38,283 nt of DNA from assembly GCA_012840125.1 (NCBI GenBank), contig DULZ01000092.1, positions 1-38,283 on the forward strand, given 5' to 3'. The stretch's first letter is position 1. The number at the start of each line of letters is the position of its first letter. Under the pieces are notes generated by a model. It ran no database searches. It was not told where the DNA came from and was given only the letters and a program-made list of their open reading frames with translations. This DNA comes from Clostridia bacterium (GTDB lineage Bacteria; Bacillota; DULZ01). A program made the translations under genes and the position numbers. Below, in pieces: positions 1-38,283 of this stretch.

Positions 1-1
1 C

Positions 2-31
2 TTGTTTGCTAATGACTTCCTGTGCTACAAT
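2..31 (+). promoter_or_regulatory. Putative sigma-A promoter for lspA-rluD
   Basis: A -35-like TTGTTT (2-7) and a -10 TACAAT (26-31) are separated by 18 bases. A TG dinucleotide one base before the -10 gives an extended -10 element. It lies 35 bases upstream of the TTG chosen as the lspA start, so it would drive lspA and the overlapping rluD. Inferred from motif match only. Confidence 0.5.
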
Positions 32-65
32 GTATTCGACATCGAAAGGCGTAGGAGGTTATATT

Positions 66-524
66 TTGGCGTTTCTTGGTATTAGCATCTTGCTCGTGGT
101 CGTGGATCAGGTGTCCAAGCAGTTAGTTCGTTCCATGATGGTGCCCGGGGAAACCATTCCTTTGGTGCCTAATATATTTCACCTTACTTATGTGCAGAAT
201 CCCGGCGCAGCTTTCGGCATCCTGGCTCACCGTACCAATCTTTTCATCATCATCACCCTGGCGGTGATTGTTCTGATCCTGTTGTTCTTGTGGCGAACCA
301 GCCGGGAGCAGAAAATGCTGAAAACGGCGTTGGCGCTGCAGCTGGGCGGTGCCGTGGGTAACTTGATTGACCGGCTCCTATTGGGCCATGTGACTGACTT
401 TTTCGATTTTCGCATTTGGCCTGTCTTCAACATCGCGGATATGGCCGTGGTGCTGGGAGTAATCTTGTTATGCTGGGAAATTCTGAAATCTTCACCAGAG
501 AAGAAGAAGCAGGAGTTCCGTTGA
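66..524 (+). CDS. lspA: Lipoprotein signal peptidase (signal peptidase II)
   Basis: An integral membrane aspartyl protease that removes the signal peptide from diacylglyceryl-modified prolipoproteins at the lipobox cysteine. The product is 152 residues with four hydrophobic segments. It carries the family signatures: DQ at residues 14-15 in the first helix, NPGAAFG near 45-51, GNLIDR near 98-103 and FNIAD near 121-125. The last two supply the catalytic aspartates. The start is taken as TTG at 66, because AGGAGG (53-58) lies 7 bases upstream and this places DQ at its usual distance from the N-terminus. An in-frame ATG at 12 would add 18 residues without a good ribosome site. The stop overlaps the rluD start (TGATG), so the two are co-translated. 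The TAXI receptor lipoprotein later in this window is a plausible substrate. Confidence 0.96.
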   Translation: MAFLGISILLVVVDQVSKQLVRSMMVPGETIPLVPNIFHLTYVQNPGAAFGILAHRTNLFIIITLAVIVLILLFLWRTSREQKMLKTALALQLGGAVGNLIDRLLLGHVTDFFDFRIWPVFNIADMAVVLGVILLCWEILKSSPEKKKQEFR

Positions 525-1453
525 TGCGGAAAGTGGATTTTGTGATTCAGCCGGAAGAAGAGGGTATTAGGGTTGACAAGCTGGCGGCGAGCAAGTTCCC
601 GGAACTGTCCCGGGCCAGGGTGCAGAAGCTGATCGAAGCAGGGCAGGTGCGGCTGGACGGCAAGACGTGTAAAGCTAACACCAAAGGGACGGCCGGCGCC
701 GTCATGGAGATCCTGATCCCGGACAGCCGGGAGGCGGAAATTGCTCCGGAAAACATTCCCCTGGATATCCTTTTTGAAGACCAAGATGTACTGGTGTTAA
801 ATAAACCCCAGGGGATGGTGGTCCACCCGGCGCCGGGCAATTATGCCGGTACCCTGGTAAATGCTTTGTTATACCACTGTAAGGATTTATCCGGGATTAA
901 TGGGACGAAAAGGCCGGGGATTGTGCACCGGTTGGACAAGGATACCTCCGGTGTGCTGGTGGTAGCGAAAAACGACTTTGCCCATCAAAAACTGGCCGCC
1001 CAGCTCAAGGAACGCAGCATGCAGCGAACTTACCTGGCGATTGTCCACGGCAGGATCCGGGAGGACCGGGGCCGGATTGAGGCCCCCATCGGCCGTCACC
1101 CGGTGCACCGCAAGAAAATGGCGGTGGTGGAACGGAACGCCAAGGAAGCGGTGACGGAGTATGCCGTAATGGAGCGTTTCCGGGATTATACCCTGATCCG
1201 GGCCTCCTTGCATACCGGCCGGACCCACCAGATCCGGGTTCACCTGGCGTATATCAAGCACCCGGTACTGGGCGACCCCGTTTACGGCCCGAAGCAAAAC
1301 CCCTTCGGTTTGACCGCCCAAGTGCTCCATGCTTACCGGTTATGCTTTAAACATCCACGTAGCGGGGCGGAGATGGTCTTCGAGGCCCCCATGCCCCCTC
1401 GTTTTGAACAGGTGCTCAAGACCCTGCGCCGCTTGGAGGAGCAAAATCACTGA
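524..1453 (+). CDS. rluD: Ribosomal large subunit pseudouridine synthase, RluD family
   Basis: An RNA-modifying enzyme that isomerises specific uridines to pseudouridine in 23S rRNA. The 309-residue product has an N-terminal S4 RNA-binding domain (about residues 12-75, with the VDKLAA and SRARVQKLIEAG segments) and a RluA-type catalytic domain. The catalytic domain contains HRLDKDTSG, where the first Asp after Leu is the catalytic residue, and further on GRTHQIRVH. The ATG at 524 shares bases with the lspA stop and has AGGAG (511-515) inside lspA. A longer open frame begins at 416 but lies within lspA and has no family homology. The order lspA-rluD followed by the pyr operon matches B. subtilis (lspA-ylyB). 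The 3' end overlaps a convergent small gene by 7 bases. Confidence 0.95.
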   Translation: MRKVDFVIQPEEEGIRVDKLAASKFPELSRARVQKLIEAGQVRLDGKTCKANTKGTAGAVMEILIPDSREAEIAPENIPLDILFEDQDVLVLNKPQGMVVHPAPGNYAGTLVNALLYHCKDLSGINGTKRPGIVHRLDKDTSGVLVVAKNDFAHQKLAAQLKERSMQRTYLAIVHGRIREDRGRIEAPIGRHPVHRKKMAVVERNAKEAVTEYAVMERFRDYTLIRASLHTGRTHQIRVHLAYIKHPVLGDPVYGPKQNPFGLTAQVLHAYRLCFKHPRSGAEMVFEAPMPPRFEQVLKTLRRLEEQNH

Positions 1454-1812
1454 GGGGATTGGGTCTGGGATCTTCTCAATCCTAACAGAATGCCAAAGAC
1501 GGTTAAGATGGTAACCAGGGCAAAATCCTGGAGGATGGCGGCTGTATCCGGTACCGGGAGATAAGCGGCATAGCTGATCAAATAGGTGACACCGTTAAAA
1601 CTCAGCGTGGTGGCCAGCACCGCCGCCCAGAGGGTGAGGAGATCGAAAGCACTGCGCCAGTACCTGGTTAAGAGCCAACCGGCCGTGACAAAAGTCAAGA
1701 CATTCATGGTCAAATTGGCCCAGGGGCCCTGCCCGCCGCCGGTGACCAGGGCGCTGAACAAGAATAAGAAAAACAAAAGACATTGAGTTTTCACGAACTG
1801 CCAAAAACTCAC
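1447..1812 (-). CDS. Small hypothetical membrane protein
   Basis: I do not recognise the family. The frame encodes 121 residues that are mostly hydrophobic, with about four predicted membrane segments (roughly residues 8-24, 35-51, 60-85 and 95-112) and a short polar C-terminal tail. The start is chosen as GTG at 1812 because AGGAGG on the minus strand lies 7 bases upstream. The ATG at 1818 directly abuts that site and is too close. A minus-strand promoter candidate lies just upstream (1842-1871). It is convergent with rluD, overlapping its last 7 bases, and divergent from hslO. Good hydrophobic pattern, ribosome site and promoter argue that it is real; function unknown. Confidence 0.65.
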   Translation of the reverse strand: MSFWQFVKTQCLLFFLFLFSALVTGGGQGPWANLTMNVLTFVTAGWLLTRYWRSAFDLLTLWAAVLATTLSFNGVTYLISYAAYLPVPDTAAILQDFALVTILTVFGILLGLRRSQTQSPQ

Positions 1813-1841
1813 TCCCATCCCTCCTCATCACTATGGTTTTT

Positions 1842-1871
1842 ATTGTATCTTAGACGGGTCATGCCTGTCTA
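1842..1871 (-). promoter_or_regulatory. Putative promoter for the small membrane protein
   Basis: Read on the minus strand: TAGACA (1871-1866), 18 bases, TACAAT (1847-1842). The -35 region lies in an 8-bp inverted repeat (1851-1858 with 1864-1871, loop 5 bases, one G-T pair), which could be an operator for this gene or for the divergent hslO. Motif-based inference. Confidence 0.45.
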
Positions 1872-1908
1872 GAAGACAAATGTATTTTTCTCCCGGAGGT
1901 GGAACCAG

Positions 1909-2796
1909 TTGAGGCAAGATTACGTGGTCCGTGCCGTGGCGGAAGATGCCCTCATTAAGGCTTTTGTGGCCAGGACGACCCGGCTTTGCGAAGAGGCAAG
2001 GCAATGTCACGATACTTACCCGACAGCCACGGCAGCTTTGGGGCGGCTTTTGACGGCGGCTTGTATACAAGGCATGAACTTGAAAGGCAATGACCGGCTG
2101 ACGATTCGCATTCAAGGAGACGGTCCTTTAGGGCAGCTGGTCGCCGTGAGCAGGCCCAACGGGAAAGTGAAAGGATATGTCTCCCAGCCCCATGTCCACC
2201 TGCCCCTGCGTCCTGACGGCAAGCTCGACGTAGGAGGGGCGATTGGTAAGGGGATGATGTACATTTCCAAAGATCTCGGCTTAAGGGAACCCTACACCGG
2301 GAGCGTACCCCTGGTCAGCGGGGAAATCGCCGAGGATTTGACCCATTATTTTGCCGTTTCAGAACAAACCCCATCGGTAGTGGCCCTGGGGGTCCTGGTG
2401 GATATAGACAATTCCGTGAAAGGAGCAGGGGGTATCCTGGTGCAGTTAATGCCCGGCGCCACCGAAGACTTAATTGTTAAACTGGAAGAAAACATCGCCG
2501 CCCTCCCTGCCGTGAGCCGTTACTTTGGGGAAGGGCATACACCGGAAGAGCTGTTAGGGCTGGTACTGAAAGGGTTTGATTACCGGATACTGGCGGACCA
2601 GCCTTTAATGTTTGACTGCGATTGTTCCCGGGCCAAGCTGGAAGAGATCCTGGTCAGTTTGGGGGAAGAGGAGCTCCGGTCCCTGGGTGAAGAGCAGGGC
2701 GGGGCGGAAGTGCGCTGCCATTATTGTAATAAAACTTACCGCTTTACCCGGGACGACCTGGTACGCATCATCCGGGAGATGAAAGAGCGGGACTAG
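1909..2796 (+). CDS. hslO: Hsp33 redox-regulated molecular chaperone
   Basis: A cytosolic holdase chaperone activated by oxidation and unfolding stress. The 295-residue product has the Hsp33 N-terminal substrate-binding domain and, near the C-terminus, the zinc and redox switch: CDC (about residues 238-240) followed about 30 residues later by CHYC (about 270-273). All four zinc-binding cysteines are present, so the switch should work. The start is TTG at 1909 with GGAGGTGG (1895-1902) at good spacing; the length matches the family. It is transcribed alone or with the methyltransferase 100 bases downstream. Presence of an oxidative-stress chaperone is common in anaerobic Clostridia. Confidence 0.95.
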   Translation: MRQDYVVRAVAEDALIKAFVARTTRLCEEARQCHDTYPTATAALGRLLTAACIQGMNLKGNDRLTIRIQGDGPLGQLVAVSRPNGKVKGYVSQPHVHLPLRPDGKLDVGGAIGKGMMYISKDLGLREPYTGSVPLVSGEIAEDLTHYFAVSEQTPSVVALGVLVDIDNSVKGAGGILVQLMPGATEDLIVKLEENIAALPAVSRYFGEGHTPEELLGLVLKGFDYRILADQPLMFDCDCSRAKLEEILVSLGEEELRSLGEEQGGAEVRCHYCNKTYRFTRDDLVRIIREMKERD

Positions 2797-2896
2797 AGAG
2801 AAGCATAAAGAACCTCCGCCGGAACATATAGATCTGGTGAATGATTTTCAGTTTATTGGCTACACTAACCAGTGACGCAACTGGCGGGGGTGGAGA

Positions 2897-3742
2897 ATGA
2901 AAAAGGCCAATTTGCTGAATGACCTGAATGGTTCCCAGTGGCTCTTTTGGACTGATACCTTATATATTACCAGTTTCTCGCCTGATGCTACCCACCCTTT
3001 ACGCAAGGAACACGGGGCCATGAAGCCGCCTGAATTAATGGCGGAGATCATCAGTTTTTTTACCAAACGGGAAGAACTGGTCTTGGACCCTTTTGCCGGT
3101 GTGGGGGGCACTTTGCTGGGAGCGGCCTTAACGAAAAGGCGTGCCGTTGGGTATGAGCTGAATCCCCGCTGGGTGGAAATCTACCGGCAGGTCCAAAGGG
3201 ATTATGTCGTGCAGCAGGGAAAGCTGGTGCCCAGGTCCATGGTAACCGCCAGGCAGGGTGAGGACATTAAGGCTCCCCTGTACCAGGGAGACTGCTTAGC
3301 CCTAATGACGGGACTGGAACCGGCATCCGTCGATGCTGTCATCACGGATCCTCCTTACGGCTGCCATCACCGGGTGACGGGTTTCCCCGGTGAAACCAAT
3401 TTCAGTATGTTTAACGAAGGGGATCCCCGGGATTTCGCTAATGCCGCCGACTATGACGCCTTTTTTACATTGATGGAACGATTCGGCCGGGAAGCCTGGC
3501 GGGTGTTAAAACCCGGCCGCTATCTTGTCATGATTGTAGGGGACCGCTATCTCAAAGGAGAATTCTTTCCCCTGGGTTTCCGGGTGGCGGAAAAAATGCG
3601 TCAAGTAGGTTTTAAACTTAAAGGGGTGCGCCTGTGGAGCAACAAGGCCACCCAGCGCCCCCTCAAACCTTATGCAGTTTACACCAGTTTTGTACCTAAC
3701 ATTACCCACCAGAATATTTTGATCCTGCGAAAAGAAGCTTGA
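2897..3742 (+). CDS. DNA methyltransferase, N4/N6 (DPPY) type, orphan
   Basis: A predicted S-adenosylmethionine-dependent amino-methyltransferase of DNA, 281 residues. The AdoMet-binding region comes first: a KPPELM segment, then DPFAGVGGT (about 70-78) and GYELNP. The catalytic motif DPPYG follows at about 151-155. It ends in a family-like strand with ILILRKE. The protein is short, with no obvious large target-recognition domain, and no restriction endonuclease is nearby. It is therefore an orphan and more likely to act in regulation, repair or marking than in restriction. The start is ATG at 2897 after GGGGGTGG. An upstream segment (2813-2820) can pair with the ribosome site (2883-2890). 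The stop codon overlaps the -35 of the pyr promoter. Target base and sequence cannot be told from the sequence. Confidence 0.85.
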   Translation: MKKANLLNDLNGSQWLFWTDTLYITSFSPDATHPLRKEHGAMKPPELMAEIISFFTKREELVLDPFAGVGGTLLGAALTKRRAVGYELNPRWVEIYRQVQRDYVVQQGKLVPRSMVTARQGEDIKAPLYQGDCLALMTGLEPASVDAVITDPPYGCHHRVTGFPGETNFSMFNEGDPRDFANAADYDAFFTLMERFGREAWRVLKPGRYLVMIVGDRYLKGEFFPLGFRVAEKMRQVGFKLKGVRLWSNKATQRPLKPYAVYTSFVPNITHQNILILRKEA

Positions 3743-3768
3743 CAGCATCAAGGACCAGGGAGTACACT
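3739..3768 (+). promoter_or_regulatory. Putative sigma-A promoter of the pyr operon
   Basis: A perfect TTGACA (3739-3744) is followed after 18 bases by TACACT (3763-3768). The -35 includes the stop codon of the methyltransferase gene. Transcription would begin near 3775, just before the PyrR-binding leader, which is where a pyr promoter is expected. Confidence 0.7.
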
Positions 3769-3783
3769 TAAAAAGAAATTAAT

Positions 3784-3875
3784 GCCTTTAAGGAGGTCCA
3801 GCGAGGCCAGAAGGCAAAAACCGACCGTAGGTCATGCCTTCAAGCCTGCCTCCCTAAGGGTGCGCAGGTTTTTGC
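3784..3875 (+). promoter_or_regulatory. PyrR-dependent transcription attenuator in the pyrR leader
   Basis: Three alternative structures are visible. The PyrR-binding (anti-antiterminator) hairpin spans 3784-3815: its closing stem is GCCTT/AAGGC, and the core has TTTAA, GTCC and GCGAGGCC in the order of the B. subtilis binding loop. The terminator is 3842-3873, with stem CCTGC/GCAGG extended by AAG, inner CCC/GGG pairs and five T. The antiterminator pairs 3814-3822 with 3867-3875 (nine perfect pairs) and overlaps both other hairpins. As established for PyrR, UMP or UTP binding would stabilise the first hairpin and cause termination. The pyrR ribosome site lies immediately after the terminator. 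Confidence 0.85.
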
Positions 3876-3879
3876 TTAA

Positions 3880-4440
<561 letters not shown>

Positions 4441-4451
4441 CAGCCTATGCA

Positions 4452-4544
4452 CTCCTTTAACTTTGTTCCTGTGAGACAAGAAGGAGGTGGGGACCAGGTA
4501 CTGGGATGAAAAACCTCTTTGTTGCCAAGCAAGAGGTTTTTTTT
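4452..4544 (+). promoter_or_regulatory. Second PyrR attenuator, between pyrR and pyrB
   Basis: A second PyrR-type hairpin spans 4452-4486: closing stem CTCCTT/AAGGAG, TTTAA at the 5' side, core TTCCTGTGAGACA and AGAAGG at the 3' side. A strong intrinsic terminator follows at 4512-4544, with stem AACCTCTT/AAGAGGTT and a run of eight T. The 3' arm of the first hairpin (around 4479-4487) can pair with the 5' arm of the terminator, giving an antiterminator. It lets pyrBCKDFE be shut off further even when pyrR is transcribed. Confidence 0.85.
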
Positions 4545-4590
4545 GTGGCCATAACCCATTTATCCAAACCATACGAAGGAGGAACCAGCC

Positions 4591-5529
4591 ATGAAATGGC
4601 AGCGTAAAGATTTGCTTGGATTGCAGGACTTGTCTGCCGAAGAGATTATGCTCATCCTGAATACAGCCGGGCCCATGAAGGAGATTCTTTCCAGACCGAT
4701 TAAGAAAGTACCTGTGCTCAGGGGCAAAACCATCGTGACCATGTTTTATGAGCCCAGCACCAGGACCAGGACTTCTTTCGAACTGGCCGGGAAATACCTG
4801 AGTGCGGATACAGTTAACCTGGCCATGTCTACCAGCAGCGTGCAAAAGGGAGAATCCCTGAAAGATACCGCCCTCACCATTGAGGCTATGAAAGCTGATG
4901 TATTGATTATGCGCCATGAGGCTACCGGAGCTCCCCATTTCATGTCCCGTATCGTCAACAGCCGGGTCATCAATGCGGGAGACGGTATGCATGAACACCC
5001 GACCCAGGCTCTTTTAGATTTGTTCACTATTCAGGAGAAGAAAGGAAAGATTGAGGGACTCACCGTGGCGATCTTGGGTGATATCCTGCACAGCCGGGTG
5101 GCGCGTTCCAATATCTGGGGTTTAACCAAGCTAGGCGCCAAGGTCAGGGTGGTGGGCCCCAGCACCCTGCTGCCCGATTACTTCAAAAAGATGGGCGTAG
5201 AGATTTACCACAGTGTGGAGGAAGCCGTTAAAGACGTAGATGTCATCAACGTGCTGCGCCTGCAAAGAGAAAGGCAGAAAAAAGGTCTCTTGCCCTCCTT
5301 GAGGGAGTACAGCCGTCTCTTCTGCCTCACCCCGGAACGGTTACAGCTGGCCAAACCGGACGCGTTAGTGCTGCATCCCGGGCCCATGAATAGGGGTGTG
5401 GAAATCGCTTCCGAGGTGGCCGACGGTCTGCAGGCTGCCATCAATGAACAAGTGACCAACGGGGTAGCAGTGCGCATGGCCATTCTATACTTGCTGATGG
5501 GAGGTAGTACCGATGATGTTGCTGCTTAA
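4591..5529 (+). CDS. pyrB: Aspartate carbamoyltransferase catalytic subunit
   Basis: Catalyses carbamoyl phosphate plus L-aspartate to N-carbamoyl-aspartate, the committed step of pyrimidine synthesis. The 312-residue product has the carbamoyl phosphate motif STRTRTSFE (about 52-60) and HPTQALLD (about 138-145). The carbamoyl-phosphate HPGPMNRG segment lies near the C-terminus. No pyrI regulatory subunit is present, as in Bacillus-type enzymes, where regulation is by PyrR. ATG at 4591 follows GAAGGAGGA. Its 3' end overlaps pyrC by 17 bases, implying translational coupling. Confidence 0.97.
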
Positions 5530-6811
5530 AGGTGGCAGAGTGATTGACCCGGCCAATGACCTGGATGATATCAGGGATGTTTTGATTGCCGACGGGAAAA
5601 TCAAAGCCGTTGATAGAAATATCCAAGCGGCAGACGCCGTCGTTTACGATGTAACGGGCAAGATCGTGAGCCCGGGCTGGATCGATATGCACGTGCACTT
5701 GCGGGAACCCGGGTTTGAGCACAAGGAAACCATCTATACGGGTACGAGAGCCGCGGTGGCCGGGGGTATCACGGCAGTTGCCGCCATGCCTAACACTAAC
5801 CCGGTGGCGGACAACCAGTCGGTGATTGCCTTCGTGAAGGATAAGGGCCGGCAAGTCGGGTATGCAAAAGTCTTCCCTATCGGGGCCATTACTAAAGGCT
5901 CTCAAGGAGAGGAACTGGCGGAAATAGGAGACATGTACGAGGCCGGTGCGGTGGCCATTTCCGATGACGGCAAGCCGGTTATGAACGGCCAGCTCATGCG
6001 GCTGGCCATGGAATACGCCAGGATGTTTGACCTGCCCGTCATCAGTCACGCCGAAGACTTGAAACTGGCCAATGACGGTTTCATGCATGAGGGATACGTC
6101 TCCACTGTGCTTGGTTTCAGGGGGATTCCTTCCGTGGCCGAAGAAGCTATGGTGGCCAGGGACTTGCTCTTGGCCCAGATGACCGACAGCCGCCTGCATA
6201 TCGCCCACGTGTCCACTAAAGGTGCAGTGGAGATGATCCGGGAAGCGAAAAAGAGAGGCATCCCAGTAACCGCTGAAGTGACTCCCCACCACCTGACCCT
6301 CACCGATGAAGCAGTCCAGAGTTTTGATACTTCCACCAAGGTCAATCCTCCTCTCCGTGCCAGGGAAGACCAGGAAGCCCTGCTCCAAGGTCTTGTGGAC
6401 GGGACCATTGATGTGATAGCCACTGATCACGCACCCCATGCCGGGGAGGAAAAAGAAGTGGAATTCGCGTATGCTCCCTTTGGCTTGATCGGCTTGGAGA
6501 CCATGGTGCCCCTGGTGGTGGATCGCCTGGTGCATCAAGGGCGTTTGACCTGGAAAGACGCCATCGCCAAGGTGACCGTGAACCCGGCCCGTATTCTAGG
6601 CTTGGAGTTGGGTACCTTGACCGTCGGACAAGCTGCAGATATCACCGTGATCGATCCGGAGAAGGTAGCCAGGGTGGACAAAGAGCGCTTTTATTCCATG
6701 GCCAGGAATACTCCTTTTGACGGTTGGGACTTAAAAGGCTGGCCGGTGATGACCATTGTTGACGGCCGCGTCCTGATGGAGGACGGGCGGCTGGTAGACA
6801 CAGGGAGGTAG
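5513..6811 (+). CDS. pyrC: Dihydroorotase, type I
   Basis: A zinc-dependent amidohydrolase that cyclises carbamoyl-aspartate to dihydroorotate. The 432-residue length fits the type I (Bacillus-like) family. Zinc ligands are visible in [10 protein letters not shown] (about residues 59-68) and later in the HxxH-type and DHAPH motifs (about 304-308), with AHVST between them. Two adjacent ATGs (5513, 5516) both follow GGGAGGT; the first is used here. It overlaps the end of pyrB and is followed after two bases by pyrK. Confidence 0.97.
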
Positions 6812-6813
6812 TC

Positions 6814-7602
6814 ATGGCAGCAGTCGTGCAGGGCCGGTTAATGGAAAAGGAAAGCTTGGGGCAGAAGTATTTTTGGCTGAAAGTACTGGCCCCCGAAATC
6901 GCCGGGCAGGCCCAGCCGGGCCAGTTTGTGCAGGTCAGATGCGGTGACACCCTGGATCCCTTTTTGCGCCGCCCCTTAAGCCTCCACCGATTCCACCGCC
7001 GGGAGGGCACGGTGGAATTCCTGGTCCAGCGCAAAGGAAAAGGCACTGCTTGGCTGGCCCACCGGGAACCGGGGCAGGTTTTGGACCTGTTAGGTCCTCT
7101 AGGCCGGGGATTTACCCTTCACCGGAAGCAAAGGGCTTTATTAGTGGGTGGGGGGATTGGGGTTGCTCCCCTGCTGGCCCTGGCGGAAGCCCTGGCCCGC
7201 TCGGGCAGCCCCCCGGTTACCCTGTTAGGAGCCAACAGCAGCCGGGATCTGCTGAAGGTGGAGGAATTCCGCCGTTACAGCGCGGCGGTAGCCGTATCCA
7301 CCCTGGACGGGAGCGCCGGCAGAGCCGGTTTAGTCACGGAGTTGCTGGAAGAGGAATTAAGAAATGGTTTTCAAGGATTTATTTACACCTGCGGGCCCAT
7401 GGGCATGATGCAAAAAGTGGCTGAATTAGCCCGGCATTTCGGAGCAGAAGGCGAAGCCTCCCTGGAAGCCAACATGGCCTGTGGGATTGGCGTCTGCCTG
7501 GGATGCACCTGCGAAATCAGAGGAGAACAAGGGCCAACCTACGCCCACGTGTGTACCGACGGCCCGGTGTTCCCTCTGGAGGCGGTGATCGACTATGTCT
7601 AA
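6814..7602 (+). CDS. pyrK: Dihydroorotate dehydrogenase B, electron-transfer subunit
   Basis: An iron-sulfur flavoprotein that passes electrons from the catalytic PyrD subunit to NAD+. The 262-residue product has an N-terminal FAD-binding ferredoxin-reductase domain (RRPLSLH near 51-57), an NAD-binding region with [10 protein letters not shown] (about 112-121) and a C-terminal [2Fe-2S] site. The cluster cysteines are in [12 protein letters not shown] (about 223-234) plus HVC about 14 residues on. ATG at 6814 follows GGGAGG inside the pyrC end. It overlaps pyrD by 8 bases, consistent with a fixed PyrK-PyrD complex. Confidence 0.96.
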
Positions 7603-8533
7603 AGTGGATATGACGGTGGATATCGGCGGACTGAAAATGAAAAACCCGGTCTTAACTGCTTCCGGTACTTTCGGCTACGGCCTGGAGTTCCAGCGGTTTT
7701 ATGACATCCAGCTTTTGGGAGGCATCGTGGTTAAAGGCACCACTCTTAAGCCCAGGGCCGGCAATCCCCCGCCCCGGGTGGTGGAGACGGCGGCCGGCAT
7801 GTTAAACAGCGTGGGCCTTGAGAATCCGGGGGTGGATCACCTCATTGAACATATTATGCCCAAGCTGGCTCCCCTGGACCTGGCCGTCATTATCAATATC
7901 TCAGGCAATACCGTGGAGGAATACGGCCTTTTGGCCGAAAAGCTGGACCGGGTGCCGGGGGTAAAGGGGCTGGAGGTGAACATTTCCTGCCCCAACGTGA
8001 AGGCCGGGGGGCTGGCTTTCGGCACCTGTCCTACCCAGGCAGCCGCTGTGATCAGGGCGGTGCGGCAGGCTACCCGCCTGCCTGTGATTGCCAAGCTTTC
8101 ACCCAATGTGACGGATATTGTGTCCATTGCCCGGAGTGTGGAGGAGGCAGGCGCTGACGCCGTTTCCCTCATCAACACCTTGCTGGGCATGGCTATAGAT
8201 ATCAAGCAAAAGAAGCCGGTGCTGGCCAACACTTTCGGGGGGCTGTCCGGCCCGGCCATTAAACCGGTGGCCTTGCGGATGGTGTGGCAGGTGAGCCGGG
8301 CGGTGAAGATTCCCGTCATCGGGATGGGAGGCATTGTAAGTGTCGAAGACGCCCTGGAGTTTCTCATGGCCGGGGCCAGTGCCGTGGCCGTCGGAGCCGG
8401 CAGCTTTGTGAATCCTTATCTTGCCCTGGAGATAGTCCGGGGGTTAGAATCGTATTGTCGAACAGAGGGTGTGGCCAGCGTGCGGCAATTAACGGGCTTG
8501 GCCTGGCCCGAGAGTAGAGGAGGCACCAGATGA
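7595..8533 (+). CDS. pyrD: Dihydroorotate dehydrogenase B, catalytic subunit (class 1B)
   Basis: An FMN-containing TIM barrel of 312 residues that oxidises dihydroorotate to orotate in the cytosol, with NAD+ as final acceptor through PyrK. Seen in the sequence: [11 protein letters not shown] near the N-terminus, NISCPNVK (about 130-137) carrying the class 1 catalytic Cys, AKLSPNV, and [22 protein letters not shown] for FMN phosphate binding. The adjacent pyrK confirms class 1B over the fumarate- or quinone-linked types. It starts inside pyrK and its last bases overlap pyrF (ATGA). Confidence 0.97.
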
Positions 8534-9261
8534 AAGTTAGTACGAAAGACAGGTTGATCCTGGCCCTGGATTACGATACGATGGCGGATGTGGAGAGAAT
8601 AGTGGACAGCCTGCGAGGGCAAGTCAGCTTTTACAAAGTGGGGCTGCAGCTTTTTAGCCGGAACGGCCCCCAGGCCATCCGGTACCTGGTGGAGCAAGGC
8701 GCCAAAGTGTTTGCCGATCTTAAACTGCATGATATTCCCAACACGGTGGCCAAAGCTACCCGAGCCTTGACTGCCCTGGGAGTCAATATCATTGATGTGC
8801 ATGTCTCCGGCGGTATGGAAATGATGCGGGCGGCGGCCCGGGCGGCGGAGGAAGCGGCCCAGGCATACGGTGTGGCCAAACCGGCGGTCATCGGAGTGAC
8901 GGTGCTGACGAGCTTGGACCAGCACAGCCTGGCAGAGCTGGGCTTGCCCGGCGAGGACGTAACCCGGCTGGCCGTGAACTGGGCCAGGCTGGCCCAAGCA
9001 GCCGGTCTGGACGGGGTGGTAGCTTCCCCGCTAGAGGCAAGAGCCATCAGGGAAGCCTGCGGCCAAGAGTTTATCATCGTGACGCCGGGTATTAGACCCC
9101 GGACCGTGGGGGCCCATGACCAGAAGCGGATTACCACCCCCGGTGAAGCCTTAGCTTTGGGGGCCTCCCACCTGGTGGTGGGACGGGCCATTACGGAGGC
9201 GGGTGATCCCAAAGCCATGGCCGCGGCTATTATACAAGAGATGGAGGGTGTATCTTGCTGA
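8530..9261 (+). CDS. pyrF: Orotidine 5'-phosphate decarboxylase
   Basis: Catalyses the last step to UMP. The 243-residue TIM barrel shows the active-site array [10 protein letters not shown] (DxKxxD, about 62-71), an N-terminal LALDYD and the phosphate-binding PGIRPR segment, as in group I enzymes. It is translationally coupled to pyrD through an ATGA overlap and itself overlaps pyrE by 7 bases. Ribosome site GAGGAGG lies inside the pyrD end. Confidence 0.97.
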
Positions 9262-9839
9262 CCAAAGAAGAGATGCTTAAAATCCTCGAAGAAACGGAAG
9301 CGCTCTTAACGGGACATTTCCTGCTCACCTCGGGAAAACACAGCGATCGCTATATTCAATGCGCTAAAGTGCTGCAGTACCCCGAACATACGGCGGTGTT
9401 GAGTAAAGGCATGGCGGAACCCTTCCAGGGGAAAGGGATCTCCTGTGTGGTGGGGCCGGCCATGGGCGGCATCATCGTGGCTTACGAGGTGGCGCGCCAA
9501 CTGGGAGCCAGGGCCCTGTTTACGGAGCGGGAAAACGGCAAAATGACCCTGAGAAGAGGTTTTACTCTGGCAAAAGGTGAGAAAGTTCTGGTGGTGGAGG
9601 ACGTGATCACCACGGGCGGCTCGGTGAAAGAAGTGGTCCAACTGGTTCAGGAACTGGGCGCCGAAGTGGTTGGCGTCACCTGTATCGTGCAAAGAGGGAC
9701 GGAAGTGGATCTGGGCGTGCCCTTGGTACCCTTGTTGTCCCTGTCTATTGCCGCTTATGAGCCCGGTGACTGCCCCTGGTGCCGGCAAGGAATACCGGCG
9801 GTTAAACCGGGGAGCCGGAATTTGCAGGCCGGGCGCTAG
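9255..9839 (+). CDS. pyrE: Orotate phosphoribosyltransferase
   Basis: Transfers the phosphoribosyl group of PRPP to orotate, giving OMP for PyrF. The 194-residue product has the PRPP loop VLVVEDVITTGGS (about 113-125) and the conserved ERENGKM segment, which is in the flexible catalytic loop region. TTG at 9255 is the start, with GGAGGG (9243-9248) 6 bases upstream within pyrF. It is the last biosynthetic gene of the operon; a strong GC hairpin overlaps its stop codon. Confidence 0.96.
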   Translation: MLTKEEMLKILEETEALLTGHFLLTSGKHSDRYIQCAKVLQYPEHTAVLSKGMAEPFQGKGISCVVGPAMGGIIVAYEVARQLGARALFTERENGKMTLRRGFTLAKGEKVLVVEDVITTGGSVKEVVQLVQELGAEVVGVTCIVQRGTEVDLGVPLVPLLSLSIAAYEPGDCPWCRQGIPAVKPGSRNLQAGR

Positions 9840-9847
9840 CCCGGCCT
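9826..9847 (+). terminator. GC-rich stem-loop at the pyrE stop
   Basis: A perfect 9-bp stem (9826-9834 with 9839-9847) with a 4-base loop spans the pyrE stop codon. An A-run follows rather than a T-run, so it is not a canonical intrinsic terminator on the plus strand. It may stabilise or trim the 3' end of the pyr message or partly uncouple the next gene. Confidence 0.4.
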
Positions 9848-9873
9848 AAAAAGCAGTTGGCGGGTTTGAAAGC

Positions 9874-10707
9874 ATGAAAGTTGTAACACTCCTTTTGGTA
9901 GGGTGCCTGCTGTTTCTAACGGTGGTTGTGCCGGAGGCCGGGGCTGTTACCCCGGCAGAATTAACCGACTACCGGAGAACAGCGGCTGCACTGCACGATT
10001 CCCAGCAAATTAGCGATGCTGCCTACCAAATTTTTACTACTGCGGTGGAAATCTACCTGGCTCATGAAGCAGGTCTTTTTGCCGGTGAAGAAATTGCTGC
10101 TCTGGTGACGGCCAGCCTGGGGCTGGAAAAGCAGGATTGGCCGCGGCGTGGGGACACGGCCGGCAAAGCCCTGTCCTTGTTTGCTTCTTTGTACCACGAC
10201 TATGCCTTGGTCAACGATCTCCTGGCTGCATCGGAGCTCTGGGCTCCCAATAAACGAGAGCTGGAGCTGTTATTATTAGCCCGGCAGCTTTTGGACCGAG
10301 TAGGGACCAAGGAAGACAGCGATGTTATTAGACTGGGAAACATTTGGGAAGGCATTGCCAACAGCTACCGGGAAGAAAAACTTGGGGCCATGCCGTCTAA
10401 TCAACCGTTGCCCCAGTGGGAGAGCTTAAGTGAAGAAGAAGCACGGCAAATGTTTGTGGCCTATGCCAGGTGGGTTACGGTCAATTACAAGTGGATGCTC
10501 CTGGCCCGGGACCGTTACCGGGACATGAACTGGCCCTTTTTAGAAGGAGAAGGGCTGCTGGTCAACTGGGAGGAGTACTCCCCAGAGCAGGATTGGACGT
10601 ACGGCTGGGAACTGCTTCTCGTACCCCTGGGACTGGCCCTGTGTGTTCCGCTCGTCTGGCTGGGCCGCCGGTCCAAGCATCCCTCCCGGCAGCAGTGCGG
10701 CAAATAG
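9874..10707 (+). CDS. Hypothetical secreted, C-terminally membrane-anchored protein
   Basis: I do not recognise this 277-residue protein. It has a classical signal peptide: Lys near the start, then a hydrophobic core at about residues 4-18, with a likely cleavage after EAGA (about 21-24). A mostly helical, acidic and aromatic-rich extracellular region follows (about 25-240), and then one membrane segment (about 248-265) before a short basic tail with RRSK. The topology is a single-pass protein with its bulk outside. No lipobox, cell-wall sorting motif or enzyme motif is visible. The ribosome site is weak (GCGGGT). It lies 34 bases after pyrE and may be read through from the pyr operon. It converges on rqcH. 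Confidence 0.75.
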   Translation: MKVVTLLLVGCLLFLTVVVPEAGAVTPAELTDYRRTAAALHDSQQISDAAYQIFTTAVEIYLAHEAGLFAGEEIAALVTASLGLEKQDWPRRGDTAGKALSLFASLYHDYALVNDLLAASELWAPNKRELELLLLARQLLDRVGTKEDSDVIRLGNIWEGIANSYREEKLGAMPSNQPLPQWESLSEEEARQMFVAYARWVTVNYKWMLLARDRYRDMNWPFLEGEGLLVNWEEYSPEQDWTYGWELLLVPLGLALCVPLVWLGRRSKHPSRQQCGK

Positions 10708-10711
10708 CCAG

Positions 10712-10736
10712 GGGCCGGCAGTTCCTCCGGCCCTTT
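10712..10736. terminator. Weak bidirectional stem-loop between convergent genes
   Basis: Stem GGGCCGG (10712-10718) pairs perfectly with CCGGCCC (10727-10733) around an 8-base loop, followed by only three T on the plus strand. Its position between the convergent 9874 gene and rqcH suits a bidirectional terminator, but the T-tract is poor. Confidence 0.4.
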
Positions 10737-10753
10737 GGCGGGGCGGGTCCGTG

Positions 10754-12526
10754 CTAGGGCTGCCCCTGAGACTTGATTTTTTCCACCAGGGCAGCATCCG
10801 GTGTAACATAGATGGTTTGATGGTTTTCATAGATGACCATGCCCGGTTTAGCCCCACTGGGCTTTTTTACATATCTCCGCTGGGTGAAATCAACAGGGAT
10901 GTTACTGCCCATGCGGCCTTTGCTGAAATAAGCCGCCAGATTTGCCGCTTCCCACAGGGTTGCTTGGGGGATCTCTTTTCCTTCCGGATTCCTGATAATC
11001 ACATGGGAACCCGGCAGGTCTTTGGTGTGCAGCCACAAGTCCTGATCCTTGGCTAGTTTCAGGGTCAAGTAATCATTTTGCTTGTTGTTCTTGCCCACCA
11101 GGATGGCGAAACCGTCGGAGGACCGGAAAGTGGTGATAACCGGTTTCGTTGAGGTGGTTTTGGCCGGCCTGGCGGGGCTGCTCTGAAAATACCCTTGTTT
11201 CGCCAGTTCTTCCTCGATTTCCTTCAATTCCGCCATGGTATCAGCGTTTTCCACACTGTGCAGGATGCTTTCCAGGTAGACGGTTTCTTCCCGTGTTTCT
11301 TCATAATATTGTCTGGCTTTTTGTGCGGCATGCTTGGCTTTATTGTAAAGGTGGAAATAGCGCTGGGCATTGTCCGCCGGGGAAAGCTCCGGCAGGAGTT
11401 CAATCGTGATTGTTTTTCCTTCGGGATCATAAAAGTCTTCCAGCTCCACCACCCGGTCTCCAGGCTTTAGCCGGTACAAATTGGCCGTCAGGATCTCGCC
11501 TTTAATCCGGAAAGTATCGGCTTCCCGGGCTAACCGGATCGTATCTTGCTGCAAAGCAGCCTTTTTGTGACAGCGTTCCAGTTCCTTCTGCACTTTTTGC
11601 TTCAGCCTGTGCCGCAAATGCTGCCAAGCCTGCAGTTCCCGGTGGGCTTGGTAATAAAGGTCGACGGTTTCATTGACGGAAGGGGGATGGATAAGCCCGT
11701 CCCCGCTGAAATGGGTCAACCTGAAAGCCGAAAAAGCTTGAAATCCCCGGGCCCCTTTCACCAAGCTGGGCGCGGGGCAGCCGGCAGCCAATTCTTTTAA
11801 CAGGCTGCCTAAGGCCTCGTACAGCCTGCCGAATTCGTAGGCTCCCATGGTATCCACCGGCATGTCCGGGTCTAACCCGGCGCGGCAAACCAGTTCCTTG
11901 CCCAGCAGGGGGCTGAAACCGTCCAGGTAATTGACGGCGGCTTTGACCGCAGTCTCCCCCAGGTATTGCAGCAAGCCCTGTTCCAGATCCTCGTAACTGA
12001 CAGTACGAGGGTCTTTTTTGTGCTGGGCGGGGGGAGCAACGTAGGGGATGCCCGGCAGCACTTCGCGGTGGCGGCTTACGGCGTGGCTGTACCTTTTGAT
12101 GCCGTCGATGATCAGTCCTGTTTCCGGGTTGATGAGGATAATATTGCTGTGTTTTCCCATGATTTCGCAGACTAACTGCCGCCGGCATAATTCATGGAGT
12201 TCATTGTAGACCTGGACGGTGATCACCAGCACCCGCTCCAGGCCTTGCTGTGTGACAGCCGTAATCTGGCCACCCTCCAGGTGCTTCCGCAGCAGCATGC
12301 AAAACATGGGGGGCTGGGGTGGGTTGTCGTAAGTGCACCAGGTTAGGTGAAGCCTGGCTCCGGTGGCTTCGGCACTTATGAGTAAACGGTGTTTTGTCCC
12401 ATCCGGTTGTCTTAAGTGAAGCAGGATGATGTATTGTTCCGGCTGGTAAATGCGAAGAATTTTCGCCCCGACCAGCGTCTGCAGCTCGGCCGTCACTCCA
12501 GCCATGGTCATACCGTCGTAAGCCAT
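10754..12526 (-). CDS. rqcH: RqcH, NFACT-family ribosome quality-control factor
   Basis: In B. subtilis RqcH binds the stalled 50S-peptidyl-tRNA complex and directs C-terminal alanine tailing for degradation; the older annotation is fibronectin-binding protein. The 590-residue product has the family start (MAYDG), an NFACT-N domain with EIMGKHSNIIL (about 121-131), helix-hairpin-helix-like sequence around 200, a long charged coiled coil (about 290-440) and the NFACT-R domain with LWLHTKDLPGSH (about 505-516). The position of the functionally important Asp97-Arg98 pair of B. subtilis reads Glu97-Arg98 here. ATG at 12526 follows AAGGGTGAG. It lies divergent from the Ca2+ ATPase gene; in B. subtilis yloA and yloB point the same way. 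Confidence 0.95.
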   Translation of the reverse strand: MAYDGMTMAGVTAELQTLVGAKILRIYQPEQYIILLHLRQPDGTKHRLLISAEATGARLHLTWCTYDNPPQPPMFCMLLRKHLEGGQITAVTQQGLERVLVITVQVYNELHELCRRQLVCEIMGKHSNIILINPETGLIIDGIKRYSHAVSRHREVLPGIPYVAPPAQHKKDPRTVSYEDLEQGLLQYLGETAVKAAVNYLDGFSPLLGKELVCRAGLDPDMPVDTMGAYEFGRLYEALGSLLKELAAGCPAPSLVKGARGFQAFSAFRLTHFSGDGLIHPPSVNETVDLYYQAHRELQAWQHLRHRLKQKVQKELERCHKKAALQQDTIRLAREADTFRIKGEILTANLYRLKPGDRVVELEDFYDPEGKTITIELLPELSPADNAQRYFHLYNKAKHAAQKARQYYEETREETVYLESILHSVENADTMAELKEIEEELAKQGYFQSSPARPAKTTSTKPVITTFRSSDGFAILVGKNNKQNDYLTLKLAKDQDLWLHTKDLPGSHVIIRNPEGKEIPQATLWEAANLAAYFSKGRMGSNIPVDFTQRRYVKKPSGAKPGMVIYENHQTIYVTPDAALVEKIKSQGQP

Positions 12527-12569
12527 AAATCTTTCTCACCCTTTGCGGACTTGGTACATGACAGTTTTC

Positions 12570-12597
12570 AGTATATCACTTTCTGCCTGAGGGGAAA
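12570..12597 (-). promoter_or_regulatory. Putative promoter for rqcH
   Basis: Read on the minus strand: a weak -35 TTTCCC (12597-12592), 16 bases and a good -10 TATACT (12575-12570), 43 bases before the rqcH ATG. Only the -10 is convincing. Confidence 0.4.
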
Positions 12598-12655
12598 AGT
12601 TTCTCGTGCTTTGTCCCCCGCCCGGTGGTATTTATTAGCAGCAGGAGGAATATAA

Positions 12656-12664
12656 ATGCCCTAG
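12656..12664 (+). other. Two-codon minimal open frame (ATG-CCC-TAG) with strong ribosome site
   Basis: AGGAGG (12643-12648) lies 7 bases before an ATG that is followed by one Pro codon and TAG. It sits 31 bases upstream of the ATPase start. Either a regulatory minimal uORF or a decayed start region; the coding statement is what is seen, any role is inference. Confidence 0.3.
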
Positions 12665-12695
12665 GAAATGATTACCAGAGCTAGGGGGGTTGATT

Positions 12696-15458
12696 TTGCC
12701 GAAGTATCAGTGGTATCAATTAGAACAGCAGGAAGTCGGGCAGCTCTTAAAAACCGACATCACGAAAGGGTTAAGCCAGGCGGAAGCGCAGCGGCGCCTG
12801 GAGACTTACGGGGCCAATCAGCTGCAGGAACAGGAGGGGATTTCGCCCGTCAAAATCCTGGCCTCGCAATTCACCGATGTGATGGTATTAATTCTCATCG
12901 GTGCCACCCTGATCTCCGGCTTGCTGGGAGAATATGCCGATGCGATTACCATACTGGTCATTATATTTCTCAATGCGACGTTAGGGTTTGTGCAGGAGTA
13001 CCGGGCGGAAAAGTCCATGGAGGCCCTGAAAAGCCTGGCGGCGCCGGAAGCCACCGTTTTAAGGGGCGGGAGCGAGATGAGAATCCCTGCCAGAGATGTG
13101 GTCCCGGGTGATATCTTAATCTTGCATGCCGGGGACAAAGTGGCCGCCGATGCCCGCATTGTGGAAAGCCATAACTTGGAAATTGAGGAATCCATGTTAA
13201 CAGGAGAGTCATATCCCATTCCCAAAACCGCGGCGAAAATTGACCGGCAAAATGTGCCTTTGGGGGACCGGCGCAATATGGCCCATTTGGGCACCGCCGT
13301 GACGAAAGGCTGGGGCAAGGGAATAGTGGTGGCCACCGGCATGCAGACGGAAATGGGGCAGATTGCCGCTTTGATGGACACGGTCAAATCCGAGGAAACA
13401 CCTCTGCAAAAAAGGTTGGCCCAGCTGGGTACCTGGTTGGCTTTATCCTGTCTTTTCATTTGTGCCCTGATCATGATTACCGGGGTCCTGCGCGGCGAGC
13501 CTGTGTATCAAATGTTCCTGGCCGGTGTCAGCCTGGCGGTGGCCGCCATTCCCGAAGGGTTGCCCGCCATTGTGACGGTGGCTTTGGCGATCGGGGTGCA
13601 GAAGATGGTCCGGCGGCAGAGTATCGTGCGGAAACTACCGGCTGTGGAGACCCTGGGTTGTGCGACGGTGATTTGCTCCGATAAGACCGGCACCCTGACC
13701 CAAAACCAGATGACGGTGAAACAGGTCTACTGCGACGACCGGCTGTTTACTATCACCGGGGATGGGTATGATCCGAAGGGACAATTCCTGGACGGTGACG
13801 GGGCGGTGGTCCCGGTTAAGGGAGTGAAGCCCCTAATGTACCTGCTTAAAGTTGCCGCCTTGTGTAACAACAGCAGTCTGGTGCGGGACGGCATTAGCTT
13901 AGGCGGTCTTTTTCGCGGTGCCCGGGGCAAAAGAGAGGTTAAATGGACCGTCACCGGCGACCCTACGGAAGGAGCATTGCTGGTACTGGGGGCCAAGGCC
14001 AACTACTGGCGGGAAGTCCTGGAGAGAGAAGAAGCCAGGATTGAGGAAATCCCTTTCGATTCCGACCGTAAGCGGATGACGGTGATTACCAAGGGCGAGC
14101 AAGGGTTAAACGCCTACACGAAAGGAGCCCCCGATGTCATCCTGGATCTTTGCGACCGGATCATGCTAGGCGGCAGGGTCATGCCTTTGACAGGCGACAA
14201 GAAACAGGCCTTGCTGCAGCAGCATGAAGCCATGGCCAAAAAGGCCCTGCGGGTGATTGCCCTGGCCTATAAGCCTTTGGGACCGGTAATGAAGGACGGG
14301 CCGGCAGAGGAACTGGTGGAGCGAGACTTGATTTTTCTTGGTCTGGTAGGTATGATTGATCCCCCGCGGCCCGCTGCCGTCAAAGCCATTCAGGTTTGCC
14401 GTCAGGCGGGCATTAAACCGGTGATGATCACCGGCGATCACCAGGTGACGGCGGAAGCCATTGCCAGGGAAATGGGGTTTCCCTTGGAGGGCAAAAGGGT
14501 CATGACCGGTGCCGAACTGGACCGGCTGACGGAGGAGGAGTTGGCCGGGGTAGTAGAAGATATCAGCATCTATGCCCGGGTTTCTCCTAAACATAAATTG
14601 CGGATTGTGCGCGCCCTGAAACAGCGAGGCCACGTGGTGGCTATGACCGGCGACGGGGTGAACGACGCACCGGCGGTCAAGGAGGCAGACATCGGCATCG
14701 CCATGGGCAAAACAGGAACCGATGTGACCAAGGAAGCATCGGCCATGATCCTGGCCGATGATGATTTTGCCACCATTGTGGCCGCGGTGGAAGAAGGGAG
14801 AGCTATCTATGATAATATCAGGAAATTCATCCGCTACCTGCTGTCGTCCAATATTGGGGAAATCGTGACGATGTTTCTGGCTGCTTTGCTGGGCATGCCC
14901 CTCCCGTTGCTGCCCATCCAAATCCTGTGGGTGAACCTGGTTACCGACGGGCTGCCGGCCCTGGCCCTGGGCATGGATAAGGCCGACCCGGATATCATGC
15001 AAAGGCCGCCCCGTCATCCCAGGGAAAGCGTTTTTGCCCACGGCTTAGCCAAAATCATCCTCAGCCGGGGCATACAAATCGGGCTGGGTACGCTGCTGGT
15101 TTTCCTGGTGTCCTATTACCTGTCCCTGGGTGATTTAACCCTGTCCAGAACCATCGCTTTTACCACTCTGGTCTTCTTCCAGCTGTTCTACGTATTTGAA
15201 TGTCGTTCGGAGCGGCATACTCCTTTTGAAATAGGTTTCTTCGGGAACCCGCTTTTGGTGCTGGCGGTAAGCCTTTCCGTAATGATGCAGCTGGCGGTCA
15301 TCTACCTGCCCGTGCTGCAGCCGGTATTCAAAACCACGGCTCTCAATGAGGTGCACTGGCTGTTGATCCTGCTGGTGTCGGGCGGGCCGACGTACTTGAC
15401 CGGGTTACGCTATTTGCTCTCCCATTTCCCGAAAAGAAAACCTGTCTACAATCAGTAA
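12696..15458 (+). CDS. Ca2+-transporting P-type ATPase, SERCA/PMR1 type (YloB-like)
   Basis: An inner-membrane cation pump, predicted to export Ca2+. The roughly 920-residue protein has an N-terminal cation-ATPase domain, an actuator motif LTGES, the phosphorylation motif [10 protein letters not shown], the nucleotide-binding KGAPD and the hinge [10 protein letters not shown]. Calcium ligands of SERCA are conserved: PEGLP in M4, NxxE in SSNIGEIV of M5 and NLVTD in M6. That argues for Ca2+ (possibly Mn2+) rather than K+ or heavy metals. Start: TTG at 12696, 6 bases after AGGGGGG; TTG at 12690 sits on the ribosome site. The B. subtilis orthologue yloB occupies the same place between rqcH and yicC. 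Ended by a large hairpin terminator. Confidence 0.93.
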
Positions 15459-15526
15459 AGGAGGCAGGCATGCCGTCTTTGGCCTTGATCAACCAGCGGC
15501 CAAAGGGTGTGCCTTCCTTTATTTTT
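15457..15526 (+). terminator. Large two-stem intrinsic terminator after the Ca2+ ATPase
   Basis: The outer arms AAAGGAGGCA (15457-15466) and TGCCTTCCTTT (15510-15520) pair, and inside them TTTGGCC (15478-15484) pairs perfectly with GGCCAAA (15498-15504). The 3' side runs into TTTATTTTT (15518-15526). It separates the ATPase from the yicC transcript. Confidence 0.7.
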
Positions 15527-15614
15527 GCCGGGCAAAAAGGGTATTTTACAGCGAAAGCAGAAATAATGGAAATACGAACATATAAGGTTATATTGGGGAG
15601 GAAGGTATTTTTTT

Positions 15615-16493
15615 ATGCCAAAAAGCATGACCGGTTACGGCAGGGGCCAAAGTCAAGGCTGTGGGAAAAGAGTGACGGCGGAAATGAAATCCGTCAACCA
15701 CCGGTATCTGGAAATACAGGTGAAGCTGCCGAAACAGTATTATGCCTTGGAGGAAAGAATCAGGAATTTGGTCAAGCAGCATGTTTCCCGGGGCCGGGTG
15801 GATGTGTTTCTCAACGTGGAAGAAACAGAAGAAAGCCCGCGATTCGTCAAGGTTGACAAAGAATTGGCAATAGCTTATTATAATTCCTTGAAGGAATTAG
15901 GCGAATTTCTCAAAATTCCGCTGAATATTACGCTATTTGAACTTTGCCAGCTACCTGACATCATCGAGATACAGGAAGCTGAATTGGATATGGAGGCTTT
16001 CTGGCCTGTGTTGCAAGAAGCCCTGCTGGCTGCGGCGGAGGGGCTGGTGGCCATGCGGCAGGTGGAGGGAGATGCCTTAGCCAGGGACTTGCTCCGGCGA
16101 CAGCAGTCCATCTTGGCTTTGGTGGATAGAATAGACAGCCGCTCTCAGGTAATGCCGGCCCTTTACCAGAAGAGGCTCCAAGAAAGGCTCCAGGATTTGC
16201 TGGCGGGGGTTCCGGTTGATGAGCAACGGCTGGCCATGGAAGTGGCTATCCTGGCTGAGCGAAGCGCCATTGATGAAGAACTGGTGCGCATGCGTAGCCA
16301 TTTAACCCAACTGGTCAGCAACCTCAAGGCGGCTGAGCCGGTGGGGAGGAAACTGGACTTTTTGGTGCAGGAGCTGCACCGGGAAATCAATACGATTGGT
16401 TCCAAGGCCAATGACTTGGAGATCAGCCAACTGGTGGTAGAAGTAAAAAGTGAGCTGGAAAAGATCCGGGAACAGGTGCAGAATCTAGAGTAA
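15615..16493 (+). CDS. yicC: YicC-family endoribonuclease
   Basis: A 292-residue YicC protein. Members of the family are cytosolic endoribonucleases; E. coli YicC takes part in small-RNA turnover. The N-terminus MPKSMTGYGRG and the segment EMKSVNHRYLE are signatures of the N-terminal domain. The C-terminal DUF1732 domain is seen in EINTIGSKAND (about 257-267), with the AdEELVRMRSH-like stretch before it. ATG at 15615 follows GGGGAGGAAGG. B. subtilis has yloC in the same position before remA. It probably heads the yicC-remA-rpoZ-coaBC-metK transcript. Confidence 0.95.
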   Translation: MPKSMTGYGRGQSQGCGKRVTAEMKSVNHRYLEIQVKLPKQYYALEERIRNLVKQHVSRGRVDVFLNVEETEESPRFVKVDKELAIAYYNSLKELGEFLKIPLNITLFELCQLPDIIEIQEAELDMEAFWPVLQEALLAAAEGLVAMRQVEGDALARDLLRRQQSILALVDRIDSRSQVMPALYQKRLQERLQDLLAGVPVDEQRLAMEVAILAERSAIDEELVRMRSHLTQLVSNLKAAEPVGRKLDFLVQELHREINTIGSKANDLEISQLVVEVKSELEKIREQVQNLE

Positions 16494-16529
16494 CGGAAGA
16501 AGCTCACAGTGGCAAAAGGGGGGCGTTTC

Positions 16530-16802
16530 TTGGAAATCAGGCTCATTAATATTGGATTCGGCAATATAGTCTCGGCAAATCGGATTGTGGCGATTGTCAG
16601 CCCGGAGTCAGCACCGATCAAGCGCATCATCCAGGAAGCACGAGACAGGGGTATGCTGATCGATGCCACTTATGGGCGCAGGACCAGAGCGGTGATTATC
16701 ACGGACAGCGAGCATGTCATCTTGTCCGCTGTGCAACCGGAAACCGTAGCCAATCGATTAATTAATAAGGAACAGCCTGCTCAAGGAGATGTGGCGGAAT
16801 AA
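16530..16802 (+). CDS. remA: RemA-family DNA-binding regulator (DUF370)
   Basis: A 90-residue homologue of B. subtilis RemA, which activates matrix (eps, yqxM) and osmoprotection genes by binding repeated DNA sites as an oligomer. Nearly the whole sequence matches the family, with [33 protein letters not shown] and [12 protein letters not shown]. The start is set to TTG at 16530 after AAGGGGGGCG, which restores the family N-terminus. GTG at 16509 would add seven non-conserved residues. The target genes in this organism are unknown. The next gene is rpoZ, without the usual gmk between. Confidence 0.95.
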
Positions 16803-16838
16803 ATCCTTCTGAGGATTCTCAGGGAAGGAGGCATGCTG

Positions 16839-17039
16839 ATGAACCAACCCAAACTGGAAGAACTAATGCGCCATGTGGACAGCAAGTACAGCTTGGCGGT
16901 GCTGGCGGCCAAGCGGGCCCGCCAGATTACCAACGCCCATACCAATAAAGAGGAATTGATTAAACCTGTGACCCAGGCTCTGTATGAGATTGCTGAAAAT
17001 AAATTTAATTACCGGTTCTCTACATCTAAGTTCAAATAG
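16839..17039 (+). CDS. rpoZ: RNA polymerase omega subunit
   Basis: The small subunit that helps assemble RNA polymerase, binding the beta' subunit. The product is 66 residues with the conserved DSKYSLAVLAAKRARQI segment and the KPVTQALYEIAENK helix. ATG at 16839 is preferred because GGAGG (16827-16831) is 7 bases away; ATG at 16833 is only one base from it. It follows remA by 36 bases, replacing the usual remA-gmk-rpoZ order. Confidence 0.95.
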   Translation: MNQPKLEELMRHVDSKYSLAVLAAKRARQITNAHTNKEELIKPVTQALYEIAENKFNYRFSTSKFK

Positions 17040-17082
17040 TTAACCCAGGGTGACCGGGGTGTCACCGGGAAGGGGTGTACAG

Positions 17083-18303
17083 GTGGAGAGAAAAAACATA
17101 CTGGTAGGGGTGACCGGTGGCATTGCGGCTTACAAGGCTGCCGACCTGGTGAGCCAACTGGTTAAGCAGGGGCATGACGTGCAGGTGGTCATGACCGAGA
17201 ATGCCTGCCGGTTTATTTCTCCCGTGACTTTTGCAGCGTTGACGGGCAAGGCGGTTTGGTTGGATGAATTCACCTCTTCTTCCGGCATGGCTGTGCCCCA
17301 TGTACAACTGGCCGGTGCAGCGGATCTTTTCGTGGTGGTTCCAGCGACGGCTAACACCATTGCCAAGTTGGCCTGGGGGTTAGCCGATAATCTTTTGACC
17401 TCCATTGCTTTGGTGTTCAACAAAACCCTTCTGGTGGCCCCGGCCATGAACACCAATATGTACCGGCACCGGGCGGTGCAGGATAATTTAAACATCCTGA
17501 AAAGAAGAGGAGCGCACATCATCGAACCGGAAGAAGGCAGGCTGGCCTGCGGTGCCGTGGGTACCGGCAAGCTGGCGTCGGTGGAACGGATTTTAGCCGC
17601 CATCGAATACCATTTATTTGCCTCGAAAACCTTAACCGGCAAGAAAGTCATCGTCACCGCGGGAGGAACCAGGGAAAACATAGATCCGGTACGCTTTATC
17701 GGTAACCGTAGCTCCGGAAAAATGGGTTTCGCACTGGCTAAAGCCGCCATGTTAAAAGGAGCTGAGGTTATTTTAGTTTCGGGTCCGGTTGCCCTGCAGC
17801 CGCCTGTTAACGTTCGTTTTGTTCAGGTGGAGACGGCAGCAGAAATGCGGCAGGAGGTTTTGGAGCATTATCCCGAAGCTCAGGTAGTGATCATGGCCGC
17901 TGCCGTAGCCGATTACCGGGTGGCCAGGCCTTTTGAGACAAAGATTAAAAAGCGAGAAGCCGAGTTAGAGCTCTTGCTGACTAAGAATCCTGATATTCTG
18001 AAGGAACTAGGGGAAAAGAAACAAAACCAGGTGTTAGTCGGGTTTGCGGCAGAGACGGAAGACTTGATAGGAAATGCGCGGCATAAGTTGGAGCAAAAGA
18101 ATTTGGACCTGATTGTCGCCAATGATGTCACACGTCAGGATGCCGGTTTTCATGCCGATACTAACTTGGTTACTCTCCTTTTCCCTGACGGTCAACGGCA
18201 AGCACTGCCTTTAATGCCCAAAGAAGAGTTAGCTCACCGGATTTTAGAGACCATAGAGAGCTTACCCCGGTTTCATAAACTAGATCAAATAGACAGAGGA
18301 TAA
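17083..18303 (+). CDS. coaBC: Bifunctional phosphopantothenoylcysteine decarboxylase / phosphopantothenate-cysteine ligase
   Basis: Two consecutive steps of coenzyme A synthesis: CTP-dependent cysteine addition to phosphopantothenate, then FMN-dependent decarboxylation. The 406-residue product has the CoaC flavoprotein domain first ([15 protein letters not shown] with the catalytic His, [20 protein letters not shown] with the active-site Cys). The CoaB domain follows ([12 protein letters not shown] about 208-219, AAAVADYR, and KKREAELEL-type CTP-site sequence). GTG at 17083 has GAAGGGG at 17068-17074 and gives the family N-terminus [13 protein letters not shown] longer frame from 17050 lacks support. 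It occupies the same place as B. subtilis yloI. Confidence 0.96.
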
Positions 18304-18316
18304 GGAGAGTGGCATC

Positions 18317-19498
18317 ATGAGAAAATTGTTTACTTCCGAATCAGTGACTGAGGGACATCCGGACAAGATCGCCGATCAAATTTCCGATGCGGTGTTGGAT
18401 GCTATTCTGGCGTCAGACCCGGATGCCCGGGTAGCCTGCGAAACGGCAGTGACCACCGGTTTGGTGCTGGTAACCGGTGAGATTACCACCGATATCTATG
18501 TGGATATTCCTAAAATCGTGCGGGATACCGTGCGGGAAATCGGCTATACCAGGGCCAAGTACGGTTTCGATGCCGATACTTGCGCCGTTTTAACCGCCAT
18601 TGACGAGCAGTCCCCCGACATTGCTTTAGGGGTGGACAAGGCTTTAGAAGCCAAGCTGGGAGAGATTCATGACGAATTTGCCACCGGTGCAGGGGACCAG
18701 GGGATGATGTTCGGTTTTGCTTGTGATGAGACACCGGAGTTGATGCCCCTACCCATCTCTTTGGCCCATAAACTGTGCCAAAAACTGGCGGAGTTGAGAA
18801 AGAACCGCACTTTGTCCTATTTGCGGCCTGACGGCAAGTCCCAGGTGACGGTGGAATACGAAAACGGTAGGCCCATTCGCGTGGATACGGTGGTTTTGTC
18901 CACCCAGCACCGCCCTGATATCGAAATGGACATGATCCGTCACGACTTGGTTGAGCAGGTAATCAAGAAGGTCATTCCGGAAAACCTGTTGGATGAAAAC
19001 ACCAAGTTTTATGTCAATCCCACCGGCCGTTTTGTCATCGGCGGGCCCCAAGGAGATACCGGGTTGACCGGCCGGAAAATCATCGTTGATACCTACGGGG
19101 GTTACGGCCGCCATGGCGGCGGTGCTTTTTCCGGCAAAGATCCCACCAAGGTGGACCGCTCCGCCTCTTATGCAGCGCGGTATGTGGCTAAGAATATTGT
19201 CGCTGCCGGGCTGGCCCGGCGTTGTGAAGTGCAGCTGGCTTACGCCATTGGGGTGGCCAAGCCGTTAGCTATTTATGTGGATACTTTCGGTACCGGCAAG
19301 GTCGGCGATGATGTGTTGGCCAAACTCATCGAGAAGCACTTTGACCTGAGACCCGCAGCCATTATCAAAGAACTCGATTTACGGCGTCCCATCTACAAGC
19401 AAATAGCCGCCTACGGTCATTTCGGCCGGCCGGAACTCGATTTGCCCTGGGAGAAAACGGATAAAGCGGAGATCTTGCGCCAAGAAGCAGGTTGTTAA
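18317..19498 (+). CDS. metK: S-adenosylmethionine synthetase
   Basis: Makes AdoMet from methionine and ATP. The 393-residue product has the family length and motifs: [19 protein letters not shown] (about 5-23), [10 protein letters not shown] (about 116-125), and [19 protein letters not shown]-like nucleotide and phosphate loop sequence (seen as [12 protein letters not shown], about 256-267). It lies 13 bases after coaBC with AGGAGAG before ATG. No S-box or other SAM riboswitch is visible, since the gap is too short, so expression follows the coaBC transcript. AdoMet made here is used by RsmB, RlmN and the orphan DNA methylase in this window. Confidence 0.97.
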
Positions 19499-19505
19499 TC
19501 ATGGC

Positions 19506-19536
19506 AGCAGCACTACCTTAAGCAGTGCTGCTTTTT
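19506..19536 (+). terminator. Intrinsic terminator after metK
   Basis: A perfect 9-bp stem AGCAGCACT (19506-19514) / AGTGCTGCT (19524-19532) with a 9-base loop runs into five T. It closes the yicC-metK transcript and marks the boundary of the accessory block. Confidence 0.85.
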
Positions 19537-19556
19537 CATAGGGGGTGAATGCGGTG

Positions 19557-20096
19557 ATGCGCTCTGTAAGAGAGAGGGTGGAGATTATCCAAGGCGACAT
19601 TACCAAGCTGGCTGTAGACGCCATTGTCAATGCGGCCAATAACAGCTTGCTGGGAGGCGGCGGTGTGGACGGGGCCATTCACCGGGCAGGTGGGCCGGCT
19701 ATTCTGGAGGAATGCATGAAGATCCGGGAGAAACAAGGAGGGTGTCCTACCGGGGAAGCGGTGATTACCACGGGGGGAAACCTGCCCGCCAAATATGTCA
19801 TCCATACCGTGGGGCCCGTGTGGCGGGGAGGAAACCGGGGAGAAGAGCAGTTGTTAAGAAATGCTTACCGGAACTCCTTGCGCCTGGCCGTGGAACACGG
19901 CGTAAAAACGGTGGCCTTTCCCAATATCAGCACCGGGGTATACGGCTATCCGAAAAGAGAAGCGGCTCAGGTAGCCCTGGACGAGGTGGTAAAGTTTCTC
20001 CGGGAAGACAGCCGGTTGGAGAAGGTTATCTTTGTGTGCTTTAACCGGGACAACTATGAGATTTACCGGGAAATCTTTGACCAATTGCCGAACTGA
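19557..20096 (+). CDS. Macrodomain protein (O-acetyl-ADP-ribose deacetylase-like)
   Basis: A 179-residue stand-alone macrodomain of the YmdB/MacroD type, which binds ADP-ribose and typically removes acetyl from O-acetyl-ADP-ribose or mono-ADP-ribose from proteins. Visible signatures are [16 protein letters not shown] (GDIT and the catalytic-site NAAN), the [14 protein letters not shown] loop and the second phosphate loop [10 protein letters not shown] (about 126-135). Start ATG at 19557 follows GGGGGTG at 19541-19547; GTG codons at 19545 and 19554 are alternatives. It stands between the metK terminator and a strong bidirectional terminator. No clear promoter was seen; the first gene of the accessory block. 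Partner ADP-ribosyltransferases are not in the window. Confidence 0.92.
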
Positions 20097-20101
20097 GCCT
20101 T

Positions 20102-20148
20102 TAAAACAAAAGTCCTGCGGCAGGAACGACTGCAGGACTTTTGTTTTA
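20102..20148. terminator. Bidirectional terminator between macrodomain gene and tRNA-Thr
   Basis: A perfect 17-bp inverted repeat (20102-20118 with 20132-20148), 13-base loop, with a GC core GTCCTGC and an outer A/T arm, so each strand ends in TTTTGTTTTA. It serves the plus-strand macrodomain gene and the minus-strand tRNA. Confidence 0.88.
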
Positions 20149-20153
20149 GGGTC

Positions 20154-20229
20154 TGGAGCTGAGGAAGGGATTCGAACCCTCGACCTATTGATTACGAATC
20201 AATTGCTCTACCGACTGAGCTACCTCAGC
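20154..20229 (-). tRNA. tRNA-Thr (anticodon CGT)
   Basis: A complete 76-base cloverleaf on the minus strand. The acceptor stem GCTGAGG/CCTCAGC is perfect; the D-arm is GCTC...GAGC; the anticodon stem ATTGA/TCAAT has loop TTCGTAA with anticodon CGT, reading ACG (Thr). The T-arm is GAGGG TTCGAAT CCCTT, with one T-G pair. CCA is encoded after a T discriminator. It is a single isolated tRNA with its own promoter. Confidence 0.95.
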
Positions 20230-20249
20230 ATGAAACTGTCTTTACATAA

Positions 20250-20278
20250 ATCTTAGCTAAGGTACGGTTTTTTGTCAA
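20250..20278 (-). promoter_or_regulatory. Promoter of tRNA-Thr
   Basis: On the minus strand a perfect TTGACA (20278-20273), 17-base spacer and TAAGAT (20255-20250), 20 bases before the mature tRNA 5' end. A strong sigma-A-like promoter, as expected for a stable RNA gene. Confidence 0.8.
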
Positions 20279-20331
20279 GATTTAATGCAGAAGAGAATTA
20301 AGGAACTTGAGCACCGGATAAGCTTTATGAC

Positions 20332-20424
20332 CAATATGAACGAAATATTGATGCCCTCCACGGGCTAATTTATTATAATACTCGAGAAGTTCAGACAATT
20401 CGCAAAACAGAACACGGTGCGAAT
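20332..20424 (+). promoter_or_regulatory. Putative promoter and two inverted repeats upstream of the TAXI-TRAP genes
   Basis: A perfect -10 TATAAT is at 20374-20379; the best -35 (TTGATG, 20348-20353) is 20 bases away, so the promoter is uncertain. Two inverted repeats flank it: CAATAT/ATATTG at 20332-20350 (loop 7), touching that -35, and ATTCGCA/TGCGAAT at 20398-20424 (loop 13), downstream of the start point. They could be operators for substrate-responsive control; no regulator gene is adjacent. Apart from these and the tRNA promoter, nothing else is recognised between 20230 and 20462. Confidence 0.35.
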
Positions 20425-20462
20425 GGATGAGCTTCCATATTTTAGAGAAATGGGGGTCAGTC

Positions 20463-21527
20463 ATGCGAAACAGGAAACGGGTGTATCTCATCTTGGTACT
20501 GCTGTTAGGTTTGTCACTCCTGGTGGCAGGCTGTGGAGGCGGTGGAAACACCAGTTCTACACCGGCTCCGTCGGACAACCAGGGGGGAGAAACGTCAGCG
20601 GCAGGAGACAGGAGTAATTGGCCGTCTTCTTTAACCATCGGTTCTGCATCCATTGGCGGTGTGTACCATGTGTATGCCGGTGGTTGGGCACAGGTCATTG
20701 AAAAAGCTCTGAGCATCCCCACTGGGGTAGAAGTTACCGGCGGGCCCAATCACAACATGCAGCTGGTGCAAAATGGAGCCGTGGAATTAGGTATGGTCAC
20801 CATGGGACCCGCTTGGGAAGGCTGGCACGGTGAAGGCGACTGGACTAACGGCGTCCAGCACCGGGATGTCAGGGTGATCTTCCCCATGTATAACACTTAT
20901 TCCCAGTGGTGGGCTACCAAGGACTCCGGTATTAAGAGCATTTATGATTTAGAAGGTAAGATAGTGGGCGTGGGCCCGGCCGGCGGTACATCCGGTACCT
21001 ACCATCCAAGGATCTTGGAACTGCTGGGCATCAAAACTACGAACCGCTTGGCCGGATTGAGTGACCTGGTGACCCAACACTTGGACGGCCAGCTTGATGC
21101 CAACAGTTTCGCTTCCGGTATCCCCGTGGCCGGTGTGCTGGAAACCGCAGCTCAAAAGGAAATCGTGCTGTTCGGTATTGACGGGGAAGCCAGGGAGAAG
21201 GTCATTGCGGAATGGCCGTACTGGAGCCCGGCGACCATCCCTGCTGATGCCTATGACTTCTTGGAGGAAGATGTAGAAACCATCGGCATTTGGAATATGG
21301 CTATAGCGCACAAAGACCTGCCTGATGACCTGGTGTATGAAATCGTGAAAGCTGTGTTCGAACATCATGAGGACCTGGTCCTGACCCACAGCTCCGCCGT
21401 GGAGACGGTTCCGGAAAACATCGTGCACAATACTTGGATGTGGATGCATCCCGGTGCTATCAAGTATTTTGAAGAATTGGGCATCGAACTGCCTGCCGAA
21501 GTGTATCCGCCTGAGTATCAAAAGTAA
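20463..21527 (+). CDS. TAXI-family TRAP transporter solute-binding lipoprotein
   Basis: The extracytoplasmic receptor of a TRAP transporter, 354 residues. It has a lipoprotein signal peptide (basic MRNRKR, hydrophobic core, lipobox LVAGC near residue 25), a Gly/Ser/Pro linker, then the TAXI fold. The fold shows TIGSASIGGVYHVYAGGWA (about 57-75), GGPNHNMQLVQNGAVELGMV and GVGPAGGTSGTYH. The start is set at ATG 20463 because it begins a proper signal peptide with GGGGG upstream; the upstream in-frame ATG at 20427 would spoil it. TAXI receptors bind small organic anions such as glutamate or dicarboxylates in the few known cases; the ligand here is unknown. A hairpin and then the permease gene follow. 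Confidence 0.93.
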   Translation: MRNRKRVYLILVLLLGLSLLVAGCGGGGNTSSTPAPSDNQGGETSAAGDRSNWPSSLTIGSASIGGVYHVYAGGWAQVIEKALSIPTGVEVTGGPNHNMQLVQNGAVELGMVTMGPAWEGWHGEGDWTNGVQHRDVRVIFPMYNTYSQWWATKDSGIKSIYDLEGKIVGVGPAGGTSGTYHPRILELLGIKTTNRLAGLSDLVTQHLDGQLDANSFASGIPVAGVLETAAQKEIVLFGIDGEAREKVIAEWPYWSPATIPADAYDFLEEDVETIGIWNMAIAHKDLPDDLVYEIVKAVFEHHEDLVLTHSSAVETVPENIVHNTWMWMHPGAIKYFEELGIELPAEVYPPEYQK

Positions 21528-21536
21528 GGGGACAAG

Positions 21537-21560
21537 TGCGGCCTTTCCAAGGCCGCATTT
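21537..21560 (+). terminator. Stem-loop between TRAP receptor and permease genes
   Basis: A perfect 9-bp stem TGCGGCCTT/AAGGCCGCA with a 3-base loop and only three T. Such hairpins between a binding protein and its permease often act as partial terminators or mRNA stabilisers that give more receptor than permease. Confidence 0.6.
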
Positions 21561-21596
21561 CCTCACCGAAGATTCTTGAGAGAAGGGAGTGCCGGT

Positions 21597-23573
21597 ATGA
21601 CGACTAAAAGCAAGGGTAGCAGCACGGAAGAATTGTCAGCCAAATTGACGCAGGATCCCATCGAACTGGAACCGGATCTGGAAGCGGAAAACAGCATTTT
21701 TCGCAACTTGTCAGGGGGCATGGCTAAATTTGTGGCAGTGTTCGGTGCGCTGGTGGCGTTGTTCCATATCATTGTCTTGCGATTTTATCCCTTAGAGACC
21801 TGGACTTTTCGTATCCTCCATATTGCCAGCTTGTCCGTACTGGGGTTTCTGTTGGTTCCCGGTTGGGCCAAAGCCAAGCATAAAGTGCACTGGCTTGACT
21901 GGATAATGGCCGGCTTAAGTGTGGTTGTTTGCGCTTACGTTCTGTATAACCTGGAGCAGCTGCGGTACCGGGCGGGTGTGCTCCCGGAGACGGCCGATTT
22001 TGTGATTGCCTTGATCGGAGTTATTCTTGTGTTAGAATTGACCAGGCGTACGGCCGGGAACTCTTTGCCCATCCTGGCCATCGTCTTCATTCTTTACGCT
22101 TTCATGGGACCCTACTTGCCGGGTGTTTTAAAGCATAAAGGATATACCTTGGAACGCTTCTTCACTTACATTTACAGCTTAGACGGTGTATTCAGCGTAC
22201 CTACTGATATTTCGTCCAGGTACATCATCCTCTTTATCATTTTCAGTGCCTTCCTGCAGTATTCCGGGGTGGGAAGGTACTTCGTGGAATGGGCTTTCTC
22301 CATTAGCGGCCACCTGCGGGGCGGCCCGGCCAAAGTGGCGGTGGTATCCAGTGCTTTGATGGGAACCATGAACGGTACTTCGGCCGGTAATGTGGTGGCG
22401 ACGGGTAGCTTGACCATTCCCTTGATGAAGAAGGTGGGTTATTCACCCCAGTTCGCCGCAGCCACGGAAGCGGTGGCTTCCACCGGTGGGCAGATCATGC
22501 CCCCTGTGATGGGTGCCGGTGTGTTCATTATGGCGGAGTTGACCGGCATACGCTATCAGACCATCATGGTTTCCGCCATTATTCCGGCGATCCTGTATTT
22601 CCTTTCCGTCTATTTCATGGTTGACCTGGAAGCAATTAAACAAAAGCTCTTCGGCTTGCCGCGGCATATGCTGCCCAGTTTCACTAAAGTCATGAAGCAG
22701 AGCTACTTGTTCCTGCCGGTAGTGGTGTTGTTTGCCTTGCTGCTGTCCGGTAAATCAGTTACCTATGCCGGCTTCTATGCCATTGTCAGCAGCCTGGTGA
22801 TCAGCTGGCTCAGCAAGGATAACCGCATGGGCTTAAGTAAGATATTTACTGCTCTGGAGGCCGGGGCCAAAGGTTCCATTCAGCTGATGGCCGTTTGTGC
22901 AGCCGCCGGTATTATCATGGGCGTGATTTCCTTGACGGGTGTCGGTTTGAAAGTCTCGTCCCTGCTGCTGGCCATTGCCGGTACCAGCAAGTTGGCGGCA
23001 TTGTTATTCACCATGGTCGTGGTCATTCTGTTGGGCATGGGTATGCCCACCACCGCTGCCTATGCCGTGGCGGCGTCCGTCATGGCCCCCGGTTTGATTA
23101 GGATGGGGGTCGAGCCCCTGATTGCTCACATGTTCATTTTCTATTTCGCCTGCCTGTCCGCCATTACACCGCCGGTGGCATTGGCCGCCTATGCCGGCGC
23201 GGGCATCAGCGGGAGCGATCCTATGAAAACCAGCTTTACCTCCTTTAGATTAGGTATTGCTTCTTATATTGTACCTTTCATGTTCTTCTATGCTCCCGAG
23301 CTCTTAGCCATGGGGGACTGGAACATCATCGTGCTCAGGACTGGTACAGCGGCCATCGGTGTCTACGCCCTGGCCTGTTCCATGCAAGGATGGTTTATGG
23401 GACCCCTGAACCTGGTCATGCGCGTCCTGTTCTTCGGGGCTGCTTTGAGTTTGATTACGCCTAGTGTATTATTTGATGTCGCCGGGCTGGTGTTCTTAGT
23501 GTGCTGTTTCTTCTTCCGGAAGATGGTGCAAAAGGATCGAGGTTCGGCCCAGGTCAGTTCCGTGAGCAATTAG
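21597..23573 (+). CDS. TRAP transporter fused permease (DctQM type, 4TM/12TM)
   Basis: An integral membrane protein of 658 residues that couples solute uptake to an ion gradient. It combines the small (DctQ-like) and large (DctM-like) subunits in one chain, as is typical with TAXI receptors. A cytoplasmic acidic N-terminus (about 1-45) is followed by many hydrophobic helices. The DctM signature region is GTMNGTSAGNVVATGS (about 260-275) with ASTGGQIMPPVMGAG, and a second copy-like region near GMGMPTTAAYAVA and ITPPVALAAYAGAGI. The start is ATG at 21597 after AGAAGGGA; an in-frame TTG at 21576 is less likely. It is paired with the receptor just upstream and ended by a strong bidirectional terminator. 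Confidence 0.94.
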   Translation: MTTKSKGSSTEELSAKLTQDPIELEPDLEAENSIFRNLSGGMAKFVAVFGALVALFHIIVLRFYPLETWTFRILHIASLSVLGFLLVPGWAKAKHKVHWLDWIMAGLSVVVCAYVLYNLEQLRYRAGVLPETADFVIALIGVILVLELTRRTAGNSLPILAIVFILYAFMGPYLPGVLKHKGYTLERFFTYIYSLDGVFSVPTDISSRYIILFIIFSAFLQYSGVGRYFVEWAFSISGHLRGGPAKVAVVSSALMGTMNGTSAGNVVATGSLTIPLMKKVGYSPQFAAATEAVASTGGQIMPPVMGAGVFIMAELTGIRYQTIMVSAIIPAILYFLSVYFMVDLEAIKQKLFGLPRHMLPSFTKVMKQSYLFLPVVVLFALLLSGKSVTYAGFYAIVSSLVISWLSKDNRMGLSKIFTALEAGAKGSIQLMAVCAAAGIIMGVISLTGVGLKVSSLLLAIAGTSKLAALLFTMVVVILLGMGMPTTAAYAVAASVMAPGLIRMGVEPLIAHMFIFYFACLSAITPPVALAAYAGAGISGSDPMKTSFTSFRLGIASYIVPFMFFYAPELLAMGDWNIIVLRTGTAAIGVYALACSMQGWFMGPLNLVMRVLFFGAALSLITPSVLFDVAGLVFLVCCFFFRKMVQKDRGSAQVSSVSN

Positions 23574-23634
23574 AGATATAGAGGAACTGCTGCCAAGGGG
23601 CCTTCTGGTACTTGGAACATGCTCCTCCTATGTA

Positions 23635-23686
23635 AAGTATACAGCCACCGCCTGTCAAGGATTGGCAGGGCGGTGGCTGTATACTT
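23635..23686. terminator. Bidirectional terminator between TRAP permease and nitroreductase
   Basis: A perfect 18-bp inverted repeat (23635-23652 with 23669-23686, loop 16) with a GCCACCGCC core and AAGTATAC ends. It reaches the stop codon of the minus-strand nitroreductase and lies 62 bases after the permease stop, so it serves both convergent genes. Confidence 0.8.
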
Positions 23687-24510
23687 CATCGCCAGGTGAT
23701 TTTGGGCGCATTTCTTTTCGGAATGCGGCGATAGGTGCGTAAGGGATAACCGAGGAGCAAAGTGCCTGGCACGCGATGGTCCTCCGGGATGCCCAGGGCT
23801 TCCGTCAAGGGAGGATACACATTGGCGGCGGTAGTGAAATAGCCGGCCCAGCAAGCCCCGATACCCATGGCATAGGCAGCGATCTCTAAGTACGTTAAGG
23901 CTATGACGCAATCGGTAGCGGATGAAGCGACTTTTTTAGGGGCGTGGGCTACCAACAAGTGGGGCGCATGGTGACATACCCGGTCATGACCCTGGTCCCA
24001 ATAATGCACAATGTGAGGAAAAGCCAAAGCCTGAGCTGTCTCCGGCTTGTTCTTAATCATGTATTTCATCCAATCCACCACTAAACCTGCCAGTCTTCTT
24101 ACCTCCGCAGGCTTCTCCACCACAATCCAGTTTACCGGCTGCAAGTTGTGCCCACTGGGTGCATAAGCGGCGGTTTCCAGGAGCTTTTGCAAAACCCGGC
24201 GGTCAATGGTGCTGTCTTTGAAAGCACGAATGGAACGCCTGGCCTTGAGCAGGTGTTCTATTTGAGTTGAAGAGGGGAGGGCCTCCTGTTGGACGGGAGG
24301 ACATTCCTCCGGAGGACAGAATGACCAGCCGATGGCGGCAGCGGGACAGATGGCTATACAATGACCGCACTGCAGGCAGAACTTTTCACCGCCTGCCGGG
24401 ATGGTGGGAAAACTGCCCTTCCCTTCCCACCGGATAATGCCGGCAGGGCACTCGCCGGCGCAGAGGCCATCCTGTTTACATTTGTCGAAAGAAATGGTAA
24501 AATAATTCAT
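23686..24510 (-). CDS. Ferredoxin-nitroreductase fusion protein
   Basis: A cytosolic iron-sulfur flavoprotein of 274 residues. The N-terminal 2x[4Fe-4S]-type ferredoxin domain spans about 1-65. The first motif reads Cys11-x2-Asp14-x2-Cys17-x3-Cys21-Pro, so the second ligand is Asp; the second motif, Cys45-x2-Cys48-x2-Cys51-x3-Cys55-Pro, is complete. A nitroreductase-family FMN domain follows (about 85-270), with RRSIRAF and APSGHNLQP for FMN binding and a Trp/Gly-rich GIGACWAGYF segment. Likely role: ferredoxin-linked reduction of an organic substrate; the substrate is unknown. ATG at 24510 follows AAAGGGGAAG. It is divergent from the chemoreceptor and has its own promoter. Confidence 0.92.
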   Translation of the reverse strand: MNYFTISFDKCKQDGLCAGECPAGIIRWEGKGSFPTIPAGGEKFCLQCGHCIAICPAAAIGWSFCPPEECPPVQQEALPSSTQIEHLLKARRSIRAFKDSTIDRRVLQKLLETAAYAPSGHNLQPVNWIVVEKPAEVRRLAGLVVDWMKYMIKNKPETAQALAFPHIVHYWDQGHDRVCHHAPHLLVAHAPKKVASSATDCVIALTYLEIAAYAMGIGACWAGYFTTAANVYPPLTEALGIPEDHRVPGTLLLGYPLRTYRRIPKRNAPKITWR

Positions 24511-24530
24511 TATTACTTCCCCTTTCGCAT

Positions 24531-24559
24531 ATTTTGTAAAAAAATGAATTTACAGACAA
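24531..24559 (-). promoter_or_regulatory. Putative nitroreductase promoter with an internal inverted repeat
   Basis: Minus strand: TTGTCT (24559-24554), 17 bases, CAAAAT (24536-24531). An inverted repeat TGTAAA-N8-TTTACA occupies 24535-24554, between and touching the two elements, where a repressor could block RNA polymerase. No matching regulator is identified. Confidence 0.4.
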
Positions 24560-24605
24560 GTGATTAAACTTGATCCCGGACAGTAGTATCTCATAACTGC
24601 CGGCA

Positions 24606-24634
24606 TTTGCCAACGGCAAAGTGATTATTATAAC
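24606..24634 (+). promoter_or_regulatory. Promoter of the chemoreceptor gene, with operator-like repeat
   Basis: TTGCCA (24607-24612), 16 bases, TATAAC (24629-24634): each element matches the sigma-A consensus at five of six positions. The inverted repeat TTTGCC-AAC-GGCAAA (24606-24620) covers the -35. No sigma-D-type flagellar promoter was seen. Confidence 0.6.
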
Positions 24635-24668
24635 GAGTTAAGGTTCGTCCATGAGGAGGCGCGACAGG

Positions 24669-26408
24669 ATGCGGAGAAAAATTGCCATCGAGCTGCTGGT
24701 TATTGCCTTTCTGTTCTTAACTGTGCCCAGTTTACTGGTAGGTATTGCTAGTTACCGGGTAGCGAAAGGCGAACTGGACCAGCTGGGGGCCAGGGCCTTG
24801 CAAAACCAGGTCACCATGGCGATGCGGCTCCTGCAGGGGCTCGATTATTGTGTCCAAGAAGGGCACATGTCCCTGGCAGAGGCCCAAGAAAGGGCGAAAG
24901 CATTGCTGATCGGTGAGCAAAACCCCGACGGCACCAGGTCCATTAGCCTGAAATCAGGTTTTGGCGAAAGCGATTATTTTTACGTTTTGGATGCCCGGGG
25001 TATGATGCTCGCTCATCCCAACAGTGAGGGAGAGGATTTCTGGTTAAAACAAACCGAGGATGGGATATATTTCATCCAGGAGATCATTGCCAAGGCCCAA
25101 GGCGGGGGCGGTTTCACTTACTATGACTGGCCCTTACCCCATGACTTGTCCACCTGGGCGCCGAAAGTGGCTTACGGTGAACTAGAGCCCAACTGGGGCT
25201 GGATTGTAGTGACCGGATCCTACCTGCGTGACTTGAACAGCGGAGCTGACCGCATTCTCGATTTTATTCTCCTGGTGCTGGCCGGGTGCTTGTTGGTCGG
25301 TACCCCCTTCGTCCTGTTATTCTCCCGGCAGTTCGCCAAACCGCTGATGGAAGTCACCGATCGCCTGTCCAAGATCAGTGAAGGGGTGCTCGGTGGAGAT
25401 CCCGTGGTCGTCAAGCACAAGAATGAAATCGGTGTCATGGCCCGGGCTTTAAATCACATGGAAGGGAACCTGCGCGGTTTGGTGGCGGGTATTGTAGAAG
25501 CGGCCCGGCAAGTGGCCTCCATTAGCGAAGAAATGTCCAAGGCCTCCGAGGAAACGGGTAATGCCGCGGAAGAAATTGCCTCCGTCATTGAGGAGATTCA
25601 CTGCGGGATGGATGAGCAGCTGAGACATGTGCACAACACCCAGACGATCATCCAAGAGGTGACCGGCGGTGTATTCGTGGTGAGCGAAAGCAACAAGGAA
25701 ATCGCCGCCGCTACCGCTGAGGTATCCCGCATGGCGGCTCAGGGAGAACTCCAGCTGCAGGAGACGATGAAACAGATGGATACTATCGCCCGCGTCACCC
25801 AAGAAACCGCTGTCGCGGTAGGGCAGTTGGGAGATCATTCACGGCAGGTGGAATCCTTCCTGGCGATGATCCGGGATATTGCCGGGCAAACGAACTTACT
25901 GGCTTTGAACGCTGCCATTGAAGCGGCCAGGGCCGGTGCTGAAGGCCGCGGTTTTGCCGTGGTGGCGGATGAGGTGCGCAAGCTGGCTGACGAAAGCCAG
26001 CAGGCGGCCAATGAGATTGCCGCGGTAGTGCAGGAAATCCTGCGGCAGCTGTCGGTGACGGAGGCAGCCATCAGGGAAAGCAACCGGGAAGTCATGCGGG
26101 GGCTGGAGACCATCACCAAGACCAGGGAAGCTTTTGACGGTATCCTGGCAGCCATTCAGGCCGTTTCCCAGCGGGTAGAGGGAGCTGTGGCCGCATCCGA
26201 GAAGATCGAAGCCGGTGCCGTGCAACAGTCTGAAGCCATGGACAGCATGGTGAATATTATCACCGAGATTTCGCAAGGCATGGAGAAAGCATCCGTTTCT
26301 TCGGAAGAACAAGCCGCGGCGGTGGAGGAAATCTCCGCTTCCGCCAATGTCTTAGCCCAGACTTCCCGTAATTTGCTGTCGGCGGTAGCCAACTTTAAAA
26401 TTAAGTGA
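24669..26408 (+). CDS. Methyl-accepting chemotaxis protein with a Cache sensor
   Basis: A transmembrane chemoreceptor of 579 residues. TM1 is at about 5-25. The extracellular single Cache (sCache_2-like) domain covers about 30-190, with [15 protein letters not shown] and the [11 protein letters not shown] end. TM2 is at about 200-220, followed by HAMP (about 225-275) and a long helical signalling domain. The signalling tip that binds CheA/CheW is clear: [21 protein letters not shown], then [15 protein letters not shown]. No C-terminal CheR-docking pentapeptide is present. The start is ATG at 24669, 9 bases after AGGAGG; ATG at 24651 contains that site in its own codons. No che genes lie nearby. 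The neighbouring TRAP transporter suggests a shared ligand, which is inference. Confidence 0.94.
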
Positions 26409-26417
26409 AAATTATAG

Positions 26418-26446
26418 TAGACAAGGCGGTCATGAATAATTATACT
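26418..26446 (+). promoter_or_regulatory. Promoter of the cPGS-like gene
   Basis: TAGACA (26418-26423), 17 bases, TATACT (26441-26446): five of six matches in each element with ideal spacing, 39 bases upstream of the ATG. It starts just after the chemoreceptor stop, so the next gene is separately expressed. Confidence 0.7.
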
Positions 26447-26485
26447 ATGTAATGAATAAATATTGATTAGAGGGAAGTGCATGCC

Positions 26486-27808
26486 ATGAAACAAAAGGTC
26501 AAAGTTATCATTATGGGTGCTGCCGGTAGGGATTTTCACAATTTTAATGCCTATTTCAGGGATAATGAGAATTACGAAGTGGTGGCTTTCACGGCAACCC
26601 AGATCCCCGATATTCACGGGCGGAAATATCCGCCTGAGCTGGCCGGCAAATTGTATCCAGACGGTATTCCCATTTATGACGAAGCTGAGTTGGAGCGTCT
26701 TATTAAGGCCCATGATGTAGATCAAGTTGTTTTTGCTTACAGCGACGTCTCCAACCAGTATGTCATGGAGAAGGCCGCCCTGGTGATGGCCAGCGGCGCT
26801 GATTTCCGCCTCATGGGTCCCAAGACCACCATGCTGGAGAGCAAAGTGCCCGTGGTCGCCGTCTGTGCCGTCCGGACCGGCGTCGGCAAGAGCCAGACCA
26901 CCAGGCGCGTGGCCGGAATTTTAAGGGCCATGGGCAAGCGCGTGGTGGCGGTGCGCCATCCCATGCCCTACGGGGATTTAGCCAAGCAAGCCTGCCAGCG
27001 CTTTGCCTCCTATGAGGACCTGGATAAGCATGAATGCACCATTGAAGAGCGGGAAGAGTACGAACCTCACCTGGATAACGGCTGCGTCGTGTACGCAGGA
27101 GTTGACTACGAGCAAATCCTGCGCCAAGCGGAAGCGGAAGCGGATATCATCCTGTGGGACGGGGGGAACAACGATTTTCCTTTTTACAAGCCGGACGTCA
27201 TGATTACCCTGGTGGACCCCCACCGGCCCGGCCATGAATTGACCTATCATCCCGGGGCCACCAACCTGCGCTTGGCTGACATTGTGATTATCAATAAAAT
27301 CGAGACCAGCAATCCGGAGCATGTGGACCTGGTCAGGGCCAGTATCCAAAAGGTGAACCCCCAGGCCCTGGTGGTCGATGCCGCTTCGCCGATTTATGTG
27401 GAAAACGGTTCATGGCTGCAGGGTAAGAGAGTACTGGTGGTGGAAGACGGTCCCACTTTAACCCACGGCAGCATGGCTTACGGGGCCGGTGCCATCGGAG
27501 CGCGGAAGTTTGGAGCTAAAGAGCTAATCGATCCCAGGCCTTATGCGGTGGGCAGCATTAAGGATACTTTCGCCAAGTACAATCACTTGTCTTACATCCT
27601 GCCGGCCATGGGTTACAGCAAGATTCAACTGGAAGAACTGGAAGCTACCATTGCCGCCATTGATGCCGATGCGGTAGTGATCGGTACTCCCATTGATTTA
27701 ACTAGAGTGATCAGGATCCAGCAGCCTACGGTCAGGGTCCGGTATGAGTTACAGGAAATCGGGGAACCGAACTTGGAAGAACTGCTGAAATCCAAATTGC
27801 AGCTTTAG
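26486..27808 (+). CDS. Cyclic 2,3-diphosphoglycerate synthetase homologue (COG2403-type P-loop protein)
   Basis: A 440-residue predicted cytosolic P-loop protein. The N-terminal part (about 1-115) is Rossmann-like, with IIMGAAGRDFHNF and YSDVS. The central part is a nucleotide-binding domain with a P-loop ending in RTGVGKSQTTR (about 130-140), ILWDGGNNDFPF (a Walker B-like region) and VIINKIET. The C-terminal part contains LPAMGYS and VVIGTPIDLTRVI. In methanogens this family makes cyclic 2,3-diphosphoglycerate, a thermoprotectant and phosphate store; in bacteria the role is unproven. No 2-phosphoglycerate kinase, needed to supply the archaeal substrate, is in the window. ATG at 26486 is chosen over GTG at 26477, which overlaps the ribosome site. 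Monocistronic: own promoter and terminator. Confidence 0.85.
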   Translation: MKQKVKVIIMGAAGRDFHNFNAYFRDNENYEVVAFTATQIPDIHGRKYPPELAGKLYPDGIPIYDEAELERLIKAHDVDQVVFAYSDVSNQYVMEKAALVMASGADFRLMGPKTTMLESKVPVVAVCAVRTGVGKSQTTRRVAGILRAMGKRVVAVRHPMPYGDLAKQACQRFASYEDLDKHECTIEEREEYEPHLDNGCVVYAGVDYEQILRQAEAEADIILWDGGNNDFPFYKPDVMITLVDPHRPGHELTYHPGATNLRLADIVIINKIETSNPEHVDLVRASIQKVNPQALVVDAASPIYVENGSWLQGKRVLVVEDGPTLTHGSMAYGAGAIGARKFGAKELIDPRPYAVGSIKDTFAKYNHLSYILPAMGYSKIQLEELEATIAAIDADAVVIGTPIDLTRVIRIQQPTVRVRYELQEIGEPNLEELLKSKLQL

Positions 27809-27835
27809 TGTCCGGTATCTTTGCCGGACATTTTT
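27809..27835 (+). terminator. Intrinsic terminator after the cPGS-like gene
   Basis: Stem TGTCCGG (27809-27815) / CCGGACA (27824-27830), loop 8, followed by five T. It begins directly at the end of the stop codon. Confidence 0.88.
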
Positions 27836-27957
27836 CATTGTCCTGATGCAGGTATCGCCTCAAGGACATCGTATTTAATTTGATAGAGATAAATGTCCAA
27901 TGAATTGCAGCAGCGGGAGAGCCGCATGACAACAATGATGTGAGCCGGGAGGAAAAA

Positions 27958-29148
27958 ATGGACCTGGAGAAGCTGATCAGCCTTGGTGCTGTTAGGAAAT
28001 TTGATGAAGGAGACACCATCTTCCGGGAAGGAGATATCGTCTCCGAAATGTTCATTATTCTTTCCGGCCGGGTAGGGGTATTTCGCAGTTCCCCCGCCGG
28101 CCGGCCGGAGAAATTAATGGTCTTGCAGCAAGGAGATTTTCTGGGCGACGTGGCGGTGACAGATGATATGCCGGAGAACGTGTCCGCGATAGCAGAAAGC
28201 CAGGTGATCGCTATCAGTATCGCCAGAGAGGATTTCCCATTTTTCGTGAAGGAGATGCCGGATCTGGCCCTGTCGGTGATTAAGAGCCTGGCGGGAAAGG
28301 TGCGGCTGTTGGAGCAAAGAAGCAAGCCCGCCCCGGAGGAGAAAGGTGCTTCCGTACCGGTGGGCGATGCCCAAACGGCAGCGGGGCAAAGCTTGTCCAA
28401 GGGGGTTGCCCCAGGTTCTCTCGTGTGGCCGGAAGGGCATAAAACATATCAGATTTATGCTCCCGAGACTGACAAGCAGTATTACTACGAAAAAGAAGTG
28501 TCCTGCCCTGTGTGTGAAAGCAGTTTCAGGACTAAAATCCCCAGGATGACTAAACTGCGGTTGGAACGAAGGGATCACGATCTGAGAGAAATATACGCGG
28601 ATTTTAATCCCTTATGGTATACGATTCGTACTTGTCCTTTCTGTTATTTTAGCGAAAACTACGTCGATTTCGATAAGTATCACCGGCTGAGTAAAAATGC
28701 TTTACAACCTTATCAAGAAAAGGCAGCCCAGCTGCGGGGGCGTTTTACCCTGCCCCCTGCGGAACCCCTCGGCATCGACAGGGTCTTTGCCGGTTATTAT
28801 TTGGCTTTATATTTCAAGGATGAAGATAAAGATAATCCTTTAGCCATAGCCAAACTGTACATGTCCTTGTCCTGGCTTTACCAGGATATCGGTGATGTAG
28901 AGTGGTATGAACGTTCCTGGCAAAAGGCTTTTGCATATTACCGGGAGGCTTATTATAATAGTACGGTAAAGCTAAAGCCGGAACATGAACAGCAGTTGTC
29001 CATTATTCTAGGCGAGCTGCACCTGCGCCGGGGAGAAAGAAAGGAAGCTTTGCAGCATTTCTACCGGGCTATCCGGCGAGGGGATGGCACACCCTACTAC
29101 AACAACCTGGCCAGGGAGCGGTACATGGAAGTTAAAGAAATGGCTTAG
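27958..29148 (+). CDS. Cyclic-nucleotide-binding-fold / DUF2225 fusion protein
   Basis: A 396-residue two-part protein of unknown function. The N-terminal CNB (CRP-like) beta-roll spans about 1-115, with EGDTIFREGD, MFIILSGRVGVF and QQGDFLGDVAV. A low-complexity linker follows (about 120-160). The C-terminal DUF2225 region has two Cys pairs, CPVC and CPFC, that probably bind zinc, and helical repeats resembling TPRs to the end. There is no helix-turn-helix, so it is not a CRP-type transcription factor. The usual phosphate-binding Glu and Arg of cAMP pockets are not conserved (LGD and PENVSA instead), so the ligand may differ or be absent. Start ATG 27958 follows GGGAGG; GTG at 27940 is less likely. 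No nucleotide cyclase is nearby. Confidence 0.82.
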   Translation: MDLEKLISLGAVRKFDEGDTIFREGDIVSEMFIILSGRVGVFRSSPAGRPEKLMVLQQGDFLGDVAVTDDMPENVSAIAESQVIAISIAREDFPFFVKEMPDLALSVIKSLAGKVRLLEQRSKPAPEEKGASVPVGDAQTAAGQSLSKGVAPGSLVWPEGHKTYQIYAPETDKQYYYEKEVSCPVCESSFRTKIPRMTKLRLERRDHDLREIYADFNPLWYTIRTCPFCYFSENYVDFDKYHRLSKNALQPYQEKAAQLRGRFTLPPAEPLGIDRVFAGYYLALYFKDEDKDNPLAIAKLYMSLSWLYQDIGDVEWYERSWQKAFAYYREAYYNSTVKLKPEHEQQLSIILGELHLRRGERKEALQHFYRAIRRGDGTPYYNNLARERYMEVKEMA

Positions 29149-29152
29149 GGTG

Positions 29153-29179
29153 AAAAACTTTTGACAGGTTAAGTTTTTT
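29153..29179 (+). terminator. A/T-rich hairpin after the CNB-DUF2225 gene
   Basis: AAAAACTT (29153-29160) pairs perfectly with AAGTTTTT (29171-29178) around a 10-base loop, with T-rich 3' side. The loop holds the TTGACA of the priA promoter, so terminator and promoter share bases. The stem is weak (one G-C pair). Confidence 0.45.
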
Positions 29180-29198
29180 GTTATAATAAAGCTATAAT
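29161..29198 (+). promoter_or_regulatory. Promoter of the priA-def-fmt operon
   Basis: Perfect TTGACA (29161-29166) and perfect TATAAT (29182-29187), though the spacer is only 15 bases. A second TATAAT lies at 29193-29198 and could be used with TTAAGT (29169-29174, spacer 18). It marks the return to the core gene cluster after the accessory block. Confidence 0.6.
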
Positions 29199-29241
29199 AT
29201 AATTGTAATTATTATATTGAAATCTCTAAGGAGGGGTGGCG

Positions 29242-31461
29242 ATGGAACACAGGGCCGCCTATGCCCAAGTTGTGGTAGAAATCGCTGACCGGAAAGTTGA
29301 CCGCCCCTTCCATTATTATATTCCTCCCGAGTTGAAAGAAGCCGTGCAGCCGGGGGTGCGAGTCCTGGTACCCTTTGGACACCGGCAGTTGGAAGGATAT
29401 GTAATCGGCCTTGCGGATCAAGCGGATGTATCCGAAGTGAAGCCTATTTTGGCAGTGGTAGAAGGGGAACTTTCCATCCAACCGGAACTGCTGCGGCTGG
29501 CTCGCTGGATGGCTGTTTATTACATGTGTCCCCTGGTCACGGTCCTGCAAGCTTTTTTCCCGCGGGGAAAGAGAACTAAGCAAAAGGAACTATGGTGTTA
29601 TTTAGAACCCTCCGCCACCGTGGAACAACTGGGCTTGGCGAAAAAGAGGGCACCGAAGCAAGGGGCTATCATAGACATCTTGCAGCAGTTTGGCTCTTTA
29701 CCGGTGGGACAGGTCCTGAAGCTGGCGGACGCGGACCGGCGCAGTTTAATGTCCCTGGTGGATAAAGGGGTAGTGGTCATCCGGGAGGCAGAGGCGGCAG
29801 CCCCTGCCCAGGAGGAAGTGCCGGAAAAGCCGCCCAGGCTGACCGCGGCACAGGCCCGGGTGATGGAAGAGATCCGGCCGAAGTTGGTCCCCCCCCAGTA
29901 CGAAGTTTTTCTGTTGCACGGGGTAACCGGCAGCGGTAAAACGGAAATCTACTTGCAGAGTTTGGCTCAAGCGGTGGAGGCAGGTTACCAGGGCATTGTC
30001 CTATTTCCGGAGATTTCCCTGACCACGCACCTGGTGGAGCGGTTTTACCGCCGTTTCGGCCGGCAGGTGGCTGTTTTACATAGCGGCTTGTCTGTAGGGG
30101 AGAGGCTGGCCACTTTAGACCGGATAAGCTCTGGGCAAGTGCCCGTCGTCGTAGGAACCAGGTCGGCGGTTTTTGCCCCGGCCCCTAAACTGGGATTGAT
30201 TATCCTGGATGAGGAACATGAAACCAGTTACCGGCAAGAGGCAGTGCCCAAGTATCATGCCCGGGAAGTAGCCATTGCCAGGGCCTTTATTCATAAAATC
30301 CCCGTGATCCTGGGCAGTGCCACTCCTTCGTTGGAAAGCTATCATCGAGCCAGGCAGGGAAAATACAAGCTCCTGGTGATGGAAGAACGAGTGGAACAAA
30401 AACACCTACCTCAGGTCCTGGTAACGGACATGCGGTCCGAATTAAAAGAAGGTAATGCAAGTGTGTTCGGCAAGCTGCTGCAGGAAAAGCTGCAGGAACG
30501 CTTGGAGAGCAAGGAACAGGCCATTCTCTTTTTGAACCGGAGAGGATATGCCAATTTATTTCACTGCCGGGATTGCGGCCAAGTGATTAAATGTGCCAGG
30601 TGTGATGTCTCTTTAACCTATTACGCCAAGCAGCATTGCCTGAAGTGCCATTACTGCGGTTATGTGCGTCCCGTGCCGGCGGCATGCCCGGTTTGCGGCA
30701 GCTCCAGGGTCAGACCCTTAGGGGCAGGGACGGAGAAGGTGGAACAAGAGCTGCGGCGCTTGTTTCCTGAGGCTAAAGTGGTCAGGCTTGACAGTGATAC
30801 CGTTGGTCGCAAAGGCGATTATTACCGGTTATGGGAAATGTTTCAAAGACGGGAAGCGGATGTGATGATCGGCACCCAGATGGTAGCCAAGGGCTTGGAT
30901 TTTCCCGGGGTGACACTGGTAGGAGTGATCCTGGCGGACCAGATGTTGAATTTCCCGGACTTTCGTGCCAGGGAGAGGACTTTTCAGCTCCTGACCCAGG
31001 TGGCCGGCCGCGCCGGGCGAGGCAGCCGGCCGGGAGAAGTGGTGATCCAAACCTACGTCCCGGAAGACCCTACGATTCAAGCTGTGGTGCGGCACAATTA
31101 CCGGGAGTTTTTTGCGCAAGAGGTTCACTTGCGCCAGCTCCTGAACTACCCGCCTTTCAGCCATATCCTGCGCATTCTGGTCCTTGGGCCTGACGAGGAA
31201 ATGTGTGAAACCGGTAGTAAAGAAATTGCCGACCAAATAAACTATTACCGGGGAGCGGTAGATGTAACCTTATTTGGCCCGGCCCCGGCACCTGTGACGA
31301 AGATCAACAATGTCTATCGCTGGCAGTTGCTGTTGAAAGGTTTGGATTTAAAGAAAATGCGGCACCTGGTCGGCGCGTCCTTACGGGAAGTGGCGACCAA
31401 AGGGCGGCTGCCCAGGGGATTACGGATTAACCTGGATGTGGATCCTTTGGGCATGTTGTAA
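29242..31461 (+). CDS. priA: Primosomal helicase PriA
   Basis: A 3'-5' DNA helicase that recognises stalled forks and reloads the replisome. The 739-residue product has the PriA N-terminal DNA-binding domain (RPFHYYIP), Walker A GVTGSGKTE (about 230-238) and the DEEH box in LIILDEEHETSY. The zinc-binding insertion has eight Cys in four CxxC pairs (CRDC, CARC, CHYC, CPVC), and the C-terminal helicase motifs include GTQMVAKGLDFP and QVAGRAGRG. The start is ATG at 29242, 7 bases after AGGAGG; GTG at 29236 is too close to it. It is first gene of priA-def-fmt-DUF116-peptidase-rsmB-rlmN, the order known in Bacillota. Confidence 0.97.
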   Translation: MEHRAAYAQVVVEIADRKVDRPFHYYIPPELKEAVQPGVRVLVPFGHRQLEGYVIGLADQADVSEVKPILAVVEGELSIQPELLRLARWMAVYYMCPLVTVLQAFFPRGKRTKQKELWCYLEPSATVEQLGLAKKRAPKQGAIIDILQQFGSLPVGQVLKLADADRRSLMSLVDKGVVVIREAEAAAPAQEEVPEKPPRLTAAQARVMEEIRPKLVPPQYEVFLLHGVTGSGKTEIYLQSLAQAVEAGYQGIVLFPEISLTTHLVERFYRRFGRQVAVLHSGLSVGERLATLDRISSGQVPVVVGTRSAVFAPAPKLGLIILDEEHETSYRQEAVPKYHAREVAIARAFIHKIPVILGSATPSLESYHRARQGKYKLLVMEERVEQKHLPQVLVTDMRSELKEGNASVFGKLLQEKLQERLESKEQAILFLNRRGYANLFHCRDCGQVIKCARCDVSLTYYAKQHCLKCHYCGYVRPVPAACPVCGSSRVRPLGAGTEKVEQELRRLFPEAKVVRLDSDTVGRKGDYYRLWEMFQRREADVMIGTQMVAKGLDFPGVTLVGVILADQMLNFPDFRARERTFQLLTQVAGRAGRGSRPGEVVIQTYVPEDPTIQAVVRHNYREFFAQEVHLRQLLNYPPFSHILRILVLGPDEEMCETGSKEIADQINYYRGAVDVTLFGPAPAPVTKINNVYRWQLLLKGLDLKKMRHLVGASLREVATKGRLPRGLRINLDVDPLGML

Positions 31462-31476
31462 AAAGGAGGTAAATGA

Positions 31477-31920
31477 GTGGCTGTTTATCGTATCTTGGAG
31501 CTTGGCGATCCGGCGCTGCGGGAAAAGAGCCAAGCAGTGACGAAATTCAATGCGTCCCTGGCGAAACTGTTGAACAACATGGCTGACACCATGTACGATG
31601 CCGACGGGGTGGGGCTGGCGGCGCCCCAAATCGGCGTGCTAAAGCGGGTCGTGGTGATCGATGTGGGGGATGGCCTGCTGGAACTGGTCAATCCGGAAAT
31701 CATAGAGCAAGAAGGCGAGGAAATTGCCGTGGAAGGCTGCCTGAGCATTCCGGGGAAGCAAGGCAATGTTAAACGGGCCAGCCGGGTGAAGGTCAAGTAC
31801 CAGGACCGGCACGGCAACGAACAATTGGTGGAAGGTGAGGGCCTGTTGGCCAGGGCATTGCAGCATGAAATCGATCATTTAGACGGCATTTTGTATATCG
31901 ATAAACTGGTGGAGAACTGA
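31477..31920 (+). CDS. def: Peptide deformylase
   Basis: A metal hydrolase that removes the formyl group from nascent N-terminal methionine. The 147-residue product has all three motifs: [10 protein letters not shown] (about 45-54), EGCLSIPG (about 87-94, Cys a metal ligand) and QHEIDHLDG (about 129-137, HExxH). GTG at 31477 has AAGGAGG (31463-31469) 7 bases upstream. It is followed after 3 bases by fmt, which adds the formyl group that Def later removes. Confidence 0.97.
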
Positions 31921-31923
31921 GGT

Positions 31924-32874
31924 GTGGCAGTCTTGCGCATAGTATTTATGGGAACGGCTGATTTTGCTGTTCCTTGTCTGAAAGCTCTTCATGGAGCAGG
32001 CTATGAGATCGCCGGTGTCGTGACCCAGCCGGACCGGCCCAAAGGGAGGGGCAGGAATCTTTCGCCCCCGCCGGTGAAAGAGGCGGCTCAAGCCCTGGGG
32101 TTACCTGTGTTCCAGCCGGAAAAGGTCAAGGCCCCGGAGAGCATCAAAAGGATAGAAGGTATGCAGCCCGATTGTATTGTCGTGGTAGCTTACGGGCAGC
32201 TGCTGCCGGATGCGCTGCTGGAGTTAGCCCCTTACGGTTGCATTAACGTTCATGCCTCCCTGCTGCCCGAATACCGGGGTGGGGCACCCATGCACCGGGC
32301 CATTATGGACGGCAAAGAGAAAACCGGTGTGACTACCATGTTTGTGAGCCGGAAATTGGATGCCGGTGATATCATTCTCCAGTCCCCGCGCCTGATTCCG
32401 GAAGAGATGACGGTCGGGGAACTGCATGATCTGCTGGCGGCAGACGGTGCCCAACTGCTTTTGGAAACCTTGGCGCTCCTGCAGAAGGGTGAGGCCCCCA
32501 GGCGACCGCAAGAGGAGGAAAAGGCTACCTACGCGCCTCTTTTGACCAGGGCGGATGAGTGGATTGATTGGCGGCGACCGGCCAAGGAGGTTGCCAACCA
32601 GGTGAGAGGCATGGATCCCTGGCCCGGTGCTTACACCCGCTGGCAAGGAAAAAACCTAAAAATCTGGAAGGCACAGGTGGTACCGCAGCTGGACGCCACC
32701 GGTGCACCGGGTACCGTGGTGGCGTTGGATCGGGCGGGTGTGCTGGTAGCTTGCGGCGATGGACAAGGGATCCTGGTGAAAGAGCTGCAGCTGGCAGGCA
32801 AGAAGCGCATGACAACGGAGGAGTTTATCAAAGGGAATCCTCTGGTGCCGGGCACCATCTTGGGATGTGATTGA
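31924..32874 (+). CDS. fmt: Methionyl-tRNA formyltransferase
   Basis: Formylates the initiator Met-tRNA with 10-formyltetrahydrofolate. The 316-residue product has the family N-terminus RIVFMGTADFAVP and the catalytic region NVHASLLPEYRGGAPMHRAI, in which Asn and His act in formyl transfer, then a C-terminal tRNA-contact domain. The start could be GTG at 31924 (GGAG 9 bases upstream) or TTG at 31933 (GAGG 10 bases upstream, giving exactly the family N-terminus). The difference is three residues. It pairs with def in one operon. Confidence 0.96.
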   Translation: MAVLRIVFMGTADFAVPCLKALHGAGYEIAGVVTQPDRPKGRGRNLSPPPVKEAAQALGLPVFQPEKVKAPESIKRIEGMQPDCIVVVAYGQLLPDALLELAPYGCINVHASLLPEYRGGAPMHRAIMDGKEKTGVTTMFVSRKLDAGDIILQSPRLIPEEMTVGELHDLLAADGAQLLLETLALLQKGEAPRRPQEEEKATYAPLLTRADEWIDWRRPAKEVANQVRGMDPWPGAYTRWQGKNLKIWKAQVVPQLDATGAPGTVVALDRAGVLVACGDGQGILVKELQLAGKKRMTTEEFIKGNPLVPGTILGCD

Positions 32875-33660
32875 TTGACGGTGAAAAAAAGACTGTTTAT
32901 CGCCCTTCTGTCGGTGAGTGTGCTTCTTTTGGGGGGCTTGCTCCTGTTCATCTGGTATTTGATGACCCACCAGGGGCTGCTCCTCAATCAAATACTAGTT
33001 ACAGTACTGTTGGTTGGTACCGCCGGGTTTCTTGCCCTGGTAGGCTTGGGCATCCTTTTCCTGGTGATTACCCTTTGGAGTGCGGGAGGGATTCATACCC
33101 CGCAAAACATCATGATTCTCGCGGTGAACAGGCTCTTTCCCCTGGCTTTAAGCGTGGGGACCTTGTTGGGCATTGACCGGGAAAAAATCAGGGCATCCTT
33201 CATTGCCGTGAACAACCAGCTGGTGCGGAGCCGGGGTGTCCAGGTTAAGCCGGAAGAGATCTTGATTCTCGTGCCCCATTGCCTGCAGTGGAGTGACTGC
33301 CCCCATAAGATCACCGTCGCCGTGAACAACTGCCGCGAGTGCGGTAAATGCCCCATCGCGGACCTGAAAAGCTTAGCCCGGCGCTATGGGGCTAACCTGG
33401 CGGTAGCCACGGGAGGGACCCTGGCCCGGAGTTTTGTGGAGTTTTACCGGCCCAAGGCCATTGTGGCGGTGGCTTGCGAAAGGGATTTGACCAGCGGTAT
33501 CCAGGACGTGCCTCTACCGGTCATGGGGGTACTGAATGCACGGCCTAATGGACCTTGCTTTAATACCAAGGTTGATGTGGCGGAAGTGGAAAAGCACTTG
33601 AGAGCCTTTACCGGTGGATTTGCCCTGGAAAGCTCTTTTTCGAAAGGTATTCCTATATAA
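32875..33660 (+). CDS. DUF116 family membrane protein
   Basis: A 261-residue DUF116 protein of unknown function. Two hydrophobic segments (about residues 8-28 and 40-65) anchor it. The conserved cytoplasmic DUF116 region carries a Cys-rich patch: PHCLQWSDCP, then NNCRECGKCP about 16 residues on (six Cys in all), followed by ATGGT, VACERDL and a late GPCFNTKV. The cysteine spacing suggests metal or Fe-S binding, which is inference. The start is uncertain: TTG at 32875 directly follows the fmt stop, and GTG at 32881 is possible. The fmt-DUF116-Zn peptidase-rsmB order is seen in many Clostridia, so a housekeeping role is likely. Confidence 0.85.
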   Translation: MTVKKRLFIALLSVSVLLLGGLLLFIWYLMTHQGLLLNQILVTVLLVGTAGFLALVGLGILFLVITLWSAGGIHTPQNIMILAVNRLFPLALSVGTLLGIDREKIRASFIAVNNQLVRSRGVQVKPEEILILVPHCLQWSDCPHKITVAVNNCRECGKCPIADLKSLARRYGANLAVATGGTLARSFVEFYRPKAIVAVACERDLTSGIQDVPLPVMGVLNARPNGPCFNTKVDVAEVEKHLRAFTGGFALESSFSKGIPI

Positions 33661-33695
33661 TGATATAAAAACAGGTTGTAAGGAGGTAGATGAAA

Positions 33696-34394
33696 ATGCC
33701 GATGCCTTTACTTTTCGACTGGACGATGATCATTTTAATCCCGGCCATCCTGGTATCCATGTACGCTCAGTTTAAGATACAGAGCGCCTACTCCCAGTGG
33801 TCTCAGGTAAGAGCTGCCAGCGGGGTCTCGGGCGCCATGGTGGCCAGGGAGCTCCTGCGCCAAGCGGGTATTTATGATGTGGAAGTGGAAATGATCCAGG
33901 GGCATTTGACAGATCATTATGATCCGCGCAGCAAGAAGCTCCGGCTCTCCCCGGAAGTGTACAACGGCAGTTCCATTGCTGCCCTGGGGATAGCGGCTCA
34001 TGAAACCGGCCACGCGGTGCAGCACGATGTGGGTTATTATCCCCTGGCTTTGAGAAACAGCCTGGTGCCGGTGGCTAACCTGGGTTCCAATTTGGCTTTC
34101 CCGTTAATCATCATCGGACTGCTGCTGGGCAGCCCGGCGCTGGCCATTTGGGGTGTCTATGCTTTTACGGCGGTGGTCTTGTTCCAGCTGGTTACCCTGC
34201 CGGTGGAGTTTAACGCTTCCAGCCGGGCGGTGGCATTGCTGGAGGGAAGCGGCTTCATCACCAGAAATGAAGTCAAACCTACGAAAGCGGTGCTCAATGC
34301 CGCAGCCCTGACTTATGTAGCGGCTGCGTTAACGGCGGTCTTGAATCTTGTCAGGTTGCTGATTATCGCCGGAGTGTTAAGAAGAGATGAGTAA
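33696..34394 (+). CDS. Membrane zinc metallopeptidase (YugP-like, Zn_peptidase_2 family)
   Basis: A 232-residue integral membrane protein with the zinc site HETGHAVQ (HExxH, about 104-111). A hydrophobic N-terminal helix spans about 6-25, and the C-terminal half has several membrane segments (about 128-170 and 205-228). The segment LPVEFNASSRAVA contains a conserved Glu that may be the third ligand. The family is linked to B. subtilis YugP; its substrate is not known. ATG at 33696 is preferred, 9 bases after AGGAGG; the ATG at 33690 is only 3 bases away. It overlaps rsmB by 8 bases. Confidence 0.92.
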   Translation: MPMPLLFDWTMIILIPAILVSMYAQFKIQSAYSQWSQVRAASGVSGAMVARELLRQAGIYDVEVEMIQGHLTDHYDPRSKKLRLSPEVYNGSSIAALGIAAHETGHAVQHDVGYYPLALRNSLVPVANLGSNLAFPLIIIGLLLGSPALAIWGVYAFTAVVLFQLVTLPVEFNASSRAVALLEGSGFITRNEVKPTKAVLNAAALTYVAAALTAVLNLVRLLIIAGVLRRDE

Positions 34395-35796
34395 GCATTC
34401 CAGTCGTGGAGGAACAAACAGGCAGCGCCGCGGGAAAAGGCAGGATGCCAGGGGTCTGGCCGTGGAGACCTTGATCGATATCTTGGAAGATGGTGCCTAC
34501 GCCAATATTGCCGTGCATGACCGTTTACAACAAACCCAGTTATCAGGCCCCGAACGGGGTCTTTTTACTGAACTGGTTTACGGTGTTGCCCGCACCAGGC
34601 AGACCTTGGACTGGGCTTTGAGCCGGTTCCTCAATCGCCGGCTGGACAGCTTGACACCGGCTGTGAGAAATATCCTGCGGTTGGGGGCCTACCAGCTGAT
34701 GTACCTGGAGCGGGTCCCACCCCGGGCGGCTATTCATGAGGCAGTGGAGCTGGCCAAAGTTTACGGCCATCAAGGAGTGGCCGGCCTGGTAAACGGGGTT
34801 TTGCGCAGTTTGCTGCGCAACCTGAACCGGCTGCCCTTCCCATCCCTGGCGGCAGAGCCGGTGAAACATATCGCTTTAAAATACTCTCACCCGGAGTGGT
34901 TGGTGGAGCGCTGGCTGGCTGCTTACGGGCAAGAAGGTACTATTAGACTGTGTGAATATAACAATAGACCGGCGCCTTTGACCGTGAGGGTGAACACTTT
35001 GAAAACAACCAAAGAGGAGCTGCGCCGGCGGCTGGTGGCAAAAGGAATGGAAGTGGCGAACAGCCGCTATGTGCCGGAAGCACTGCTGGTAGAAAACTGG
35101 CCTGGGCTGGAACAGGTGGAAGAGTTCGCCCAGGGTTTGTTCACCATGCAGGATGAAAGCTCCATGCTGGTGGCCCATGCCCTCAAGCCGGCCGGCGACG
35201 CTCTGGTGGTGGATGCTTGCGCCGCACCGGGTACCAAGACGACCCACCTGGCGGAGCTCATGCAAGACCGGGGGAAGATCCTGGCCTTTGATATTCATGC
35301 CCACAAGCTGCCGCTGATAAAGCAGGCGTGCCGCAGGCTCGGCATCACTTCGGTGGACACGCACCTGGGCGATGCCAGGGAACTCCCCCGTTTGGTCCCA
35401 CGGCCTCCCTCATATATTTTGGTGGATGCGCCATGTTCCGGGCTGGGTGTGCTGGGAAGGAGGGCCGATGCCAGGTGGCGGAAGCAGCCGGAGCAACTGC
35501 GAGAATTGCCTGAACTGCAGCTGGCGATTTTGACAGCCGGGGGAAAGGCCCTGGCACCCGGCGGCGTGATGGTATACAGCACCTGTTCGATCTCTCCCGA
35601 AGAAAACCAGGTCGTGGTGCGCCGGTTCCTGGCAGAAAACCCGGGGTTTGTCCTGGAAAACCTGCAGCCCTATGTCCCTTTTACTCCGGAGCGGGAAGAG
35701 GACCGGCAGCTCATGGGGGAAGGGATGCTGCAGCTGCTGCCCCATGTGCATGGCGTTGACGGTTTTTTCATGGCCCGCTTGCGAAAACTGACTTAA
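34387..35796 (+). CDS. rsmB: 16S rRNA (cytosine967-C5)-methyltransferase
   Basis: Methylates C967 (E. coli numbering) of 16S rRNA using AdoMet. The 469-residue product has an N-terminal NusB-like RNA-binding domain (about 20-150, with RLGAYQLMYLERVPPRAAIHEAVE) and a C-terminal Rossmann methyltransferase domain. The latter shows VVDACAAPGTKTTHLAE (AdoMet motif), DAPCSGLGVLGRR (catalytic Cys in PCS) and YSTCSISPEEN (second Cys). It starts in the end of the peptidase gene with only a weak GAAGAG ribosome site, suggesting translational coupling. B. subtilis yloM is the counterpart. Confidence 0.96.
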   Translation: MSKHSSRGGTNRQRRGKRQDARGLAVETLIDILEDGAYANIAVHDRLQQTQLSGPERGLFTELVYGVARTRQTLDWALSRFLNRRLDSLTPAVRNILRLGAYQLMYLERVPPRAAIHEAVELAKVYGHQGVAGLVNGVLRSLLRNLNRLPFPSLAAEPVKHIALKYSHPEWLVERWLAAYGQEGTIRLCEYNNRPAPLTVRVNTLKTTKEELRRRLVAKGMEVANSRYVPEALLVENWPGLEQVEEFAQGLFTMQDESSMLVAHALKPAGDALVVDACAAPGTKTTHLAELMQDRGKILAFDIHAHKLPLIKQACRRLGITSVDTHLGDARELPRLVPRPPSYILVDAPCSGLGVLGRRADARWRKQPEQLRELPELQLAILTAGGKALAPGGVMVYSTCSISPEENQVVVRRFLAENPGFVLENLQPYVPFTPEREEDRQLMGEGMLQLLPHVHGVDGFFMARLRKLT

Positions 35797-35870
35797 TTTT
35801 GCCCGGGAAAAGTCTGGTGAGGGAGTTTTTGGTTCATAATATGGATATAGGGCGAGGAAAGGAAAACAGG

Positions 35871-36932
35871 ATGAACAAGCCACACGTACGTAATCTCCCA
35901 TGGGATGAGTTGGACAAGATCATGAAGGAGCTGGGGGAGCCGGCTTTTCGCAGCAGGCAGCTTTTCCAGTGGATTCACCAGAAAGGGATTACCTCCTGGG
36001 AAGAAATGACGGACCTGCCGAAAAAGTTGCGAATGTGGTTCGCGGAACATTTCAGCATTGAGGGACTTCCCGTGATCCGGCGGCTGGCATCCAGGCAGGA
36101 CGATACGGTTAAGTACTTGCTGCGCTTGCCGGACGGTGAACTGGTAGAAACGGTCTTAATGTCTTATGATCCCCCGGAAGGCAAACAACGGCGTACCCTA
36201 TGCGTATCCACTCAGGTGGGCTGCCCGTTAAAATGTGCCTTCTGTGCCACCGGACAATCAGGGTTCACCAGGAACCTGGAAGTACATGAGATACTGGGAC
36301 AAGTACTGGCGGTCAACCGGGACCTGGTGTCGGCGGGCCAAGCGCCGGTTTCCAACCTGGTATTCATGGGGATGGGGGAACCTTTCCTCAATTATGAAAA
36401 CCTGGTGCAAGGAATTCGCCTGCTGCACCATCCCCTGGGGCTGAACATCAGTTGGCGGAGGATCTGTGTGTCCACCAGCGGCATCGTGCCGGGGATCTAT
36501 CGCTTGGCAGATGAGGGAATGCCCCTGGTGCTGGCTGTCTCCCTCCACGCACCGAATGATGAATTGCGCAGCCGGCTTATGCCGGTTAACCGCCGGTATC
36601 CCTTGGAGGAACTGGTGGCGGCTTGTCACTACTGGGTCCAAAGAACCAACCGGCGCATTACTTTTGAATATATCTTACTGGGCGGCGTGAATGACAGCTT
36701 GGCTCACGCGGGAGAACTGGTAGGGCTGTTGAAAGGCCTGTTGGCCAATGTAAACTTGATTCCTTTTAATCCCGTTAGCGACGGTCCTTTTGTCAAGCCT
36801 TCGAGGAATAAGGTTATGGCTTTCCGGCAATACCTGGAGGACCATGGGGTGACCGCCGTGATCAGGGAAGAAAAAGGCGGTGACATCGAAGCTGCTTGCG
36901 GTCAATTACGCAGGAGAGAAATGAGGGGATAA
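35871..36932 (+). CDS. rlmN: 23S rRNA / tRNA adenine-C2 methyltransferase, radical SAM
   Basis: A [4Fe-4S] radical-SAM enzyme that makes 2-methyladenosine in 23S rRNA (A2503) and in some tRNAs. The 353-residue product has CxxxCxxC as CPLKCAFC (about 113-120), VFMGMGEPFLNYEN and LAVSLHAPND. The methyl-carrying Cys is visible near the C-terminus in EAACGQL. The start is ATG at 35871, with GAGGAAAGGA upstream and the family N-terminus NLPWDEL soon after. The open frame extends to 35799 without support. The 74-base gap after rsmB is the largest in this operon. It lies before the FHA genes, as yloN precedes prpC in B. subtilis. Confidence 0.96.
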   Translation: MNKPHVRNLPWDELDKIMKELGEPAFRSRQLFQWIHQKGITSWEEMTDLPKKLRMWFAEHFSIEGLPVIRRLASRQDDTVKYLLRLPDGELVETVLMSYDPPEGKQRRTLCVSTQVGCPLKCAFCATGQSGFTRNLEVHEILGQVLAVNRDLVSAGQAPVSNLVFMGMGEPFLNYENLVQGIRLLHHPLGLNISWRRICVSTSGIVPGIYRLADEGMPLVLAVSLHAPNDELRSRLMPVNRRYPLEELVAACHYWVQRTNRRITFEYILLGGVNDSLAHAGELVGLLKGLLANVNLIPFNPVSDGPFVKPSRNKVMAFRQYLEDHGVTAVIREEKGGDIEAACGQLRRREMRG

Positions 36933-36935
36933 ACC

Positions 36936-37697
36936 TTGATTTCCAGATTTGAAGATTTCCTAGGAACACGGTTGGAAGGGATTTTCCGGCGGGCTTTCCC
37001 GCGTCCCTTAGAGCCGGGTGACCTGGCCCGGGCCCTGCATAAACAAATGCTCAAGCAACGCTTAAAAAGCATCAAGTATACTTATGTCCCCAATTTCTAT
37101 TTGATCCGGCTTCATCCTAGAGACTACCAGAGTTTTGCCCCCTACCAGCATTCCCTGCTGGGGGAATTGGGTGAATACTTGGAGAAAAAGGCGAAAGAAC
37201 GGAATCTGTATCTCATCAAGCCTCTGGATATTAAACTGGATTGTGATGCGGAGATTCCACCGGGAAAAATCAAGGTATTCGGCAGGCTGCAGGAAGGTTT
37301 GGACTCTTTGGAGAAGAATTATTCCCGTGAGGACAATGATGGGGATACCCGCATTTTCCAGCGAGGCTGGGTGGAAAAGGAATTGGAGCCGGTTCTTTTG
37401 CGCTGGATGGTGGAAGTGACGGAAGGGGTGGACAAAGGCAAGTCTTTCGTGCTGGCCAAGTATCGCAATGTCATTGGTCGCAATCCCAGTGCGGATGTCA
37501 GTTTGCTGGACCCGGCAGTGTCCAGGTACCATGCCCAGTTGGAGTTGTTGGGACAGCAGGTACTGTTAACGGACCTCGGCAGCACCAACGGTACCATTTA
37601 CCGGGGACAGCCGGTGGACAGCATTCTCTTGGAGACGGGAGAAGAATTCAAGGTAGGCAATAGTACGATCCTTTTACGGGAGTATGGCCATGATTAA
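36936..37697 (+). CDS. FhaA-like protein: DUF3662 plus FHA domain
   Basis: A phospho-threonine-binding signalling protein of 253 residues. The N-terminal DUF3662 domain (about 1-120) has the family start FEDFLGTRLEGIF and the LARALHKQM segment. A linker with acidic patch (about 125-150) leads to a C-terminal FHA domain (about 165-250) with IGRNPSADVSLLDPAVSRYHAQL and DLGSTNGT. Those show the Arg, Ser, His and Asn residues needed to bind phospho-Thr. The start is TTG at 36936 after GAGGGG. Counterparts in Actinobacteria and Clostridia bind PknB-type kinase substrates in cell-wall control. It overlaps the second FHA gene by 8 bases. Confidence 0.92.
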   Translation: MISRFEDFLGTRLEGIFRRAFPRPLEPGDLARALHKQMLKQRLKSIKYTYVPNFYLIRLHPRDYQSFAPYQHSLLGELGEYLEKKAKERNLYLIKPLDIKLDCDAEIPPGKIKVFGRLQEGLDSLEKNYSREDNDGDTRIFQRGWVEKELEPVLLRWMVEVTEGVDKGKSFVLAKYRNVIGRNPSADVSLLDPAVSRYHAQLELLGQQVLLTDLGSTNGTIYRGQPVDSILLETGEEFKVGNSTILLREYGHD

Positions 37698-38175
37698 TGT
37701 GCTGGTGATCGTGGTGCTGCGGTTTATCCCGCTGCTCCTCCTGTTCATTTTTTGTCTCATGCTGTTCGGCCTGGTGAAGGGAGAATTAGTCCCGGGGAAA
37801 GCCAGGCGGCCTGTTTATTACCTGGTCGTCGACCGGGAACAGTCCGGTACTGAGCTGCCCCGGCGGGAAATACAGTTAATTGAAGAGACGGTTACCATTG
37901 GGCGATCCGGAGACAATCAAGTGGTACTGCCCGATCCCTATGTGTCCGGTCAGCATGCCAGGATCGAGCAAAAAGAGGGAGAGCTGTGGCTGATCGATTT
38001 GGGCAGCACCAACGGTACCTTTGTGAACGGGAAAAAAGTTAAGGGAAAAGTTAAGCTGAAACCGGAGGATTCCGTAATCATTGGCGGAATCCTTTTTAAG
38101 GTGGAAAAGGGGGGAGAATATGCAGACAGCGGTTCTGACCCACGTGGGGTTAGTAAGGCAGAGGAACGAAGATAG
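37690..38175 (+). CDS. FhaB-like protein: membrane anchor plus FHA domain
   Basis: A 161-residue protein with an N-terminal hydrophobic helix (about 3-30), so membrane-tethered with the FHA domain in the cytoplasm (about 60-145). FHA residues are intact: IGRSGDNQVVLPDPYVSGQHARI and DLGSTNGTFVNG. A polar C-terminal tail follows. ATG at 37690 has GGGAG 7 bases upstream; ATG at 37684 is too close. It overlaps the first FHA gene by 8 bases and, at its 3' end, the phosphatase gene by 56 bases in another frame. Expected role: bringing phosphorylated cell-envelope proteins together with the kinase and phosphatase. Confidence 0.93.
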   Translation: MINVLVIVVLRFIPLLLLFIFCLMLFGLVKGELVPGKARRPVYYLVVDREQSGTELPRREIQLIEETVTIGRSGDNQVVLPDPYVSGQHARIEQKEGELWLIDLGSTNGTFVNGKKVKGKVKLKPEDSVIIGGILFKVEKGGEYADSGSDPRGVSKAEERR

Positions 38176-38283
38176 TTACGCCGTGTTGCCGGAGCACAGC
38201 CTGTTTGCCGTAGCGGACGGCATGGGAGGTCATCAAGCCGGGGAACTGGCCAGCAGCCTGGCCTTGAAAATACTAGGTGAACT
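38120..38283 (+). CDS. prpC: PP2C-type Ser/Thr protein phosphatase (5' part only)
   Basis: The first 54 codons of a PP2C phosphatase run off the window. The start ATG at 38120 follows AAGGGGGGAG. The reading shows GLVRQRNEDSYAV and VADGMGGHQAGE: the Asp in NEDS and in ADGMGG are the metal ligands of the PrpC/Stp family. The start lies within the upstream FHA gene (56-base overlap, different frame). In B. subtilis rlmN is followed by prpC and the kinase prkC, so a PASTA kinase is expected downstream. It would reverse phosphorylation read by the two FHA proteins. Confidence 0.92.
   Translation, partial: MQTAVLTHVGLVRQRNEDSYAVLPEHSLFAVADGMGGHQAGELASSLALKILGE

Follow-up and report, generated by a model that had tools for sequence, protein, structure and literature searches.

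Computational analysis of the window, the whole stretch of 38,283 nucleotides from a Clostridia bacterium contig (DULZ01000092.1) considered here, reveals a gene that fuses a cyclic-nucleotide-binding (CNB) domain to DUF2225; its nucleotide pocket is altered, a paralogue in the same genome has an intact pocket, and among genomes encoding such fusions an intact pocket goes with the presence of a class III cyclase. DUF2225 itself is linked to flagellar genomes. We propose that CNB-DUF2225 proteins may be non-transcriptional effectors in which the CNB domain would subject the DUF2225 output, with its putative role in flagellar motility, to control by cAMP from class III cyclases, and that the window copy is most likely, to judge from its sequence, a pocket-dead, cyclic-nucleotide-blind paralogue near a chemoreceptor gene. 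We put the chances that this whole account is right, with cAMP-controlled motility factors and a blind paralogue among them, at about even.

Domain organization of the CNB-DUF2225 protein

The features of the gene and its product are as follows.

27958..29148, + strand: CNB-DUF2225 gene, 396 aa (open reading frame and Pfam)
27994..28239, + strand: CNB domain (PF00027, E 5e-19; same coordinates from the genome search)
28144..28185, + strand: altered phosphate-binding cassette, GDVAVTDDMPENVS (family majority GEMSLLExxPRSAT; fusion alignment)
28315..28428, + strand: variable linker between CNB and DUF2225, with no helix-turn-helix (Pfam; identity comparison)
28483..29127, + strand: DUF2225 domain (PF09986, E 4e-40)
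28504..28515, + strand: first Cys pair, CPVC (sequence; conservation)
28633..28644, + strand: second Cys pair, CPFC (sequence; conservation)
28876..29076, + strand: TPR-like helical part of DUF2225 (TPR_12 below cut-off; helices in a low-confidence model)

A Shine-Dalgarno-like GGGAGG sits just 5' of the ATG at 27958, and this start, the one chosen in the first-pass annotation, is therefore preferred over the mechanically listed GTG at 27940. The Pfam assignments are well above their curated cut-offs, with the cNMP_binding model (PF00027) covering residues 13-94 of 396 at 68.4 bits (cut-off 27.5) and DUF2225 covering residues 176-390 at 138.4 bits (cut-off 21). CPVC and CPFC occupy residues 183-186 and 226-229, and among 122 distinct DUF2225 proteins 119-121 keep each of these four cysteines; the fusion had been described from the letters alone with these two motifs, and both Pfam models and the sequence bear the description out. 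A TPR_12 match in the window protein (E 1.5e-5, 25.5 bits) is under the curated cut-off of 30.1, and an AlphaFold model built from three sequences is of low confidence (pLDDT 50). We regard DUF2225 as a four-Cys module, probably of zinc type, with TPR-like helices. Pfam finds no helix-turn-helix family in the window protein at E values up to 10 and no DNA-binding domain, in agreement with the earlier remark that one is absent, and the linker is only 5-16% identical to those of the paralogue and two relatives (G001 and G002).

Regulators of the Crp/Fnr type share the N-terminal CNB domain, and the CNB domain of the fusion matches solved members in sequence; the fusion differs in having DUF2225 instead of a C-terminal helix-turn-helix, and the window pocket in having neither the Glu nor the Arg. 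The CNB domain is likewise joined to a non-transcriptional module in cGMP-dependent kinases, Epac and the family 2B encapsulin, none of which is known to carry DUF2225.

A family of CNB-DUF2225 fusions

The fusion is a family and not a single oddity of the window genome. DUF2225 is present in 120 of the 299 genomes of a first sample, and CNB fusions, 28 in all, occur in 27 of the 120. That search covered DUF2225 regions with frames of at least 300 aa, plus a few shorter ones, with one exclusion (G052, of the same genus as G006); frames below 300 aa were mostly skipped because they are too short for both domains. Later draws, comprising a class sample of 63 genomes and a larger phylum draw of 397 genomes that mostly overlaps the first sample, add at least 19 fusion genomes; several short, broken or second matches in the class sample were left out (e.g. 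G305, G307 and G299). All 46 aligned fusions, 46 genes from 45 genomes, match both Pfam models. The fusion of G322, which is cut by a contig end, was kept out of the alignment and tree and is still counted in the cyclase table. A contig scan with both paralogues of the window genome as queries gave 61 loci, two of them full-length (L003 and L004, which are the contigs of L151 and L152) and the remaining 59 with matches inside query residues 1-162, the CNB part; most of these 59 went into building a CNB profile. Two DUF2225 proteins of 372-393 aa (L134 and L136, in the f29 genomes G030 and G294) have no match to this CNB profile.

Several neighbours of the fusions recur, namely leuS, SLBB/HHH, ABC transporter, YchF, pseudouridine synthase and CO dehydrogenase genes, and these we judge to be positional. 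We also observe that a protein of 717-723 aa is encoded directly downstream of the fusion in G251 and G275 (L122:7875-10046; L128:2056-4209), its L122 member having FtsA/PilM-like and ThiS/Mut7-C ubiquitin-like matches. In six loci (L106, L108, L109, L115, L117 and L147) one gene cluster, c8, recurs only a few genes away from DUF2225, and in five of them the DUF2225 protein has no CNB domain; the c8 member in L108 is a GGDEF protein. In G373 a GAF/HD-domain gene (L240:7122-8633) overlaps the end of a non-canonical fusion gene.

An altered pocket and an intact paralogue

In the phosphate-binding cassette of the window protein the Glu is replaced by Asp64 and the Arg by Glu73 (numbered from the ATG), which confirms the earlier reading that both pocket residues are missing; across the 46 fusions the same positions hold Glu in 35 and Arg in 37. 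The cassette length and the CNB domain are retained. Two DUF2225 genes, each fused to a CNB domain, are present in the window genome (G000, 97% complete), and the second, on contig C78 (L157), encodes a protein 54% identical to the window protein with the pocket intact, FGEMAMLDNLPRSASG. The Glu and Arg of a phosphate cassette for cAMP or cGMP are present in the paralogue and absent from the window copy. We note that the paralogue gene adjoins a gene of the CO dehydrogenase family (Prismane) on the same strand.

A single fusion copy, with a canonical pocket, is present in each of the family relatives, G001 and G002. Between the window copy and these two copies or the paralogue the CNB domains are 43-48% identical, compared with 82-91% among those three; the corresponding values for DUF2225 are 62-70% and 77-87%. 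The greatest change in the window copy, as read from these identities, is in the CNB domain rather than in the DUF2225 output, and in each of the two trees this copy falls outside the paralogue and the G001 and G002 copies. Given the divergence of its CNB domain and the reversal of charge at its phosphate site, the window copy is most likely blind to cyclic nucleotides, and Glu73, at the position of the Arg that would bind the phosphate, speaks against a cyclic phosphate of any kind as its ligand. The first-pass annotation had suggested a ligand other than cAMP; this is possible for the window copy, but the commoner state of the family is a canonical pocket of the cAMP/cGMP type (26/46). With DUF2225 well kept behind a diverged sensor, the window copy may be constitutively active, or may pair or compete with the canonical C78 copy, and it perhaps acts with the chemoreceptor encoded nearby. 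A pocket-dead copy and an intact paralogue in one genome constitute a natural control.

Pocket state and class III cyclases

A pocket was called canonical if it contained GE and the Arg followed by [STA][ACGS], a rule made on the first 27 fusion genomes after seeing them; by this rule the pocket is canonical in 26 of 46 fusion genomes and non-canonical in 20. Class III cyclases (PF00211) are present in 11/27 fusion genomes versus 38/272 others (p = 0.0013), and DUF2225 without a CNB domain shows no such link (13/93 vs 36/206, p = 0.50). Within the first set of fusion genomes the cyclase is found in 10/12 with a canonical pocket and 1/15 of the rest (p = 8e-5), or by genus in 8/9 and 1/10. Among the 19 later fusion genomes the counts over the cut-off are 13/14 and 0/5 (p = 5e-4; p = 0.006 if G412, one of those five, is counted for its sub-threshold match). 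Three of these 19 belong to genera already represented in the first set, and in the new genera alone the cyclase is present in 6/7 versus 0/4 (p = 0.015). A plain Glu-plus-Arg rule gives a weaker association (first set 10/19 vs 1/8, p = 0.09; later genomes 13/15 vs 0/4, p = 0.004), and a strict PROSITE-like rule gives 7/9 versus 4/18 in the first set (p = 0.011). Strong cyclase matches alone occur in 20/26 canonical and 1/20 other genomes. On a tree of DUF2225 only, from which the CNB columns were omitted and in which the window copy was included, a model of dependent evolution of pocket and cyclase is preferred to the independent one (LR 22.7, 4 df, p = 1.5e-4).

There are exceptions in both directions. 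No cyclase was found in three genomes with a canonical pocket, G001 and G002 (metagenome-assembled genomes, 81% and 93% complete) and G348 (88% complete), and G029 has a non-canonical pocket yet a cyclase fragment; some other cyclase matches are weak or broken, namely those of G089, which also has a SMODS domain, of G322, and of G335, which is split into two pieces. Among non-fusion genomes in the class of G017, cyclases are present in 7 of 46. The presence of a class III cyclase nonetheless tracks an intact pocket among fusion genomes, and the canonical members may, on the sequence of their pockets, bind cAMP, the pocket having been mostly altered, we suggest, in lineages without the cyclase.

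CNB folds often dimerise through their C-helix, and the CNB domain of the family could be a dimerisation or scaffold module only, with the pocket-cyclase link reflecting lineage. The 20 of 46 fusion genomes whose pocket is non-canonical would fit such a role; we nevertheless consider it unlikely, as the link holds both on the tree made without CNB columns and in genomes outside the set on which the rule was made. We favour instead a CNB domain that, in canonical members, would respond to cAMP.

Twelve cyclase regions were fetched from fusion genomes and ten of the proteins were scanned: six have CHASE2 domains (G000, G017, G284, G298, G124 and G258), two HAMP, one GAF and one SMODS. Of the 46 fusion loci, one has a cyclase gene next to the fusion; this is the locus of G146, where a further gene of the CHASE2-cyclase type, on the strand of the fusion, immediately precedes it. 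The CHASE2-cyclase of the window genome aligns with solved class III cyclases, the Lys of its LDKYLGDG motif corresponding to the Lys of the adenylate cyclase CyaB and presumably marking ATP as the substrate. The G089 protein (L186:1299-3218, - strand) is a single frame of 640 aa with a class III cyclase domain at 36-181 and a SMODS nucleotidyltransferase domain at 356-504.

DUF2225 and flagellar motility

FliG_C is found in 117/120 genomes with DUF2225 versus 130/179 without (p = 2e-9, kinship ignored), the three exceptions (G283, G270 and G002) being metagenome-assembled genomes 61-93% complete. A replicate sample of 80 later genomes (G352-G431) gives 29/29 versus 36/51 (p = 7e-4, kinship ignored), and the overall counts are 146/149 and 166/230, again with kinship ignored. 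For the fusions alone the figures are 26/27 versus 221/272 (p = 0.06). In the f64 genomes G084 and G227 the fusion is near, and divergent from, flgB-flgC-fliE-fliF, with one gene between them in L105 and four in L124. A chemoreceptor (MCP) gene is beside or near the fusion in 8/28 loci of the first set and 0/18 later loci; the eight are those of the window, G001, G002 and three f55 genomes, in which the MCP gene is directly upstream of the fusion as in G001 and G002, and, at some distance, of two f111 genomes.

PMC12236494 describes a mutant of the DUF2225 gene LEPBIa0550 (OG8135) of Leptospira biflexa with a motility defect and no growth defect, partly complemented, so that the protein is needed for normal motility. 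LEPBIa0550 belongs to another phylum, and its assignment to the DUF2225 family is that of the preprint; the text of PMC12236494 contains neither 'cyclic nucleotide' nor 'CNB'. In the portions of the literature searched this preprint is the only report on DUF2225 function, and the motility role is drawn from it; a search under COG1655/PF09986 found nothing.

DUF2225 may still have no flagellar role in Bacillota, and genome size and lineage may account for its association with FliG. Flagella are common in the sample anyway (FliG in 247/299), class III cyclases are likewise associated with FliG (47/49 vs 200/250, p = 0.006), and FlgB/FlgC/FliE/FliF genes are near DUF2225 in only two of the loci fetched, both among the 46 fusion loci. 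The excess of FliG in DUF2225 genomes, the flagellar operon near the f64 fusions and the Leptospira mutant (PMC12236494) speak against such an origin of the association, as does a comparison gene, the cPGS-like gene described below, which shows no FliG association (71/88 vs 176/211). We regard the lack of a flagellar role as somewhat unlikely, and prefer a DUF2225 that would affect motility in Bacillota.

Intact-pocket relatives together with a flagella-linked DUF2225 thus point to a putative direct route from cAMP to swimming. PilZ-type flagellar brakes (YcgR) exert direct second-messenger control of motility, as proposed for the fusion, although they differ in messenger, domain and phylum and provide an analogy only. 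Among the literature titles seen on CNB domains, class III adenylate cyclases and flagellar motility, none concerns a bacterial effector of the CNB-DUF2225 kind. Should the canonical members bind cAMP and influence motility, they would give bacterial swimming a direct cAMP input, and DUF2225, a widespread domain of little-known role, a first mechanism. We advance more tentatively, as somewhat short of an even chance, the general proposition that an unrecognised family provides a direct link, independent of transcription, between cAMP made by class III cyclases, many of them of the CHASE2 type, and flagellar motility or chemotaxis in Bacillota, with some lineages, that of the window among them, keeping pocket-dead, cAMP-blind members tied to chemoreceptors.

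The genes around the window copy

The fusion gene of the window is flanked by the following features.

24651..26408, + strand: chemoreceptor MCP (sCache_2, HAMP, MCPsignal; Pfam, locus comparison)
26477..27808, + strand: cPGS-like P-loop gene, between the MCP gene and the fusion (Pfam, structure-sequence matches, locus comparison)
27807..27840, + strand: intrinsic-terminator-like hairpin and T tract, 3' of the cPGS-like gene (-17.7 kcal/mol, z -4.3)
29236..31461, + strand: priA, downstream of the fusion (Pfam; same in relative G002)

In both G001 and G002 the MCP gene is directly upstream of the fusion with no cPGS-like gene between, and the MCP/CNB-DUF2225 pair is thus an arrangement common to the window family. 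Downstream of its fusion G002 has the priA run that the window also shows, and the contig of G001 ends there. Of these three genomes only the window genome has the cPGS-like gene separating the pair; in the other two it is on a different contig from the fusion.

This setting bears on whether the window copy could be a duplicate in decay and heading for loss. Its CNB domain is more diverged than its DUF2225 domain, as decay might produce, but the frame is full-length and has a ribosome-binding-like site, the cysteines and DUF2225 are conserved, and so is its place between the MCP gene and priA, all of which make decay very improbable. A retained, nucleotide-blind paralogue agrees better with these features.

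The fusion does lie directly after the cPGS-like gene, as first noted, with a gap of 149 bp, and a cyclic phosphate metabolite such as cDPG had been suggested on that ground as its ligand. The cPGS-like gene matches 91 of the 299 sampled genomes at E 0.001, and 88 entered the co-occurrence table, three weak matches being excluded (G024, G038 and the fusion genome G298). It shows no co-occurrence with the fusion (7/27 fusion genomes vs 81/272 others, p = 0.83) and is rarer in DUF2225 genomes than in the rest (22/120 vs 66/179). It is next to the fusion in 1 of 46 fetched fusion loci, that of the window, some loci being cut by contig ends. According to PMC10690619, cDPG is exclusive to hyperthermophilic methanogens.

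A window CNB domain that has changed specificity to sense another small molecule, for example a cyclic phosphate such as cDPG, would be consistent with an intact protein, with the preserved domain and cassette length, and with the position of the gene after the cPGS-like one. We find this quite improbable given the Glu at the phosphate-Arg position, the lack of both co-occurrence and conserved adjacency, the terminator-like hairpin between the two genes and the restriction of cDPG reported in PMC10690619. The more specific partnership of the fusion with cPGS and cDPG we reject on the grounds of co-occurrence, adjacency, the hairpin and the separate location of the gene in G001 and G002, and we count the cPGS-like gene as outside the CNB-DUF2225 system. 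It resembles solved cPGS weakly and over partial length (9sxb, E 1e-5; 8ork, E 0.0016), and it is widespread in the phylum sample, with examples at 26477-27808 in the window, L189:5078-6394 and L190:3342-4658.
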